Origin: Nakamurella aerolata
GTDB lineage: Bacteria; Actinomycetota; Actinomycetes; Mycobacteriales; Nakamurellaceae
Assembly (NCBI RefSeq): GCF_013002705.1
Contig: NZ_JABEND010000005.1
Location: forward strand, 62,001-126,000
DNA: 64,000 nucleotides
Direction: 5' to 3'
Below, one piece after another: positions 1-64,000 of the stretch. The position numbers were made by a program, and so were the translations under genes. Every line of letters starts with the position of its first letter. Within the stretch, counting starts at the first letter, position 1. The notes beneath the pieces are model-generated. The model was not told the DNA's origin, searched no databases, and saw only the letters and a list, made by a program, of their open reading frames with translations.

Positions 1-117
1 CGCAGCCGAGTTCGAGTTCCCGGCGCCGCAGCCGGAGATCATGACGGCCAGCGCCAGCCCAACACCGGCGGCGTAATCCCGAGGCCCGACAGTCCGCCGA
101 TGGCACAACCTTTGCAC
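1..117 (-). CDS. Lipoprotein, N-terminal fragment (runs off left edge)
   Basis: Reading the minus strand from a GTG at 117, the first 39 codons give a short basic start, a hydrophobic stretch (AAGVGLALAVMISGC) and a lipobox ending in Cys (ISGC), followed by Gly/Asn/Ser, so this is the signal peptide of an exported lipoprotein. A strong ribosome binding site (GAGGGAG) sits 5 bases before the GTG. The mature domain lies outside the window, so the function is unknown. The gene has the same orientation as the sialidase-like gene upstream of it and could be co-transcribed with it. Confidence 0.6.
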   Translation of the reverse strand, partial: MQRLCHRRTVGPRDYAAGVGLALAVMISGCGAGNSNSAA

Positions 118-271
118 GGCCGCTCCCTCGGTGGACGATGGCGTCACACTTCGCCAGCCCCAGCGTGGCCTCGGTGCCCAATCGGAGACAAGGAAAGATC
201 AGTAACGATGTGATCTCGCGCCCGTCACCGTCGCTGCCGGTGCGGCGCCCGCCCGCCGGAAGGACGGTCCG

Positions 272-287
272 GGCGCCGGCCGGCGCC
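272..287. terminator. GC palindrome after sialidase-like gene
   Basis: The sequence GGCGCCGGCCGGCGCC is a perfect 16-base palindrome located 8 bases beyond the stop codon of the sialidase-like gene. It could fold into a hairpin and end transcription, but there is no T-run, and such palindromes arise easily in very GC-rich DNA. Confidence 0.25.
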
Positions 288-294
288 ACGCGCC

Positions 295-2703
295 TCAGCC
301 GATCGACACGTTGTCCAGGTAGTACGAGCTGCCGGTGAACCCGGTACCGACCGAGCCGAAGCTCACCGAGCTGAGCTTGCTGAGCTGCTCCTGCGGCTGG
401 GTCAGCCGGAAGGTCTGGCTGCCGAAGGTGAGGGTGCCGCCGGTGGTGCTCACGTCCAGCTTCAGGTTGCGCCACTGGCCCTGCACCGGCGGGTCGGTCA
501 GGGTGCCGAGCAGGTTCCACTTGCCGCCGTCCCACCAGCTGATGCTCTTGCCCGGCAGGTTCAGGTGCAGGTGGTAGGCCCGGCCGGCGCTGCCGTCGGC
601 CTTGGTGCCGTTGATGTCGATCAGCATGCCGCCGTTGATGGTCATCCCGGCGACGTCGGTCTGCACGCTCACCGAGTCCCTCGCGCCGAACGGCCGGGTG
701 GCCAGTGCCAGCGCCGCGCTGTCGTGGTCGAGCAGCCGCAGCGCGCGCCGGCTTCCGAGCCCGGCCTGCCGCTGGTTGGCCATGCTGGGGACGTAGTCGA
801 CGACGGTGGCGTGCACCGAGTCCACCCAGCCGCGCGGCACCGCGTTCACCGGGTCGTTCTCGAAGGTTTGCGCGTCGGCGCGGTACACCTCCAGTTCGGT
901 GACGCCGGTCAGGGTGCCGCCGGCCGGTGCCAGCACCCGGACGTACTTGGCCTGCTGAACGGCAAAATCCTGATAGCGCAACGAGAAGTCCACCCGTTTG
1001 CTCGCGGTGATCACCGGCGCGCCCCAGGTCTTGCCGTCCGGCGAGAGCTGCACCACCGCGTCCTGGGCGACGCCGGCGGCCAGCATCAGCCCGATCCGGT
1101 TGATCGGGTAGCTGCGGTCCAGTTCGAGGGTGAGCTGCGCTGGATCACGCGAGATCGGCTTGAGCTTGGCGGCGGCGAACCGCTGGCTGCTGCCGTCCAC
1201 CGCGCCGCTGGGACGGGTCTGCGGGAACTGCACAGCGGTGCGATCGAAGGTGCCGGTGAGCTTGGCCTTGCCCTGCGCCACCATGCTGGTCAGATCCAGC
1301 TTGCCGACGTTGGGTCCGACCGCGTCGATGGTGCGGGCCCAGACGCCGTACTGCTCACCCTGCTCCTGACAACCCCAGGCTGCGCACAGGTCGCCGGCCA
1401 CCAGCGAGCGGCTGCCGTCCAGCGACACCATGGTGGTGTTACCGGACGAACCGTGGGTCCAGTAACCGTCGGCAGGCCGGTTCTCGAACAGTTGCTTCGG
1501 GTCCGACCAGTCGTCGCCCTTGCCGTCTGCACTGATCAGCATGTTGTTGTCGGGACGGCCGAACGCCAACACCAGAATCCCGTTGGGCTGCAACACGATC
1601 GACGGCTCGATCGCGGCGTCGACGGTGTCGGTGGGCGCGGCGATCTTGACCGGCTTCGTCCAGGTCTTGCCGTCGTCGGACGAGTACGCCTGCAGCAGCC
1701 CGTCGGACTGCGGGCTGGCGCGCAGAATGGCGATCAGCCGCCCGTCGACGGTGCGGGCCATGCCGACCTCGTTAGTGGTGTGGCCGGCGACCGGGGTGTT
1801 GATGGAGCCGCGCACCGTCCAGGTGGCGCCGGCGTCCTTACTCTGCAGGATCACCGAACGCCCCGCCGGGTCACCGGTGAGCCGGGTGTACGCGGCGGTG
1901 ATGATGGTGCCGTCCGGCAGCTGCTCGGTGCCCTTGTGCAGCCGCATGCCGCGGTCGAACAACGACTGCGAGACATTCTTGCCGTCGGTCGGGACGAACC
2001 GGCCGAGCCGCTCGACGAACGTCTTGCCGCCGCCGGTGGACACCTGGCTGACGATGTCCAGCTGGGTGCGCGCCGCATCGGTCCAGCGCGGGATGAACTG
2101 CGGCGCCAGCAGCGATCCGTCGGCCAGCTGCACCAGCGACTGCGGCGCCATGTTCGTTTTGCGGTAGTCCGAGAAGGTCTTCGCGCCGTCATGCGAGACG
2201 ATCAGCTTGTTGTCGGAGTCGGCGGCAGCGACGTCGGCGTTCTGGGCGGCGGCCAGAAACACCTGCGGCACCCGCTGCGGCTGCTCACCGGGGTTCACCA
2301 CCCCCACCGTGTCCACCACGGCCATATGCGGGTTGGTGGCCTGGGTGCCGGCCGCCGGCGAGTACGGGTAGTACACGCTGCCCAACCCCACCGCTGAGCC
2401 CTGCGGGTCGCCGCCGGACTCGGGGGTGGCGGCCTGGACGCCGGGCCCGCCAGGGAGTACCGCGAGGGTGGCGCCGCCGACAATGAGCACGCTCAGCGCG
2501 GCCAACCGGGCCCGGCCGCGGGCCGCGGCATGCCGGCGACGCTGCGTCACCGCCGCGCGATGCCGGCCGGGGCGGTGCGGCACCGAGGCCGGTGCGAGTG
2601 CCGAAACCGGTGCGGTTGCCAAAGCCGGTGCCGGCGCCGGCGCGGACCGGACAGCGGAGGCGAAGGACGGGTCGGTGTGCTGTCTGCGCACGTCGTCGGG
2701 CAT
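295..2703 (-). CDS. Secreted sialidase-like BNR-repeat protein
   Basis: An 802-residue exported protein. I choose the ATG at 2703 because GAGGAG lies 8 bases upstream; a longer reading from 2754 is possible. After an unusual Ala/Pro/Val-rich stretch of about 60 residues come arginine-rich residues and a hydrophobic signal segment (ALSVLIVGGATLAVL). The central region carries Asp-box/BNR motifs typical of sialidase beta-propellers (SHDGAKTF, STGGGKTF, SKDAGATW, SSDDGKTW). A later region with LSPDGKTWG looks like an F5/8-type carbohydrate-binding domain, and the C-terminal 180 residues resemble a concanavalin-like sandwich. I do not see the classical FRIP motif, so true sialidase activity is uncertain. 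It may act on extracellular glycans. Confidence 0.75.
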   Translation of the reverse strand: MPDDVRRQHTDPSFASAVRSAPAPAPALATAPVSALAPASVPHRPGRHRAAVTQRRRHAAARGRARLAALSVLIVGGATLAVLPGGPGVQAATPESGGDPQGSAVGLGSVYYPYSPAAGTQATNPHMAVVDTVGVVNPGEQPQRVPQVFLAAAQNADVAAADSDNKLIVSHDGAKTFSDYRKTNMAPQSLVQLADGSLLAPQFIPRWTDAARTQLDIVSQVSTGGGKTFVERLGRFVPTDGKNVSQSLFDRGMRLHKGTEQLPDGTIITAAYTRLTGDPAGRSVILQSKDAGATWTVRGSINTPVAGHTTNEVGMARTVDGRLIAILRASPQSDGLLQAYSSDDGKTWTKPVKIAAPTDTVDAAIEPSIVLQPNGILVLAFGRPDNNMLISADGKGDDWSDPKQLFENRPADGYWTHGSSGNTTMVSLDGSRSLVAGDLCAAWGCQEQGEQYGVWARTIDAVGPNVGKLDLTSMVAQGKAKLTGTFDRTAVQFPQTRPSGAVDGSSQRFAAAKLKPISRDPAQLTLELDRSYPINRIGLMLAAGVAQDAVVQLSPDGKTWGAPVITASKRVDFSLRYQDFAVQQAKYVRVLAPAGGTLTGVTELEVYRADAQTFENDPVNAVPRGWVDSVHATVVDYVPSMANQRQAGLGSRRALRLLDHDSAALALATRPFGARDSVSVQTDVAGMTINGGMLIDINGTKADGSAGRAYHLHLNLPGKSISWWDGGKWNLLGTLTDPPVQGQWRNLKLDVSTTGGTLTFGSQTFRLTQPQEQLSKLSSVSFGSVGTGFTGSSYYLDNVSIG

Positions 2704-2967
2704 ACCAGCGGCTCCTCGGAACCTGGTCGGGACAGATGCGAAACACGATTCCACGATTGCGGCGCTGGCACCACCCCAGCGCCGTAGCCGCCGCCGGAAC
2801 CGGACGGCATGCCATATCGATTCCGTAAAACCTGGCGGGCGTGACGAGCGTGCGGGCCGTCGAGTGTGGGAAGCTCGCCTATCGCCGCTGCCCGAACGCT
2901 GCCCGGTGCCGACCGGTGATGCCTACTTCAGGTGTGTGGTCGCGCCCGTACGACGAAAGGTGACTGA

Positions 2968-3816
2968 GTGTCCAGTCCCGCATCCGTTCCCGACCGGCCG
3001 GCCGCCGAGCTCAACCTTGGTGAGCAGGTCACGATCAACAAACCGGCGACCACCAGCGATACCCGCGGCGGCGCCGACAGCTCGGTGATGATCGGCATGT
3101 ACGACGTGCAGAAGCACTTCGGCGATCTGCACGTGCTCAAGGACATCAACCTGCAAGTGCCCAGCGGGCAGGTGGTGGTGGTGCTCGGCCCGTCCGGATC
3201 CGGCAAGTCGACGCTGTGCCGCACCATCAACCGGCTGGAGCCCATCGACTCGGGGCGCATCGAGATCGACGGCGTCGAACTCCCCGCCGAGGGCAAGGCG
3301 CTGGCCCGGCTGCGGGCCGACGTCGGCATGGTGTTCCAGAGCTTCAACCTGTTCGCCCACAAGACCATCCTGGACAACGTCACGCTCGGACCGATCAAGG
3401 TCAAGGGCATGCGCAAGGCCGAGGCCGACAAGCTCGGCATGCAGCTACTGGAGCGCGTCGGCATCGCCAGCCAGCGGGACAAGCTGCCGGCCCAGCTGTC
3501 CGGCGGCCAGCAGCAGCGCGTCGCCATCGCCAGGGCGCTGGCGATGCAGCCGAAGGTGATGTTGTTCGACGAGCCCACCTCGGCCCTCGACCCGGAAATG
3601 GTGCAGGAGGTACTCGACGTGATGACCTCGCTGGCCAAGGAGGGCATGACGATGCTGGTGGTGACCCACGAGATGGGGTTCGCCCGGCGCGCCGCCGACC
3701 GGGTGCTGTTCATGTCGGACGGCGAGATCGTCGAGGACGCCGAGCCCGACGCCTTCTTCGACAACCCACAGTCCAACCGTGCCAAGGACTTTCTCGGGAA
3801 GATCCTGTCGCACTGA
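2968..3816 (+). CDS. gluA: Glutamate-type ABC importer, ATP-binding protein GluA
   Basis: ATPase subunit of a polar amino acid importer of the GlnQ/GluA family (282 residues). The ATP-binding signatures are intact: Walker [10 protein letters not shown] near residue 74, Q-loop in FQSFNLF, signature LSGGQQQR near residue 177, Walker [13 protein letters not shown] near 196 and the switch histidine in VTHEMGF. The start is a GTG with AAAGGTGA just upstream. About 45 residues precede the usual N-terminus, making it longer than typical family members (about 240). It is first in a four-gene cluster with binding protein and two permeases; the same order next to recX-recA occurs in Corynebacterium, where GluABCD imports glutamate. 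The exact substrate is inferred. Confidence 0.92.
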
Positions 3817-3883
3817 TCGTGCCTACCCGAAAGGCCGGCCGGGAAATCCCCGTCCGGCACCGCCATTCGAAAGGAATGACGAC

Positions 3884-4939
3884 ATGAAGTACGGAAAACT
3901 CTCCGCAGCGCTCGCCGCGGGTGCCGCGGCGCTGCTGACGCTGTCGGCGTGCGGCAGCGGCAGCGATGCCGGCGCCAGTGTCAGCGACGCCGTCAACAAC
4001 GCCACCAGCGTTGTCGGCGGCGCCGTCAATACCGCCACCAGCGTCGCCGGCGGCGCCGTCAATACCGCCACCAGCGCTGCCGGTGGAGCGATCAACACCG
4101 CCACCAGCGCGGCCGGCTCGATGGCCGACAAGGCCACCAGCGCGGCCGGTTCGGCCATGAACAACGCCACCGGCGGCGGCGATCCCAGCAAGTCCAAGGT
4201 GCTGAACGATGCCAAGGGCGGCAAGCTCACCATCGGCATCAAGTTCGATCAGCCCGGCCTCGGCGTGAAGAACCCTGACGGCTCGTTCTCCGGCTTCGAC
4301 GTCGACGTCGCCAAGTACGTCGCCAAGAAGCTCGGCGTGCCGGAGACCGGCATCACCTTTGTCGAGACCAAGTCCGCCGAGCGCGAGGACAAGATCAGCA
4401 AGGGCGAGGTCGACTACATCGTCGGCACCTACTCGATCACCGACGAGCGCAAGCAGAAGGTGAACTTCGCCGGGCCGTACTTCATCGCCCACCAGGATCT
4501 GCTGGTGAAGGCCGACAACACCGACATCACCGGGCCCGAGGCGCTGAACGGCAAGATCCTGTGCTCCGTCACCGGGTCAACGCCGGCGCAGAAGGTGAAG
4601 AAGGACTACTCGCAGCAGGTGGAGCTGCAGGAGTTCGGCACCTACACCGAGTGTGTCGAGCAGCTCAAGTCCGGCGTTGTCGATGCCGTCACCACCGACG
4701 ACGTGATCCTGGCCGGCTACGCCGCGCAAGATCCCGGCCAGTTCAAGCTGGTCGGCAAGGGCTTCTCGGACGAGAACTACGGCATCGGCCTGCAGAAGGA
4801 CGACACCGCGGGTACCGACGCCATCACCACCGCGCTGAAGGACATGGTGAAGGACGGTTCCTGGAAGGCCGCGCTCGACAAGAACGTCGGGCCGTCCGGT
4901 TACAAGATCCCGGAGCCCCCGGCCAACCTGACTTCGTGA
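3884..4939 (+). CDS. gluB: Glutamate-type ABC importer, substrate-binding lipoprotein GluB
   Basis: A 351-residue extracellular solute-binding lipoprotein of SBP family 3. The start ATG is preceded by AAAGGA. The signal peptide ends in a lipobox (LTLSAC). Between lipobox and binding domain are six degenerate 11-residue repeats (consensus GGAVNTATSAA, residues about 34-99, positions 3983-4180) that are not part of the family. The binding domain begins near KLTIGIKFDQPG and has the expected features (FDVDVAKYVAKKLGV, VDYIVGTYSIT, a Cys pair in KILCSVTGST and TYTECVEQL). It delivers substrate to GluC/GluD. The repeat region probably serves as a spacer from the membrane, which is inference. Confidence 0.92.
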   Translation: MKYGKLSAALAAGAAALLTLSACGSGSDAGASVSDAVNNATSVVGGAVNTATSVAGGAVNTATSAAGGAINTATSAAGSMADKATSAAGSAMNNATGGGDPSKSKVLNDAKGGKLTIGIKFDQPGLGVKNPDGSFSGFDVDVAKYVAKKLGVPETGITFVETKSAEREDKISKGEVDYIVGTYSITDERKQKVNFAGPYFIAHQDLLVKADNTDITGPEALNGKILCSVTGSTPAQKVKKDYSQQVELQEFGTYTECVEQLKSGVVDAVTTDDVILAGYAAQDPGQFKLVGKGFSDENYGIGLQKDDTAGTDAITTALKDMVKDGSWKAALDKNVGPSGYKIPEPPANLTS

Positions 4940-4947
4940 TCTGACGG

Positions 4948-4980
4948 CAGGGGCGCGGCGACATGGTCGCCGCGCCCCTG
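4948..4980 (+). terminator. Intercistronic hairpin between gluB and gluC
   Basis: A perfect 15-bp inverted repeat (CAGGGGCGCGGCGAC / GTCGCCGCGCCCCTG) with a 3-base loop begins 8 bases after the gluB stop. There is no T-run. Such hairpins after binding-protein genes are known to attenuate read-through or protect the upstream mRNA, giving more binding protein than permease; that role here is inferred from position. Confidence 0.7.
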
Positions 4981-5048
4981 CTGATGTCTTGCCCCAGGTT
5001 CACCTCTGAGCAGGTTCACCTCCCCACCCAACGGAAGGATGGCCGTCG

Positions 5049-5738
5049 ATGGACTTCAGCTTCCTGAGCGACGATCGCTACGACTTCCTCGGCGCGTTCT
5101 GGATGAACGTCCAGCTGACGTTCTGGTCGGCGATCGGAGCGTTGATCCTCGGCACCGTGCTGGCGGCCATGCGGGTCAGCCCGGTGCCGCTGATGCGGGC
5201 CACGTCGACGGTGTACGTCAACGTGGTGCGGAACATCCCGCTGACGGTCATCATCATCATGATGTCGCAGGTGCTGTACACCCAGCTCGGCGTGCAGCTG
5301 GCCACCCGCGGTGAGCGAGGATTCCTCGCCACCAACAACTTCCGGCTCGCGGTACTCGGATTCGTCTTGTACACAGCATGTTTCGTGGCCGAGGCGATCC
5401 GCTCCGGCATCAACACGGTGCCGCCCGGGCAGGCCGAGGCGGCCAGGGCCATCGGGCTGCGGTTCACCCAGGTGCTGTGGTTGATCGTGCTGCCGCAGGC
5501 ATTCCGGTCGGTGATCGCACCGCTGGCGAACGTGCTGATAGCGCTGATAAAGAACACCACCATCGCCTCGGCGATCGGCGTTGCCGAGGCCGCGCTGTTG
5601 ATGAACACCCTGGTGGAGAACGAGGCAGACAAGTACATGGCCGTGTTCCTCACCATTGCCGTCGGGTTCATCATCCTCACCCTGCCGGTGGGTCTGCTGC
5701 TCGGCTGGGTGGCCAAGAAAGCGGCGGTGAAACGATGA
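5049..5738 (+). CDS. gluC: Glutamate-type ABC importer, permease GluC
   Basis: A 229-residue inner-membrane permease of the HisM/GlnP family, with about five hydrophobic segments. The cytoplasmic EAA loop that docks on the ATPase reads EAARAIGLRFTQVLWLIVLP. The start ATG follows GGAAGGATGGCCGTCG. Its stop overlaps the gluD start in an ATGA, so the two permeases are translationally coupled and form a heterodimeric channel with GluD. Confidence 0.92.
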   Translation: MDFSFLSDDRYDFLGAFWMNVQLTFWSAIGALILGTVLAAMRVSPVPLMRATSTVYVNVVRNIPLTVIIIMMSQVLYTQLGVQLATRGERGFLATNNFRLAVLGFVLYTACFVAEAIRSGINTVPPGQAEAARAIGLRFTQVLWLIVLPQAFRSVIAPLANVLIALIKNTTIASAIGVAEAALLMNTLVENEADKYMAVFLTIAVGFIILTLPVGLLLGWVAKKAAVKR

Positions 5739-6616
5739 GCAATCTCGCGGTCCTTTACGACCATCCCGGCCCGAAGGCCAAGCGCCGCAACCTCATTGCC
5801 TCGATCATCTTCGGCTTGCTGTTGATCGGCCTTGCCGTCTGGGTGTGGGTGATTCTGGACGGCAAGGGCCAGGTCGGGGCCGGCAGCGGTGAGCGCTGGA
5901 AGCCGCTGATCAACGCCGACAACTGGAAGACCTACCTGCTGCCCGGCCTGTGGAACACCATCAGGGCGGCGCTGGTCGCCGTGGTGATCTCGGTGGTGTT
6001 CGGCGCGATCTTCGGTATTGCCAGGCTGTCCGACCACGCCTGGGTGCGCTGGATCGCCTCGGTTGTTGTCGAGTTCTTCCGGGCCATCCCGGTCATCATC
6101 CTGATGGTGTTCGCCTACACCTTCTGGAACCAGGTGTTCGGCACCTCCAACCCGTTCGCCGCGGTGGTGATCGGCCTGGTGCTCTACAACGGCTCGGTGC
6201 TGGCGGAGGTGTTCAGGGCCGGCATCCTGTCGCTGCCGAACGGGCAGACCGAGGCGTCCAAGGCGATCGGCCTGCGCAAGACCCAGATGATGATGTCGGT
6301 GCTGCTGCCACAGGCCATCACCGCAATGCTGCCGGCCACTGTCAGCCAGCTGGTGGTGATCGTCAAGGACACCGCACTCGGTGGTCTGCTGATCGTCGGC
6401 TACACCGAACTGCGCCGCGTCGCCGGCACCTCGGCAAGCTACTACCGCAACCTGCTGCCCACCTACGTGCTGCTGTGCGTCATCTACCTGGTGCTGAACC
6501 TGCTGCTGGTGTGGGCGGCATCGGCGCTGGAGAAGCGGATGCGGGTGGGGCGCAAGGGTCGCCGCACCGCGGCACCGAAGGTGGACCTGCGGCAGGACTT
6601 CGGGCAGAACGTCTGA
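5735..6616 (+). CDS. gluD: Glutamate-type ABC importer, permease GluD
   Basis: Second permease (293 residues) of the polar amino acid importer. It starts at the ATG that overlaps the gluC stop by four bases. It has an N-terminal membrane helix (IIFGLLLIGLAVWVWVIL), a large periplasmic-side loop and a MetI-like core whose EAA loop reads EASKAIGLRKTQMMMSVLLP. The length and long N-terminal region match GluD of Corynebacterium. It is the last gene of the cluster and converges with the GTPase gene. Confidence 0.92.
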   Translation: MSNLAVLYDHPGPKAKRRNLIASIIFGLLLIGLAVWVWVILDGKGQVGAGSGERWKPLINADNWKTYLLPGLWNTIRAALVAVVISVVFGAIFGIARLSDHAWVRWIASVVVEFFRAIPVIILMVFAYTFWNQVFGTSNPFAAVVIGLVLYNGSVLAEVFRAGILSLPNGQTEASKAIGLRKTQMMMSVLLPQAITAMLPATVSQLVVIVKDTALGGLLIVGYTELRRVAGTSASYYRNLLPTYVLLCVIYLVLNLLLVWAASALEKRMRVGRKGRRTAAPKVDLRQDFGQNV

Positions 6617-6618
6617 GC

Positions 6619-6667
6619 CTGAGTGCGGGTCTCGGGTGCAGGTCTGGAATGCAGCCGGGGCACTCAG
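6619..6667. terminator. Inverted repeat between convergent gluD and GTPase gene
   Basis: An 8-bp perfect inverted repeat (CTGAGTGC ... GCACTCAG) spans the 47-base gap between the gluD stop and the convergent GTPase gene, whose stop codon lies inside the right arm. It could act as a bidirectional terminator. The loop is long (33 bases) and there is no T-run. Confidence 0.35.
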
Positions 6668-8391
6668 CCGGCGGCTTCGGCGAGCGCCGCGCGCACCTGC
6701 CGGTAGTCGTCCAGTACCTGCGCGACCGGAGCCAGCACCCGTTGCTGCGCAAAGCCTTCCAGTCGTTGCTGCAAGACGCGCTCGGCGCGGTCCCGGCGCC
6801 GCCTGGCACCCACCCCGATCAGCGGGCGGCAGATCGCCGCGGTGAGCAGCCCGGCTATCGCTCCCCCGGCCAGCAACACCGTCGGCCACGGCAGCGGCCC
6901 GAGGTAAGGGGTATCCGGCTGCGGCATCTTCAGCCAGCCGAGCACCATCAGCACCACCAGCCAGACCAGCCCGGCCGCCGCCGCGGCGGCGAACAGCCAC
7001 TGCAGCAGCCCAACCAGCCGCCACCACAGCGGCCGGCGCAGGCCGAGGTCGGTGCCGGCCACCACCCGGTCCAGACCGTCCAGAACGTCGGACTGCGGCG
7101 GCCGCGCGGCCCGCTGCACGGCGCCGGCCCAGCGCGGTGGCAGCCCGGCAGCGGCGGTGTCACCCACCCGCCGGCCGGCCAGCTCCAGTTCGGCCAGCGC
7201 CGCCTCGCTGGGCGGCGGCAGCGAACTGCGGGCGGGGGTGGCCGGCGCGGGCTCGCCGTCGGCCCTCGGCTGCTGGGTGACGGCGCCGAACACGCCGGCG
7301 AGTTGCCCGGTCGGGCCCAACCGCAGCCGCCGCAACGGATCAGGACGGAAGCGCCGCAGCCATCTGGTGAACGGCCAGCCCACCGCGCCGGTGGCGTCGC
7401 GCCGGTAGCCGGCCTCCACCGCGGCGAGCACCGTCGGCACCCCGGCGGCGTTGCCCAGCGCCCGGCTGAACCCGGCGTCCTGGGCGACCCTGGCCACGTT
7501 CACCGGCTCCGCACCACGCCGGCGTTCCCGGCCGGCGTCGGTGGACCCGGCCAACTGCCGCGCGGCGGTCCGAACGTCGGCGGAAAGCCGTTGCAGGGTC
7601 GCGGTTCTGCTGGACACCACCCCGCCCAGCGCCGCCCGCAGCTCAGCGATGCCGGCGCCGGTGACGGCCGACACCGGCAGCACCGTGGCGTTCGGCAGCC
7701 CGTCGGCGCGCAGCAGCCCGGTGAGGTCTTTCAGGCAGGCCTGCAACTCGTCAGGGGTGAGCCGGTCGGCCTGGTTCAGCACCACGATGGTCACCGCATC
7801 GTGCCCGGCGAGCGGCTGCAGGTAGCGGCGGTGCAGCGCCGCATCGGCGTACTTCTGCGGGTCGGTGACCCAGCAGAACGCATCGACCAGCTCGATCAGC
7901 CGTTCCGCCTCCGCCCGGTTGGCGGCCTCGGTGGAGTCGTGGTCCGGCAGATCGAGCAGCACCAGCCCGGCGAGCGCAGGGTCAGCGCGGTCCGCCGGCA
8001 CCTGATGCCAGGTCGGCACCTGCAGCCACCGCAGCAGCGCGGACGGATCGCTGACCGGACCGTCCGGCTCGCCCTGCGGCGGCCACAGCACGGCGCTGGC
8101 CACCGAGGTGATGGGCCGACGGATGCCGACCTGCGACAGCGGCGCGCCGGCAATCGCGTTGAACAGACTGGACTTTCCGCTACCGGTGGCACCGGCGAGC
8201 GCCGCAACGGTCCGGTCGCCGGTCAGCGCGAGTCGCGCGGCCGCCTTGTCGACCAGCCGCCGGGCGGCATCGGCCGGCCCCGGCTCCAGTCGGTCCCCAC
8301 CCAGTTGCACGGCGGTCTGCAGCGCGGCCATCCGGCGCTGCAGACCGGCGATGTCGATGTCGCCAGCTGACCGCCTGCGGCTGAACATCAT
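6664..8391 (-). CDS. Dynamin/YfjP-like membrane GTPase (second of pair)
   Basis: A 575-residue GTPase of the YfjP / bacterial dynamin-like group. G1 is GATGSGKSSLFNAI near residue 67, G3 is LLDLPDHDS near 147 and G4 is VLNQADRL near 201. Two hydrophobic segments follow near residues 450-520 (WLFAAAAAAGLVWLVVLMVL and VLLAGGAIAGLLTAAI), so the C-terminal part is membrane-bound, as in bacterial dynamin-like proteins that remodel membranes. Its ATG overlaps the stop of the upstream GTPase gene by four bases (ATGA), which implies coupled translation and a heteromeric pair, as for Streptomyces DynA/DynB. The cellular role is not known from the sequence. Confidence 0.8.
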   Translation of the reverse strand: MMFSRRRSAGDIDIAGLQRRMAALQTAVQLGGDRLEPGPADAARRLVDKAAARLALTGDRTVAALAGATGSGKSSLFNAIAGAPLSQVGIRRPITSVASAVLWPPQGEPDGPVSDPSALLRWLQVPTWHQVPADRADPALAGLVLLDLPDHDSTEAANRAEAERLIELVDAFCWVTDPQKYADAALHRRYLQPLAGHDAVTIVVLNQADRLTPDELQACLKDLTGLLRADGLPNATVLPVSAVTGAGIAELRAALGGVVSSRTATLQRLSADVRTAARQLAGSTDAGRERRRGAEPVNVARVAQDAGFSRALGNAAGVPTVLAAVEAGYRRDATGAVGWPFTRWLRRFRPDPLRRLRLGPTGQLAGVFGAVTQQPRADGEPAPATPARSSLPPPSEAALAELELAGRRVGDTAAAGLPPRWAGAVQRAARPPQSDVLDGLDRVVAGTDLGLRRPLWWRLVGLLQWLFAAAAAAGLVWLVVLMVLGWLKMPQPDTPYLGPLPWPTVLLAGGAIAGLLTAAICRPLIGVGARRRRDRAERVLQQRLEGFAQQRVLAPVAQVLDDYRQVRAALAEAAG

Positions 8392-10559
8392 CGGCCGGTA
8401 CCGCCCTCGCCGGGTGCGGCGGCGTTCGGACCGGGCTCGGACCTGCTGCGCCGGAACCAGCGGCGCCGCGGCCGCTGCGGCTCCGGCGCAGGGGCGGGCG
8501 TCCGGTCCGGTGGCCGGTAGCCGCCGCCGATGCCGGCCAGCAGACTCCGGTCCCCGGCTCCGCTGCCGGTGTCGGTGCCTGCGGTGGGCTCGGCCGGGAG
8601 GCTGCTGGCGAGCTGGCGGGCAATGTCGTCGGCGGCGCCGCGCAGGCTCGAAGCCGTTGGGCCGGAACCGATCCGGGTCAACACGGTGTCGAGCCGGGTG
8701 CGGTCGATCGCCAAGATCTGGTCGGCGCGGTCGGACAGGTCCTTGCGGGCGGACTGGACAAGGGTGCGCACCGCCTGATCACCGAACACCGCCTCCAGCA
8801 GGCGCTGCGCCAACACCGCGGTGCCGCCGGCGATGCCGATCTCGGCGCCGGACAGGCCGGCGGTCTGCGAGAAGGTGACCAGCATCAGCGCGACGCCGGT
8901 GCCGTTGACGCCGTAGGAGAGAATCCTTGCCGCGGTGCGCTTTTCCTTACCCTCGTCGCTGACCATGGCGAAGACGTCGGCCTGCCAGTCGCGGACCGTG
9001 CGCGACACCCGTTCCAGCAAACCCGGTGCCGTCCTTGCGATATCGGGGTGTGCCGCGAGCACGCTCGCCCCGCCGGGCAGCTGCTGCCAGCGGCGGGCCA
9101 CCTCGTCGGCGGCCAGCTCGGCCTGCCCGGCGATCAGCTGCTCCACCCCGGACTGCAGCGCCTGCCCGACCTCTTCGGCCTGCCGGGGTTTGCCGGTGAC
9201 GGCCGACACGATCCGGTCGCGGATCCGGCCGATCCTTGATTCAAGGTTCCGCATGAACTCGCCGGTGCCGAGGAACTCCTGCCAGCGCGCCAGGACCTCG
9301 GTCCGCAGCAACGAGCCGTCGGCCAGTCCCTGCGAAATGCGTTGCTGGGCTACGGTGTAGACCTCGTCGACCTGGGCGCCCAGCGCGGCAACGGCCTGCT
9401 GCTGGTGGTCCACCGCACCAGCCAGCTCGCGGGCCCGCCGGCTCAGCGCCTCCACCGCCCCGGACAGCGTCTGCCGGACCACGGCCTGCCGGGTGACGGC
9501 GTCGTGAGCCAGCGCGCCGAGCCAGTTCTTGAGTGGCTGCACGGCCGGTGGCGGCAGCAGACCCTGTTCGTTGGGCGCGGTCTCCGGCACAACGAACAGG
9601 GGTGACCCACCCAGCCCACGCTCGGCCATCATGGCGTGCAGGTGCCCGGCCACCTCGTCGACGGCGTCGGGTGGCACCCGATCGAGCACCAGCGCGACGG
9701 CCGCCTGCCGGGCGGCGGCGCCGGCGAGGAAGTCCCACGGCACCGCGTCGGCGTAGCGCGCGGCGGTGGTGACGAACACCCACAGGTCGGCGGCGGCGAG
9801 CAGTTGGCTGGCCAGCGCCCTGTTGCTCTCCACCACGCTGTCGATGTCGGGGGCGTCCAGCAGGGCCAGCCCGGGCGGCACCGCCTCGGTCGGGATCAGC
9901 TGCAGCGCGGTGATCGGCGCGTCCGCGGCCAGCTCGACCGGAAAACTGGACCTGGCCAACGACGGCAGGATGCGCGCCCGGCCGCCCGCCGTTGCGCCGG
10001 CCGGCCCGCCTGGCCCGGCCCGGTCGGGTGCACTTCGAGCCGGCGCCTTCTCGAGCTGAGCGCCCGCTGGCTGTGGGTTCGCTGTCTGTGCGTTCTGCTG
10101 CTGCGGTGCCGGCCGCCGCGGCGCCTGCTGCTGATGCTTCGGATCCGGCGCGCCGCCCTGGTCCGCCGGTGCCGTGCGGATCTCGGCGAAATAGCCGGTG
10201 TCGGCCGGGTGGTGCACCAGCACGGGCGCTCTGGTGGTCGGCCGGATCACCGACGAGCGGCTCGCCGGGAAGCCCAGCAGCGAATTGACCAGCGTCGATT
10301 TACCGGCCCCGGTGGAACCGCCGACCACCGCGAGCAGCGGCGCGTCCACCGATTCCAGGCGCGGCAGCACATAGTCGTCCAGCTGCGCGAGCATCGCCTG
10401 GCGCTCGGCGCGGGCCGGTCCGGATCCGGACAGGTTGAGCGGAAAGTCCAACTCCCCCAGCACGGTTCGCAGCTGCTGCAGGCTGCCGAGCAGTGTTCCG
10501 CCCGGCGCGGCCAACGGGATCGGCCCGGTGGTGGCGTCACCGGTATGTGGAGTAGTCAT
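8388..10559 (-). CDS. Dynamin/YfjP-like membrane GTPase (first of pair)
   Basis: A 723-residue GTPase partner. I place the start at the ATG at 10559 (MTTPHTGD) because upstream codons have no conservation-like character; a longer frame reaches 10730. G1 is VVGGSTGAGKSTLVNSLLG and G3 is LLDAPDIDSVVESN, with a candidate G4 in VALVLDRVPPD. Between G1 and G3 lies a roughly 80-residue Gln/Ala/Pro-rich insertion (positions about 9960-10170), unusual for a GTPase switch region. A C-terminal hydrophobic region (GVALMLVTFSQTAGL and a Gly/Ala-rich helix) is followed by a Pro/Arg-rich tail. It is coupled to the downstream GTPase and probably acts with it at the membrane. Confidence 0.78.
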   Translation of the reverse strand: MTTPHTGDATTGPIPLAAPGGTLLGSLQQLRTVLGELDFPLNLSGSGPARAERQAMLAQLDDYVLPRLESVDAPLLAVVGGSTGAGKSTLVNSLLGFPASRSSVIRPTTRAPVLVHHPADTGYFAEIRTAPADQGGAPDPKHQQQAPRRPAPQQQNAQTANPQPAGAQLEKAPARSAPDRAGPGGPAGATAGGRARILPSLARSSFPVELAADAPITALQLIPTEAVPPGLALLDAPDIDSVVESNRALASQLLAAADLWVFVTTAARYADAVPWDFLAGAAARQAAVALVLDRVPPDAVDEVAGHLHAMMAERGLGGSPLFVVPETAPNEQGLLPPPAVQPLKNWLGALAHDAVTRQAVVRQTLSGAVEALSRRARELAGAVDHQQQAVAALGAQVDEVYTVAQQRISQGLADGSLLRTEVLARWQEFLGTGEFMRNLESRIGRIRDRIVSAVTGKPRQAEEVGQALQSGVEQLIAGQAELAADEVARRWQQLPGGASVLAAHPDIARTAPGLLERVSRTVRDWQADVFAMVSDEGKEKRTAARILSYGVNGTGVALMLVTFSQTAGLSGAEIGIAGGTAVLAQRLLEAVFGDQAVRTLVQSARKDLSDRADQILAIDRTRLDTVLTRIGSGPTASSLRGAADDIARQLASSLPAEPTAGTDTGSGAGDRSLLAGIGGGYRPPDRTPAPAPEPQRPRRRWFRRSRSEPGPNAAAPGEGGTGR

Positions 10560-10703
10560 GGCCTGAACAGATTGCCGTGCCGAGCCCGGCCGCGCCATTC
10601 CGCCACGCCACGCGGAACGGGTTGATGCGAAAGCCCGGTCGCCGGGTGAGTCACCAGCCGGACGCTCTGGTGCAAAGGCCCTGTCCTGCCCCGTCTCCCG
10701 CGA

Positions 10704-10756
10704 GCACAACCGTTTCAGCACCGCACCCACCGTCCGGCGCGCTGAAACGGTTGTGC
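10704..10756. repeat. 16-bp perfect inverted repeat between rny and GTPase pair
   Basis: Arms GCACAACCGTTTCAGC (10704-10719) and GCTGAAACGGTTGTGC (10741-10756) are perfect complements separated by 21 bases. It sits 67 bases beyond the rny stop and about 145 bases before the GTPase start. It could terminate rny transcription, serve as an operator for the GTPase pair, or be a small palindromic element. The A/T content of the arms is higher than the surroundings. Confidence 0.7.
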
Positions 10757-10823
10757 CGTACCGAACCGCGGGTGCTCGTCCGGAGCCGCGCTGCCAGCGG
10801 GCGCTCGACCGAGGGCCGGCGGG

Positions 10824-12791
10824 TCAGCGGGCGATCTCGGAGGTGCGGGACTCCCTGATCACCGTGACGCGCACCTGCCCGGGATAGGTGAGCTCTTCCT
10901 CGATCTGCTTGGCGACTTCCCTGGCCAGCACGTGCGCCTCAAGGTCGTCCACCACCTCGGGCTTCACCATCACCCGGACCTCGCGCCCGGCCTGCATGGC
11001 GAACACCTTGTCGACGCCCTTCTTCGCGGCCGCAATCGCTTCGATGCGTTCCAGCCGCTGCACGTACGCCTCCAGCGACTCCCGGCGGGCGCCGGGCCGG
11101 CCGCCGGAGCAGGCGTCGGCGGCCTGGGTAAGGACAGCCTCGATGGTGCCGGGCGGCACCTCGTCGTGATGCGCCTCGATGCAGTGCGCCACTTCTTCGG
11201 ACTCGCCGTAGCGGCGGGCGAGTTCGGCGCCGAGCAGCGCGTGGCTGCCCTGCTGCTCGTGGGTGAGGGCCTTGCCGATGTCGTGCAGGAAGGCGCCGCG
11301 GGCCGCGACCGTCGGGTCGAGCCCCAGCTCGGCGGCCATCGCCCTGGCGATGTGCGAGGTCTCGATGAGGTGACCGAGCACGTTCTGCCCGTAACTGGTG
11401 CGGTACTTGAGCTGCCCGACGAGCTTGACCAGCTCGGGGTGCAGATCGTTGATGTGCACCTGCAGCAGCGCGTCCTCGGCAGCACGGGCGCAGCGCTCGG
11501 TCACCTCGTCGGTGGCCCGGACGTAGGCCTCCTCGATGCGCTGCGGGTGAATGCGTCCGTCGTCGATCAGCTCCTCGAGGGTGACCCGCCCGATCTCCCT
11601 GCGCACCGGGTCGAAGCAGCTCAGCAGCACCGCTTCCGGGTGGTCGTCGATGATCACGTTGACGCCGGTGACGGTTTCGAAGGTGCGGATGTTGCGGCCC
11701 TCGCGGCCGATGATGCGGCCCTTGAGTTCGTCGGCGGGCAGCTGCACGACGGACACGACGGTCTGTGCGGTCTGGTCGGATGCCACCCGCTGGATGGCAT
11801 CGGCGACGATCGCGCGGGCCCTGGTGGTGGCGGTGCGTTCGGCGTCGGCCTCGGCCCGCCGGACCAGCAGCGCGGCATCGCGGCGCACCGCATCCTGTTG
11901 CTGCTCCAACAGTTCGGCGCGCGCCTGCTCGGGGGTGAGGCCGCCGATCCGGACCAGCTCGGCTTCCAGACTGCTGGTCAACTCGGCGGTCGCGCGTTCC
12001 CGGTCGGCGAGCTGCTCGCTGAGCGCACCGAGTTCTTCGGCCTGTAGCCGGAGCGCGTCCTGCTTGCCGGCGACGCCGGCGCGGTCGGTCGCCAGCTGGG
12101 CCTGGTCGCGGCGCAGCTCTTCCCGCTCGGCCGAGTGCCTGCGCTGTTCCTGGGCGAGCTGGTCGAGCGAACTCTGCAGTCGGTCCTGCTGGCCGACCAA
12201 TTCTGCCCTGCCGGACTGCACGGCCTCGTTGGCCCTGGTGACGGCGTTCGCCGTGGCCTCTGCTGCCCGCTGCTGGGCTTGCTCGGCTGCGGCGGTGGCC
12301 GCGGCGGCGCGCTCGCGGACTCGTTCGGCGTCGGCGGTCAGCTCTGCCACCCGCTGCTCGGCGCTGCGGGCGGCCGCCGCGCTGCGGTCCCGTTCCGAAC
12401 GCAACTGCGCCAGCTCCGACAGCAGCTGTTGCTGTCGCTCCCGCTCCGCCGGATCGGTTGGCGCCGTTTCGGGAGCCCGGGTCGCCGGGTGCTTGGTGGA
12501 GTCGGCACCGGCGTCGTCGGAGATGGCGTGCCTGGCCCCGTCGGCGGGCGGCGTCGAGCGGGTGCCAGCGGTTCCGCCGGCGAACGATGCCGGGCGCTTC
12601 GCGGTGTCGACCGGTGCGCTGCCGCGCTGCCGTTGCTCGGACAGTGCCTGGTCGATGACGGCACGTAGTTGCGCCGGGTCCAGCGCCGCAGATTGTTGGC
12701 TCCGGTTGCGCAGCTGCCAGATCAGCGCCACCACGACGGCGAGGGCGATGAGCAGGACGACGGAAAGCACAATCACGGGAGTGGACGACAT
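10824..12791 (-). CDS. rny: Ribonuclease Y
   Basis: A membrane-anchored endoribonuclease that initiates mRNA decay. The 655-residue protein has an N-terminal membrane helix (VIVLSVVLLIALAVVVALIW), a long Ala/Gln/Glu-rich coiled coil, a KH RNA-binding domain (GRIIGREGRNIRTFE) and an HD metal-dependent phosphohydrolase domain with LHDIGKALTHE. It is longer than most family members (about 520) because of a low-complexity segment of about 60 residues after the membrane helix and an extended coiled coil. The ATG is preceded by AAGGGAG. It lies between the recX-recA block and the GTPase pair, all on the minus strand. Confidence 0.95.
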   Translation of the reverse strand: MSSTPVIVLSVVLLIALAVVVALIWQLRNRSQQSAALDPAQLRAVIDQALSEQRQRGSAPVDTAKRPASFAGGTAGTRSTPPADGARHAISDDAGADSTKHPATRAPETAPTDPAERERQQQLLSELAQLRSERDRSAAAARSAEQRVAELTADAERVRERAAAATAAAEQAQQRAAEATANAVTRANEAVQSGRAELVGQQDRLQSSLDQLAQEQRRHSAEREELRRDQAQLATDRAGVAGKQDALRLQAEELGALSEQLADRERATAELTSSLEAELVRIGGLTPEQARAELLEQQQDAVRRDAALLVRRAEADAERTATTRARAIVADAIQRVASDQTAQTVVSVVQLPADELKGRIIGREGRNIRTFETVTGVNVIIDDHPEAVLLSCFDPVRREIGRVTLEELIDDGRIHPQRIEEAYVRATDEVTERCARAAEDALLQVHINDLHPELVKLVGQLKYRTSYGQNVLGHLIETSHIARAMAAELGLDPTVAARGAFLHDIGKALTHEQQGSHALLGAELARRYGESEEVAHCIEAHHDEVPPGTIEAVLTQAADACSGGRPGARRESLEAYVQRLERIEAIAAAKKGVDKVFAMQAGREVRVMVKPEVVDDLEAHVLAREVAKQIEEELTYPGQVRVTVIRESRTSEIAR

Positions 12792-13420
12792 GACACGGCT
12801 CCCTTCTGGTCGGTCGCCGGCCCCGGCCGGCGACTGCTGTCAGAAGTAACACCGCTCCGTACGCCAAGGGGAGGTTTCGGCCGGCGCCCTGATCGGCTCG
12901 CGGGCTGGGCCCGTCGAGCCGGGTGGACGGCACGGCATCCACCGTTCCAGCGATGGCTCGCGCCGGCGCCGACGTTGGGCGACCAAGCCGGCCGCCGTGG
13001 ATCGCTGCCGCTGAACGCAGCAGCCATCAGGGTGCAGCGCTGCGGCACCGACAATCGTCGATCCGCCGGCCGAACCGACCGAGTTGCCCAGCAAACCGGA
13101 AACGACCCCACGGGGCCGGCTCTGCCGGAACTCACCACCCGTCTCCGGACGGTCTCGATCGCGTCGTGCTCAGGTAGTGCTTGAGACTGCTATAGCGGGC
13201 GTGACCAGCGATGATGGTGTTCGCCATCGATGCCGGCATGGACACCGGCAGCGGATGGATCCGCAACGCCGGTCACGCTCAAGTGGTGTTACTCCTGTGA
13301 TTGCGACAGTACGTGTCGGCCGAGAAACCGGTCAAGGACGGCCACGGCCGCGCGGCCAAGCAACGGAGCCCGCACCGGGGGCACCGGGACGCCGCGACTG
13401 CGCTCCCGCCTGTAGCGGTG
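12792..13420. other. Intergenic region between rny and recX, no gene seen
   Basis: This 629-base stretch contains no convincing reading frame on either strand. The short frames present have no motif, no good start site and no family character. A locally less GC-rich patch lies at about 13280-13320. A small palindrome (GCGGATGGATCCGC) lies at about 13251-13264. The region must contain the rny promoter and probably the recX transcription end. Confidence 0.5.
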
Positions 13421-14158
13421 TCACGTCTGTCGGTGGCTCTCGATGGCCTCGTTGACCACCCGCACGGCCAGCTCGGGTGGATAGCCGCGCCGGGCGAGCT
13501 GGCCGAGCAACCGGCGGCGGGCCGCGACCGGCCCGGCGGCCATGGCGGCGTCGATGCGTTTGCCGACGAGTTCGGCCGCGCGCTCCCGCTCGGCGCCGTC
13601 GTCGAGCTCGTTGACGGCGTAGGCGAAGTCGCCGTCTGCCACTCCCTGGCGGCGCAGCTCGGCCCGCAGCCCGCGGCGACCGAGACCGCGGTCGCGGTGT
13701 TTGGCGCGAACATAGGCCTCGGCGTAGGCGCGGTCGTCGATCAGACCGAGCAGCTCGAAGCGGTCGAGCACGGCCGTCGACACCTGCTCGCTGACCTCGC
13801 GCTGCGCCAGCTTGCGGGCCAGCGTGGCACGCGGCCGGGGTGCCATCGCCAGCTGCCGCACCACGATGTCTTTCGCCCGGCGCCCCTCGTCGGTTTCCAG
13901 TACCGGATCCGGCGGCGGCACCCGGCCGCCGCCGGCAGCTCCGGTTGGCACGCCGCGCGCTGCCGAACTGCCGGACACCGATCTGCCCGAGCTACCCGAC
14001 ACGCCGTGCGGGGCCTCGGGTTCCGCCTCAGTGCCGGTGCCCAGGGCTGGCTCCGATCCGGCTCCCGGTGTCGAGTTGGCGGCGCCGGGTGCGGCCTGGA
14101 CGGCGGCGATCCGCTCGGCGAGCTCGCGGATCGCCGCCTCCCTATCGGCGGGTGGCAC
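13421..14158 (-). CDS. recX: Regulatory protein RecX
   Basis: RecX inhibits and modulates RecA filaments. The C-terminal 150 residues have the triple-helix repeats of the family (ARATLARKLAQREVS, LIDDRAYAEAYVRAKHRDRGLGRRGLR, RRRLLGQLARRGYPPELAVRVV). The protein is 245 residues because of an N-terminal low-complexity extension of about 80 residues rich in Gly, Ala, Ser and Pro. It starts with GTG only 2 bases after the recA stop, so it is co-transcribed and probably translated by re-initiation after RecA. Confidence 0.92.
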   Translation of the reverse strand: MPPADREAAIRELAERIAAVQAAPGAANSTPGAGSEPALGTGTEAEPEAPHGVSGSSGRSVSGSSAARGVPTGAAGGGRVPPPDPVLETDEGRRAKDIVVRQLAMAPRPRATLARKLAQREVSEQVSTAVLDRFELLGLIDDRAYAEAYVRAKHRDRGLGRRGLRAELRRQGVADGDFAYAVNELDDGAERERAAELVGKRIDAAMAAGPVAARRRLLGQLARRGYPPELAVRVVNEAIESHRQT

Positions 14159-14160
14159 GA

Positions 14161-15201
<1,041 letters not shown>

Positions 15202-15249
15202 GACCCACCCATGCCTTTCGTCTCACCCAGCGGTCGTCCCGCCGGAGCT

Positions 15250-15294
15250 TGGTCTGTTGAAGCCTGGTCTGGTGAAGCTTGGTCTGTTGAGGTG
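15250..15294. repeat. Three 15-bp tandem repeats in recA leader
   Basis: Three adjoining copies of a 15-bp unit (TGGTCTGTTGAAGCC, TGGTCTGGTGAAGCT, TGGTCTGTTGAGGTG) lie 49-93 bases upstream of the recA start codon and downstream of the predicted promoter, so they would be transcribed into the 5' untranslated leader. Confidence 0.85.
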
Positions 15295-15328
15295 TTGGTG
15301 TTCGAGTGCTGTTGATGTTGTGCTGCCG

Positions 15329-15351
15329 ACGCTAGATCCAGGCACCGACAG
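15329..15351 (-). promoter_or_regulatory. RecA-NDp (PafBC-type) promoter of recA
   Basis: On the minus strand the sequence reads CTGTCGGTG, 8 bases, then TAGCGT. The known mycobacterial RecA-NDp consensus is TTGTCRGTG-N8-TAnnnT, so all positions but the first match with exact spacing. It lies 128 bases before the recA start and points towards recA. In mycobacteria this promoter class is activated by PafBC after DNA damage independently of LexA; the regulator genes are not in this window. Confidence 0.8.
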
Positions 15352-15715
15352 TGGCGATCAACCTGCCAGGCATGTGGATGAATTTCCGGGGTGTGGATAA
15401 CCCGGCCCACGCTGTCGGACCCATCGGCTAGCGAACCGCTGGAAGCCGATAACCATTGCCGGACAACACTTCCGGTGCGTTCGGTGCGTTCACCGCCTGC
15501 GCTGCTGGCCTGCCGTGAGCTCACCGCCCGGTCCGATTCACCGAACGGATCGCTGCCGGGATCACCGAACGAAACCACCGACCGGAACCACCGAACACGG
15601 GCACCAGCTTAGCCGTACAGATGTTCGATCGACGGAGGTGCGGCGGCGTGTCTTGATCCGAGCCCGGCCGGCACCGTCGATCACGGAGACCGATGCGGCG
15701 GGGAGAGTTGTCCGG

Positions 15716-15925
15716 TCAGTCCGGCAGTCCGAACCGCAGCGCGGCGGGCACCTCGAACTCGCGGCACACCTGGGCCCAGATCTCGCGCGGATTGATGCCG
15801 GCCTCGATGGCCTGATCGGCGGTCAACCCGCCCAGCTCGCCGAACACGTGGTCCTTGGCCACCGATGGCGCCCGCCGGGGACCGAAGTACTCGTCCATCA
15901 GGGCCCTGAACTCGCTCAACCGCAC
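15716..15925 (-). CDS. DUF3046 family small protein
   Basis: A 69-residue protein that starts with GTG (VRLSEFRALMDEYFG) and contains the family features EFRALMDEYFG, a DHV segment, IEAGINPREIWAQVC and a C-terminal RFGLPD. Genes of this family stand directly upstream of recA across Actinomycetota (for example Rv2738c beside Rv2737c), and the order is kept here. The function is unknown; it is soluble with no membrane segment. Confidence 0.9.
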   Translation of the reverse strand: MRLSEFRALMDEYFGPRRAPSVAKDHVFGELGGLTADQAIEAGINPREIWAQVCREFEVPAALRFGLPD

Positions 15926-16050
15926 CCGTCGAGCCTACGCGGCGCTCCTACTGCTCCCACCCAGCCGGCGGGCAGCCGGCACGCTGGTTGCGACTGCGGG
16001 CTGCGGACTGCGGTTGAGAGCGGCCGGCGCTAGGGCCGTGGCGGCACCCC

Positions 16051-16076
16051 TGAGACCTGGGACTGAGACCTGGGAC
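16051..16076. repeat. 13-bp tandem duplication
   Basis: Two adjoining copies of TGAGACCTGGGAC occur just before a possible small membrane-protein gene. It is another instance of the short tandem repeats seen throughout this window. Confidence 0.7.
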
Positions 16077-16079
16077 ACT

Positions 16080-16187
16080 GTGCGGGTGGACAGTCTCGGC
16101 TTCGACTCGCCGCTGGTGCAGATCTTGACCGCACTTGCCCTTGTCGCGTTGCTGGTGCTGCTGATCCGCCAGTACCGCGGGAAGTAA
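16080..16187 (+). CDS. Possible small single-span membrane protein (35 aa)
   Basis: A short frame from GTG at 16080 (or 16086) encodes 33-35 residues: VDSLGFDSPLVQILT, then a hydrophobic helix (ALALVALLVLLI) and RQYRGK, followed by a stop. The profile of a short polar N-terminus, one membrane helix and a positive C-terminus is typical of small membrane proteins. No clear ribosome binding site is visible and I do not recognise a family, so the call is tentative. The rest of the 15926-16328 interval holds nothing else I can support. Confidence 0.35.
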   Translation: MRVDSLGFDSPLVQILTALALVALLVLLIRQYRGK

Positions 16188-16328
16188 GGCCCCAAGCACG
16201 GATCCGTCACGCCGCAGCGCACTGGAACGGCCACCGAAACAGCCATCGTGCTGGAGCGATGATCGTGCCGGAACGACCGGGGCCCGGCCGCGCCGACTGC
16301 TCGACCGCGCCGACTGCTACCGCTACTG

Positions 16329-18590
16329 CTATCGCGTCGGCTGCCCCGCGGGCGCCGACTGCCCCGCGCCCGGCGAATCCCCCGCCGGTGGTGACTGCCC
16401 CACTGGCTGTGACTGCCCCGCCGGTTGCTGACCGCCGGGTTGCGGCTGGCCCGGCACCTGCGGCGGCAGCAGCACGATCGCCACCGCCGCGGCCAGCAGC
16501 ACGGCCAGCGCGACGACCACCGCGATCCAGCGAGAGCGCTTGGCCGGGCCGGCCTGTCGATCCGGCTGGTCGGAGTCGTCGGCGGCTGCAGCCTTGTCAC
16601 CGGCCGACTGGCCGAACAGCTGCGCGAGCTGAGCGCGCGCCTGCTCCAGCGGCTCGGGTTCGGCTGCGTCCGCTGCCCCGACGACGCCGCGGCCAGGCCT
16701 GACCCGGCCAAGTTCGGGCGCTCCGGACGCCCGGCCCCCTGGTGCCCGCTGCCCGGGTGCCGGCTGCCACGGTGCCGGCTGCGCCTGACGCCCGCCCGCT
16801 GTCATCGGCCGCGCGGGCAGCGTTCCTCCCGGCAAAGAAGCAGACACAGCAGAACGCGAGGCGCCCGACGGCACCGCCGGTGGGGCGCCCGCCGACAACG
16901 GGGCAGCAGCACTCGAACGCGCGGCACTGTCGCCCGGCGACGGGGACGGTGAGGGTCGCGGCGATTCCCACGGCAGTGCTCGCTGCTGGCCCGGGGGCGT
17001 CGGCACGGGCTCGATCGGCGGCAACGCCGCCCCTGCGTCGGGCGCGTTCACTGCGCCCAACCGCTGCGCGTCACCCGACCGTTCACCCGCACCCAACCGC
17101 TGACCCTCACCCGCCCCGGCCGGCGGAACCGCACCCAACCGCTCACCCGCCCCCGACCGCTCACCCGCCCCGGCCGGCGGAACCGCACCCAACAGCTCAC
17201 CCGCACCCGACCGCTGACCTGCACGCACCGGCGGAACCGCACCCGGCAGCCGACCCGGACCAGCCGGCGGCGCCGCGCCCAACGGCTCGTCCCCGCCCGT
17301 CCGCTGCACCGAGCGGAAGTTCGGAACCGAATCGATCAGCCCACCCCCACCTCCGCCGACCGAACTCGCCCCGCCGGCGCCGGGAACGGAAGCGATCGGA
17401 GCGGCCTCAGGGGCGAACGGACTCGGCGCACCACCGGCGCCGTCGTGGCCGACCACCGCGCCGCCGGCCTGCACCGTCACCGCCTGCACCATCGCCGCGC
17501 CGTAGGCCACCGCGAGCTCGGGGTCCTCCTGGGTGACCGGCACCAGCGCGGTGCGGTCGGCGATCATCTTCGCCACCAGCGGAATGCGGCTGGACCCGCC
17601 CACCAGGTAGATCGCGCTGACCTCGGCACCGGACTCGGTGACGGTCCGGCGCAGGCTCGCCACCGTGCGGTTGAGCGCGGCGCGAATCAGGTTCTCCAGC
17701 TCGCCGCGGGTCAGCAGCAGATCGGAAAACGGTTCAGGCAAAGGGATCTCGGTCTGCGCGGCACGCGACAGCGTTTCTTTGCCGGCCCGCACGTCCTCCC
17801 GCAGACTGCGGGACGCCCGGCGGTCGGCGGCGGTCTGCGGCACGGCCATGGCCTGCCAGTAGCCGGGGTCGCGGGCGGCGATGTCGCGGCCGATCCGCTC
17901 CCAGATCAACTGGTCGAAATCAACACCGCCGACATCGGACAGGCCCCCCTCGGCGAGCACGGTGAGCCCGGAACCGGTGCTCTGCACAACGGCGGCGTCG
18001 AAGGTACCGCCGCCGAGGTCGTACACCGCCACCGCGTCGCCCTCGGGCAGCTCGTGGCCGGGAAGTGCCCGGAAGTTGGTGGCGGCGGCGATCGGCTCGG
18101 GGATCAGCACCAGCTCGTCCGGATCGGTCCACCCGGCGTCGGCCGCGGCCGCGCGCAGCACCCCGCGGCGGCGGCGCCCCCACTGCGCCGGGTGGGTGAG
18201 GTGCAGCCGGGCCGGCGGCCGCCCGTCCAGCATGGCCGCGGCGGCGGTCCGCACCCGCGCCAGCACCGCGGTGATCGCCTGCTGGACGGCGACGACGTCC
18301 GCGCCGAGTAGCAGCTCGACGTCGTCGATGCGGCGCTTGGGGTTCGGTTCGAACCGCTCGGGTGCCAGCCGGGCCAGCCGCTCGGCCTCCCGGCCGGTGG
18401 CCAGCGAACCGTCGTCGGCGAAGTAGACGGCCGACGGCATCATCCGCTGGCCGTCGAAGGCCACCACCCGCAACTCGGTGCCACCCAGCGCGGTGGGGGT
18501 CGCCAGCACCGCAGCGGTGTTGGAGGTGCCGAAGTCGACGCCGAGAACGGTGCCGGTGACCGGCTGTTCGGCGTCCGCAGCAGCGGAAAT
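16329..18590 (-). CDS. Membrane-anchored Hsp70-like ATPase without substrate-binding domain
   Basis: Actin-like ATPase of the Hsp70 family. Phosphate-1 is GVDFGTSNTA, phosphate-2 VYDLGGGTFD and adenosine motif YLVGGSSRIP. The DnaK substrate-binding domain is absent; instead there are about 300 residues of Pro/Gly/Ala/Arg-rich disorder with repeats such as GAGERSGAGERLGAVPPAG, one membrane helix (WIAVVVALAVLLAAAVAIVLL) and a Pro/Gln/Gly tail. The phosphate-1 motif lies upstream of the first ATG (18509) and no ATG, GTG or TTG exists between it and the in-frame stop near 18605; the best candidate is ATT at 18590 after AGGA. A start at 18509 would delete the motif. It lies 55 bases downstream of pspA, presumably in one operon. 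Confidence 0.8.
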   Translation of the reverse strand: MSAAADAEQPVTGTVLGVDFGTSNTAAVLATPTALGGTELRVVAFDGQRMMPSAVYFADDGSLATGREAERLARLAPERFEPNPKRRIDDVELLLGADVVAVQQAITAVLARVRTAAAAMLDGRPPARLHLTHPAQWGRRRRGVLRAAAADAGWTDPDELVLIPEPIAAATNFRALPGHELPEGDAVAVYDLGGGTFDAAVVQSTGSGLTVLAEGGLSDVGGVDFDQLIWERIGRDIAARDPGYWQAMAVPQTAADRRASRSLREDVRAGKETLSRAAQTEIPLPEPFSDLLLTRGELENLIRAALNRTVASLRRTVTESGAEVSAIYLVGGSSRIPLVAKMIADRTALVPVTQEDPELAVAYGAAMVQAVTVQAGGAVVGHDGAGGAPSPFAPEAAPIASVPGAGGASSVGGGGGGLIDSVPNFRSVQRTGGDEPLGAAPPAGPGRLPGAVPPVRAGQRSGAGELLGAVPPAGAGERSGAGERLGAVPPAGAGEGQRLGAGERSGDAQRLGAVNAPDAGAALPPIEPVPTPPGQQRALPWESPRPSPSPSPGDSAARSSAAAPLSAGAPPAVPSGASRSAVSASLPGGTLPARPMTAGGRQAQPAPWQPAPGQRAPGGRASGAPELGRVRPGRGVVGAADAAEPEPLEQARAQLAQLFGQSAGDKAAAADDSDQPDRQAGPAKRSRWIAVVVALAVLLAAAVAIVLLPPQVPGQPQPGGQQPAGQSQPVGQSPPAGDSPGAGQSAPAGQPTR

Positions 18591-18645
18591 GGTTGGGGTC
18601 CTGATCGATCAGCTCACGCCACGCCCGACCGCGTCGCCGTCCCGA

Positions 18646-19467
18646 TCAGCCCTGCTGGTTCGGCTGCGCGGCGGGCTTGGTGACGTTCGGGGTGGCGGCG
18701 CCGGCGGTGCCCTGGTCGATGGACCGTGGCTGCTGCGCCGACAACTCGGGGTGCAACTGCGAGCGCAGCTGCTCGAGCCGGGAGGCACCGGCCATGTCCA
18801 GCGTCGACTTCTGCACCTCCATCATGCGGCCCTCGACCGAGTTCTCGGCCAGCTCGGAGGCACCGAGCGCATTGGCGTAGCGGCGTTCGATCTTGTCCCG
18901 CACCTCGTCGAGCGACGGGGTGTTGCCCGGGGCCGTCATGCCCTGCATCTGCTGCATGGACGCCGAGATCTGCTCCTGCATCTTGGCCTGGTCCAGCTGC
19001 GACATCAGCCTGGTGCGCTCGGCCAGCTTGGTCTGCAGGTTGGTGGCGTTCTGCTCGACCGCCTTCTTGGCCTGCTCCGCGGCCTGCAGGGCCTGATCGT
19101 GCATGCCCTTGAGGTCTTCCATCTGCTGCTCGGCGGCGACCAGCTGGGTGGCGAAGGTGGTGGCGGTCTGCTCGTACTGGGTGGCCTTGTCGGTCTCGCC
19201 CTTGGCGCGGGCCTCGTCGGCCAGCACCAGCGCCTGCCGGGCCGAGGCCTGCAGCCGCTCGACGTCGCCCATCTGGCGGGTCAGCTTCATCTCCAGCTGG
19301 CGCTGGTTGCCGATGACGTTGGCGGCCTGCTGGCTGAGCGCGGCGTGCTGCCGTTGGGCGTCCTCGATCGCCTGCTGGATCTGCACCTTCGGATCGGCAT
19401 ACTCGTCGACCTTGGACGAGAACAGCGCCATCAGGTACTTCCAGGCTTTGACAAACGGGTTGGCCAT
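18646..19467 (-). CDS. pspA: PspA/IM30 family envelope-stress protein
   Basis: A 273-residue, almost entirely helical protein of the PspA/IM30/Vipp1 (ESCRT-III-like) family. It begins [21 protein letters not shown], has the [15 protein letters not shown] segment, long coiled coils (residues 25-190) and an Ala/Pro/Gln tail. Such proteins bind and stabilise stressed cytoplasmic membranes. The ATG is preceded by GAGAGGA. It leads a two-gene operon with the membrane-anchored Hsp70-like ATPase, which suggests the two act together on the membrane. Confidence 0.92.
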
Positions 19468-20000
19468 GTCTTTTCAAGTCCTCTCGGCAGCCCCGAACTC
19501 CGGCGAGCTCAGGAGACAGCATTCACCACCCGCTGACGGGTGTCCGCTGCAATACGGTTCCATGGTGTCAGGTAGCAGGCCCAGCTTCCACCCCGGGCCA
19601 GCGGTTTCGGGGAAACTTCGGGGAACTGGTCCGGGCTCACCCTGGCCGGTCGGGCCCGCCGGGGCCGTCCGGGCCGGGGGCCGTCCCGTTCGATCGGCTG
19701 GTCCCGCCCCGGTGCCGTCCCCGCTGCACGCTGCGTTCCGGCACTCCCGGCTCCCGCCCCGGCCTGCCGGACGCCGGTCACCACCGCTGCCCGTTGACCC
19801 GCGCCGGTCCCGCTGCGGCCGGGTTCGCGCTGCCGGGCTGCGCCGCCGGAGACCACCCTGACCTGCGCCCGATCGATACAGTGTCGTGTTGGGCCGGCTG
19901 GTTGGGCCGTCAGGTGGGGCCCGCAGATGGGGCGCTCGGGTTGGACCGTCCCGATACCAGCCAGCAACAGCACGCCGAAGAGAAGTCCGAGAGGGAACGC
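19468..20000. other. Divergent promoter region between pspA and VWA gene
   Basis: A 533-base GC-rich stretch separates the divergent pspA and solute-binding/VWA genes and must hold both promoters. I see no convincing reading frame with gene-like composition and no clear promoter boxes. A strong ribosome binding site (GAGAGGGA) ends the region before the ATG at 20001. Confidence 0.5.
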
Positions 20001-21977
20001 ATGGGCCGGCACGCCGCCTCCGAAAGCCGCCGCGGGATCGCTGCGTGGCCGTTGGTCGTGGTCGGCGTTGTGCTGATTCTGGCCGCAGCGACCGTGGTGT
20101 ACGTGCTGGCGGTCCGCGGCAGCGACAAGGCCGACGCCGCGCCCTGCTCAGGGTCGGCGCAACTCGGCGTGCTGGCCGGGCCGGGCAGCGCCCCGGCCGC
20201 CGGTGCGCTGGTGAAGGCCTACAACGCGACCAACCCCAATGCCAGATCCACCTGCATCACCGGCGCGGTGGTCGACGTTCCGGCCGGCAGCACCGCGGCC
20301 GAGGCGCTGGCCAAGGGCTGGACGACGGCGACCGGCAGCCCGGCGGTGTGGCTGACCGACGATCCGTCGCAGCTGACCGCGGTCGAGCAGCGGACACCCG
20401 CGCTGACCGCCGGCCGCGCCAAGGACCCGGTCGCCACCTCGCCGGTGCTGCTGGCCGCGCCGGCCGGTGCCGGCATCGAGAAGGTGGCCTGGAACTCGCT
20501 GCTTCCGGCCGGCTCCGGCGCACCGGCGATGACGGTGCCGAACCCTGCGACCAACCGGGCGTCGGCGTACGCGCTGGAGTCGGCGCTGGCGCCCGCATCG
20601 GGGACGCTCACCGCCGCCGGGGTGCGGGCGGCGCAACCGAAGCTTGCGGGCCTGCGGTCGGCCGCTGCCGCCGCCCCGGCCGACACCGCGGCCGCGCTGG
20701 CCAGCCTCACCGCCGGCGGTGCACAGCCGGCGCCCGTCCCGGTGACGGAGGCCGATCTGGCCACCTACAACACCGCGCACTCGCAGAGCCCGTTGACCGC
20801 CGTCTATCCGACCGGCCGCACCGCCGGCGACGCGATGTACGTGGTCCCCCTGGGCGGCGAGTGGGTCGATTCCACCCAGTCGGCCGCGGCGTCCGGGTTC
20901 GCCTCGTTCATCGAATCCGCGGCCGGCAAGAAGGCGCTCGCCGCCGCGCATTGGCGGGTGCCGGGCGGCCCGGCGACCACCGGCGTCGGCATCACCCCGT
21001 CCACCGAAGTGCAGGCGCTGCCGCCGGCCGCGCCGGATGTGGTCACCGCGCTGGCAGCGGCGATCGGGTACCCGGCGGACGGCGGTTCACCGTCGGCGAC
21101 CGCAGGGTCGTCGGCGGCGCCCGGCACCGGCGCAGCCAAGGCGCCCACTGCCGCCGCGACAACCGCGGCCACCAGCCCGGCCACCCCCAGCAGCACGCCC
21201 CCGCCGAGTGCGGCACCCACCAGCACGGCAGCCGACACCACGGCACCCGGCACCACGGCACCCGACACCGCGGCGTCCGGCACCGGCGGGGGCGCGACGG
21301 TCACCCCCCTGCCCCCGCAGACCGTCCCGGCCAAGCCCGCGCCGGCAAAACCGGCACCCGCAAAACCGTCACCGGCACCACCGGCCCCGGCCGAGCCCGC
21401 GACGATTCTGCTGCTCGACACCTCGAGCGCCTGGGACGTCACCGTTGACGGGCGGTCCCGCATGCAATGGCTGCAGGAGGCGGTGTCCGGCGCACTCAGC
21501 TCTGCCGGCAACCGGTCGGTCGGGCTGTGGACCACCAGCAGCCGGGACGACGCCGGCTACGCCGAGGTGGTTCCGGCCGGGCCGATGAACGATGCCGTCA
21601 ACGGAACTCAGCGCTCCACCGCGATCGGCACCGCGGTGGCCGAGCTGACCGCGGGCGGCGGGAACCGGACCTACGCCGCCGTGCCGGCGGCACTGCGCTG
21701 GTTGTCCGAGCATCCGGTGGACGGGCGGCCGCAGCGGGTGATCCTGGTGACGGCGAACACCGACAACACCCCGGACACCTCACGGGCCCAGGTGATAGCT
21801 GCGGTGCAGGAAGCCATTGCCGGACAACAGATCCGGCTCGACATTGTCGGCGTCGGCGAGAACGCACCCGACCAGGCGCTCACCGACCTTGCACAGGCCG
21901 GCGGCGGCAGCTACACCGACGTGCAGCAGACCCCGAACCTCGGTGGCGCGCTCACCGAGCTGGTCAACGCCACCTGA
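20001..21977 (+). CDS. Membrane-anchored solute-binding and VWA-domain protein
   Basis: A 658-residue exported protein. The start is the ATG after GAGAGGGA. An N-terminal membrane anchor (LVVVGVVLILAAATVVYVLAV) is followed by a region resembling an extracellular solute-binding domain (about residues 50-370), an Ala/Thr/Pro/Ser-rich linker with PAKPAPAKPAPAKPSPAPP-type repeats, and a C-terminal von Willebrand A-like domain starting ILLLDTSSAWD. The MIDAS motif DxSxS is degenerate (D-T-S-S-A), so metal binding may be altered. Similar two-domain proteins are common in Actinomycetota but of unknown function. It is transcribed away from pspA and ends at a strong hairpin. Confidence 0.78.
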   Translation: MGRHAASESRRGIAAWPLVVVGVVLILAAATVVYVLAVRGSDKADAAPCSGSAQLGVLAGPGSAPAAGALVKAYNATNPNARSTCITGAVVDVPAGSTAAEALAKGWTTATGSPAVWLTDDPSQLTAVEQRTPALTAGRAKDPVATSPVLLAAPAGAGIEKVAWNSLLPAGSGAPAMTVPNPATNRASAYALESALAPASGTLTAAGVRAAQPKLAGLRSAAAAAPADTAAALASLTAGGAQPAPVPVTEADLATYNTAHSQSPLTAVYPTGRTAGDAMYVVPLGGEWVDSTQSAAASGFASFIESAAGKKALAAAHWRVPGGPATTGVGITPSTEVQALPPAAPDVVTALAAAIGYPADGGSPSATAGSSAAPGTGAAKAPTAAATTAATSPATPSSTPPPSAAPTSTAADTTAPGTTAPDTAASGTGGGATVTPLPPQTVPAKPAPAKPAPAKPSPAPPAPAEPATILLLDTSSAWDVTVDGRSRMQWLQEAVSGALSSAGNRSVGLWTTSSRDDAGYAEVVPAGPMNDAVNGTQRSTAIGTAVAELTAGGGNRTYAAVPAALRWLSEHPVDGRPQRVILVTANTDNTPDTSRAQVIAAVQEAIAGQQIRLDIVGVGENAPDQALTDLAQAGGGSYTDVQQTPNLGGALTELVNAT

Positions 21978-22014
21978 CCGGGCCGGCCGACGCCGCGAGC
22001 GTTGGCCGGCCCGG
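21978..22014. terminator. Bidirectional terminator between VWA gene and eis
   Basis: Perfect 11-bp arms CCGGGCCGGCC and GGCCGGCCCGG separated by 15 bases fill the gap between two convergent genes; the inner GACGC/GCGTT can extend the stem. The location right after the stop codon of the VWA gene and before the stop of the eis-like gene fits a shared terminator. Confidence 0.65.
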
Positions 22015-22028
22015 CGGTGCGGCCTGGC

Positions 22029-23324
22029 TCAGAATTCGTCAGGGCACCACGGCGCGATCGGTGAGCCGAAGGCGGTGGCGGCAGCGGCAGCGGCACCCGC
22101 GGTGTGTTCGGCCACCCGACCGGCCCGGTGCAGGTCGAACAGCGACACCCCGCCGAGGTACGCGGTGCCGAGTTCCAGCACTGACAGCGACAGATCCGGT
22201 GCCGCCTTCGTCCTTGCGACGGTCGCATCGTCCGGCCCGCCGCGCAGCCGGTAGCGGCCGGAGTTGCCGGGCAGTTGCCGGTCGGCGACCTCAAGCACCA
22301 GGTCGATCTCGGTGGCATATCGCCTGGCCCGCAACGCCTCAGCCACGTCCACCAGCCGCACATAGATGTTGTCGGTGACCTCGGTGTGCACCGCTCTGGC
22401 GTCGGTCACCAGCAGCCGCAGCAGCTCATCGGTCGGGGCATTGCGGCGCACGAACTTCCGGGCAAGGTCGAGGTCGAGCAGGTAGCGCCACAGCCCGGCG
22501 TAGGCGGCGGCGTCCTGCCCGGCGAGCAGCCCGACGTGCACCTCGCCGTCCGGGCCGGACGAGCCGAAGCCTTCCTTGAAGCGGTAGGTGGCGTAGCCGT
22601 CGACGTCGCCGGAGGCGTTGTAGTGCAACACATAGCGCTGCTCGCCGGCGCCGCGGCGGGCCCACTCCGCGTCGAACAGCGTGAGCTCCCACCAGGCATC
22701 CGGACGATCCAGCTTGCCGGGCCGGTCGGTGACCATGGCGGCCTGCAGCGCGGCGGCGACCGGCTGGAACTGCTCAAGGGGCACCTCGGCGCAGGAGCCG
22801 GCCGTCGGCACACCCGGCAGGAATTGCAACGCCCTGGTGCTGCCGGAGAGCCTGGCCCTTGCGGCGGCCGGGCCGTACCCGAAGCGCCCGTAGATCAGTG
22901 CCTCGGAGGCCCACAGCGCGGCCAGCGGTTCACCAGCGGCAGCGACGTCCTCCAGTTGCCGCTGCATCATCGCGGTGAGCAGGCCGCGGCGCCGGTAGGC
23001 CGGTTGCACGGTGACGTTGGTGACGGCGGCGACGGGCACCTGTAGGCCGCCGGGGACGGTGATCTTGCGGGCGTACGACCCGGCGCTGGACACCCAGGAG
23101 CTGCCGACTTTGAAACCGATAAAACGTTTGGTGTCAACGACTTTCCGGTCGAGCTCGTCTCGTTCGGGGCGGTACTGCTCCTGGAATCCCCTCGCCACCG
23201 CCCGCTGGTACGCGGGAAAACCGGCCATGGTCAGCCGGGTCAGCTTCGGCTCGGTCAGGTGCGGCGCCGGGACCGCCGCCGGCTTGCTTCGGCTGGTGCG
23301 CTTCTTGTTCGCCATGACGTCCAT
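22029..23324 (-). CDS. eis: Eis-like GNAT N-acetyltransferase
   Basis: A 431-residue acetyltransferase of the Eis family. The GNAT fold carries the acetyl-CoA loop in VTVQPAYRRRGLLTAMM and the family motif ALIYGRFGYGPA; the second half contains the degenerate GNAT and SCP2-like domains, and the protein ends in WCPDEF with the C-terminal carboxylate that serves as catalytic base in Eis enzymes. Family members acetylate several amines of aminoglycosides or lysine side chains; the natural substrate here is unknown. The N-terminal 20 residues are basic and low-complexity. Confidence 0.88.
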   Translation of the reverse strand: MDVMANKKRTSRSKPAAVPAPHLTEPKLTRLTMAGFPAYQRAVARGFQEQYRPERDELDRKVVDTKRFIGFKVGSSWVSSAGSYARKITVPGGLQVPVAAVTNVTVQPAYRRRGLLTAMMQRQLEDVAAAGEPLAALWASEALIYGRFGYGPAAARARLSGSTRALQFLPGVPTAGSCAEVPLEQFQPVAAALQAAMVTDRPGKLDRPDAWWELTLFDAEWARRGAGEQRYVLHYNASGDVDGYATYRFKEGFGSSGPDGEVHVGLLAGQDAAAYAGLWRYLLDLDLARKFVRRNAPTDELLRLLVTDARAVHTEVTDNIYVRLVDVAEALRARRYATEIDLVLEVADRQLPGNSGRYRLRGGPDDATVARTKAAPDLSLSVLELGTAYLGGVSLFDLHRAGRVAEHTAGAAAAAATAFGSPIAPWCPDEF

Positions 23325-23377
23325 TGCACCCGATCGGCCGCCGCTGCCGCCACTCGGTTACCCGTTACCCGCACCGC

Positions 23378-24031
23378 TCAGCGGCGTACCCGGTCCAGCA
23401 GCGACGAAAACTCCACAGGATCGGCGAAGCCCTCGTCGCTGCCCCAATCCCGGTCCGCGGCGGCCAGCTGGCCGGCCGGACCACGATCGGCGGGTGCCTT
23501 GGCCCCCAGCAGCTGCGCGAAATCCGTTGCTGCCCTGGCGATCCGACTGCTCAGTCCGCCTTCCGCGGCGGTGTCGCCCCAGTCGGCGGTGGCGGCGAAC
23601 ACGCCTGTGGGTGCCGGCAGGGCGCCCAGGTAGCCGAACAGCGGGCGCAGCGCGTACTCCAGCACCAGGCTGTGCCTGGCCGAGCCGCCGGTGGCACCCA
23701 GCAGCACCGGCTTGCCGCGCAGCGACCGCGGCTCCAGCGCGTCGATGAACATCTTGAACAGCCCGGCGTACGACGAGGCGAACACCGGCGTCACCACGAT
23801 CACCCCGTCGGCGTCGACCACGGTGTCGATGGCCCGCTGCAGCTCGTCCGAGGCGAAGCCGGTCAGCATCCGGTCGGCCAGCGGGTGCGCCAGCTCGCGC
23901 AGCTCGATCACCCGCAGCTGCACATCTTCGCCGCCGAGCTGAGTGACCGTCGCATTCGCCAGCCGGTCGGCCAGCATCCTGGTCGACGACGGGGTGCTCA
24001 GCCCGGCGGAGATCACCGCGAGAGTGGTCAC
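23378..24031 (-). CDS. FMN reductase of the CE1759 (LLM duo) family
   Basis: A 217-residue flavodoxin-like NAD(P)H-dependent FMN reductase. It shows SAGLSTPSSTRMLAD near the N-terminus (FMN phosphate loop), VIVVTPVFASSYAGLFKMFID, and LLGATGGSARHSL. It overlaps the preceding flavin monooxygenase gene by four bases. Such pairs of a luciferase-like monooxygenase and its dedicated reductase are known as the CE1758/CE1759 duo in Corynebacterium; the reductase supplies reduced FMN. The substrate of the pair is unknown. Confidence 0.88.
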   Translation of the reverse strand: MTTLAVISAGLSTPSSTRMLADRLANATVTQLGGEDVQLRVIELRELAHPLADRMLTGFASDELQRAIDTVVDADGVIVVTPVFASSYAGLFKMFIDALEPRSLRGKPVLLGATGGSARHSLVLEYALRPLFGYLGALPAPTGVFAATADWGDTAAEGGLSSRIARAATDFAQLLGAKAPADRGPAGQLAAADRDWGSDEGFADPVEFSSLLDRVRR

Positions 24032-25248
24032 TTGCTCACCGCTTCCGAGTTCGTTTCCGTGCTGTTGGTGGTGTCGGTGTTGCTGTTGTCGGTGTTGCTG
24101 TTGTCGGTGCTGCTATTGCTGGTGCTGCTGGTCTCGGTGCCGTTGCCGCCGTTGGCCTTTGCGGCTTCCTCAGCCTTCTTGGCGGCCAGCATGGACGCGA
24201 AGGTGGGCGGGTTGTCCGGCACGTCCGCAGGGCGCAGCGCGGCAAACTCCTTGCGCAGCACCGGGACCACTTCCTCGCCCAAGATGTCCAGCTGCTCCAG
24301 CACCGTCTTCAGCGGCAGCCCGGCATGGTCCACCAGGAACAGCTGGCGCTGGTAGTCGCCGGCGTAGTCGCGGAACGACAGCGTGCGTTCGATCACCTCT
24401 TGCGGACTGCCGACGGTGAGCGGGGTCTGGGCCGCGAAGTCTTCCAGCGACGGACCGCCGCCGTAGACCGGGGCGTGGTCGAAGTACGGGCGGAACTCGC
24501 GGACGGCGTCCTGAGAGTTCTTGCGCATGAACACTTGTCCGCCGAGGCCGACGATGGCCTGGTCGGCGCGGCCGTGGCCGTAGTGCTCAAAACGCTTGCG
24601 GTACAACTCGATCATCCTGCGGGTGTGGCTGGTCGGCCAGAAGATGTTGTTGTGGAAGAAGCCGTCGCCGTAGTAGGCGGCCTGCTCGGCGATCTCCGGG
24701 CTGCGGATGCTGCCGTGCCAGACGAACGGCGGGATCCCGTCGAGCGGACGCGGCGCCAAGGTGAACGACTGCAGCGGGCTGCGGAACTTGCCCTGCCAGG
24801 TCACGTCTTCCTCGCGCCACAGCCGGCGCAGCAGGTCGTAGTTCTCGATGCTCAGCGGGATGCCGTCGCGGATGTCCTGGCCGAACCACGGGTACACCGG
24901 GCCGGTATTGCCGCGGCCCAGCATCAGGTCGACGCGGCCGTCGGCGATGTGCTGCAGCACGGAGAAGTCCTCGGCGAGCTTCACCGGGTCGTTGGTGGTG
25001 ATCAGCGTTGTCGAGGTGGACAGGATCAGCTTCTCGGTCTTGGCCGCCAGATAGCCGAGCGTCGTTGTCGGTGAGGACGGCACGAACGGCGGGTTGTGGT
25101 GCTCACCGGTGGCGAACACGTCAAGGCCCACCTCCTCGGCCTTCTCGGCGATGGCGAGCATCGCCTTGATCCGCTCGTGCTCGCTGGGGGTGCGGCCGTT
25201 GGTCGGGTCGGTGGTGACATCGCCGACGGAGAAAATCCCGAACTGCAT
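24028..25248 (-). CDS. LLM-class flavin-dependent monooxygenase (CE1758 family)
   Basis: A 406-residue luciferase-like oxidoreductase that uses reduced FMN from its downstream partner. The N-terminus MQFGIFSVGDV, the segment FATGEHHNPPFVPSSP and LMLGRGNTGPVYPWFG are characteristic. A good ribosome binding site (CAGGAGG) precedes the ATG. After the enzyme core (about residue 365) there is an odd tail of about 40 residues built of Ser, Thr, Asn, Asp repeats (TDNSNTDNSNTDTTNST), encoded by a 15-bp DNA repeat at about 24058-24130. A TTGACGCGTCAA palindrome lies 41 bases upstream of the start. Confidence 0.9.
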   Translation of the reverse strand: MQFGIFSVGDVTTDPTNGRTPSEHERIKAMLAIAEKAEEVGLDVFATGEHHNPPFVPSSPTTTLGYLAAKTEKLILSTSTTLITTNDPVKLAEDFSVLQHIADGRVDLMLGRGNTGPVYPWFGQDIRDGIPLSIENYDLLRRLWREEDVTWQGKFRSPLQSFTLAPRPLDGIPPFVWHGSIRSPEIAEQAAYYGDGFFHNNIFWPTSHTRRMIELYRKRFEHYGHGRADQAIVGLGGQVFMRKNSQDAVREFRPYFDHAPVYGGGPSLEDFAAQTPLTVGSPQEVIERTLSFRDYAGDYQRQLFLVDHAGLPLKTVLEQLDILGEEVVPVLRKEFAALRPADVPDNPPTFASMLAAKKAEEAAKANGGNGTETSSTSNSSTDNSNTDNSNTDTTNSTETNSEAVSK

Positions 25249-25288
25249 TGCTGCCTCCTGAGAGTTCCGGACCCGCCAACCGTTTTTG

Positions 25289-25300
25289 TTGACGCGTCAA
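25289..25300. promoter_or_regulatory. Palindromic operator TTGACGCGTCAA upstream of LLM duo
   Basis: A perfect 12-bp palindrome, AT-flanked, lies 41-52 bases before the start of the flavin monooxygenase gene, where a promoter is expected (its left half could also serve as a -35 box). This form is typical of MarR- or TetR-type operator sites. The binding regulator is not identified. Confidence 0.55.
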
Positions 25301-25313
25301 GTAACCCGTCTAA

Positions 25314-26450
25314 CTAGAGTAGGTCGCCATTCATTCCCGAGCTCCCCCGGCCGGCCGGCTCGCGCTGTTGTTGCAGGTCAGCGAGCCTGGCCCGGTCTTG
25401 CGGCGGCAGCCACACGGCATCAGGGTCGGCCGGCACCGCCTCCTCGCCGGTGACCCGCTCGACCAGCGCGTGCACCGTCGCGGCCGGCACGCACGGGTTC
25501 CAGGTGGCCCACCACCAGAACACCGGCGTCGGGTCGATCACCGGCCGGCGCCGGAGCGTGGCCGTCTCCGATTCGGGCAACGGCATGCCGGCGCCGATCA
25601 GCGTGGCGGCGCCGCCGGGGCGGGCCGTCGAGCGCAGCCAGTGCGCGAAGCCGAGCCCGGCGTCGGCGTCGTCGAACTGCCAACCGAGCTCGGCCGACGC
25701 CGCGGCCAGCCAACTCGCCCAGTCGACCGGCGCGGCGGTGAGCGGGAACCGCAGTCGGTGCTCGGCCACGTCGGCCGCCGTCACCGGGCCCGGCGCATCC
25801 AGCGGATGTCCGGCCGGGACCAGCAGCTGCACCTGTTCGGCCAGCACCGGAACCCCTTGCGCCGCATCCGATTCCGGCGGCGCGGGACGGCCGAAAGCAA
25901 CGTCGGCGACACCGTCGAGCACCGACGCCAGTGCCGTCAGCCGCGGTGGCCGGAACACCACCCTGGTGGCAAAGCTGACCTCGTCGCCGGCCCTGCGGGC
26001 CCGCGGCAGCAGCGCGGCATGTTCGTCCATCAGGTCGATCACCAGAGCCCTGCGGGTGTTGTCGGTGCCGCCGATCCGGTCGATGCCGTCGAGCACCTGC
26101 CTGGCCAGCGGGATCAGGTCGCGCCCCGCTGTGGTCAGCTGCACCGGCCCGTCCAGCAGGCCACCGTCGTCGTCGTCGGCGGGGTCGGCGGCATCGGCAG
26201 TGCTCGCGGCACCCGCGGTGCCGGCGGGGTCGGTGGTGCCGGCCGGGGCGGCGACAACGCCATTGCCGGACGCACGTGCCCCAGGGCCCGATGCCGGGAT
26301 CACCACCCGGGAGCACAGCCCGGCCTGCAACTGGACCAGTTGCCGCCGCACCGTCTCCGGGCTGACGCCGAGCTCTTGCGCCGCCCGCGAGATGTCAAGG
26401 CTCTCGGCAACGGCGACGAACGCGCGCAGCAGCGCGGTGTCCATGTCCAT
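25314..26450 (-). CDS. LysR-type transcriptional regulator with insertion in DNA-binding domain
   Basis: A 378-residue regulator. The helix-turn-helix is clear (LLRAFVAVAESLDISRAAQ, LGVSPETVRRQLVQLQ), but the wing that normally follows is interrupted by a low-complexity Ala/Gly/Thr/Asp-rich insertion of about 60 residues before the usual LTTAGRDLIPLARQVL linker helix. The effector-binding domain follows (FRPPRLTALASVLDGVADVAF, LVPAGHPLDAPG). LysR proteins usually regulate a neighbouring operon; the LLM duo lies directly downstream in the same direction, 65 bases away, so the regulator may be co-transcribed with it. Confidence 0.82.
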   Translation of the reverse strand: MDMDTALLRAFVAVAESLDISRAAQELGVSPETVRRQLVQLQAGLCSRVVIPASGPGARASGNGVVAAPAGTTDPAGTAGAASTADAADPADDDDGGLLDGPVQLTTAGRDLIPLARQVLDGIDRIGGTDNTRRALVIDLMDEHAALLPRARRAGDEVSFATRVVFRPPRLTALASVLDGVADVAFGRPAPPESDAAQGVPVLAEQVQLLVPAGHPLDAPGPVTAADVAEHRLRFPLTAAPVDWASWLAAASAELGWQFDDADAGLGFAHWLRSTARPGGAATLIGAGMPLPESETATLRRRPVIDPTPVFWWWATWNPCVPAATVHALVERVTGEEAVPADPDAVWLPPQDRARLADLQQQREPAGRGSSGMNGDLL

Positions 26451-26587
26451 ACCTCAGAGTGGCACAACAGCGCCGGTTCGGCCCGGGCTCGTCCGGCGGT
26501 GCGGCCACCGGCACCAGCGCTGTGCGCTGAGATCCGGCGAGAGTTGCCCTGGCACAGCCACTTTCGTCGCTCGGCACAGCCGGCCGG

Positions 26588-28231
26588 TCACCACTGCTGG
26601 CCAGTGGGCTCCGTGGTTGTCGGTTCGGTGTTCGGGCCGGACCCGGGCGGGCCTGAGGGACGGCGCAGCCGCCACGTCGCCAGTGCGGCGGCACCGAGCA
26701 CCGCCAGGCCGATCAGCACCCACAGCCAGACCTCGTCGGGTCCGTCGGTGGCCAGCTGCACGCCGGCCAGCAACTGGGTGCCACCGGTGGCGATCATCGG
26801 CAGCAACACCCCGAGGCCGACGACCAGCTCGTCGCCGGCCGGCCGCACCGGCCGGTCGTCCGGGATTCCGTAGTCGTCGCCGTAGCTGTGCCCGCGGCCG
26901 AACACCTCGGTCATGCCGCCGGCGACGCAGCCGACAGCGCCGGCCGCCACCACCGCAGCGGCCAGGATCAGCGACAACACCATTGCATCGCTGCTGTCGA
27001 GCGAGCGCACGTTCATCGTGATCATCAGCAACAACACGGCGAAGACCAGGGTCAACACCACCGCAGCCCCCGCGGCGATGCGCTGCACCGCAAGCGTGAT
27101 CCCCACCGCGATGCCCACCACCAGCGCGGCGATCAGCTGCCCGCGGTACTGCTCGGTGAGGGCGCCGAGGCCGGAGGACACCGCGTGCAGCACCACCATC
27201 ACAAGGACGGCCGGCAGCACCCCGCGCGCCAACACCGGACCACCGATCCAGACCAGCACCGGGCCAAGCACCAGCAACACCAACCCGCAGATGATCATCC
27301 CCGCGCTGACGCGGTCAAGACCGCCGGACGACGCGACCATCAGTGCCCAGAACACCGGTAGATACGACAGCACGGTTCCGGCGAGGCCCACCACCAGCAG
27401 ACTGCGGCGCACCGGAACCCCAGCAGCCGCCTCCGCTTCGTGCTGGGGGGCCTCGCGTTGGGCTGCCTTGTGTTCGGCACCGGCACGACCGGCGCCGACG
27501 AACACCAACAGCAGCAGGGCCGCCAGCACCACGCTCATCACCATGGCAGCGGTGGACCCGGGATCGGGGGTGTCGGTGACGCCGGTGGCGTCGATCGGCT
27601 CCGGGTCGATCGGGATGCCGGCCTCCGCGCCCGGCAGGATCGAGGGCAGCAGACCCTCGGGAAGCAACTGGATCAACACGGCGGCCGCCGCGATGGCCGC
27701 GGCGAGGCGGGCGGCACCGGCCACCAGCAGGTTGCGGGCCACTCCGAGCACGCCGATGAACAGGAACGCCGGTGCCAGCTGAGCGGCCGTCCCGATCAGG
27801 ACGTATGCCTGTCCCGACCCTGAGTGTCGGGTCGCGCCGGTCAGCCCAAGTATCGCGAACGGTACCGCCAGCGCCGCGCCGATCACCGCCGGCAGCCACC
27901 CGATGCCGGGCCACCTGCCCCACAGCAGCACCGCCGCCGCCGCGCCCAGCACCAGGATCGCCACGTACACCCAGGAGGGCCACCACTCGATGCCGCCCGC
28001 CAACACCAGCAGGGTGATGGACTGCCCGCGCACCACCAGCATCACCAGCAACGCGGCGACCGCCACCAGCAGCGACCCGAGCGGCAGCAGCGGCGTCGCC
28101 GATTTGGCCGCCCCCACCGGCGCGGTGCCGTACCCGCTCGGGCCCGCCGCGCCGGTGCCACCGGTCGAATCCGGCGCGAACGACGGCGGGACTGCGGCGG
28201 GACGATCGCTGTGTGCTGGTTCCGGTTGCAT
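26588..28231 (-). CDS. Polytopic membrane protein of unknown function (paralogue A)
   Basis: A 547-residue protein with about 14 hydrophobic segments and a short Pro/Ser-rich cytoplasmic N-terminus; start ATG after GGGGAGTC. I recognise no transporter or enzyme motif. It is a tandem paralogue of the next gene on the same strand: both share architecture and a conserved motif near the C-terminus (DELVVGLGVLLPMIATGG here, DALVVGVGVLLPLVAGGAG there). The two were probably produced by gene duplication and may form one complex. Confidence 0.75.
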   Translation of the reverse strand: MQPEPAHSDRPAAVPPSFAPDSTGGTGAAGPSGYGTAPVGAAKSATPLLPLGSLLVAVAALLVMLVVRGQSITLLVLAGGIEWWPSWVYVAILVLGAAAAVLLWGRWPGIGWLPAVIGAALAVPFAILGLTGATRHSGSGQAYVLIGTAAQLAPAFLFIGVLGVARNLLVAGAARLAAAIAAAAVLIQLLPEGLLPSILPGAEAGIPIDPEPIDATGVTDTPDPGSTAAMVMSVVLAALLLLVFVGAGRAGAEHKAAQREAPQHEAEAAAGVPVRRSLLVVGLAGTVLSYLPVFWALMVASSGGLDRVSAGMIICGLVLLVLGPVLVWIGGPVLARGVLPAVLVMVVLHAVSSGLGALTEQYRGQLIAALVVGIAVGITLAVQRIAAGAAVVLTLVFAVLLLMITMNVRSLDSSDAMVLSLILAAAVVAAGAVGCVAGGMTEVFGRGHSYGDDYGIPDDRPVRPAGDELVVGLGVLLPMIATGGTQLLAGVQLATDGPDEVWLWVLIGLAVLGAAALATWRLRRPSGPPGSGPNTEPTTTEPTGQQW

Positions 28232-28411
28232 GCCGACTCCCCTGTGCGACTGACTCCCCGTGCCGCCGGTGCCCGGCGGTCTCACCGTAAGATGTGCGAT
28301 GACCCGGATCGCGCGGACACACTGCCCGATCCGATGACGGTTAACGTTGCCCGGTCCGACGACGGTAGGCCGATCAGCGTTCCAGCGCGCGGTGGACCCG
28401 GCCGCTGATCG

Positions 28412-29953
28412 TCACATGGTCAGTCCGAGCACGAGCTTGCCGGCGCCGCCGGCCACCAGCGGCAGCAGCACGCCGACTCCGACCACCAGCGCGTCGGCGA
28501 GCGACTCCGGCCGCAGCCGGCCGGCACCGCTGCTGGGCGCGCCCCACCCCACCGGCCGGTGGCTTTCCGACGCTCCGACCAACCGGCGAAAGGCGCTCCC
28601 GGTGATGGCACCGCCAGCTGCGACGGCGATCAGCATCCCGCCGGCCAGCAACGTGGCACGAAAATCCGGGGTGGATTCCAACGATTCATCCAGCGTCAAC
28701 AGAGCCACCAGCACCGCAGCAAACAGCACAACAAGAACCGCCCCGATCACCCCCGCGAATCGCTGGGTCGCCGCCACCATCCCGGCCACGGCGCCCAGCA
28801 CAACAGCGGCGAACATCAACGCCGGCGGGCGCGAGTCGGACTGCAGGATCGGCGCAACCGATCCCACCAGCGCCAATCCGAGCGCCGCCGGCAGCACCGC
28901 CTTTGTGATGGCCGGGCCGGCGACCGTCACCAGCGCCAACCCGACCAGCAGCAGCACCAGCCCACTGCCGAGCAACGCAACCCGAACCGACTGTTCGAGG
29001 GTGTTCCGCACCGATTCCGAGTCGGACCACGGAAACGGCCGCAGGCCGATCAGACCGAGCCACATCGGCGGCACCACCGTTGCCGCTGTTCCGGCGATCC
29101 CAATGGCAAGCAGCCGCCCGGACACCCGCCGCTCGGCCCCGCGGACCGTCCCCAGGCGCTGCTCGCTGCGCATCCCGACGCCGGCGGCCAGCGCCAGCAC
29201 CACCGCGGCCAGCAACAGCACCCCAGCGGCCATCCGCGCGTTCGAGCCGCCACCGGCGTAGGCCGGGTCGCTCAGTGGGGCGACGACGCCGACGGTGCTG
29301 GCCACACCGGACCTGAGCGCGGCGGCGGCACCCAGTTGTTGATCAAGCAGGCCGGCCGGGACCAGCTGGACAACAGCGCCCCCGGCGAACACCGCCGCCG
29401 CGGCCCGCCGCCACCCCGACAGCCAGAGCATCCGTCCGGTGGCCAGCACGCCGATGCTCAGCACCGCACCCGCCGGCGCGGCGGCCAGGCCGATCACCAG
29501 CTGCCCGGCATCGCCGCGCAGCGCCGCGCCGGAGGCGAACACCGCGGCGCACGGCGTCACCAGCACCGCGCCCGCGCCGGTCAACATCCAGCCTGCGCCG
29601 GCCGGACGCCGACCCCATAACGCCAGCGCTGCAACAGCTCCGGTCGTCGCCAGCACCGGTACCAGCCACGCCGACCGGTCGGGTGATCCGACCATCAGCC
29701 CGACGCTCAGCCGGCAACCGCGCAGCATCGCCACCAGCAGCAGACCGGCCAGCGCGCAGCCGAGCGCACCGATGGGCACCGGCTGCCGGAACCGCGCGTC
29801 GTCGGTGGGCGCGTGGCCCGGCCGGCTCTGCGGCGCCGGCGTCGGTGCAGTCGCCGCAGTCGCGCGCGGTTGCGGTGCCGGTGCTGGCTCTGCTGGCGCT
29901 GCAGGTGCTGCAGGTGCTGCAGGTACGGCTGGCGGCAGCGGCGTTTGGTGCAT
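28412..29953 (-). CDS. Polytopic membrane protein of unknown function (paralogue B)
   Basis: A 513-residue protein with about 14 hydrophobic segments, related to the neighbouring gene downstream. The N-terminal 50 residues are Pro/Ala-rich (PAAPAAPAAPAEPAPAPQP), encoded by short DNA repeats. The C-terminal motif DALVVGVGVLLPLVAGGAG is shared with its paralogue. No catalytic or binding motif is recognisable. The 180-base gap between the two genes has no hairpin that I can see, so they may be co-transcribed. Confidence 0.75.
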   Translation of the reverse strand: MHQTPLPPAVPAAPAAPAAPAEPAPAPQPRATAATAPTPAPQSRPGHAPTDDARFRQPVPIGALGCALAGLLLVAMLRGCRLSVGLMVGSPDRSAWLVPVLATTGAVAALALWGRRPAGAGWMLTGAGAVLVTPCAAVFASGAALRGDAGQLVIGLAAAPAGAVLSIGVLATGRMLWLSGWRRAAAAVFAGGAVVQLVPAGLLDQQLGAAAALRSGVASTVGVVAPLSDPAYAGGGSNARMAAGVLLLAAVVLALAAGVGMRSEQRLGTVRGAERRVSGRLLAIGIAGTAATVVPPMWLGLIGLRPFPWSDSESVRNTLEQSVRVALLGSGLVLLLVGLALVTVAGPAITKAVLPAALGLALVGSVAPILQSDSRPPALMFAAVVLGAVAGMVAATQRFAGVIGAVLVVLFAAVLVALLTLDESLESTPDFRATLLAGGMLIAVAAGGAITGSAFRRLVGASESHRPVGWGAPSSGAGRLRPESLADALVVGVGVLLPLVAGGAGKLVLGLTM

Positions 29954-30050
29954 GGGACCCCCTCGGTGTCGCGGGGTCCGACGACCGGTGCCAACCTGCG
30001 GTTCCGCGCCGCAATGGGGAGTTCACCCCAACAACGGCTCGGGCCGCCGG

Positions 30051-30114
30051 CTCAGCTGCTCAACCACTCAGCTGCTCAACCACTCAGCTGCTCAACGGCT
30101 CAACGGCTCAGCTG
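30051..30114. repeat. 16-bp tandem repeats, family shared with post-dinB repeats
   Basis: Three adjoining copies of CTCAGCTGCTCAACCA (30051-30066, 30067-30082, 30083-30098, the last ending in GG) followed by two half units (CTCAACGG, CTCAGCTG). They lie between the DUF1579-like gene and paralogue B. The unit is about 70 percent identical to CTGAGCTGCTAACCGA repeated after dinB at 55.96-56.05 kb. Confidence 0.85.
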
Positions 30115-30131
30115 CACCGGGGTTCAGTGGC

Positions 30132-30614
30132 TCAGGGCCGGCGGAAGGTCATCACCCAGTTGACCGGGTCGAAGCTGGCGCCGCCGTCGCGGGAGAAGTC
30201 CTGCGTCCAGACCGGATGGTCGAGATCGCGTACGTCCCAGCGGAATCGGCCGACGACGCTACCCGCGGGGTACGCAAGGGTCCCGGTAAAGGTGCCGATC
30301 GGACCGTCGAAGGTGCCGCTGACCGGATCGTCCAGCACCCCGGGCAACAGCGACGACGCCCACCAGATGCGCCAGCGAGCACCGACAGGGTCGAACAGGC
30401 GCAGCGACATGCCGTTGAACGTGGTGCCGTCGGCGAGCGTGCCGGTGGTCTCGTCGAGGTTGCCGCCGCCGCCGAGGATCGGCCGGGCCGAGGCGGTGCT
30501 GGAGAACTCGACCCAATCGCTTTTCAGGTTGAACGGATCGCGCAACCGGCGATGCTGGATGTGCCACTCGCCGAACAGAAAGTCGAAGTCCCGAAAGGGA
30601 TCGCCGGTACTCAC
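30132..30614 (-). CDS. DUF1579-like small protein
   Basis: A 160-residue soluble protein beginning at a GTG that overlaps the upstream gene stop by four bases (GTGA). It shows DFDFLFGEWHIQHRRL near the N-terminus, followed by beta strands with GTTFNGMSLRLFDP and RWRIWWAS, and VWTQDFSRDGG towards the C-terminus, features of the calycin-like DUF1579 group that has no assigned reaction. It is translationally coupled to the PPOX-like protein upstream. The function is unknown. Confidence 0.72.
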   Translation of the reverse strand: MSTGDPFRDFDFLFGEWHIQHRRLRDPFNLKSDWVEFSSTASARPILGGGGNLDETTGTLADGTTFNGMSLRLFDPVGARWRIWWASSLLPGVLDDPVSGTFDGPIGTFTGTLAYPAGSVVGRFRWDVRDLDHPVWTQDFSRDGGASFDPVNWVMTFRRP

Positions 30615-31309
30615 GCGGTTCTCGATGCGGCCGGGCCCGGCGTACCGGCCGGCGTCGCCGCGACCAACGCCGCCACCGAGTCCGGCAGGTCCGCCTGGCA
30701 ATCGTCGGCCGGCACCGGAGTGCCCCAGCCGGTGCTGGCCGGAACAACGCCGCGCCAGGTGCCGGGCGCCGCATCCGCACCGCTGTCGCCGGGGCCGCCG
30801 GTGCGGGCCTTCGCGGTCCACTGCCCGTCGACGATGGGCAGCGCCAGCACCAGTGTCGCCGCGACCTCCTTGGGCAGGTGGCCGCGCACTTCGCCGCCGC
30901 GACCGGGCAGCAGGGTCTGGCTGACCACCTCCAGCGCGGCCAGCGCGTCGTCACCGGAGAGCCGTTGAGCGGTGCCGGAAATCACCGCTGACCGATAGTT
31001 CGCCGATGAATTGAACAGGCTACCGGCCACCACCAGCGCGTCCAGGTGGGTGACGCTGAGCGCCACCGGCGCACCCTCGGCCGCCCGGCGCAGCGCGCCG
31101 GCACCGGTGGAGCCGTGGATCAACACCCGGTCGGCGTCCCTGGCGATCAGCACCGGGACCACCAGCGGCTGCGGCCCGGCCTGCGCCGTCGCCGCGGTGA
31201 CGGTGCTCAGGGTGCCGACCAGTGCCTGGTCGATGATGCTGTACAGCCGGTCCCGGTCGGTGACGGCCCGCTCCGGGTGCCGGCGAATCTGTGGTGAGGC
31301 AACGGTCAT
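30611..31309 (-). CDS. Pyridoxamine 5'-phosphate oxidase-like FMN-binding protein
   Basis: A 232-residue split-barrel flavoprotein resembling the NimA-like PPOX group: VGTLSTVTA..., VPVLIARDADRVLIHGST (FMN-binding strand), VALSVTHLDALVVAGSLFNSSANYRS and GEVRGHLPKEVAATLVLALP. Such proteins reduce or sequester flavin-linked substrates; the actual reaction is unknown. It is the first gene of a two-gene unit with the DUF1579-like gene. Confidence 0.8.
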   Translation of the reverse strand: MTVASPQIRRHPERAVTDRDRLYSIIDQALVGTLSTVTAATAQAGPQPLVVPVLIARDADRVLIHGSTGAGALRRAAEGAPVALSVTHLDALVVAGSLFNSSANYRSAVISGTAQRLSGDDALAALEVVSQTLLPGRGGEVRGHLPKEVAATLVLALPIVDGQWTAKARTGGPGDSGADAAPGTWRGVVPASTGWGTPVPADDCQADLPDSVAALVAATPAGTPGPAASRTA

Positions 31310-31375
31310 ACCCTGATGCTCGCCCGGTTCTGGTCGCGCCAGCCAGACCAGAATGCCCCAGAACTGACGACCAGT

Positions 31376-33127
31376 TCAGCTCGTGGTTTCCGCCGGGCCG
31401 GCCCCGGACGCACCGCCGGCCACCACCGCCGCACCCACCTGCACCAGCGAAGGGTCAGCCGGATCATCGCCACGGACAACGCCTCCGCGCCACACCATGC
31501 GCAGATCTGGCCCGTGCACCGACAGTTCGGCAAGGCAGTTGTCGAACCACGGCCCCGAGGTGACGGCCCACGGGTACTGCGGGTCCGGAACCTTCTTGGC
31601 GTGACCGGCGATGAAGCGCATCGGCCGCACCAGGCCCCTGGCGAACTGCGACATCAACACCCGGACGACCCGCGGCATCGGGTTGCGGATCGGCGAGCAC
31701 ACCGCCTGCACGATAGGTGCCTTGGCCCCGTACTGCGCCGCGTCGATCACCTGCGCCACATACGAATTGTGCACATCGCCGGACAGGAAGGTGACGGTGT
31801 CCGGCACCGGTCCGCGCTCGCCCCGCGCCAACGCCATCACCATGTCGGCGACCTCGTCGAAGCCGGAGTTGAACGCGGCCCAATGCTCCATGTCAAGGGA
31901 ACGACGCAGCTTCTCCCCCAGCGCGGCAAGGACTTTGCCGTACCCGCCGGAGGCTACCGTCTCGTCGATGGCCTCGAGGTCGTGCATGCCGGGCGGCAGC
32001 AGGAAGGGCAGCGACGTCCCGATCAACATGTGCCGCAGCCCCGGCTGTTGCTCCCGGTCCAGCGTCAGCTGGTCGCCCAGCCAGTCCAGTTCGCCGGGGC
32101 TGAGCATCGATCGCCGTTGCGGCTCAAGCACTCTGGCGGCTCTGGAATCCACCATCACCAGACGACTGTCGCCCAGATCGCGCCGGTAGCTCCAGCGGTA
32201 GACGTCGGGATTGCGGTCGACCCGTTCCATCAGCTCGAACACCGCGTCGGTGAGGTCCAGATGTGCACCGGCGCCGGCGGCGAGTACCGGCCCGAACACA
32301 GGATCGGCCGAAAGCGCTTGCGGGGAAAGGTTTCCCAGGTGCTGGTACACCCAGTACGACGCCAGCCCGCCCATCAACCGCTGGTGCCACCACTGCGTCT
32401 TGTTGATCTCGACGTGCCAGCTGTACGAGGTGTTCCAGTCGTCGCGGATGTCGTGGTCGTCGAAGATCATGCAGCTGGGCACGGTCGACAGCAGCCAGCG
32501 GTTGGCCGGATCACTCCAGGCCAGTTGGTACAGGTGGCAGTACTCGGTGTAGTCCTTGATCTCCTCGCCGGGCGGCTCGTCCAGCGATCGCCTGCCGGCG
32601 ATGAACTCGCGCATGGCATCCGAGGTCTCGTCGGCGTAGACCTGGTCGCCGAGAAAGGCCACCAGGTCGGGCCACGGCTCGTCGCCGCGGGCCAGCGCCA
32701 GGGCCAGGGTGCGCAGCGCGTCGACGCCGTTGGTGCGGTTACCTTCGGCGTCGTGCGGCACGGTGGTGCGGCACGAGCCGAAGAGCATCCTGGTCGGGCG
32801 GTCGGGATCGATGGTGCGGATGGCCGGCACCGGAAACCGACTGTCCGATTCGGGCCATACCTGCGTTTGGTCCAGTTCCACTCGGTAGGGATAGCTGCCG
32901 CCGGGCTCAAGCCCGTCGACGATCACCACCGCGTAGTGGTGGCCGGACACCTCGAAAGTATTTGCTCGCCAAGACTTTTCGCCGACGTCCTGCACCACGG
33001 TGACCGTCGACGGAGCGCTGGTCTCCACCCAGACGGTGGCCTCGTTGGTTCCGATGTACCGCAGCAGCGGGCCGAGCACCAACTGGGCTTCGGCGGCGGG
33101 TGCGGTATCGGAACGGTCTGTTGACAT
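31376..33127 (-). CDS. PhoD-type alkaline phosphatase family protein
   Basis: A 583-residue metallophosphoesterase of the PhoD/Metallophos_2 family. An N-terminal Ig-like domain (LGPLLRYIGTNEATVWVET) precedes the catalytic domain with FGSCRTTVP, FLGDQVYADE, IFDDHDIRDDWNT and GDVHNSYVAQV, the metal-binding Asp, Asn and His residues of the family. No signal peptide or Tat motif is visible, so it is probably cytoplasmic, unlike secreted PhoD. It is divergent from the MocR regulator, with two direct repeats between them. Confidence 0.85.
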   Translation of the reverse strand: MSTDRSDTAPAAEAQLVLGPLLRYIGTNEATVWVETSAPSTVTVVQDVGEKSWRANTFEVSGHHYAVVIVDGLEPGGSYPYRVELDQTQVWPESDSRFPVPAIRTIDPDRPTRMLFGSCRTTVPHDAEGNRTNGVDALRTLALALARGDEPWPDLVAFLGDQVYADETSDAMREFIAGRRSLDEPPGEEIKDYTEYCHLYQLAWSDPANRWLLSTVPSCMIFDDHDIRDDWNTSYSWHVEINKTQWWHQRLMGGLASYWVYQHLGNLSPQALSADPVFGPVLAAGAGAHLDLTDAVFELMERVDRNPDVYRWSYRRDLGDSRLVMVDSRAARVLEPQRRSMLSPGELDWLGDQLTLDREQQPGLRHMLIGTSLPFLLPPGMHDLEAIDETVASGGYGKVLAALGEKLRRSLDMEHWAAFNSGFDEVADMVMALARGERGPVPDTVTFLSGDVHNSYVAQVIDAAQYGAKAPIVQAVCSPIRNPMPRVVRVLMSQFARGLVRPMRFIAGHAKKVPDPQYPWAVTSGPWFDNCLAELSVHGPDLRMVWRGGVVRGDDPADPSLVQVGAAVVAGGASGAGPAETTS

Positions 33128-33132
33128 GCATC

Positions 33133-33167
33133 ATCAATACCCCATCGATATCAACAACCCCGTCGAC
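33133..33167. promoter_or_regulatory. Direct-repeat operator between PhoD-like gene and MocR gene
   Basis: Two adjoining direct repeats, ATCAATACCCCATCGAT (33133-33149) and ATCAACAACCCCGTCGAC (33150-33167), share ATCAA, CCCC and TCGA blocks with one extra base in the second. They lie in the 60-base gap between the divergent start codons. MocR/PdxR regulators bind direct repeats, so this is a good candidate operator for the neighbouring MocR gene. Confidence 0.65.
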
Positions 33168-33187
33168 GGTGACGGTATCGTCCGCCC

Positions 33188-34624
33188 ATGCCCCGGCACG
33201 CCCGCCCGACCGGACTGGTGCTCACCCTCGACCCGGCCGACGGCGGCAGCGTCGCGCAGCTGATCCAGGCCCTGACCCGCGCCATCGAGTCCGGGCAGGC
33301 CGCCGACGGCGACCCGCTGCCGTCCAGCCGGATGCTCGCCGCGACCCTGCGGGTGCCGAGATCGGCGGTGGTCGCGGCCTACGAATCATTGACCGGCGTC
33401 GGACTGCTGGCGGCGCGGCCCGGCGGCACCACCCAGATCGCCCACGGCGCCGCCGACTTGGTGCGCTCGGGAGCCCGCCCGGTGGTCGACTCGTCCGTGG
33501 CGTCGACACCGCGGCCGGCCCGGCGTCCGGCCGGCAGCCCGGCGGCAAACCGCAGCCAAGGCCCGGCCCGTCGATCACCGCTGGATCTGGTGCCGGGGCA
33601 CCCCGACCTTGCGCTGCTCGATAAGGCAGCGTGGTCCCGCGCCTGGCGGCAGGCCGGCGCCGGCGTCGACGACCCGCACGGCAGCGGCGGCAGCTACCGC
33701 GAGTTGCAAGGCGCCCTTGCCGCGCACCTGCGCCGTTTCCGCGGGGTGGTCGCCGACGCCACCCAGGTGCGGCTGGCACCCGGCATCGATCCGCTGCTTC
33801 GCGGGGTGGTCGGTGCGGCCCGGCTGGCCGGGCGCACCATCGCCATGGAAGATCCGGGATATCCGCGGGCCCGCAACGTCTTTCACGAGACCGGGTTGTG
33901 GGTGCGAGGAGTGAAAGTTGATGCCGACGGGCTCCGGGTTGACCTGTTGCGGTCCACCGACGCCGCCGTCTATCTCACCCCTGCCCATCAATATCCGATG
34001 GGTGTGCCGCTGAGCCTGGCCCGGCGGGTGGAGCTGGTGCGCTGGGCAGCGGCAACCGGCGCGATCGTCATCGAGGACGACTACGACGGCGAGTTCCGTT
34101 ACGACACGGCACCGTTGCCGGCGCTGCGGACGCTGCGCGGCGCCGCCGATCACGTCGCCTATCTCGGTACCGCGTCGAAATTGCTCACCCCTGAGCTGCG
34201 GGTGGCGTGGGCGGTGTGGCCGACCCGGCTGCCGGCACCGGATCCGGACGAACGGGTGTACGTCAGCGGCCCGACGGCACGGGCGCTGACCCACCTGCTG
34301 GACGACGATGCAGTGGCCAGGCATCTGGCGAAGGCGATGCGCACCTACGCCTCCCGGCGCGGCGCGTTGATCGAGGCCCTGGGCCGGCAGCTGCCGGAGC
34401 TGTCGATCGCCGGCGCCGCGGCCGGCCTGCACCTGACGGTGCTGCTCCCACCGGGCAGGGACGACCGGGCAGTGACGGCCGCGCTCGCCGCCCGCGGTTA
34501 CCTGGTGGCTCCGCTGGCCGACTACAGCCCGCGCCGGCAGCCACCCGGTCTGGTGATCGGTTATGCCAGGCTGCCGGCAACGGCGGCGAAGGACTTTGTC
34601 GCGGCGATCGCGGCCGTACTGTGA
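33188..34624 (+). CDS. MocR/PdxR-type regulator (GntR-aminotransferase fusion)
   Basis: A 478-residue transcription factor with an N-terminal winged helix of the GntR family (LIQALTRAIESGQAADGDPLPSSRMLAATLRVPRSAVVAAYESL, read in parts) and a C-terminal class I aminotransferase-like domain that binds PLP. The domain keeps EDDYDGEFRYD and the PLP-lysine motif GTASKLL. Members control vitamin B6 or aminotransferase genes; no pdx gene is near, and the only divergent partner is the PhoD-like phosphatase gene. A low-complexity linker rich in Pro, Arg and Ser lies between the domains. Confidence 0.88.
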   Translation: MPRHARPTGLVLTLDPADGGSVAQLIQALTRAIESGQAADGDPLPSSRMLAATLRVPRSAVVAAYESLTGVGLLAARPGGTTQIAHGAADLVRSGARPVVDSSVASTPRPARRPAGSPAANRSQGPARRSPLDLVPGHPDLALLDKAAWSRAWRQAGAGVDDPHGSGGSYRELQGALAAHLRRFRGVVADATQVRLAPGIDPLLRGVVGAARLAGRTIAMEDPGYPRARNVFHETGLWVRGVKVDADGLRVDLLRSTDAAVYLTPAHQYPMGVPLSLARRVELVRWAAATGAIVIEDDYDGEFRYDTAPLPALRTLRGAADHVAYLGTASKLLTPELRVAWAVWPTRLPAPDPDERVYVSGPTARALTHLLDDDAVARHLAKAMRTYASRRGALIEALGRQLPELSIAGAAAGLHLTVLLPPGRDDRAVTAALAARGYLVAPLADYSPRRQPPGLVIGYARLPATAAKDFVAAIAAVL

Positions 34625-34817
34625 CCAGCGGGTGCGGGTGCAGCGCCCGGCTGCCGGGACGCCCTCGGGCCGTTCGGCCGGCCCCGATGCCGGGGACGCC
34701 GGCCGGATCGGGAACTCGGGAACGCGGTTGCCGCGTTGTCACGGCGTTGGCCGGCAGCCAGCCGTGCCGACCAGCAGGGGCTGACGACAGGTCCCGTCGG
34801 GGCAGAGGGGTTGCACC

Positions 34818-35525
34818 ATGCGCAGTCCGTTCCAGGGCAGGGCACCATGGCGAAAATCGGGACGCGGCTCGGCAACGGTCGCGGCATCGGCGGCGGGCGA
34901 GGGGGTGCCCGCTCGCGCAGTCTCCACCGGCCAGACTGAATCCGGCACGCCTGAATCGGGTACGGCCGAACCCGGCACGCCTGAATCGGGTACCGCCGAA
35001 TCCGGCACGCATGAATCAAGTACCGCCGAATCCGGCACCGCGGAACTGGACGCCGGCGACCACCCCCGTCCAGCGGCAGGCCAGGGTAGACGCCGGCGCC
35101 TGCTGGGCCGGGGTGACGCTGCCGGCCGGGATCGGTTGGCGCGCGCACTGATCGACGAGGCGTACGGGATGATCCTGCGCGATCGGCAGGAGGCGGTGGC
35201 CGCCGCCGCGGCCGAGTTGGCCGCAGCGCAGCGCACCGTCACCGGGTTGGAACGCGATCTGGCGCGGATGCAGCGGTCCCGGTTGCACTGGCGCCGCTGG
35301 CATCGGCTCGACGACGCGGCCATGGCCGACCGGGTGGTGGCGCTGCGCGCGGTGACCGTCGCACAGCTCGCCGACCTTGCCGACACCGACGTGCCACCAG
35401 GCGAACACCTGCTGGCGGTGCGCGAGTACCTGCTGCGTCACCAACCGCCGGAGCCACCACCCGCCGCACCGGCCTCGGACGCTGAGCCAGCGCCGGAAGC
35501 TGGGCGCCCCAACGCGTCCGGCTGA
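34818..35525 (+). CDS. Repeat-rich coiled-coil protein of unknown function
   Basis: A 235-residue protein started by ATG with AGAGGGG seven bases upstream. Residues about 40-76 consist of pentapeptide repeats alternating SGTPE and SGTAE (15-bp DNA units at about 34940-35040), followed by a basic patch (GQGRRRRLLGRG) and a helical, probably coiled-coil region (AVAAAAAELAAAQRTVTGLE, RDLARMQRSR), and a Pro/Ala-rich tail. I recognise no family. Its stop is only one base from the convergent PPOX gene. It is supported by composition and start site rather than homology. Confidence 0.55.
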   Translation: MRSPFQGRAPWRKSGRGSATVAASAAGEGVPARAVSTGQTESGTPESGTAEPGTPESGTAESGTHESSTAESGTAELDAGDHPRPAAGQGRRRRLLGRGDAAGRDRLARALIDEAYGMILRDRQEAVAAAAAELAAAQRTVTGLERDLARMQRSRLHWRRWHRLDDAAMADRVVALRAVTVAQLADLADTDVPPGEHLLAVREYLLRHQPPEPPPAAPASDAEPAPEAGRPNASG

Positions 35526-35526
35526 G

Positions 35527-35928
35527 TTACTGGCCGACGACCTTGTCGATGCTCATCTTGAGGATGACGCGGTCTTTGGCGTCCGGCGGCGGCGTGCTGC
35601 TGGGATTGCCATAACGGTTCTGCAGCTCGACGTAGTAGGCGCCCGTCGGGTCGGGCACCACCTCGGTCAGCTTCCCGCGCAGTTCCAGATACGAGAACGG
35701 GTTCTCCGGGTCCACCAGCATCAGCGACATCGCCGGGTTCTTGTGCAGGTTGCGATACTTCGCCCGGCTGGTGATGTGGGTGAACAGCAGGAATTCGCCG
35801 TCGTAGCCGAACCACATCGGGTTCACCTGCGGGGTGTTGTCCGGCCGCACGGTGCCCAGCGCCGCGTAGATCGGCTGTGCAAGGAGTTGACGCTGCTTGT
35901 CGGTCAGTTCAACGGGTTCATTCGCCAT
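35527..35928 (-). CDS. PPOX-class F420/FMN-dependent protein
   Basis: A 133-residue split-barrel protein of the TIGR03618-like PPOX group. Start is the ATG giving MANEPVELTDKQRQLLAQP; the frame upstream is not gene-like. Motifs are AALGTVRPDNTPQVNPMWFGYDG (read in parts), HITSRAKYRNLHKNP and MLVDPENPFSYLELRG. In Actinomycetota such proteins often bind F420 and reduce unsaturated substrates. A Pro-rich loop (NPSSTPPPDAKDR) lies near the C-terminus. Specific substrate unknown. Confidence 0.82.
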   Translation of the reverse strand: MANEPVELTDKQRQLLAQPIYAALGTVRPDNTPQVNPMWFGYDGEFLLFTHITSRAKYRNLHKNPAMSLMLVDPENPFSYLELRGKLTEVVPDPTGAYYVELQNRYGNPSSTPPPDAKDRVILKMSIDKVVGQ

Positions 35929-36128
35929 GTCTGCAGAACCTGCCACACCCGACGGGCATTCCGGCAGCCGCCCCGAATTCACCTGTTCGGGCGCCACCCT
36001 CGCCCCGGCCCGACGCTGCCCCGCCCGGCACCAGCCGGCCTCCCCCGACCTCCGACAGCTGCCGGGCGTCCTCCGACAGCCTCGGCCGCCCGGCACCAGC
36101 GAGCATCCACCGTCCTCGGCCGCCCAAG

Positions 36129-36354
36129 GGAAAAATCGGTGCCTCGATGCGTCGTCGTCAGAACTGACCTGGGCAAACATCAATTGAGCAACGCATTCTT
36201 CCGTTCGACCAAGCCGGGCCACCCGCGCCGTTGCCTGGGAGTCCGGGCACGCTCGGCATACGGTGCGCAAGCTCACCAGCGGGAAAACGTGCGCCTCGAA
36301 CGGCAAAAGCCCAGGTCGATCTGGGCAAACGGCCATCGAGACACCTATTTTTCC
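36129..36354. repeat. Pair of 46-bp imperfect inverted repeats (MITE-like)
   Basis: Arm A (36129-36174, plus) and arm B (36309-36354, read on minus) are both exactly 46 bases. They share GGAAAAAT, GGTG and CTCGATG at one end and GACCTGGGC at the other, 32 of 46 bases by my count, with a divergent middle of 16 bases. They enclose 134 bases without a gene, in the 639-base gap between gcvP and the PPOX gene. The remainder of this gap (35929-36128 and 36355-36567) is GC-rich with no gene that I can support. Confidence 0.65.
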
Positions 36355-36567
36355 GCTGACGACGGGCAGCCAGCTCAGCCCGGCCACAGCCGCAGGGACC
36401 AACGCGGCGTGCCCAGGCTGCTGGGACCGGCGCGGCGTGGGCAGAGCCGCAGGGACCAGCAGGGATGGAGACCATGACCGACCCGGCGCCCGGCGCGGCA
36501 GGACCGCCGCGGCGTGGCCGGGCTAGGACCGGCGCGGCCTGGCCGGAGCCGCTGGGCCGGCCGCGGC

Positions 36568-39693
<3,126 letters not shown>

Positions 39694-39769
39694 CTCGGGA
39701 TCCTCCCGGCGGCCGGCGAACCGGCGCATCGATGTCAGAACGCTGCGGCTACGCCACCAGCGTCCTCCC

Positions 39770-39796
39770 CCTCTGTCGCACCGACTGCTTCAGAGG
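39770..39796 (-). promoter_or_regulatory. Hairpin between glycine aptamer and gcvP start
   Basis: On the minus strand CCTCTG and CAGAGG form a 6-bp stem with a 15-base loop, beginning 7 bases after the P1 stem of the glycine aptamer and about 75 bases before the gcvP start. It may be part of the expression platform or a remnant of a second aptamer. The stem is short, so its role is uncertain. Confidence 0.35.
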
Positions 39797-39803
39797 TGTC
39801 TGA

Positions 39804-39904
39804 CCCGGCGGTTCTTCTGCCTGAGAGATTGGTGGGGAGGCACTTGCTCCTTCGGCGCGCTGCCGCCGCTGGCGAGCAGCGGGGGCAGCGACTCTCACGC
39901 CGGG
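39804..39904 (-). promoter_or_regulatory. Glycine riboswitch (single aptamer)
   Basis: Read on the minus strand, a closing stem CCCGGCG/CGCCGGG encloses the conserved glycine-aptamer core: GTGAGAG after the 5' arm, GCGCCGAAGGAGCAA, and AATCTCTCAGGCAGAAGAAC before the 3' arm. These match the first aptamer of known gcvT riboswitches nearly exactly. I find no second complete aptamer on either side, so it is a singlet. It lies 111 bases before the gcvP start and should activate expression when glycine is abundant. Confidence 0.92.
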
Positions 39905-39971
39905 ATCATCGACGACTCCAAGAGTACCGCTCACCGCCGCGATGGCCGGTCAGCCAGCATGAGGGCCGCCG

Positions 39972-40054
39972 TACTCAAGTTTCGCGTCGCTGGATGGGCC
40001 CCTTCGACACAAATCGCGCCGGCAACCCGGTTCTCGCGCTCCGAAACTTGAGTA
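39972..40054. repeat. 13-bp perfect inverted repeat flanking 57 bases
   Basis: Arms TACTCAAGTTTCG (39972-39984) and CGAAACTTGAGTA (40042-40054) are perfect complements, with 57 bases between them. They lie just beyond the stop of a broken acetyltransferase gene and upstream of the glycine riboswitch. The arms are less GC-rich than the surroundings. It may be a small palindromic element or a terminator with a long loop. Confidence 0.65.
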
Positions 40055-40059
40055 GCGCG

Positions 40060-40331
40060 TTACGCAAGTCCGTCGGGGGCGGGAGCGAAGCACGGGCGCA
40101 GCACCGCACGCACTGCTTCGGTGGCCAGCCCTTTGCCCTGTTGTGACGGGTCCAGCGCCCAGCCCAACTCAGCTTGGGTGCCAACCGCCTCGGGGAGCCG
40201 TTCCGCCTGCGCCCAGGCATCGCCGACCGCCACCATCAGATCGCCGAGACGACGCCGTCCAGCTCGATGACACGCGACGCAGCTCGGCCCGGCCCGCCGG
40301 AGCGCCCGTCACGCAGAGGCTGTGCCATGCG
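40060..40331 (-). pseudogene. Remnant of GNAT acetyltransferase gene
   Basis: Minus-strand translation gives RVIELDGVV in one frame and then, shifted by one, GDLMVAVGDAWAQAE, ELGWALDPSQQGKGLATEAV, RAVLRPCFAPAPDGLA and a stop. This reads as the middle of a RimJ/RimL-type acetyltransferase with the acetyl-CoA loop (QQGKGLATEA). It has a frameshift near 40250, lacks most of the N-terminal third (only a possible ATG at about 40331) and lacks the C-terminal strands. It is therefore a degenerate remnant, not a working gene, unless the sequence has an error here. Confidence 0.6.
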
Positions 40332-40384
40332 CGAAATACTGTGCCATGCGGGAAACGATGCACCATGCGGCAGGATCGCGTCTC

Positions 40385-41485
40385 ATGCCGAGCAACCAAC
40401 AGCGGAGTCAGCGGGCCGACCAACCGGCGGCCGCGAGCGGCAGCGCGGTCGCCGACGCGCCGCAGCCGACGCCGGAACTGGCCGCGTTCATCGCCGGGCA
40501 GCCCAAGGCCGAACTGCACGTGCACCACGTCGGCTCGGCCTCACCGCGGATCGTCGCCGAGCTGGCCGAGCGGCACCCCGGCGTTGTGCCCACCGACCCG
40601 GACAAGCTTGCCGAGTTCTACACCTTCCGCGACTTCGCGCACTTCGTCGAGCTCTACCTGGCGACCGTCGACCTGATCCGCACCCAGGAGGACGTCAGGC
40701 TGCTCACCTACGAGGTGGCCAAAGACATGGCAGCGCAACAGATCCGGTATGCAGAGCTCACCTGCACGCCGTACACGTCGGTGCTGCGTGGGGTGCCGAT
40801 CGAGGGGTATATCGAGGCGATCGAGGACGCCCGCGTCGCCGCCGAGCGCGACCTCGGGCTCACCCTGCGCTGGATCTTCGACATACCGGGTGAGATCGGG
40901 CCGAACGCCGCCGACGAGACGGTCCGGATCGCCCTCGACCACGGGCCGGACGCGCTGGTGGGCTTCGGGCTGGGCGGGCCGGAGATCGGCACCAGCCGCC
41001 CCAAGTTCAAGCCGGCCTTCGACCGGGCCAGGGCGGCCGGCCTGCACTCGGTCCCGCACTCCGGCGAATCCACCGGGCCGCAGAGCATCTGGGATGCCAT
41101 CGAGGCCCTCGGCGCCGAACGCATCGGCCACGGCACCAGCGCCACCCAAGACCCCGAGCTGCTGCGATACCTGGCCGACCACGACATCGCGCTGGAGGTC
41201 TGCCCCACCTCGAACGTCGCCACCCGCGTCGTCGACGACTACGCCGGTCACCCGCTGGCTGCCATGGTCGCTGCCGGCGTCACGGTCACCATCAACTCCG
41301 ACGACCCGCCGATGTTCGGCACCACGCTGAACCGGGAGTACGGCATTGCCGCTTCGCTGCTCGGGCTGGACGCCGCCGGCGTCGCCGGGCTGGCCCGCGC
41401 CGCGGTGCACGCCTCGTTCATGGACGATGCCGGCAAGCGGGCGCTGACCGCCGAGATCGACGCCCACCTGGCGACCAACACCTGA
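40385..41485 (+). CDS. Adenosine deaminase family protein
   Basis: A 366-residue metal-dependent deaminase of the adenosine/aminofutalosine deaminase superfamily. The zinc site begins with KAELHVHHVGSA (usual form HxHxxG), continues with HSGES in place of the common HAGE, ERIGHGTSATQD, and SDDPPMFGTTL, all with metal and catalytic residues kept. I place the start at ATG 40385 (MPSNQQ). The variant HHVGSAS loop occurs in a group of actinobacterial enzymes. It probably acts on adenosine or a related purine nucleoside in salvage; aminofutalosine is an alternative. It converges with the MFS gene with one base between stops. Confidence 0.85.
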   Translation: MPSNQQRSQRADQPAAASGSAVADAPQPTPELAAFIAGQPKAELHVHHVGSASPRIVAELAERHPGVVPTDPDKLAEFYTFRDFAHFVELYLATVDLIRTQEDVRLLTYEVAKDMAAQQIRYAELTCTPYTSVLRGVPIEGYIEAIEDARVAAERDLGLTLRWIFDIPGEIGPNAADETVRIALDHGPDALVGFGLGGPEIGTSRPKFKPAFDRARAAGLHSVPHSGESTGPQSIWDAIEALGAERIGHGTSATQDPELLRYLADHDIALEVCPTSNVATRVVDDYAGHPLAAMVAAGVTVTINSDDPPMFGTTLNREYGIAASLLGLDAAGVAGLARAAVHASFMDDAGKRALTAEIDAHLATNT

Positions 41486-41486
41486 T

Positions 41487-43058
41487 TCAGCCCCTGGCGG
41501 CGACCACCAGGTGCCGGCGCCCGGGCCGTGGGTCGAGGCTGATCCGCAGCCCCGCCTGCCGGGCGGCCAGATAGCCACAGCCCAGCGCGGCCAGCACCAC
41601 AACAACACCGGAGACGCCGAGCGCGATCGGCGCACCCCAGTGCTCGGTGATCCAGCCGACGATCAACGAACCGATCGGCGTCGACCCCATCAACACCAAG
41701 AAGTACAGGCTCATCACCCGGCCGCGGAGGCTGGCGTCGGTGGCCAGCTGCACCGTCGAGTTCGCCATGGTGTTGAAGCTGACGCCCGCCAGCCCGGTGA
41801 CGGCCAGCACGGGCAGGAACAACCACAGCCACGGCGTCGCGCCGGCCACCATCAGCATCACCCCGAAACCGGCGGCCGCGGCGTACAGCATCCGCACCGT
41901 GACGACGTTGCGCCGCGCGGCCAACAGCGCACCCACCAGCGAGCCGACCGCCATGGTGGAGTTCAGCCAGCCGTACAGCCCGGCCCCGCCATGGAACTCG
42001 GTGCCGGCATAGGCGGTCAGGATGATCGGGAAGTTGAAACCGAAACAGCCGACGAAGAACACCAGCACGATGGTCCACAGCAGGTGCGGCCGCGCCGCGA
42101 CATAGCGAAGCCCTTCCCGCAGTTGGCCTTTGGCGCGTTCGGCCCGCGGCAACACTTGCAGCTCTGACACCCGCATGGCCAGCAGCGCGCCGATCGTCGC
42201 TACGAACGTCAGCGCGTTGATGGCGAACGCCCAGCCGGGCCCAGCGGCGGCGATCAGCACGCCGGCGATGGCGGGGCCGGTGAGCCTGGCCAGCTGAAAG
42301 TTGCCGGTGTTCAGGCTGACCGCGTTGCGCATCAGCTCCTTCGGCACCATCACCCCGACAAAGGTCTGGCGCGCCGGGTTGTCGACGACGGTGACCAGCC
42401 CGAGGCCGAGCGCCACCACATAAATGTATTCGACTCGAATGTTTCCGGTGAGGGTCAGGGCGGCCAGGATCACCGCCAGCGAGCCGAGCACGCACTGCGT
42501 GATCAGCAGCAGCTTTCGCTGGTCGTAACGGTCGGCGATGAGCCCGCCGAACAATCCGAGAAACAGCATCGGCCCGAACTGCAGCGCGGTGGTGACGCCC
42601 ACCGCGAAGGACGAACCGGTCAGTGAGAACACCAGCCAGTCCTGCGCGATCCGCTGCATCCAGGTGCCGTTGTTGGACACCGCCATGCCCAGCCAGTACA
42701 GCCGGTAGTTGCGCACCGACATGGCCGCGAACGTGCGCTGCTTCGCCGGCGCTCCGGCATCAGCACCACCGCTCCCAGCGCCGCGGCCACCAGCACCATC
42801 ACCGCTGTCACCTGCAGCGCCACCCGCACCGCTGTCACCCGCAGCGCCGGCGCCGGACGCGGCAGGGTGGCCGGACGCGGCACCGTGCCCGCTCGAGGTA
42901 GCCTCGGCCGCCGCGGCAATGGCGGTGGGCTCGACCGGCTCGGTCGGTTCGGTGTTGGTCGGCACCGCGGCACCGGCGGGGAACTCGGCGTCCAGAGCGG
43001 CTGTGGAGTTGTCGGCGCGATCGGGTCGGCGCCCTGGCGGGGTGTGCGCTGATGTCAT
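41487..43058 (-). CDS. MFS transporter (drug-exporter-like)
   Basis: A 523-residue major facilitator with about 12 membrane helices and the MFS signature in the first half (FGLFGGLIADRYDQRKLLL), typical of the EntS/MFS_3 exporter group. The first 110 residues are a long cytoplasmic low-complexity region rich in Ala, Gly, Ser and Asp (AGDSGAGGAAGDSGDGAGG). It starts within an ATGA overlap with the MarR gene upstream, so the regulator and exporter form one operon, which suggests export of a toxic compound sensed by the MarR protein. Confidence 0.88.
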   Translation of the reverse strand: MTSAHTPPGRRPDRADNSTAALDAEFPAGAAVPTNTEPTEPVEPTAIAAAAEATSSGHGAASGHPAASGAGAAGDSGAGGAAGDSGDGAGGRGAGSGGADAGAPAKQRTFAAMSVRNYRLYWLGMAVSNNGTWMQRIAQDWLVFSLTGSSFAVGVTTALQFGPMLFLGLFGGLIADRYDQRKLLLITQCVLGSLAVILAALTLTGNIRVEYIYVVALGLGLVTVVDNPARQTFVGVMVPKELMRNAVSLNTGNFQLARLTGPAIAGVLIAAAGPGWAFAINALTFVATIGALLAMRVSELQVLPRAERAKGQLREGLRYVAARPHLLWTIVLVFFVGCFGFNFPIILTAYAGTEFHGGAGLYGWLNSTMAVGSLVGALLAARRNVVTVRMLYAAAAGFGVMLMVAGATPWLWLFLPVLAVTGLAGVSFNTMANSTVQLATDASLRGRVMSLYFLVLMGSTPIGSLIVGWITEHWGAPIALGVSGVVVVLAALGCGYLAARQAGLRISLDPRPGRRHLVVAARG

Positions 43059-43504
43059 TCCGGCTGTTGTGCCTCCGAAAGTCGTTGTAGGGCCGGCAGC
43101 GCGGCGCGGATGCGGTCACGCTCGCTGTCGGTGAGCAGGTCCAGTTGCGCCATCAGCCAGTGGTTGCGCAGCCGTCTGACCTCTTCGGCCAGCTCGACGC
43201 CGGCGTCGGTGACGAAGATCAGCTGCTGCCGCCCGTCGTCCGGGTGCGGCTCGCGGCGCACGTAGCCGTGCTCCTGCAGGCGTTCGATGATCCTGGTCAT
43301 CGACGGCGGGCGGACGTGTTCGGCCCTGGCCAGCGTGCCCGGTGTCAGCGGGCCGCCCCTGAGTAGCCGTCCCAGCACCGACAGTTCGGTGGCCGACAGC
43401 GCGTCGTCGGACGCGTGGTGGCGCATCCGCCGCCCCAGTACCAGCACGGCGGCGCGCAGCTGCGCCACCGCCTCCATGCTCAGTTCCACCCCGCGTCCAG
43501 ACAC
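43055..43504 (-). CDS. MarR family regulator of the MFS exporter
   Basis: A 149-residue winged-helix regulator: LSATELSVLGRLLRGGPLTPGTLAR, recognition helix region HVRPPSMTRIIERLQEHGYV and wing RREPHPDDGRQQLIFVTDAG are typical MarR features (read in parts). It is first in a two-gene operon with the exporter, overlapping it by four bases. A palindromic AT-rich site directly upstream (43514-43529) is a likely autoregulatory operator. Confidence 0.9.
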   Translation of the reverse strand: MSGRGVELSMEAVAQLRAAVLVLGRRMRHHASDDALSATELSVLGRLLRGGPLTPGTLARAEHVRPPSMTRIIERLQEHGYVRREPHPDDGRQQLIFVTDAGVELAEEVRRLRNHWLMAQLDLLTDSERDRIRAALPALQRLSEAQQPE

Positions 43505-43513
43505 CCAGCCACT

Positions 43514-43535
43514 CTAGCTCGTTAGCTAGGTTAAC
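43514..43535. promoter_or_regulatory. Palindromic operator upstream of marR-MFS operon
   Basis: CTAGC and GCTAG arms separated by six bases (43514-43529), followed by GTTAAC (43530-43535), form an AT-rich palindromic patch 10 bases upstream of the MarR start in otherwise GC-rich DNA. Position and form fit a MarR autoregulation site overlapping the promoter. Confidence 0.55.
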
Positions 43536-43610
43536 AACAACCGTGACGTGCGCGGATGCGGCCCGCTCGGGCGGGACGGAGTGGGAAGAGACTGCAGGGC
43601 AGGCCGGGGG

Positions 43611-44219
43611 TCAGCCGGCGGTGCGGGACTGGCGGCGCATCGCCAGCTCGTCCCGCGGTGCGGCGACCACCTGCTCGCCGTCGAGCCGTTCCGCCGGGAA
43701 GTCGGCGAGGGTGCCGGTGATCTCCCGCATGGTGCCGCTGACCGCGATGCCGAACACGCCCTGGCCGCCCTGCAGCAGGTCGACGATCTCCTCGGGCGAG
43801 GTGCATTCGTACACGGTGGTGCCGTCGGAGAACAGGGTCACCCCGGCGAGGTCGTCGACGCCGCGGGCGCGCAGGTGCTCCACCGCGACCCGAATGTTGT
43901 GCAGCGAGACCCCGGTGTCCAGCAGGCGTTTGACCACCTTGAGCACCAGGATGTCCTTGAACGAGTACAGCCGCTGCGAGCCGGAGCCCTTGGCCGACCG
44001 CACCGTCGGAACAACGAGGCCGGTACGCGCCCAGTAGTCCAGCTGCCGGTAGGTGATGCCGGCCGCCTGGCAGGCGGTGGTGCCGCGGTAGCCGGTGAGC
44101 GGATCGGGCAGCTCGTGGTTGGGGAACAACGCGTCCTGCTGCTCCGCGGGCTGGGGCTGGCCGGCCGATGCCGAACCGTCGGCGTGCCCTGCGGGCGTGC
44201 CGTTACCCGGCTGCTGCAT
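43611..44219 (-). CDS. MerR-family regulator (Rv1830/ResR-McdR type)
   Basis: A 202-residue MerR-type regulator. Start is ATG 44219 after GAGAGAGGG. The DNA-binding domain includes YRGTTACQAAGITYRQLDYW, ARTGLVVPTVRSAKGSGSQR and LYSFKDILVLKVVKRLLDTG. The first 45 residues are disordered. Its place beside the bifunctional nuclease, FtsR-type MerR and GarA genes is the same as Rv1830 in mycobacteria, where the protein (ResR/McdR) affects growth and cell division. Three 14-bp tandem repeats lie 74-115 bases upstream of the start. An orthologous role is inferred from synteny. Confidence 0.9.
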   Translation of the reverse strand: MQQPGNGTPAGHADGSASAGQPQPAEQQDALFPNHELPDPLTGYRGTTACQAAGITYRQLDYWARTGLVVPTVRSAKGSGSQRLYSFKDILVLKVVKRLLDTGVSLHNIRVAVEHLRARGVDDLAGVTLFSDGTTVYECTSPEEIVDLLQGGQGVFGIAVSGTMREITGTLADFPAERLDGEQVVAAPRDELAMRRQSRTAG

Positions 44220-44292
44220 CGTGACCCTCTCTCTGACCGTCAACGACGGCCGCTCCCAACACTCCGCTGACCTGCACCTGCCGGCCGGTGGC

Positions 44293-44334
44293 TCTGTGCC
44301 GACACTTCTGTGCCGACACTTCTGTGCCGACACT
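44293..44334. repeat. Three 14-bp tandem repeats upstream of MerR gene
   Basis: TCTGTGCCGACACT is repeated three times without gaps (44293-44306, 44307-44320, 44321-44334). The array lies 74 bases upstream of the ATG of the Rv1830-type MerR gene, in the expected promoter or leader region. Confidence 0.9.
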
Positions 44335-44485
44335 TCTGGGCCGGACCGACCGCGCACCCGATACCGACAACCGACACCGACGCATCCGGCGAAGTCACCG
44401 ACCGGATCGAGTGAATTGACGGTAGGCCGCGGCCTCCGCCTCGGTCAACGTCCCTCCCGGCGTGTCCTCAACCTAAACTTGAGGC

Positions 44486-45019
44486 TTAAGACCGGTCGGG
44501 GCCGAAGTCGTCCGGTGAGACGCTGTCGAGGAACTCCCTGAAGGCCTGCACCTCACGGTCGGGGTCGACGGGTTCACCGTCGGGGCCGAGCCCGTTGCCG
44601 TCGGCGCCGTCCGCCGAATCGTCCGGCTCTTCCAGGACGATGCCGGCGCTGTCCATCAGCTCTTCGGTGACGAACACCGGGCAATCGACCCGGACGGCTA
44701 GTGCGATCGCGTCGGACGGGCGGGCGGACAGTGAGGTGCCGTCGTCGAAGGCCAGCTCGCCGTAGAAGGTGCCTTCGCGGAAATCGACCACCCTGACCTG
44801 TTCCAGCTTGCGGCCGAGTGCGGCGATGACGTCGCGCAGCAGGTCGTGGGTGAGCGGGCGGGCCGGCCGCATGCCCTGCAGGTGCATGGCGATGGCCGTT
44901 GCCTCGACGCTTCCGATGACGATCGGCAGGCTGCGTTCACCGTCTTTTTCGGTGAGCACGAGAATTGGCTGCTGGGACGGCATCTCGACCCGCACGCCCA
45001 CGATGCGCATCTCGATCAC
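44486..45019 (-). CDS. Bifunctional nuclease family protein (DUF151)
   Basis: A 177-residue protein of the bifunctional DNase/RNase family. I choose GTG 45019 (VIEMRIVGVRVE) because GGAGGG lies eight bases upstream and this matches the usual N-terminus; a longer frame begins at 45064. Motifs: PILVLTEKDGERSLPIVIG, EATAIAMHLQGMRPARPLTHDLL, FYGELAFDDG and the C-terminal ARPSDAIALAVRVDCPVFV. The C-terminus is an acidic tail. It is the Rv1829 homologue by position between the two MerR genes. Confidence 0.88.
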   Translation of the reverse strand: MIEMRIVGVRVEMPSQQPILVLTEKDGERSLPIVIGSVEATAIAMHLQGMRPARPLTHDLLRDVIAALGRKLEQVRVVDFREGTFYGELAFDDGTSLSARPSDAIALAVRVDCPVFVTEELMDSAGIVLEEPDDSADGADGNGLGPDGEPVDPDREVQAFREFLDSVSPDDFGPDRS

Positions 45020-45098
45020 GTCGTCGGCCCTCCATCCGTGCAGATTCAGCTGGCTCACCACCACCCGGCTCGACCGTACACGCCGCGCCGGGAGGCGG

Positions 45099-45836
45099 TC
45101 AGCCGCCCAGATGCTTCCGCAGATCAGTCTTCACCAGAAGTGAATGGACTTGCAGCATGGTGGCCGCGAGTTGGGCGGCCAACGCCCCGGCTCGCTCCTT
45201 GGCGTCCGGATCGCGCTGCCGGGCCTGGGCCGACACCAGTTGGCTGATCAGCGAGCTCTCCCGCTCGGCCGCGGTGCGCATCGGCCGCAGGTGCCGTGGC
45301 TCCAGCCCGGCGGCGATCAACTCGGCGGCGATCTTGGCGATCGCGGCGTTGTCGACGTCGTACCAGCCGCCGGCCATCGCGGAGACCAGGCCGTAGGACT
45401 CCAGTTCGCGCAGTTGCTCGGAGCTGAGCCCGCACTCGGCGAGCAGTTCGACGCGCGTCATGCGCACGTCGGCGGGCCGGGCCGGGCCGGCGAAGTCCGC
45501 CGGGGTCGGGCCGTCCGCCGGCATCACCGAGCGCGGCAGCCGCGGCGACGGGGTGCCGGGTTCGAGGCCGCGTTCGATCGCGTCCAGCTGTTCCTTGATC
45601 ACCCGCAGCGGCAGGTAGTGGTCGCGCTGGGCGGCCAGCACGTAGCGCAGCCGTTCGACGTCGGCCGGCAAGAACTGTCGGTAGCCGCCGGGGGAACGCT
45701 GCGGTTCCACCAGGCCCTCGGACTCCAAGAACCTGATCTTGGAGATCGAGACCTCGGGAAAGTCCGGTTTCAGCCGGGCCAGCACCGCCCCAATGCTCAG
45801 CGCCGGTCCGGCCGCGGGTGACCCCGCCGCGGTCAT
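45099..45836 (-). CDS. ftsR: MerR-family cell-division regulator FtsR
   Basis: A 245-residue MerR-type activator, homologous by position and motif to Rv1828 and to FtsR of Corynebacterium, which activates ftsZ. DNA-binding part: LSIGAVLARLKPDFPEVSIS, KIRFLESEGLVEPQRSPGGY and RQFLPADVERLRYVLAAQRD; the C-terminal half is a helical effector/dimer domain (LAECGLSSEQLRELESYGLV). Its ATG overlaps the garA stop by four bases. The function is inferred from these relatives. Confidence 0.9.
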   Translation of the reverse strand: MTAAGSPAAGPALSIGAVLARLKPDFPEVSISKIRFLESEGLVEPQRSPGGYRQFLPADVERLRYVLAAQRDHYLPLRVIKEQLDAIERGLEPGTPSPRLPRSVMPADGPTPADFAGPARPADVRMTRVELLAECGLSSEQLRELESYGLVSAMAGGWYDVDNAAIAKIAAELIAAGLEPRHLRPMRTAAERESSLISQLVSAQARQRDPDAKERAGALAAQLAATMLQVHSLLVKTDLRKHLGG

Positions 45837-46339
45837 GGCTGGCTTGGCGAGTTCGTTCCGGCGGCGGCCGAGTCGTCGGCCGGCTGGTTGCCGGCATTCT
45901 CGGCGGTCAGGTAGACCAGCCGGAATTTGCCGATCTGCACCTCGTCGCCGTTGGACAAGGTGGCGGCCTCGACCGGCTCGCGGTTGACCAGTGTCCCGTT
46001 CAGCGACCCGACGTCGCGGACCTCGTAGCCGCCGGCGATCCGGCGGAACTCGGCGTGCCGCCGGGAGACGGTGACGTCGTCGAGGAAGATCTCGCTCTCC
46101 GGATGCCGGCCGGCGCTGACCTGCTCGGCCTCGAGCGTGAATCGCGATCCGGCGTTGGGGCCGCGCTTGACCACCAGCAGGGCGGTGCCTGGCCGCAGCG
46201 CCTCAAGACCGGTCAGCGTCTGCTCGCCCGGCTTCTCCGGCTCACCGGTGGGGATGGCGCGGAACACCGAGGTGGTGGCCGGGTCCTGGGCAGCAGGCTG
46301 CCCGGGGTTCTGCTCTCGCGCGGAATCGTGATCGGTCAC
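45833..46339 (-). CDS. garA: FHA-domain metabolic regulator GarA/OdhI
   Basis: A 168-residue protein with one forkhead-associated domain that binds phosphothreonine: LVVKRGPNAGSRFTLE, AGRHPESEIFLDDVTVSRRH and VGSLNGTLVNREP are the FHA signatures. The N-terminal phosphorylation motif of GarA/OdhI is kept as ATTSVFRA. In mycobacteria and corynebacteria this protein, controlled by Ser/Thr kinases, inhibits 2-oxoglutarate dehydrogenase and regulates glutamate metabolism. It forms an operon with ftsR. The link with the glutamate importer elsewhere in this window is thematic only. Confidence 0.95.
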   Translation of the reverse strand: MTDHDSAREQNPGQPAAQDPATTSVFRAIPTGEPEKPGEQTLTGLEALRPGTALLVVKRGPNAGSRFTLEAEQVSAGRHPESEIFLDDVTVSRRHAEFRRIAGGYEVRDVGSLNGTLVNREPVEAATLSNGDEVQIGKFRLVYLTAENAGNQPADDSAAAGTNSPSQP

Positions 46340-46661
46340 CCGTCGCTCCCTTCGACAACTCTTCGCCGGCGCTGCCGGGCGTCAGTGCATCTGCATGTCG
46401 CTGCACTTGTCAGTGTTGCCCCACTGGCAGTGCAACCGAGCACCTGTCCGCGACCGCCGGGAGCAGCCGCTGACTCGTCTCGCTGGTCTTCCGGTCGTGA
46501 ACAACGGACCCCGGAACGAGGATCCGTCAACCCGACTGGACGCAACCGGCACCATTGCCCGTTGCCGAATCGCAGGGCGCCGTTAGCCGCCGACCCGGCG
46601 CGATCCGCTGGTGCTTGACCGTACCGTGCGTCGGCTGGCGGCGACACCGCCGGTGGCGGGA
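46340..46661. other. Intergenic region between garA and gcvH, no gene seen
   Basis: This 322-base stretch contains the presumed garA-ftsR promoter. No frame is gene-like. A palindrome CACTGGCAGTG lies at about 46422-46432. A TTGTCAGTG box occurs at 46407 on the plus strand but lacks the matching downstream half of a RecA-NDp promoter. Confidence 0.5.
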
Positions 46662-47048
46662 TCAGTCGCTACCGACGACGTCCGCGTAACCCTTGGCGTC
46701 GAGCAGGTCCGCGGTGCCGGCGGGGTCGGTCAGCTCGATCTCGACCATCCAGCCGTCGCCGTAGGGATCGGTGTTGACCAGCTCAGGGCTGTTCTCCAGG
46801 GCCTCGTTGCGGCCGGTGACGGTGCCGGCGACCGGGGAGTAGATGTCCGAAACGGACTTGGTCGACTCCACCTCGCCGAGCGAATCACCGGTGCTGACGG
46901 TGGCGCCGAGGTCGGGCAGTTGCACGTAGACGATGTCGCCGAGGCTGCTCTGCGCGTAGTCGGTGATGCCGATCCGGACGGTGCTCGCGCCCTCGGCCTG
47001 TTTGACCCATTCGTGGTCGGACGAGTACTTCAGGTCCTCGGGAATCAA
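46662..47048 (-). CDS. gcvH: Glycine cleavage system H protein
   Basis: A 128-residue lipoyl carrier of the glycine cleavage system. The lipoyl-lysine motif is GEVESTKSVSDIYSPV, and the ends match the family (YSSDHEWVKQ at the N-terminus, DGWMVEIEL at the C-terminus). The start is TTG at 47048, supported by GAGAGGG seven bases upstream; no ATG or GTG fits. Two 14-bp direct repeats lie 50-80 bases upstream. I see no glycine riboswitch here, unlike at gcvP. Confidence 0.95.
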   Translation of the reverse strand: MIPEDLKYSSDHEWVKQAEGASTVRIGITDYAQSSLGDIVYVQLPDLGATVSTGDSLGEVESTKSVSDIYSPVAGTVTGRNEALENSPELVNTDPYGDGWMVEIELTDPAGTADLLDAKGYADVVGSD

Positions 47049-47098
47049 CGGCGCACCCTCTCGTGAGCTGCCGTTCGCGCCGGCGAACGGGCTGAATT

Positions 47099-47126
47099 GG
47101 CTGAACGTGACTGGCTGAACGTGAAA
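47099..47126. repeat. 14-bp direct repeats upstream of gcvH
   Basis: GGCTGAACGTGACT and GGCTGAACGTGAAA adjoin each other (47099-47126), preceded by a partial copy (GGGCTGAATT). They lie 50-80 bases before the gcvH start, in the promoter region. Confidence 0.75.
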
Positions 47127-47237
47127 CAGGACGGGCCCGGCATCGGCCGCAAGCCCTGCGGCCCACCGATTTCGCGCTGCGAAGCGTATGCGGCGACCGA
47201 CCGGGCAGGCAACAGCCGGGCCGGCCTGAGCGGCGGC

Positions 47238-47897
47238 CTACCCGCGCACCGGCGTGTGCCGCACCACCCACAGCACTTGTTTGAGGTAGAGCACGCCGGA
47301 CCAGAGATACAGCCCGACGCCCCACACCGTGAACGCCACCCCGATCGGGAAGGCGACCTTCTGCACCGCGGCGTCACCCTGGCCCAGCAGCAGGAACGGG
47401 AAGGCGTACAGCAGGCAGAAGGTGGCGGCCTTGCCGAGGTAGTGCACCGGCAGCGGCGGGTAGCCGTGCCGGCGCAGCACCGGGATGCACACCGCGAGGA
47501 CCAGGTCACGTCCTACCAGCAGCGCCGCCACCCACCACGGGATGATCCCGCGGATGACGAACGCCACCAGGGTGGCGAGGATGTACAGCCGGTCGGCGGC
47601 CGGGTCCAGCAGTTCCCCGAGCCGTGAGTACTGGCCGAGCAGCCGGGCCAACTTGCCGTCGGCCCAGTCGGTGACGGCGCTGACCGCCAGCACCACCAAC
47701 GCCCAGCCGTCGGCCTTGGGGCCGAGCATCAGCCACAGGAACAGTGGCACCCCGAGCAGCCGCAGGAACGACAGCAGGTTCGGCACCGTCCAGATCCGGC
47801 CGAGGTCGCCGAGCTGGTAGGTGGCAGTCAGCGAGGGGTCGCCGGGATCGGGCGCGGACTGCTGCGGTCTGCTGGCCACTCCCCGATCGTCGCTCAC
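47238..47897 (-). CDS. CDP-alcohol phosphatidyltransferase (PgsA-like)
   Basis: A 219-residue membrane enzyme that transfers a phosphatidyl group from CDP-diacylglycerol to an alcohol. The full family signature D-G-x2-A-R-x8-G-x3-D-x3-D is present in DGKLARLLGQYSRLGELLDP plus AADR. About six membrane helices follow a polar N-terminus of 30 residues. It corresponds by position to pgsA2 (Rv1822 region) of mycobacteria, near gcvH and garA. The acceptor (glycerol phosphate or another alcohol) cannot be told. Confidence 0.9.
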   Translation of the reverse strand: MSDDRGVASRPQQSAPDPGDPSLTATYQLGDLGRIWTVPNLLSFLRLLGVPLFLWLMLGPKADGWALVVLAVSAVTDWADGKLARLLGQYSRLGELLDPAADRLYILATLVAFVIRGIIPWWVAALLVGRDLVLAVCIPVLRRHGYPPLPVHYLGKAATFCLLYAFPFLLLGQGDAAVQKVAFPIGVAFTVWGVGLYLWSGVLYLKQVLWVVRHTPVRG

Positions 47898-47988
47898 GAC
47901 GCATGACGCTACCCACCGCGGCGGCTGCGCTCACCGGCGGAGGACTTCCGAATCGGCAAGAATCGCCCGCGCTCTACCATGACCGATC

Positions 47989-49392
47989 ATGAGCGCCGAA
48001 GGATTGGCCCGTGCCCGCCAGGTGATGCAGGACGGGGGTGTGCCCGAGCAGGCCATCGCCGTGTTCGAGCGGTTCTACGGCGAGTTGGAGGCCGGCGCCA
48101 CCGGCATGGTGCACGAGGCGGACATCGAGCCGCTCACCGACGTGCCGAAGCTGGAGCAGACCGCCAGCACCGAGGCCGAGCAGGCGGCCGCGATGGACGT
48201 CACCGCGATCATCAAACTCAACGGCGGGCTCGGCACCTCGATGGGCATGTCGCAGGCCAAGTCGCTGCTGCCGGTGCATCCGGGCGTGACGTTTCTCGAC
48301 ATCATCGCCCGGCAGGTGCTGGCGCAGCGCACGGCGTTGGGGGCCAGGCTGCCGCTGATCTTCATGAACTCGTTCCGCACCCAGGCGGACACCCTTGCGG
48401 CCCTGCGACGCATCGATACCGAGCTGGCCGGCGGCAACCTCGCGGTGGACGGGGTGCCGCTGGACTTCTTGCAGAACCGCGAGCCCAAGCTGCGCGCCGA
48501 CGACCTCACCCCGGTGAGTTGGCCGGCCGATCCTTCACTGGAGTGGTGCCCGCCGGGGCATGGTGACCTGTACACGGCGCTGTCCACCTCCGGGGTGCTG
48601 GAAACCTTGCTGGACAAGGGTTTCAGGTACGCCAGCGTGTCCAACTCCGACAACCTGGGTGCCAGTCCCAGCCCGCGCGTCGCTGCCTGGTTCGCCGCGT
48701 CCGGCGCGCCCTACGCCGCCGAGGTGTGCCGGCGCACCCCGGCCGACGTCAAGGGTGGCTATCTGGTGGTGCGCAAGTCCGACGGCAGGCTGGTGCTGCG
48801 GGAGACCGCCCAGACCCCGCCCGAGGACATGGCGATGGCCGACGACATCAACCGGCACCGCTACTTCCACACCAACAATCTGTGGTTCGACCTGCGGGTG
48901 CTCAAGCAGACCCTTGACGAGCGCGACGGCGTGTTGGGGCTGCGGCTGATCCGGAACGAGAAGACGGTCGACCCCACCGACAAGACGTCGCCGAAGGTGA
49001 TCCAGATCGAGTCGGCGATGGGCGCCGCCGTCGAGGTGTTCGACGGCGCCACCGCCATCGAGGTGCCGCGCTCGCGGTTCCTGCCGGTGAAGACCACCAA
49101 CGATCTGCTGCTGCTGCGGTCGGACGTGTACGGCTTCGACGACGCCGAGCGCCCGGTGGCGAAGGCCGATCCGGTGCCGCTGGTCGATCTCGACCCTGGC
49201 TACTACAAGCTGATCGACGACTTCGACGCCAGGTTCCCGGCCGGCGCGCCCTCGCTGGTGCAGGCCAGCGCGCTGCGGGTGCGGGGCGACTGGACCTTCG
49301 GCGCCGGCGTCACCGTTCGCGGAGCGGTGACGCTGGACGACGAGGGCGCCCCCGCCAAGGTTGACGACGGCAAAACGCTTGGCGCCGAGTAA
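47989..49392 (+). CDS. UTP--glucose-1-phosphate uridylyltransferase (eukaryote-type UDPGP)
   Basis: A 467-residue enzyme that makes UDP-glucose from UTP and glucose 1-phosphate. It belongs to the large UDPGP family otherwise common in eukaryotes, not the GalU family usual in bacteria: nucleotide loop LNGGLGTSMGMSQAKSLLPV, FMNSFRTQADTL, WCPPGHGDLYTAL, SNSDNLG and the sugar-binding EKTVDPTDKTSPKVIQIE region are all present. A C-terminal beta-helix-like end (VRGAVTLDDEG) fits the family. It is divergent from the phosphatidyltransferase gene. It may supply glycogen, trehalose or envelope sugars. Confidence 0.92.
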   Translation: MSAEGLARARQVMQDGGVPEQAIAVFERFYGELEAGATGMVHEADIEPLTDVPKLEQTASTEAEQAAAMDVTAIIKLNGGLGTSMGMSQAKSLLPVHPGVTFLDIIARQVLAQRTALGARLPLIFMNSFRTQADTLAALRRIDTELAGGNLAVDGVPLDFLQNREPKLRADDLTPVSWPADPSLEWCPPGHGDLYTALSTSGVLETLLDKGFRYASVSNSDNLGASPSPRVAAWFAASGAPYAAEVCRRTPADVKGGYLVVRKSDGRLVLRETAQTPPEDMAMADDINRHRYFHTNNLWFDLRVLKQTLDERDGVLGLRLIRNEKTVDPTDKTSPKVIQIESAMGAAVEVFDGATAIEVPRSRFLPVKTTNDLLLLRSDVYGFDDAERPVAKADPVPLVDLDPGYYKLIDDFDARFPAGAPSLVQASALRVRGDWTFGAGVTVRGAVTLDDEGAPAKVDDGKTLGAE

Positions 49393-49400
49393 CTCTGGCC

Positions 49401-49430
49401 GGTGGCACCGCGGCTGCCGGCGGCGCCACC
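49401..49430 (+). terminator. Hairpin after UGPase gene
   Basis: GGTGGC-A-CCGC and GCGG-C-GCCACC form a 10-bp stem with one mismatch and an 8-base loop, starting nine bases after the stop codon. It probably ends the UGPase transcript; no T-run follows. Confidence 0.5.
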
Positions 49431-49537
49431 ATGGGGCGAAGGGTGGGCGTCGGATCGGCTTGTTAATGGTGGTTTACTGACAGGTGAGCGTTGCCGGCAC
49501 CGTGGCCGGCCGACCGTGATCCGGACACGAGGTAGCC

Positions 49538-50680
49538 ATGCGCATCGGCGTTCCCACCGAGGTGAAGAACCACGAGTACCGGGTGGCGTTGACGCCGGCC
49601 GGGGCCCACCAGCTGGTGGCCGCCGGGCATCAGGTGTTGGTGCAGTCCGGCGCCGGCGCCGGCAGCAGGATCACCGACGAGGAGTACACCGAGGCGGGCG
49701 CCGAGGTGGTCTACGCGGCCGACGCCGACCAGGCGGCGGACCGGGTGTGGGGCGAGTCGGAGCTGGTGGTGAAGGTCAAGGAGCCGATCGCCTCCGAGTA
49801 CCACCGGTTACGCCCCGACCTGACGCTGTTCACCTACCTGCACCTGGCGGCCGACCGGCCGCTCACCGAGGCACTGCTGGCAGCGGGTACCACCTCGATC
49901 GCCTACGAGACGGTGCAGTTGCCGGACCGGACGCTGCCGCTACTGGCGCCGATGAGCGAGATCGCGGGCCGGTTGGCGCCGCAGGTCGGCGCCTATCACC
50001 TGATGCGCAACGAGGGTGGCCGCGGGGTGCTGCTGGGTGGGGTTCCCGGGGTGGTCGGCGCCAAGGTGGTGGTGCTCGGCGGCGGCGTCTCCGGGATGCA
50101 CGCCGCCGAGATCGCGCTCGGGATGCGCGCCGACGTGACGGTGCTCGACCTGTCCATCCCGGTGCTGCGCAGGTTGGATTCGCACTTCTCCGGGCAGGTG
50201 AAAACCCTTGCCTCCACGGCATATTCGATCGCCGACCAGGTGCGGCAGGCCGATCTGGCGATCGGGGCGGTGCTGGTGCCGGGCGCGAAGGCACCGAAGC
50301 TGGTCAGCAATGCGCTGGTCGCCGAGATGCTGCCGGGTTCGGTGCTGGTGGACATCGCCGTTGACCAGGGCGGCTGTTTCGAAGACAGCCATCCGACGAC
50401 GCACGACAACCCGACCTTCCGGGTGCACGAGTCGGTGTTCTACTGCGTGGCGAACATGCCGGGTGCGGTCCCCCGCACGTCGACCTTCGCGCTCACCAAC
50501 GCGACCCTGCCGTATGTCTCCGCGGTGGCCCGTTCCGGTTGGCGGGCAGCGCTTTCCGCCGATCCGGCGCTGGCGCTCGGGCTGCACACCCATGCCGGAA
50601 CCCTCACCAACGAGCCGGTCGGTCAGGCGCACCAGTTGCCCTCGACACCGCCGGACCAGGTGCTCGCAGCCGGCAGTTGA
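49538..50680 (+). CDS. ald: Alanine dehydrogenase
   Basis: NAD-dependent enzyme interconverting L-alanine with pyruvate and ammonia. The 380-residue sequence is complete: [20 protein letters not shown] with the substrate Arg, [11 protein letters not shown] containing the substrate Lys, [17 protein letters not shown] with the catalytic His, [20 protein letters not shown] for NAD binding, and [18 protein letters not shown] with the catalytic Asp. A GAGGT ribosome binding site precedes the ATG. No AldR-type regulator gene is next to it. It stands alone between hairpin and membrane-protein gene. Confidence 0.96.
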
Positions 50681-50820
50681 GACTCAGGCAGTTGCGGCTC
50701 AGGTCCGTTGCGGCCCGGGTGGTTCCAGGGTGTCTCGCGCGTCCGGTTGGAAGACTCGGTTGATCGACGTCCACCCAATGCGGCGGGCGGCTGCGGCCCG
50801 GCGCCGCTAAGGTGCTCACC

Positions 50821-52308
50821 GTGTCGTCCGCCGGTGCCGCCAAGGGGTCGGCGCCCGCGCGCCCGCGGCACGCCGGCAATCAACCTGGCGTCGGCAAGCC
50901 GCGGCCGCTGCGGCATGCCGTGCTGGACGCGCTGTCCGTCCCGTGGAACACCCTGCGCTGCCTCGGCCGGCACTTCCCCACCCTGTTCGTCATCGCCCTG
51001 GCCGGCCAGCTCGCGCACGACCGGCTGATCGATCTGGCCGTCTGGGTTTCCCGTGCCGGTGGCATCTTCGGGCAGCTGGTGCTGGTGCTGGCACCACTGT
51101 CGGTGCTGACCTCATATGTGTTGATACTGCGGGTGATCCGGCCCTCGCTGCCGACCGTGCGGGAGCTCACCTCGACTCGGCCGGACGGGGCGCTGCCCAC
51201 CGCCCGCCGCTTCCGGCTCCGCAGGCTGGTCACCGAGTTGGACGAGCTCGGCGCGCTGCTGATCCCGTTCCTGGTGGTGTATTCCACCGCCGGCCAGTTG
51301 CGCAACGACGCCATCGCCTTCAACCTCGGGGTGACCAACGACGTCGCCGACAATCTGATGGTCCACGTGAACGACGCCGACGTGAGCGCGGCACAGGCCA
51401 CCGCGTCGGCCGACCAGGTCGCCCGCACCCTCGGCTCCGACACCAACATCTGGCTCTGGGTGCTGATCGTGACGGCGTTCGCGGTACGCACCGCGCTGCC
51501 CTGGCTGATCAAGAACGTGCGCTGGGGACTGCTCGGATTCGTCGCGGCATACGCCGAAGCGCTGTGGATGGTGTCGGCGGCACCGTTGCTGAACGGTCTG
51601 CGCAGCCACGCCACCGACTGGGTCACCGGCCGCAAGATCGTGGCATGGACGCAGCAGACAATGCACTCCTTCACCGATCTGCTGGGCCCGCTCACCGGCG
51701 TCGCGAACACCGTGATCACGGTGCTGGGCAAGCTGATCGGCTCGGCCGGGACGCTGCTGCTGGTTCCCCTGGCGTGGCTGTCGATCGGCGCTGTGGTGTT
51801 CGGTCAGTTGATCGACGCCGGCCCGCGAACCGAGCGCACCAACTGGATGACCAGGGCGCGGCTGCGTTTCAACCGGCGGATGTCGTCGCTCGATCAGCGG
51901 GCCCAACGGGCCGCCGGCGAGCTGACCTCGGGACTGAGCGGCAGGTTCGGGCAGATCGTCACCGGAGTGCGCACCATCATCGGCAGCGGTGGGGTGGCAA
52001 TGGTGTTGTTCTGCATGCTGTTTCAGGCGGCGCAGCTGGCCGGCGGCGGACTCTGGATGCTGGAACGCGCGATCATCGGCCCGCAGGAACCATCGGTGTG
52101 GATCGCCCTCGGCGACACCGGCGGCCCGCTGCGCACCCTGAACAACACGCTGGTGACGATGCTGTTGCTGTGTCTGGTCGGTGCCGGCACCGACCGCGCC
52201 CTGCACGGCCGGCTGCTGCGGCGTCGAGCCGAACAAGCAGCGCCGACCTCGGCGGAGTCAACCGACCAGCACCCGCCCGCGCCGCCGACCACTCAACCGG
52301 CGGGTTGA
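50821..52308 (+). CDS. Membrane protein of unknown function
   Basis: A 495-residue protein with about eight hydrophobic segments (for example LFVIALAGQLAHDRLIDLAV, LVLVLAPLSVLTSYVLIL, WLWVLIVTAFAVRTALPWLI) and Pro/Ala-rich ends. The GTG at 50821 has AAGGTG six bases upstream; a GTG nine bases earlier is also possible. I do not recognise a family. Its 3' end overlaps the convergent secreted-domain gene by 16 bases, so the two transcripts are antisense at their ends. Confidence 0.75.
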   Translation: MSSAGAAKGSAPARPRHAGNQPGVGKPRPLRHAVLDALSVPWNTLRCLGRHFPTLFVIALAGQLAHDRLIDLAVWVSRAGGIFGQLVLVLAPLSVLTSYVLILRVIRPSLPTVRELTSTRPDGALPTARRFRLRRLVTELDELGALLIPFLVVYSTAGQLRNDAIAFNLGVTNDVADNLMVHVNDADVSAAQATASADQVARTLGSDTNIWLWVLIVTAFAVRTALPWLIKNVRWGLLGFVAAYAEALWMVSAAPLLNGLRSHATDWVTGRKIVAWTQQTMHSFTDLLGPLTGVANTVITVLGKLIGSAGTLLLVPLAWLSIGAVVFGQLIDAGPRTERTNWMTRARLRFNRRMSSLDQRAQRAAGELTSGLSGRFGQIVTGVRTIIGSGGVAMVLFCMLFQAAQLAGGGLWMLERAIIGPQEPSVWIALGDTGGPLRTLNNTLVTMLLLCLVGAGTDRALHGRLLRRRAEQAAPTSAESTDQHPPAPPTTQPAG

Positions 52309-53069
52309 GCGATGCTCAACACCCCGACGTAGGGCGCGTTGCTCGGATAGTCGATCACCACCTCAGCTGGCCGCACCCCCGCCGGCAGCAGAAAGCTGGC
52401 CTGCTGCACCGGGTTTCCGCCCGCCGCGGCATCGCTGGATGTCGCGGTTCCGGACCCGGGTGACGCGGCCGGGGCGGGGTCGGCCAGCTCCGGGTCGACA
52501 GCCGCGGCGCACCCCACCGTCCCGAACCCGTCGAGCTCGTCAGGGTTCGCGCCGAAGCGCTGGCCGGACGCGTCGGCCAACGTCACTCCGCAGGTCGGGC
52601 CGGACGCGGTGGACTCGAGCTCCAGCTGCCACACCTGCGCTCCGGGAACCGATACCTGCACTGCCGCACCGTTTTTGCCGGGTGCGCCGGCCCCAGCACC
52701 ACCGGCCCGATCCGACGGCATCGGACGCACCGCCACCAGTCGCAGCGTTGCCGACGGCAGCCGCAGCTGCTCGCCAGGCGCTGCTCGCAGTTGCTGGTGC
52801 GGAGTCTGGGCACGCTGGCTCCGGTAGCCGTCGGTGACGCTCCACAACGCCAGCCCGGCGACCGGGAGCAGCGCGATGAGAGCAACGAGATTGCGTCGCC
52901 ACCAACCGGTCTCGGCCGGTCCACGTCGCGGCGGCAGGGGCGGCTCGGACACCGACCCCGGCTGTGAACCGGAGACTGAACCGGGAGTTGAATCGGGAAT
53001 TGAATCGGGAGCTGAACCGGGGGCCGATCCCGAAGGCGGCCCCGAGGGTGGCCCCGAAGGTGAGGCCAT
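52293..53069 (-). CDS. Membrane-anchored secreted-domain protein (third of set)
   Basis: A 258-residue protein: a Pro/Ser/Gly repeat-rich cytoplasmic N-terminus (PPSGPPSGSAPGSAPDSIPD), one membrane helix (LVALIALLPVAGLALWSV) and an extracytoplasmic beta-rich domain with two Cys (GPTCGVTL and TVGCAAAV), probably a disulfide. Its start overlaps the stop of the preceding gene by one base (TGATG). I recognise no family. It is last in a set of three small genes with the same topology. Confidence 0.7.
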   Translation of the reverse strand: MASPSGPPSGPPSGSAPGSAPDSIPDSTPGSVSGSQPGSVSEPPLPPRRGPAETGWWRRNLVALIALLPVAGLALWSVTDGYRSQRAQTPHQQLRAAPGEQLRLPSATLRLVAVRPMPSDRAGGAGAGAPGKNGAAVQVSVPGAQVWQLELESTASGPTCGVTLADASGQRFGANPDELDGFGTVGCAAAVDPELADPAPAASPGSGTATSSDAAAGGNPVQQASFLLPAGVRPAEVVIDYPSNAPYVGVLSIAQPAG

Positions 53070-53737
53070 CAGGAATCGCCCTGCCCGGCAACCACCGTGC
53101 GGGTCGGCGGGGGTACCACCGGTGCGGCGCTGGCCCGCCATGCCGTCACCGTTGCGGCCGTCACCGGAAGCCGCACCTGCACCTGGCTGTCCAGCCGCAG
53201 GGTCTGCGGCGCGGCCCGCGAAGCCAGCAGCGTCAGGCCGGACACTCCGGCCGGGACCTCGAACACCACCGCAACGGTCCGGACGAAGCCGGGTTGCGCC
53301 GCGCCGCCGATGGCCGGCTGCGGCCAGCGGTCGGTCGGGGTGAACAGCCGGCCGGAGTCGTCGCGCAGTTGCCAGCCGATCAGGCTGACCGGTTCGTCGT
53401 GGGCCCGGATCGATGCCGTCAGCACAACGAACACCCCGTTGCTGGTGCGGGTGGCGGAGTTCGGCCCGGTGGCGGAGTTCGCCCTGGCGGCCAGTTGTGC
53501 GCTGCCGGTCACCGCGTCGGCCCGTAGGTCGAAGGTGCGGGCCCGCACCCAGGTGCCCATGGCGCCGCTCGCCGGGAAGGCGGCCCTTTGCACCTCGGGA
53601 GTGAGCTTGTTGAACGGATCGCCGCCGGGCTGCACCTGCTGCAACCACAGGGTGCCGAGCAGCGCCGCGACCAGCACCACCGGAGTGATCAGCCGCCGCC
53701 ACCACGGACGATCGGTCGGCGCGCGGTGCCGAACCAT
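53069..53737 (-). CDS. Membrane-anchored secreted-domain protein (second of set)
   Basis: A 222-residue protein begun at ATG 53737 (MVRHRAPTDR), with one membrane helix (LITPVVLVAALLGTLWL) and an extracytoplasmic beta-sandwich-like domain (WVRARTFDLRADAVTGS, FVVLTASIRAHDEPVSLIGW, RTVAVVFEVPAG) that resembles DUF4352-type Ig-like domains. It begins seven bases after the first gene of the set and overlaps the third by one base, so the three are one operon. Function unknown. Confidence 0.7.
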   Translation of the reverse strand: MVRHRAPTDRPWWRRLITPVVLVAALLGTLWLQQVQPGGDPFNKLTPEVQRAAFPASGAMGTWVRARTFDLRADAVTGSAQLAARANSATGPNSATRTSNGVFVVLTASIRAHDEPVSLIGWQLRDDSGRLFTPTDRWPQPAIGGAAQPGFVRTVAVVFEVPAGVSGLTLLASRAAPQTLRLDSQVQVRLPVTAATVTAWRASAAPVVPPPTRTVVAGQGDS

Positions 53738-53744
53738 CAGCCGA

Positions 53745-54641
53745 TCAGCTCCCCGCCGGGAACGGCCGGATCGGGGCAACCACAACGGCTTTCGCGGCCG
53801 GGTCGCCCCAGCGCAGCTCTTGGTTGGTGACCCACCGGCGCTGCTGCTCCGAGTTCACTTCGACGCGCGCGTTCGGTCCGGTGCCGGGCTGGCTCGATCC
53901 GGTCCCGGACGGGCTCGCTCCGGACGCCGGTTGGCCCGCGGACGCCGCGGCTGCGCCGGTGGTGCCGGCGCTGTCCTGCTGTTCCCAGAAGAACGCCACC
54001 TGCTCGGGGACGCCGGGCTGCAGGGTGGGGTTGACGGTGCCGTCGCTGACGATCAGCACCTGGTCGGGATTGGCGGAGTTCAGGCCGGGCTCGTCGGGCA
54101 GCGTGACGGCCGCCTTCGCAGCTGAGCCGGAGCCGGCAGCGGGCGTCATCGGCTCGTCCGCCGCGACCGCCATGGTGGTGACCACCACCAGCCAGTGCCG
54201 GCCCGGCTGGCTGATGCGCAGTGTCGGCGCGAACGCGTCGGGGCGATACAGCTGGACCTTCTCGACGGTGACCCGCCATTGCGGCGTGTCGATCGGCGTA
54301 CCGACCGGCACCTGCGGAACCGCGGCCTGCGCCGGAACTCCTTGCAGCCCACCGAATATGCCGCTGACGGCTGCCACCAGAGCCGCTGCTCCGACCACCC
54401 GTTGCCGGTAGCTGGTTCGGCCGGCCAGCGCGCGCGGGCGCCAGCGGGCCAGCGACTCCCGCGCGTCCCTGCGGGCTCGGCGCACCAGTTCGGCGGCGGA
54501 CACCGTCGCGGAATCCGAATCAGGGCCGGCGCCCGATTCGGATACCGGGGATGCGGCCGGGCACGCGCCGGCTGCCTCGGCGGCGGCTCCGATGGTGTCT
54601 GGCGGGTGCGCTGCGGCGTCCGCGCCCGCGGGTGGGTTCAC
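53745..54641 (-). CDS. Membrane-anchored secreted-domain protein (first of set)
   Basis: A 298-residue protein starting at GTG 54641 with AGGA nine bases upstream. A disordered, partly basic cytoplasmic region of about 95 residues precedes a membrane helix (VVGAAALVAAVSGIFGGLQG) and a DUF4352-like domain (DTPQWRVTVEKVQLYRPDAF, GRHWLVVVTTMAVAADEP, VNPTLQPGVPEQVAFFWEQ). A Gly/Ser/Thr-rich insertion lies near the C-terminus. It leads the three-gene operon and is divergent from dinB, with the LexA box between them. Confidence 0.7.
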   Translation of the reverse strand: MNPPAGADAAAHPPDTIGAAAEAAGACPAASPVSESGAGPDSDSATVSAAELVRRARRDARESLARWRPRALAGRTSYRQRVVGAAALVAAVSGIFGGLQGVPAQAAVPQVPVGTPIDTPQWRVTVEKVQLYRPDAFAPTLRISQPGRHWLVVVTTMAVAADEPMTPAAGSGSAAKAAVTLPDEPGLNSANPDQVLIVSDGTVNPTLQPGVPEQVAFFWEQQDSAGTTGAAAASAGQPASGASPSGTGSSQPGTGPNARVEVNSEQQRRWVTNQELRWGDPAAKAVVVAPIRPFPAGS

Positions 54642-54718
54642 GACTGTGGATCCTAGGGTGCGCAGCCTCGGGTGCACAGGCCTACGTCGATGTCCACCGG
54701 CACTGTCGGCACCGCATG

Positions 54719-54732
54719 CGAACATGCGTTCG
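54719..54732. promoter_or_regulatory. LexA (SOS) box upstream of dinB
   Basis: CGAACATGCGTTCG is a perfect match to the Gram-positive LexA operator (CGAACRNRYGTTYG). It ends 20 bases before the dinB start codon, overlapping its promoter region, and lies 78 bases from the divergent secreted-domain operon. dinB is therefore expected to be in the LexA regulon. Confidence 0.88.
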
Positions 54733-54752
54733 TGTCCGAAGAGAGGTCGGCG

Positions 54753-55964
54753 ATGCCACATGCGGCCAGGCGCACCGCCGCGGCCGGGATCCTGCACGCC
54801 GATCTCGACTCGTTCTACGCCTCGGTCGAGCAGCGCGACCAGCCGGCATTGCGCGGCCGTCCGGTGGCGGTGGGCGGCGGCATCGTGCTGGCGGCGTCGT
54901 ACGAGGCGAAGGCGTGCGGGGTCAGCACGCCCATGGGTTCGGCGATGGCAAGGGCGCTGTGCCCCGAGCTGGTGGAGGTGCCGCCCCGGTTCTCCGCCTA
55001 CACCGAGGCCAGCCGCGCGGTGTTCAAGATCTTTCGCGACACCACTCCGCTGGTGGAGCCGGTGTCGATCGACGAGGCCTTTCTCGATGTCGGCGGCCTC
55101 GGCCGGCTGGCCGGGTCGCCCGAGCACATTGCGCACCGGCTGCGGCAGCGGGTGCGGGCCGAGGTCGGGTTGCCGATCAGCGTCGGGATCGCCCGCACCA
55201 AGTTTCTGGCAAAGGTGGCGTCCGGGTCGGCGAAGCCGGACGGACTGCTGCTGGTCCCACCGGACGGCGAGCGGGCGTTTCTGCATCCACTGCCGGTGGA
55301 GCGGCTCTGGGGCGTCGGGAAGGTCACCGCCGACAAACTGCACACCCTTGGGCTGCGGACGGTGGCCGATGTGGCCGCCACCGACACCGCCGCGCTGATC
55401 GCGCTGCTGGGCGCGCATACCGGCCGGCATCTTGCCGGGCTCGCCGCGCTGGCCGACGAGCGCGTGGTGCAGACCCGCCGGCGGCGCAAATCCATTGGGG
55501 CGCAACATGCTCTCGGTCGTGGCCGGCACACCAGGGCCGAATTGGACGGCTCGCTGACGGCGCTGGTCGACCGGGTGGTCCGGCGGCTGCGCACCGCGGG
55601 AAGACGCGGCCGTACCGTCACGCTGCGGCTCCGATTCGCAGACTTCCAACGGGTCACCCGCTCGACAACGCGGTGGGACGGCACCGATTCGACCGCCGAG
55701 GTGTTGGCCGCCGCCCGTGGCCTGCTGGACGCCGCCGGCACCCTGATCGCCGAGCGCGGCGTCACCCTGATCGGGGTGGCCGTCAGCAATCTGGACGACG
55801 CCGGCCAGCCGGCGCTGCCGTTCCCTGGTGACGCCGCGGCGCCGCCGCCGGAGCTGGACACCGCGCTCGACGCCATCCGCGACCGGTTCGGGTCCGCTGC
55901 CGTGGGCAGAGCCGCGCTGCTGGGCCGCGACTCCGGTCTCGCGGTGCCACTGCTGCCCGACTGA
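54753..55964 (+). CDS. dinB: DNA polymerase IV (Y-family)
   Basis: A 403-residue translesion polymerase. Catalytic motifs are ILHADLDSFYASVEQRD and VSIDEAFLDVGG, the latter with the metal-binding Asp-Glu pair; the helix-hairpin-helix is VERLWGVGKVTADKLHTLG and the little-finger domain follows (KSIGAQHALGRG). I choose ATG 54753, preceded by GAGAGG, because an upstream ATG at 54672 would place the LexA box inside the gene. It is SOS-regulated by the LexA box at 54719-54732. Its stop codon lies inside the first unit of a tandem repeat. Confidence 0.95.
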   Translation: MPHAARRTAAAGILHADLDSFYASVEQRDQPALRGRPVAVGGGIVLAASYEAKACGVSTPMGSAMARALCPELVEVPPRFSAYTEASRAVFKIFRDTTPLVEPVSIDEAFLDVGGLGRLAGSPEHIAHRLRQRVRAEVGLPISVGIARTKFLAKVASGSAKPDGLLLVPPDGERAFLHPLPVERLWGVGKVTADKLHTLGLRTVADVAATDTAALIALLGAHTGRHLAGLAALADERVVQTRRRRKSIGAQHALGRGRHTRAELDGSLTALVDRVVRRLRTAGRRGRTVTLRLRFADFQRVTRSTTRWDGTDSTAEVLAAARGLLDAAGTLIAERGVTLIGVAVSNLDDAGQPALPFPGDAAAPPPELDTALDAIRDRFGSAAVGRAALLGRDSGLAVPLLPD

Positions 55965-56065
55965 GCTGCTGTCCGGCTGAGCTGCTGTTGCCCGGCTGAG
56001 CTGCTAACCGACTGAGCCGCTGCTGTCCGGCTGAGCTGCTAACCGACTGTGCCGCAGCTACCCGA
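55961..56065. repeat. Tandem 16/19-bp repeats after dinB
   Basis: Units beginning CTGAGCTGCT alternate between 16 and 19 bases: CTGAGCTGCTGTCCGG, CTGAGCTGCTGTTGCCCGG, CTGAGCTGCTAACCGA, CTGAGCCGCTGCTGTCCGG, CTGAGCTGCTAACCGA and one decayed copy. The dinB stop codon is in the first unit, so the array forms its 3' untranslated region. The unit is related to that at 30051-30114. Confidence 0.85.
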
Positions 56066-56224
56066 CTGTCTGCATCCGCCGGCCGCCGGGGCCCGGTGCA
56101 ATGGACCCCAACAATGGCTCCCAACACCAAGAGTTGGTCCGGGTGGCGGGTGCGCTCCCGGCGACTGTGTTGCCGTCGGCGCAGCGTCGCTGCGTCCGCA
56201 GCACCACGCCGGTATGTTCGGCGG

Positions 56225-57256
56225 GTGGCAGCCAAAGCCGATGACGCCGTGGGCAAGCCGATCGAGTTGCAGGTGGACGGGCTCCCGATCCGGTTCACCT
56301 CACCCGAGCGCATGTACTTCCCCGAGATCGGCGCCAGCAAGCTGGAGCTGGCGCAGTACTACCAGGCGGTCGGCCCCGGCATCGTCAACGCGCTGCGCGA
56401 CCGGCCGTGCATGCTGCATCGTTTTCCGTCCGGCCTGACCGGCGACAAGGTGCACCAGAAGCGGGTGCCCAAGGGCGCTCCCGAGTGGCTGCCGACCGTT
56501 CAGGTGTTCTTTCCGCGTTTCAAGCGGACAGCGGACGAGCTGTGTGTGGAAAAGCTCGCCGACGTGATCTGGGCGGTGCAGATGTCGACCGTCGAGTTCC
56601 ACCCGTGGAACAGCCGCAGTGCAGATGTGGAGCGCCCCGACGAGTGGCGGATCGACCTTGACCCGGGCCCGACCTGTCCGTTCTCCAGGGTGCAGCGGGT
56701 GGCCGACGTGGTGCACGAGGTGCTCGATGACCTCGGCGCCGTCGGCTGGCCGAAAACCTCTGGTGGCAAGGGATTGCACATCTACGTGCGGGTGGCACCA
56801 GACCACAGCTTCACCGATGTGCGCCGCGCCGCGCTGGCCTTTGCCCGCGAGGTGGAACGCCGGGCGCCGCAGGACGTCACCACCACTTGGTGGCGCAAGG
56901 ATCGTGATCCGTCGCTGGTGTTCGTCGACTACAACCAGAATGCTCGCGACCACACCATCGCCGCCGCCTACTCGGTGCGTGGGATGCCCGATGCCAGGGT
57001 CTCGACGCCGATCCGTTGGGCGGAGATTCCCGACGTCGACCCGAGGGACTTCACCATCCGCACCGTGCCGGCCCGCTTCGCCGAGCTTGGCGACCTGCAT
57101 GCCGGCATCGACGAGGCGGTGTTTTCCCTTGCGCCGCTACTGGAATGGGCCGAACGCGACGAGCGCGAAGGCCTGACCGACAAGAGCGATGAAGTGCCGG
57201 TCGACGCCGGCCAGGTGGGAAAGGGCGGGAGCGAAAGCCATCCGCGAGATCGCTAG
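56225..57256 (+). CDS. Stand-alone LigD-type polymerase/primase (PrimPol)
   Basis: A 343-residue archaeo-eukaryotic primase-like polymerase, as in the polymerase domain of NHEJ ligase D, but without ligase or nuclease domains. Motifs: LQVDGLPIRFTSPERMYFPE, HRFPSGLTGDKVHQKRVPKG, WRIDLDPGPTCPF with the catalytic Asp pair, TSGGKGLHIYV with the nucleotide-binding Ser-Lys-Gly and LVFVDYNQNARDHTIAAAYS with the third Asp. GTG 56225 gives the usual N-terminus; the ribosome binding site is weak. Mycobacteria have similar stand-alone PrimPols used in repair. It follows dinB after the repeat array. No ku or ligase gene is in the window. Confidence 0.9.
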   Translation: MAAKADDAVGKPIELQVDGLPIRFTSPERMYFPEIGASKLELAQYYQAVGPGIVNALRDRPCMLHRFPSGLTGDKVHQKRVPKGAPEWLPTVQVFFPRFKRTADELCVEKLADVIWAVQMSTVEFHPWNSRSADVERPDEWRIDLDPGPTCPFSRVQRVADVVHEVLDDLGAVGWPKTSGGKGLHIYVRVAPDHSFTDVRRAALAFAREVERRAPQDVTTTWWRKDRDPSLVFVDYNQNARDHTIAAAYSVRGMPDARVSTPIRWAEIPDVDPRDFTIRTVPARFAELGDLHAGIDEAVFSLAPLLEWAERDEREGLTDKSDEVPVDAGQVGKGGSESHPRDR

Positions 57257-57265
57257 CCTGAGCTG

Positions 57266-57817
57266 ATGACCGCCTCCGACCGCGACAGCACCACGCCGGA
57301 CACCAGCGATACCCCTGTGCTGGCAACGCTTTCCGGTGGCTTCAGGGTGATCGCCGCGCGGCCGCAGGATGTTCCGGCGATGGTCCGGCTGCTCGCGGAC
57401 GATCCGATCGCCACCGCCCGGGAGTCCGCTCCGGACGGGGCCGAGTACGCCGCCGCCTTCGCCGAGATCACGGCGGATCCGCGGCAACTGCTGGTCGCGC
57501 TGCTGCCGCCGAGCCCGGCTGCGGCGACCGGCGAAGCCGAGGCCGATGAGGTGGTGGGCACCCTGCAGCTGTCGTTCGTTGCAGGGCTGTCCCGGCGCGG
57601 AGCGACTCGGATGATCATCGAAGCAGTGCGGATCGCCCCTGCGGCCCGCGGCACCGGCGTCGGTTCCGAGCTGATCCGGTGGGCGCTGGAGCACGGCCGC
57701 GAGCGCGGCGCGGTACTGGCTCAGCTCACCACCGATCAACGACGTGAGGACGCGCATCGGTTCTACCGGCGGCTCGGGTTCGAGGGCACGCATCTGGGGA
57801 TGAAGCTGTCGCTGTGA
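57266..57817 (+). CDS. GNAT family N-acetyltransferase
   Basis: A 183-residue acetyltransferase with the acetyl-CoA loop in AVRIAPAARGTGVGSELIRW and the C-terminal HRFYRRLGFEGTHLGMKLSL typical of single-domain GNAT proteins. The first 30 residues are polar and variable. It begins 10 bases after the PrimPol stop and may be co-transcribed with it. Substrate unknown. Confidence 0.88.
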   Translation: MTASDRDSTTPDTSDTPVLATLSGGFRVIAARPQDVPAMVRLLADDPIATARESAPDGAEYAAAFAEITADPRQLLVALLPPSPAAATGEAEADEVVGTLQLSFVAGLSRRGATRMIIEAVRIAPAARGTGVGSELIRWALEHGRERGAVLAQLTTDQRREDAHRFYRRLGFEGTHLGMKLSL

Positions 57818-57820
57818 CCT

Positions 57821-57839
57821 CCGCCGGTACGTGCGGCGG
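57821..57839. terminator. Hairpin between convergent GNAT and NmrA-like genes
   Basis: CCGCCG and CGGCGG form a 6-bp stem with a 7-base loop right after the GNAT stop and before the convergent NmrA-like gene. It may serve both genes as terminator. Confidence 0.4.
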
Positions 57840-57865
57840 GGTGTCGAGGTAACGACCGGGCCGGC

Positions 57866-58867
57866 TCAGCCGGCGAAAGCCGCCCGGTGATCGGCCACCC
57901 ACCGAGTGAACGGTTGTGCCGGGCGCCCCAACAGCTCGGCCACCGTGTCGGTGACCGGCTCCGGGTTGTCGATCATCGCGCGTTGGCCGTCGATGATCGA
58001 CCTGGCGAACGACTCGGGCAGGCCGGCGAACAGCTCGCTCATCGCCTGCTGCTGGCTCAGCTCGACATAGGCGACCGGGCGGCCGATCACCTCGCCGATG
58101 TGCTCGGCGTACTCGCGCTGGGTGAGTTGCTCCGGCCCGGTCAGATGCAGGGCCTGATTCCGTTGGGCCTGATTCGGTTGGGCCTGGTGCTGTTGGCCCG
58201 GTGCGCTCGCGGCCCGACCCGCGGCGCCGCCGGGTGTCCGATCGCCAGGGGTGCCGGTGCGTGTCTGATCGCCGGTGGCTATCTGATCGCCGCCGGCGGC
58301 TGTCCGATCGCCGGCACCGGTCAGCGACTGCACCGCCACGGCGGCGAGGTCGTCCTCGTGGATCAACGCCCGCCTGGCATCGGCGGCCGGCCAGCGCACC
58401 GTCCCGGTCGCCCGAATGCTGTCGGCCCAGCCGAGCGTGTTGGCAGCAAAACCACTGCTGCGCAAGAAGGTCCACGGCACACCTGTCTCCCGGATCAGCC
58501 CCTCCAGCAGCGTGTGCGAACCCATGATTCCGCCCTGCCCTGCGGCGCTATCGGCACCGTGCGCCGACTGGTAGACGATGCGGCCGCCCGCGCCCCGAAC
58601 ACTGTCGGCGACGGCCGACACCACTCGCGGCGCGGCAGGATCGCCGGCGATCGAGGGGAACAGCAGGAACGCGGCGTCGGCCGGCCGCAGCGCGCCGAGC
58701 GAGCCGGGGTCGGTCAGGTCGGCGGGCACCGGCTCGACCCCGGCGGGAAGCGCGGCAGCCCGGTCGCGCACCACGGCGAACACCTGGTGTCCATCGGGTT
58801 CCTCCAGCAGCCGCTGCACCACCCGGCCACCGACCCTGCCGGTCGCGCCGGTCACTAGAATCCTCAT
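57866..58867 (-). CDS. NmrA-like NAD(P)-binding protein
   Basis: A 333-residue atypical short-chain dehydrogenase. The dinucleotide loop is MRILVTGATGRVGGRVVQRL and downstream features fit the NmrA group (PADAAFLLFPS, GRIVYQSAHGAD, TFLRSSGFAANTL). I choose the second of two close ATGs because GGGAG then lies seven bases upstream. A low-complexity insertion of about 55 residues (TGDQTRTGTPGDRT, then QAQPNQAQRNQAL) encoded by short DNA repeats (58150-58320) interrupts the C-terminal substrate domain. Function: possibly a redox sensor or quinone reductase; not certain. Confidence 0.85.
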   Translation of the reverse strand: MRILVTGATGRVGGRVVQRLLEEPDGHQVFAVVRDRAAALPAGVEPVPADLTDPGSLGALRPADAAFLLFPSIAGDPAAPRVVSAVADSVRGAGGRIVYQSAHGADSAAGQGGIMGSHTLLEGLIRETGVPWTFLRSSGFAANTLGWADSIRATGTVRWPAADARRALIHEDDLAAVAVQSLTGAGDRTAAGGDQIATGDQTRTGTPGDRTPGGAAGRAASAPGQQHQAQPNQAQRNQALHLTGPEQLTQREYAEHIGEVIGRPVAYVELSQQQAMSELFAGLPESFARSIIDGQRAMIDNPEPVTDTVAELLGRPAQPFTRWVADHRAAFAG

Positions 58868-59166
58868 GCGCATGCTCCCGTCGTCGTTTCCCGCCGCTCG
58901 GTGCGGCACAGCGACGGTATGAGTTCAAGCCGAGTTGAGGTCAACCCTCGACCGGGGCGGGCATCGGCCGTTCATCTCAAGCCATGTCCGGCCCTCTCAA
59001 CTGCGTGAATGAGCCGGAGTTGGGCTGATTTGGACCACGGGGCAGGTATATGTCATTCTTTGCCTAACCGCGCTGAATCCAGCCGCTGGTTCCCCTCCTG
59101 GTCCGACCACCCGGCTACCGCCTACCCTGCTCGCCGGCCGTCGACCCCTGCTGCAAAGGCCTTGCC

Positions 59167-59454
59167 ATGTTGCGTCGTCTTACCGCGGCCTCCGCCGCCG
59201 CCGTGCTGTCGCTGACCCTGCTGGCCGCTCCCCCGGCCGCGGCAAAGACGGTGAAGCCCAAGAGCTATCCGAACTGCGCTGCCCTGAACAAGGACTACCC
59301 GCACGGTGTCGGCAAGAAGGGTGCGAAGGACCGCTCGAAGAGCAAGTCCAAGAGCTTCCGCCCCGTCACCAACTTCACGGTCAGCACCACCGTCTACAAC
59401 CTGAACACCAAGCGGGACGCTGACCGGGACGGCATCGCCTGCGAGAAGCGCTGA
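59167..59454 (+). CDS. Secreted Excalibur-domain protein
   Basis: A 95-residue exported protein: signal peptide (TAASAAAVLSLTLLAAPPAAA), then a Lys-rich region and an Excalibur calcium-binding domain with YPNCAALNKDYPHGVG and the ending DADRDGIACEKR; the two Cys can form a disulfide and the Asp-rich loop binds calcium. The function of such small proteins in the envelope is unknown. The 299-base upstream gap holds its promoter but no other gene that I can support. A long hairpin follows. Confidence 0.9.
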   Translation: MLRRLTAASAAAVLSLTLLAAPPAAAKTVKPKSYPNCAALNKDYPHGVGKKGAKDRSKSKSKSFRPVTNFTVSTTVYNLNTKRDADRDGIACEKR

Positions 59455-59489
59455 TGCCGTCCCCGGCCGGCATTGCCCGGCACTGGAGC

Positions 59490-59539
59490 TCAGCGCGGAA
59501 GATCGGGCACCGAGTTCGGTGGCCGATCTTCCGCGCTGA
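59490..59539. terminator. Strong bidirectional terminator
   Basis: Perfect 17-bp arms TCAGCGCGGAAGATCGG and CCGATCTTCCGCGCTGA are separated by 16 bases that themselves contain CACCGA/TCGGTG, so the stem can extend to about 23 pairs with one mismatch. It lies between convergent genes (Excalibur gene and VOC gene) and should end both transcripts. Confidence 0.8.
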
Positions 59540-59605
59540 TGCACGCGGCGGGCAGCGGCGACGCGTAACCCGAGCGCGCCCGGCGGCGGCTACGGGTGAC
59601 TGCGG

Positions 59606-60028
59606 TCAGCGTGCCGCCGCCTCGGGTGCGCTGCCATGCACCGTGAGCAGATAGCCCTGTGGATCGGTGAAGCTGAACATCCGGCCGAAGGGCCCGTCGC
59701 TGGGCGGCGCGACGATCGGCACGTCGGCAGCCCGCAACCGCTGGTGCAGCCCGTCCGCGTCGGCGGTGGCCAGCCAGAGCGCAACGCCCACCCCTGGCCG
59801 CGGCGCCGCGGCTGCCAGGTCGACACCCGGCAACGGCTCACGCACCGCAAACGGGATGGGCGCGGTGTCGAACACCACTGCACCCGGCGGGCTGGCCGGC
59901 GCCGGCACCAGGCCGAGGACATCGCGGTAGAAACTCGCCGCCTGCTCCAGATCCTGCACCTGCAGGGCGATGAAGTCGCACCCGGTCACCGCGCTGGCGC
60001 CGGCTGGATTCGTTGTCGTCACTGGCAT
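59606..60028 (-). CDS. VOC-family (glyoxalase-like) protein
   Basis: A 140-residue protein of the vicinal oxygen chelate superfamily with two beta-alpha-beta-beta-beta units: CDFIALQVQDLEQAASFYRD, VLGLVPAPASPPGA, VGVALWLATADADGLHQRL and MFSFTDPQGYLLTVHGS. Metal ligands are partly recognisable. It is divergent from a MarR gene with two palindromic operators in the gap, so the MarR protein probably represses it; such pairs often handle toxic or antibiotic compounds, which is inference. Confidence 0.85.
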   Translation of the reverse strand: MPVTTTNPAGASAVTGCDFIALQVQDLEQAASFYRDVLGLVPAPASPPGAVVFDTAPIPFAVREPLPGVDLAAAAPRPGVGVALWLATADADGLHQRLRAADVPIVAPPSDGPFGRMFSFTDPQGYLLTVHGSAPEAAAR

Positions 60029-60067
60029 GTCTGTTGCTCCTTCACGATCGACACAGTTGACTGTTCA

Positions 60068-60085
60068 GTGTCAATATGTTGACAC
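60068..60085. promoter_or_regulatory. MarR operator 1 (VOC gene side)
   Basis: GTGTCAATATGTTGACAC is a palindrome of two perfect 7-base arms around TATG, 40 bases upstream of the VOC gene start, in the promoter zone. The same TGTCAA/TTGACA half-sites occur in a second site 46 bases away at the MarR start. Confidence 0.8.
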
Positions 60086-60115
60086 GAGACTCAGCCTGCA
60101 CCCGGATTCGTCATG

Positions 60116-60131
60116 TGTCAAGCTATTGACA
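60116..60131. promoter_or_regulatory. MarR operator 2 (overlaps marR start)
   Basis: TGTCAAGCTATTGACA is a palindrome of two 6-base arms around GCTA; its last base is the A of the MarR start codon. Binding here would block the MarR gene itself, giving autoregulation. Confidence 0.75.
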
Positions 60132-60631
60132 TGGCTACAGACGTGACGGGATCGCGGCAACAACCGGGGCGCTTCTCCGACCGAGTTGGTTATCTGCTCA
60201 AGCAGGTGGACAGTGTGCTGCGCGCCCGGATGGACGACGTGTTACGCCCGCTCGGCCTGACGGTTCCGCAGTACGCCTGCCTCGAACTGCTCGGCGCCGA
60301 GCCGGGACTCAGCGGCGCCGAGCTGGCGCGCGGCGCCTTCGTCTCCCGGCAGGCGATGAACCTGGTGGTCAAGGGCCTGCAAGACCGGGACCTGATCACG
60401 CGACCCGACACCGCGCCGTCCGGACGCAGCCGCCCCATCGAGCTGACCCCGGCCGGCGACACCCTGCTACGCACTGCGGCGGCCCGCGTCATCCAGGTCG
60501 AGACCATCATGGTGTCGCTGCTGTCCGACCGCCGGCTCCAGCAGCTGCGCAGCGGCCTGGAGTCCTGCGTCACCGCGCTGGAGAACCTCCCGCAACGGCC
60601 ACCGAACAGCGGCACGGTGCCGGGCGCCTAA
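60131..60631 (+). CDS. MarR family regulator
   Basis: A 166-residue winged-helix regulator. The start is ATG 60131. Features: FSDRVGYLLKQVDSVLRARM, LGLTVPQYACLELLGAEPGL, ELARGAFVSRQAMNLVVKGL and the wing TRPDTAPSGRSRPIELTPAG. It is divergent from the VOC gene with two operators of the same half-site in the gap, so it is a local repressor. Its stop overlaps the stop of the convergent macroglobulin gene by three bases (CTAA). Confidence 0.92.
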   Translation: MATDVTGSRQQPGRFSDRVGYLLKQVDSVLRARMDDVLRPLGLTVPQYACLELLGAEPGLSGAELARGAFVSRQAMNLVVKGLQDRDLITRPDTAPSGRSRPIELTPAGDTLLRTAAARVIQVETIMVSLLSDRRLQQLRSGLESCVTALENLPQRPPNSGTVPGA

Positions 60632-63600
60632 CCGATCACCACCCGGTCGGAAGCGCTGCGCCCAAAGGTTTCCGGTGCGTACATCTGCTCGGCCTTGGTC
60701 GGTGGCGCGACAAAGGTTCCTGGCACGGTGGCCCTGGCCTGGTAGCTGTAGGAGTACACCCCGCCCTGCAGCCAGGAGGTGAACGCCTCGGCGCGATCGT
60801 CCCGCAGATTCTGGTGCTCGTACCAGTAGGCGTTCCCCTGCTCGGCGCCGATGGGAGCAGCAGGATCGGCGGCAGGGCCGGCGTCTTTGCCTGCCCCGGT
60901 CTCGGCGGGCCGGGCGTCCGGCGCCCCACCGAGATCGCGGATCTTGGCCAGGTACTGCAGCGCCGACCGCACAGCGGCGTCCCTGCGGCCGGCGGACGCA
61001 CCGTCGAAGCCGTTCTTCTTGGCCACCAGCAGCGCCTGGGTGGCTTGGACGGAGGTGAACGGCTGCGACTTCTCGCCCTTGCGCCAGAACGGATACCCGC
61101 CGTCGTCGTTCTGCAGTCGGATCAGCTTGTCGATGTTGCCGTTCACCTGCTTGCGCAGAGCGTCCGGCGAAGGCAGCTCAGGGGCGGAGAACGACTGCAG
61201 CACGCTGCCGACCGAGGCGATCGCCAACACCTTGGTGGCCATCGCATCGGACGAGTCGTAGTCGTAATCGGCGAGATAGCCGAGCGCGTCGGACAGCCGG
61301 GTCAGTGCGGTCGACGAGGTGCTCACCTGCAGGCCGCCGAAGGCGTCGATCACCCCGGTAGGCGACTGCACTCGCTGGTCCAGCACGGTATTGCCGTCCA
61401 GCGATCCGTAGCTGGCGAAGGCCTCTGAGGTGCTGGGGGTGTACACCGGCAGCGTCAGCTGTGCGGCATCCGCTGCCGCCGGATCGTCGGCGGCAGCCGC
61501 AGCGACCCGGAACTCGGCGGTGCCGGCGCGGTCGGCCGTGACGGCGAAACGCACCTCGACCCGGCTCTTGGCCGGCACCTGAACCTGCTTGCCGACGGCG
61601 CCGGCGGTCGCACCGGTTCCGGCTCCGGCGACGGTCAGGTTCGCTCCCTGCAGCGCGACCTGGGCGGTCTGCGGGGTGTCCGTGGTGTTCTGCACCAGCA
61701 CCGGAACCTCGGCCTTGTCACCGAAATTCAGGAAACGGGGTGCGGTGGGCCGGACGGTCAGCGGCAGCGCGGCGGTCAGCGTGGCCTCGCCGGTGCCGAA
61801 CTGTGCTTCGCCGGCAACGGCGACGACCATCACCCGGTAGCGGGTGAGATTGTCCGGCAGCGTCACCGGCACCGCGGCGCTGCCGTCGGGCCCGGTGAGC
61901 ACGGACGGGCGGAACAGGGCCAGCGCGTCGAAGTTGTTGCGCAACTGGATTTGGGGCTGCGTCGGCCCGCTCTTGGCCGGCGCGGCCGCGGCGGGCGCGC
62001 CCTGGTCGCCCTGGGCGGCGGTGCGTTGGTCGCCGGTGGCCGCGCCGGCTGCGCTGCCACCGGCGACGGACTCCATGGCGCCGGCTGCCGTCGAGTCCCC
62101 GCCGGACTGCGGCGAAAGTTGTTGCGGGCCCAGCATCACCAGCGACCGGCCGAACCGGGTGTCGACTTCGGTGTTGCCGACCGGATAGAACGCGGCGAGC
62201 GGGTCGGCAAGCTGGTAGTCGCTCTGCGCCAGCACCGCCTCGTCCACGACGGCAACCTCGAATTCGCTGCCTTGCACCGGTTTTCCGTTCGCGTCCTTGA
62301 CGGTCACGTCGACGGTGGTCTTTCCGCCGGGCTTCACGGCCTGCTGCCTCGGCTTGGCGGTGACGGTCAGTTCGCGGCCGGCGGTGGAGACCGCAAGGTC
62401 CACCCGGCCGGTCGCGTAGGCCGGCCGGTTACCGGGAGCGGTGCCGCGTGGCACGGTGCCGACCACCTCGACGTTGGCGGTCACCGCCGGCAGCAGAGCG
62501 TCGGTCACCGGGACCCGCACCTGCGCCGTTCCGTCCTGCACCGTGAAGGTGTTGCTCGAGACGATGCCGTTGTGGTTCAACGTGATCAGCCCGGTTCCAG
62601 CGGCGATCGGCCCCTGGACGAACAGCACCGCGGTGTCTCCTGGCCGGTACTGCTTCTTGTCCGGGATCAGGGTGAGCTGCTGCTGGTCGACCCGGGTGTC
62701 GATCGAGTCGTCGCGGCCGGCCACCCAGCGGCTGACCTCGGTGCGGCTGGTGCGGCCCTTGGCGTCGGTGACGGTGGCGGTGATGCGATACTGCCCACCG
62801 GCCTTCGGCCTGAAGGTGCAGTCGACCGGCTTGGCGGTGGAGCGGACGGTGCAGGTCTGCTTGTCCGACAACGTTTCGGAGGTCTCGCCGCCGGCCCAAC
62901 TGCTGGTCACCTTGGCGGCCGTCACGGTGATGGCCCGCCCGGCTACAGCGGTGCCGGCGATGTCGGTGGCGATGAGGTTGACGGTGAGGGGCTGACCCCG
63001 ACCGATGAACGTCCCGTCGCCGCTGACCCCGACGTAGGCGTCGGCAGGATGCACCACAACGTCTGTGCTGTCGGCGATCTGCTGCCGGTTGACGTCGGTC
63101 ACGCTGGCTTGGGCGGTCACCGTCACCGGGTACCCGGCGGTGTCCGCACCGAGATCACCGACCTGCACGTCGAGATAGTCGCGGCCGGCGCCGTCGGTGG
63201 TTCCGCTGAAGTGTTGGACGTTGTCGTCCCTGGTGCCGCCGGGTCCGGGCGGCATCACGTCGCCGTACTGGCTGCGCGCGACGCCCTCGCTCAACCACCA
63301 CGGGCGCCAGCGGCCGAAGCTGAACTGTTGCCAACCGGGTGGGGCGTAGCTGGCCTCTGCGGTGCGCACCTGCCAGTCGACGGTGGCCTCGCCCAGCGCT
63401 CCCCCGGCGTAATAGGTGGCGTCGGCCTGTACCGCAAGGTCGCTGCCTCTGACGGCGGGAGCGGTGTCCACCCGCCGGGTGGCGACCTCGAAGGCCGGCG
63501 TCCGGAAGTCGGCGATCTGGAAGGTGTGCTCGCCGGTATCGGCGCTCTCGGCGCTGCCGGTCAGGGTGGTGGACAGCCGGGCGGCGCCGAGGTTGGCCCC

Positions 63601-64000
63601 CGCCGGAACGGTCACGGTTAGGTCGAAGCCGCCGGAACCATTCACCTTGGCGGTGCCCCGGCCGATGCTGACGCCGTTGCCGTCGGTGGCACTCCACCGC
63701 ACGGTGCCGGTGCCCGGAATGCTGAGTCTTGTTGCAGGGTCAGAACTTTGCTGCCGCACCCAACCCTTGACCGACACCTTCTCTCCCGGCCGGTAGGTCT
63801 GCCTGTCGTCGGTGAGGTACCACAGCAGCCGGTTCGGTTGGTCGGCGCGCCGCCATCCGATGTCGTTCCACAGGCTCGCCGGGAGCAACGCCTGCTGTTC
63901 GTCGCCGGTGGCGAGCAGGGCGGTTCCGCCGGCGTCCAGTGGGAGCCGCGCCAGTCCCTTGGCGTCGGTGGTGACGGAATCGCCGGTGGCACCGCCGGGA
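60628..64000 (-). CDS. Alpha-2-macroglobulin family protein (5' end outside window)
   Basis: The last 1124 codons of a very large surface protein. The frame stays open to the right edge, so the start and signal peptide lie outside. The MG2-type domain is visible (YLTDDRQTYRPGEKVSVKGW), further MG domains follow, then the A2M domain with ALFRPSVLTGPDGSAAVPV and the bacterial ending PPTKAEQMYAPETFGRSASD. In thioester-containing members a CxEQ motif follows a YPYG-like strand; here that place reads YDYDSSDAMATK (about 61240-61275), so the thioester Cys and Gln are missing. It may still inhibit or trap proteases sterically, or act in envelope structure. Confidence 0.9.
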   Translation of the reverse strand, partial: PGGATGDSVTTDAKGLARLPLDAGGTALLATGDEQQALLPASLWNDIGWRRADQPNRLLWYLTDDRQTYRPGEKVSVKGWVRQQSSDPATRLSIPGTGTVRWSATDGNGVSIGRGTAKVNGSGGFDLTVTVPAGANLGAARLSTTLTGSAESADTGEHTFQIADFRTPAFEVATRRVDTAPAVRGSDLAVQADATYYAGGALGEATVDWQVRTAEASYAPPGWQQFSFGRWRPWWLSEGVARSQYGDVMPPGPGGTRDDNVQHFSGTTDGAGRDYLDVQVGDLGADTAGYPVTVTAQASVTDVNRQQIADSTDVVVHPADAYVGVSGDGTFIGRGQPLTVNLIATDIAGTAVAGRAITVTAAKVTSSWAGGETSETLSDKQTCTVRSTAKPVDCTFRPKAGGQYRITATVTDAKGRTSRTEVSRWVAGRDDSIDTRVDQQQLTLIPDKKQYRPGDTAVLFVQGPIAAGTGLITLNHNGIVSSNTFTVQDGTAQVRVPVTDALLPAVTANVEVVGTVPRGTAPGNRPAYATGRVDLAVSTAGRELTVTAKPRQQAVKPGGKTTVDVTVKDANGKPVQGSEFEVAVVDEAVLAQSDYQLADPLAAFYPVGNTEVDTRFGRSLVMLGPQQLSPQSGGDSTAAGAMESVAGGSAAGAATGDQRTAAQGDQGAPAAAAPAKSGPTQPQIQLRNNFDALALFRPSVLTGPDGSAAVPVTLPDNLTRYRVMVVAVAGEAQFGTGEATLTAALPLTVRPTAPRFLNFGDKAEVPVLVQNTTDTPQTAQVALQGANLTVAGAGTGATAGAVGKQVQVPAKSRVEVRFAVTADRAGTAEFRVAAAAADDPAAADAAQLTLPVYTPSTSEAFASYGSLDGNTVLDQRVQSPTGVIDAFGGLQVSTSSTALTRLSDALGYLADYDYDSSDAMATKVLAIASVGSVLQSFSAPELPSPDALRKQVNGNIDKLIRLQNDDGGYPFWRKGEKSQPFTSVQATQALLVAKKNGFDGASAGRRDAAVRSALQYLAKIRDLGGAPDARPAETGAGKDAGPAADPAAPIGAEQGNAYWYEHQNLRDDRAEAFTSWLQGGVYSYSYQARATVPGTFVAPPTKAEQMYAPETFGRSASDRVVIG

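Follow-up and report, generated by a model that had tools for sequence, protein, structure and literature searches.

A predicted membrane-tethered Hsp70-type ATPase beside pspA in Nakamurella aerolata, a possible partner of PspA in place of PspM

The window (the whole 64,000-nucleotide stretch of the Nakamurella aerolata genome analyzed here) carries a pspA gene whose direct neighbors are a divergent gene for a VWA-type protein and a gene for an Hsp70-like protein (hsp70), with a DUF3046 gene and recA lying further downstream (Table 1). PspA matches the Pfam family PspA_IM30 (PF04012) at 139 bits (E 2.3e-40), and a PspA match is found in 54 of the 61 genomes searched from the order, the window's genome counted. 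The divergent protein had been described preliminarily as a membrane-anchored solute-binding/VWA protein. The gene and its N-terminal hydrophobic stretch are there, and a relative of it diverges from pspA in all 17 Nakamurella loci; however, its VWA_3 score lies slightly below the Pfam cutoff of 27, and no solute-binding Pfam family matched it. At the locus itself, no ClgR was found adjoining pspA, and the identified neighbors of hsp70 (pspA, the VWA gene, DUF3046, recA, and recX) include neither a GrpE nor a J-protein. A pair of dynamin-like genes also lies in the window, at 6664-10559, and was considered as a possible partner of hsp70.

Table 1. Features of the pspA-hsp70 neighborhood, in positions of the window
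Feature	Position	Strand	Basis
recA, anchor of the neighborhood	14161-15201	-	tblastn, 89-94% identity in 16/16 congener loci
DUF3046 gene	15716-15925	-	PF11248, 96.3 bits; synteny; downstream neighbor along with recA
Hsp70-like gene, ~753 aa	16329-18590	-	PF00012, 108.9 bits; probable ATT start at 18588-18590
P/Q/G-rich tail, 46 residues, where orthologs have a folded domain	16332-16469	-	alignment
Single TM helix, residues 683-707 (predicted)	16470-16544	-	hydropathy peak 3.26; helix in AlphaFold2 model
Disordered G/A/P-rich linker, residues ~375-645 (~270 residues)	16656-17468	-	pLDDT <50
Hsp70-type nucleotide-binding domain (NBD), residues ~14-372	17475-18551	-	AlphaFold2, Foldseek, motifs
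Adenosine motif LVGGSSRIP	17580-17606	-	in NBD
P2 motif DLGGGTFD	17997-18020	-	in NBD
P1 motif GVDFGTSNT	18516-18542	-	in NBD
AGGA, possible ribosome-binding site for the ATT start	18599-18602	-	read from sequence; 8 nt upstream of ATT
pspA (PspA/IM30, bacterial ESCRT-III family), 273 aa	18646-19467	-	Pfam PF04012
Divergent VWA-type protein, N-terminal hydrophobic stretch	20001-21977	+	VWA_3, 26.4 bits

The frame of hsp70 is open upstream as far as a TGA at 18609-18611, and no ATG, GTG, or TTG stands ahead of the phosphate-1 loop. From this reading of the sequence, the gene probably starts at the ATT and not at GTG 18509, the start in the list of open reading frames, which falls inside the phosphate-1 region and would cut into P1. 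The preliminary description had hsp70 following pspA in an operon. The order and the shared strand hold, with a gap of 55 nt; a scan of 15900-20200 found no promoter, and its one terminator-like site lies within hsp70 and is at chance level, so that a single operon of the two genes is likely rather than established.

The same description had proposed that the protein keeps the Hsp70 nucleotide-binding fold and has a disordered stretch, a membrane helix, and an extracytoplasmic tail where the substrate-binding domain (SBD) would be, and each part of this architecture is recovered in our analysis. The Pfam HSP70 match is restricted to profile positions 109-375 of 599. In an AlphaFold2 model built on a 20-row alignment, the NBD (approximately residues 8-372) has block pLDDT values mostly above 85, residues 375-452 and 454-645 fall below 50, and a helix at 647-669 and the TM helix are followed by a disordered tail. 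Among the 50 Foldseek matches listed, all are Hsp70-family chains, the best being a DnaK NBD (E 1.4e-26). The NBD contains the sequences GVDFGTSNT, DLGGGTFD, and LVGGSSRIP, which we take to be the P1, P2, and adenosine motifs of Hsp70. MreB_Mbl (28.1 bits, barely above its Pfam cutoff of 27) and FGGY_C (36.4 vs 27) also match the protein, but MreB is neither the best match, the Pfam score for HSP70 being far higher, nor one at equivalog level, the NCBIfam MreB model scoring 37.5 against a cutoff of 293. The Pfam match might suggest an ordinary additional chaperone of the DnaK type. However, neither an SBD nor a lid is present in that match or in the AlphaFold2 model, the DnaK equivalog models reach approximately 112 bits against cutoffs of at least 648, and the NCBIfam equivalog or subfamily cutoffs for DnaK/HscA are likewise not reached (112-120 bits vs at least 620), which makes this explanation very improbable. 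The likeness to DnaK/Hsp70 (PF00012) lies in the NBD, its fold, and the phosphate motifs, whereas the window protein, predicted to be a membrane-tethered Hsp70-type ATPase, is without SBD and lid and is anchored via a long disordered linker. This architecture is that of a broad actinobacterial family, whose members have a cytosolic Hsp70 NBD, a disordered tether, and a TM helix, to which an extracytoplasmic domain is often added.

Alignment with orthologs, which have a folded extracytoplasmic domain, indicates that the window copy has lost it and that its tail is the remainder at that place. A tblastn search of 15001-17000 with 17 outer domains and 6 Nakamurella C-termini, run without composition correction, returned scattered pieces only, the best of which (E 8e-5) is on the opposite strand at approximately 16423-16746, in the low-complexity end of hsp70; with no coherent remnant in this interval, a frameshifted outer domain downstream of 16329 was rejected. 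For the outer domain of the orthologs, Foldseek gave no match at E ≤0.001 and Pfam nothing above cutoff, and among the 60 matches listed for its profile against PDB sequences were antibody light chains (E 0.014 and worse), which we take as noise. A structural comparison by VIA-align, limited to the families on its list, gave Z 8.5 to 4esq over 126 residues (rmsd 3.4 Å) vs Z 8.3 to the unrelated 1vr8, and the domain is perhaps PknH/TiME-like in fold. PknH-type receptor kinases share with the family a cytosolic enzyme and a TM helix, and perhaps this outer fold; here, however, the Hsp70 NBD replaces the kinase, the window copy has no outer domain, and the similarity of fold is marginal and does not show up in sequence comparisons.

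The loss of the outer domain and of a standard start codon raises the question of whether the window hsp70 is a decaying gene. It is the fastest evolving of the pspA-linked copies and the longest branch of its clade (end branch 0.76 vs 0.04-0.31), its linker is of low complexity, and 10 of the 17 congeners have pspA with no hsp70 beside it. Yet 753 codons are open, the nucleotide motifs are intact, and the NBD codons keep a strong coding bias (GC 0.77, 0.53, and 0.91 at the first, second, and third positions). Together with the few otherwise invariant NBD columns that are changed (5 of 75, like other divergent rows), this bias argues that the gene is not a wreck, and we consider decay improbable.

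Two outcomes had been named beforehand as speaking against the preliminary description: an SBD in the predicted structure, which did not appear, and a lack of linkage in relatives, which holds in part. Conservation of the gene pair had also been suggested as a check, and it extends to part of the genus only: 7 of the 17 Nakamurella genomes have hsp70 and pspA linked, but the two are adjacent in none of the 37 pspA loci from other families of the order (one of which, L055, ends 0.3 kb past pspA and is uninformative), and in all 19 non-Nakamurella genomes in which both were located, the distance between them exceeds 50 kb or they are on separate contigs. The Nakamurella pspA-linked copies form a clade of eight rows (support 100/99), whose sister (98/94) is a Pseudonocardiaceae clade of 20 rows; this placement led us to reject an origin from the dynamin-linked Nakamurella paralogs. 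In seven loci of the sister clade, hsp70 lies just upstream of recA with no pspA within the fetched 20 kb, and DUF3046 stands between hsp70 and recA in all five recA-adjacent loci inspected. As recA is downstream in the window too, the adjacency of hsp70 and pspA may be inherited gene order. Under this alternative, both hsp70 and pspA-pspM would be old residents upstream of DUF3046-recA, hsp70 would be an independent envelope sensor or switch with a partner other than PspA, and co-transcription would be incidental. It is in keeping with the position of pspA outside the hsp70 locus in all seven sister-clade genomes examined (five with a recA-adjacent hsp70), and with the 10 Nakamurella and the six loci of three other families that have pspA, but no hsp70, upstream of DUF3046-recA. 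We give it a substantial share, somewhat short of an even chance, but it leaves two observations unexplained.

The first is the absence of PspM exactly where hsp70 abuts pspA. PspM is present in 14 of the 17 Nakamurella, where pspM occupies the place that hsp70 has in the window, and no match was found in the window's genome (95% complete). The three PspM-less genomes (95-98% complete) are exactly the three in which hsp70 directly follows pspA; they form one clade (support 100/100), and the loss is a single event, which tempers the association. A matching signature of change in PspA was sought in this trio and nothing clear emerged, with changes in 10 of the 170 columns that are otherwise invariant, vs 6 of 166 for either of the two trios used for comparison. 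The second is the linkage of Nakamurella paralogs to dynamin-like genes, which lie within approximately three genes of the paralog in 8 of 12 loci, all eight with a GrpE-like gene (above the Pfam cutoff in six). Strong Dynamin_N matches (E <1e-9) occur in 9/9 Nakamurella genomes with this paralog subfamily and in 1/8 without it. In the wider family (80 named loci), the fetched flanks contain a dynamin-like gene in only nine loci and an EccC gene in nine, and in most neither. Published GAP1-N2 neighborhoods of actinobacteria similarly place an SBD-less Hsp70 and GrpE beside GTPase-centered genes, but differ from the dynamin cassettes found here, and the word "dynamin" is absent from the main text of that study. 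Searches of an open-access subset of the literature turned up neither an Hsp70-GrpE-dynamin cassette nor an Hsp70 adjoining pspA. With the closest kin partly beside recA and other members beside dynamin-like genes, the partnership with PspA is suggestive and unproven.

We propose that membrane-tethered, SBD-less Hsp70s of the kind predicted here are switches for envelope machines, and that the PspA-linked member of the window's clade may have replaced PspM; to this reading as a whole, we assign a probability of roughly one in three (0.35). Tethered to the membrane, the protein would switch conformation between its ATP and ADP states, and the surface of its NBD, rather than a peptide groove, would dock on an envelope machine and alter its assembly state. 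Different family members may serve different machines, among them ESX and dynamin-like GTPases that come with an exchange factor of the GrpE type. One member in Nakamurella, inherited at the recA locus, would probably be co-expressed with PspA; in the window's clade, where PspM was lost, it may have become the membrane partner of PspA instead. In the window strain, the outer domain has been lost.

That PspA could be a client is plausible by analogy, as chloroplast Hsp70 acts on Vipp1, a relative of PspA. Chloroplast HSP70B and cpHsc70-1 are soluble Hsp70s of full length that have an SBD and work with a J-partner, and CGE1 is a GrpE-type factor, which parallels the GrpE-like gene of the dynamin cassettes. 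According to one report (PMC13051332), HSP70B-CDJ2-CGE1 and cpHsc70-1 act on VIPP1; there, as at our locus, an ATPase of the Hsp70 type is coupled with a polymer-forming member of the PspA/Vipp1 family. In contrast, the Nakamurella protein is without an SBD, and its contact with PspA is hypothetical. A second parallel comes from mycobacteria, in which the psp operon lies near recA. As described in PMC11237479, this operon, clgR-pspA-pspM-pspN, has the order of pspA, a membrane protein gene, and a DUF3046 gene that the window shares, whereas in the window pspA is flanked by the VWA gene and hsp70 and not by clgR.

The mechanism involving PspA is weakly supported, while the family is of interest in itself. 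A wider and more doubtful generalization is that actinobacterial membrane-anchored Hsp70s without the peptide-binding half are dedicated switches for membrane-remodeling polymers, which in some branches would be dynamin-like GTPases that have a GrpE of their own, and in Nakamurella PspA/ESCRT-III, where one such switch would have displaced PspM. In the context set out by Ravi et al., a dedicated membrane-tethered Hsp70-type ATPase would be a testable candidate. If the generalization is true, PspA would have in this protein the ATPase so far missing for it in bacteria, comparable to Vps4 and to the pairing of Hsp70 and Vipp1 in chloroplasts, but working via the ATPase domain alone. Independently of PspA, the occurrence of SBD-less Hsp70s alongside dynamin-like and GrpE-like genes would imply that an Hsp70 ATPase needs no peptide groove to serve envelope machinery.

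The preliminary description had read the Hsp70-like protein encoded behind pspA as a nucleotide-binding domain (NBD) followed by a disordered stretch, a membrane helix and a tail, with no substrate-binding domain (SBD), and Pfam, AlphaFold2 and Foldseek bear this architecture out. In this 4.35-Mb actinobacterial Nakamurella genome, the Pfam HSP70 match scores 108.9 bits and covers the NBD only (profile positions 109-375 of 599). Two actin-fold families, FGGY_C (36.4 bits) and MreB_Mbl (28.1 bits), also pass their Pfam cut-offs, weakly, and the protein scores far below the cut-offs of the DnaK and HscA models. An AlphaFold2 model built on a 20-row alignment is confident for the NBD to about residue 372, after which come about 270 residues with pLDDT below 50, a short helix, a transmembrane (TM) helix at 683-707 and a disordered tail; all 50 Foldseek matches listed are Hsp70-family chains. 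Aligned to DnaK, the protein retains the KRR, EP and DLGGGTFD segments, which have catalytic roles.

Features of the window and their coordinates
Feature	Position	Strand	Remark
pspA	18646-19467	minus	standard PspA/IM30 protein (Pfam)
hsp70 (gene end)	16329	minus	same strand as pspA, 55 nt downstream of it
ATT, probable hsp70 start	18588-18590		in hsp70 frame; AGGA 8 nt upstream
GTG, ORF-list start of hsp70 (rejected)	18509		would cut into phosphate-1 region
TGA, upstream limit of open hsp70 frame	18609-18611
Very small TM-protein reading frame	~16080-16187	plus	opposite strand, adjoining DUF3046
VWA gene	20001-21977		divergent
Dynamin-like (Dynamin_N) GTPase genes	6664-8391; 8388-10559		beside RNase Y-like gene, downstream of recX
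pspA(-pspM)-DUF3046-recA order	14161-19467

The start of hsp70 is probably the ATT codon, judged from its sequence context, as the frame holds no ATG, GTG or TTG between the upstream TGA and the phosphate-1 loop; a sequencing error may lie behind the missing standard start codon. Reading frames similar to the very small one occur in the congeneric loci L040 and L044.

Conservation of the pair holds for part of the genus, but not beyond it in the loci compared. Counting the window's own genome, pspA was detected in 54/61 genomes from the order; we compared the other 53 loci (16 from Nakamurella, 37 from other families), some of them ended by contig ends. A gene with an Hsp70 NBD lies behind pspA on the same strand in 6/16 Nakamurella loci, or 7/17 with the window, and adjacent to pspA in none of the 37 loci of other families, among which L055 is uninformative because its contig ends 0.3 kb past pspA. 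In another locus, L056, an Hsp70 of 30% identity lies 6.4 kb upstream of pspA on the opposite strand. Outside Nakamurella, the two genes are more than 50 kb apart or on different contigs in all 19 genomes where both were located (one, G023, a badly fragmented assembly), the nearest being 53 kb apart (G027). The VWA gene adjoins pspA in all 17 Nakamurella genomes and is thus a more constant neighbour of it than hsp70.

The order is pspA-pspM-hsp70 in G013, G005, G001 and N. endophytica (G007), and hsp70 directly follows pspA in N. lactea (G016), G014 and the window. The intervening gene encodes PspM, with NCBIfam NF047839 above cut-off in 3/3 tested. Searched genome-wide with this model, PspM is above cut-off in 14/17 Nakamurella genomes and was not found in exactly the three with the direct order; since these form one clade (support 100/100), its absence counts as one event. 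A passage of PMC11237479 restricts PspM to mycobacteria and corynebacteria; despite this, Nakamurella loci L033 and L035-L047 carry it.

In a tree of 98 NBDs, the seven pspA-linked proteins and one paralogue (L087) form one clade (100/99); its sister group (98/94) comprises 20 rows from Pseudonocardiaceae. At seven sister-clade loci from Amycolatopsis and Actinokineospora (L099, L100, L102, L103, L104, L105, L107), hsp70 lies a short way upstream of recA; DUF3046 separates the two in 5/5 inspected, and there is no pspA within the fetched 20 kb; the remaining members are not recA-adjacent or lie on short contigs. In all seven sister-clade genomes checked, five with recA-adjacent hsp70, pspA lies elsewhere (in A. 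roodepoortensis about 62 kb away, apparently on the same contig). DUF3046 and recA are likewise downstream in 17/17 Nakamurella, DUF3046 being inverted in one (L045), and six loci from three other families have pspA 3-8 kb upstream of DUF3046-recA with no hsp70 there. The most economical reading is an old common neighbourhood around recA in which some genes were later lost or relocated, which makes the adjacency of pspA and hsp70 a weaker sign of function; that this adjacency is simply an inherited neighbourhood is a serious possibility, a little short of even odds. A tandem hsp70 pair stands upstream of DUF3046-recA in Actinokineospora enzanensis (L103:7980-11812). The order pspA(-pspM)-DUF3046-recA recurs in several families (L058, L063, L071, L072, L081, L084), and could explain the entry of DUF3046 into mycobacterial PspN.

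Orthologues of hsp70 carry a folded extracytoplasmic domain beyond the TM helix, with conserved cysteines and a tryptophan, apparently present twice in L032 and L034. For the N. endophytica domain (mean pLDDT 82, AlphaFold2), the best VIA-align ranks were the PknH extracellular domain (Z 8.5), the unrelated Thermotoga 1vr8 (8.3) and TiME (8.2), values of a size that, by the tool's note, may mirror a common arrangement; LpqN, Apa and MTC28 ranked lower, and Foldseek gave no match with E <= 0.001. In the window copy this position holds only 46 residues, with no coherent remnant of the domain, and the copy's end branch in the NBD tree (0.76) is the longest of the pspA-linked ones (others 0.04-0.31). 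Despite the long branch and the missing domain, its NBD keeps coding bias and motifs.

Members of the same subfamily (E up to 1e-40) occur in 9/17 Nakamurella genomes, in one to three copies each. Among 12 paralogue loci compared, eight (L085, L088, L089, L090, L093, L094, L095, L096) carry dynamin-like genes no more than about three genes away, together with a GrpE-like gene that passes the Pfam cut-off in six, the exceptions being L085 and L090. At L092 a dynamin match lies about 6.6 kb away, and L086, L087 and L091 have no dynamin-like gene nearby. Genome-wide, strong Dynamin_N matches (E under 1e-9) occur in 10/17 Nakamurella genomes, namely all nine with the subfamily and G015 without it, an overlap with an exact probability of about 4e-4 if relatedness is ignored.

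In the order at large, 41/101 sampled genomes hold a member (E up to 1e-55). Nakamurella dynamin queries matched at 9/80 named wider-family loci (L101, L116, L119, L122, L123, L128, L129, L135, L168), seven of them with GrpE-like matches (none in L119 and L129), and at 0/37 control pspA loci. Six of the nine (L101, L119, L122, L123, L128, L135) group in a clade of their own, whose 14 rows are mostly tail-anchored and come largely from Micromonosporaceae and Glycomycetaceae; its other eight rows show no dynamin-like gene. EccC is nearby at 9/80 loci, with EccD also near in eight, so most of the wider family lacks any tested neighbour. ESX (EccC/EccD) genes lie near members in Pseudonocardiaceae (L136, L139-L144, L147, L165) and Nakamurella (L093, L094).

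Given the architecture, family, neighbours and losses observed here, the protein could belong to a family of membrane-tethered nucleotide switches, acting via the NBD on an envelope assembly. We put this reading at roughly 35%, about equal in likelihood to an inherited neighbourhood. For the paralogues, linkage to dynamin-like and GrpE-like genes in Nakamurella speaks for a role around membrane-remodelling proteins. Part of PMC13051332 describes chloroplast Hsp70 systems acting on Vipp1, a PspA relative, and by this analogy an Hsp70 acting on a PspA polymer would not be far-fetched; unlike that system, the window protein has no SBD, so its binding mode would have to differ. Neither PMC11237479 nor PMC9239133 uses the term "Hsp70" or "DnaK" in its main text. 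In excerpts of PMC7159879, conflict systems built around GTPases include GrpE and an HSP70 that lacks the SBD, and DnaK duplicates are the topic of PMC11019930, as far as its available part goes; the window hsp70 is not described in the available parts of these four papers or of PMC8281802, PMC8195603 and PMC12636044. The literature searched yielded no description of the neighbourhoods in which a TM-anchored, SBD-less Hsp70 stands with a GrpE-like protein and with either one dynamin-like GTPase or two (L085, L088-L090 and L093-L096; L101, L122, L123, L128 and L135, the latter five mostly Micromonosporaceae), and these neighbourhoods are the strongest functional lead of our analysis.
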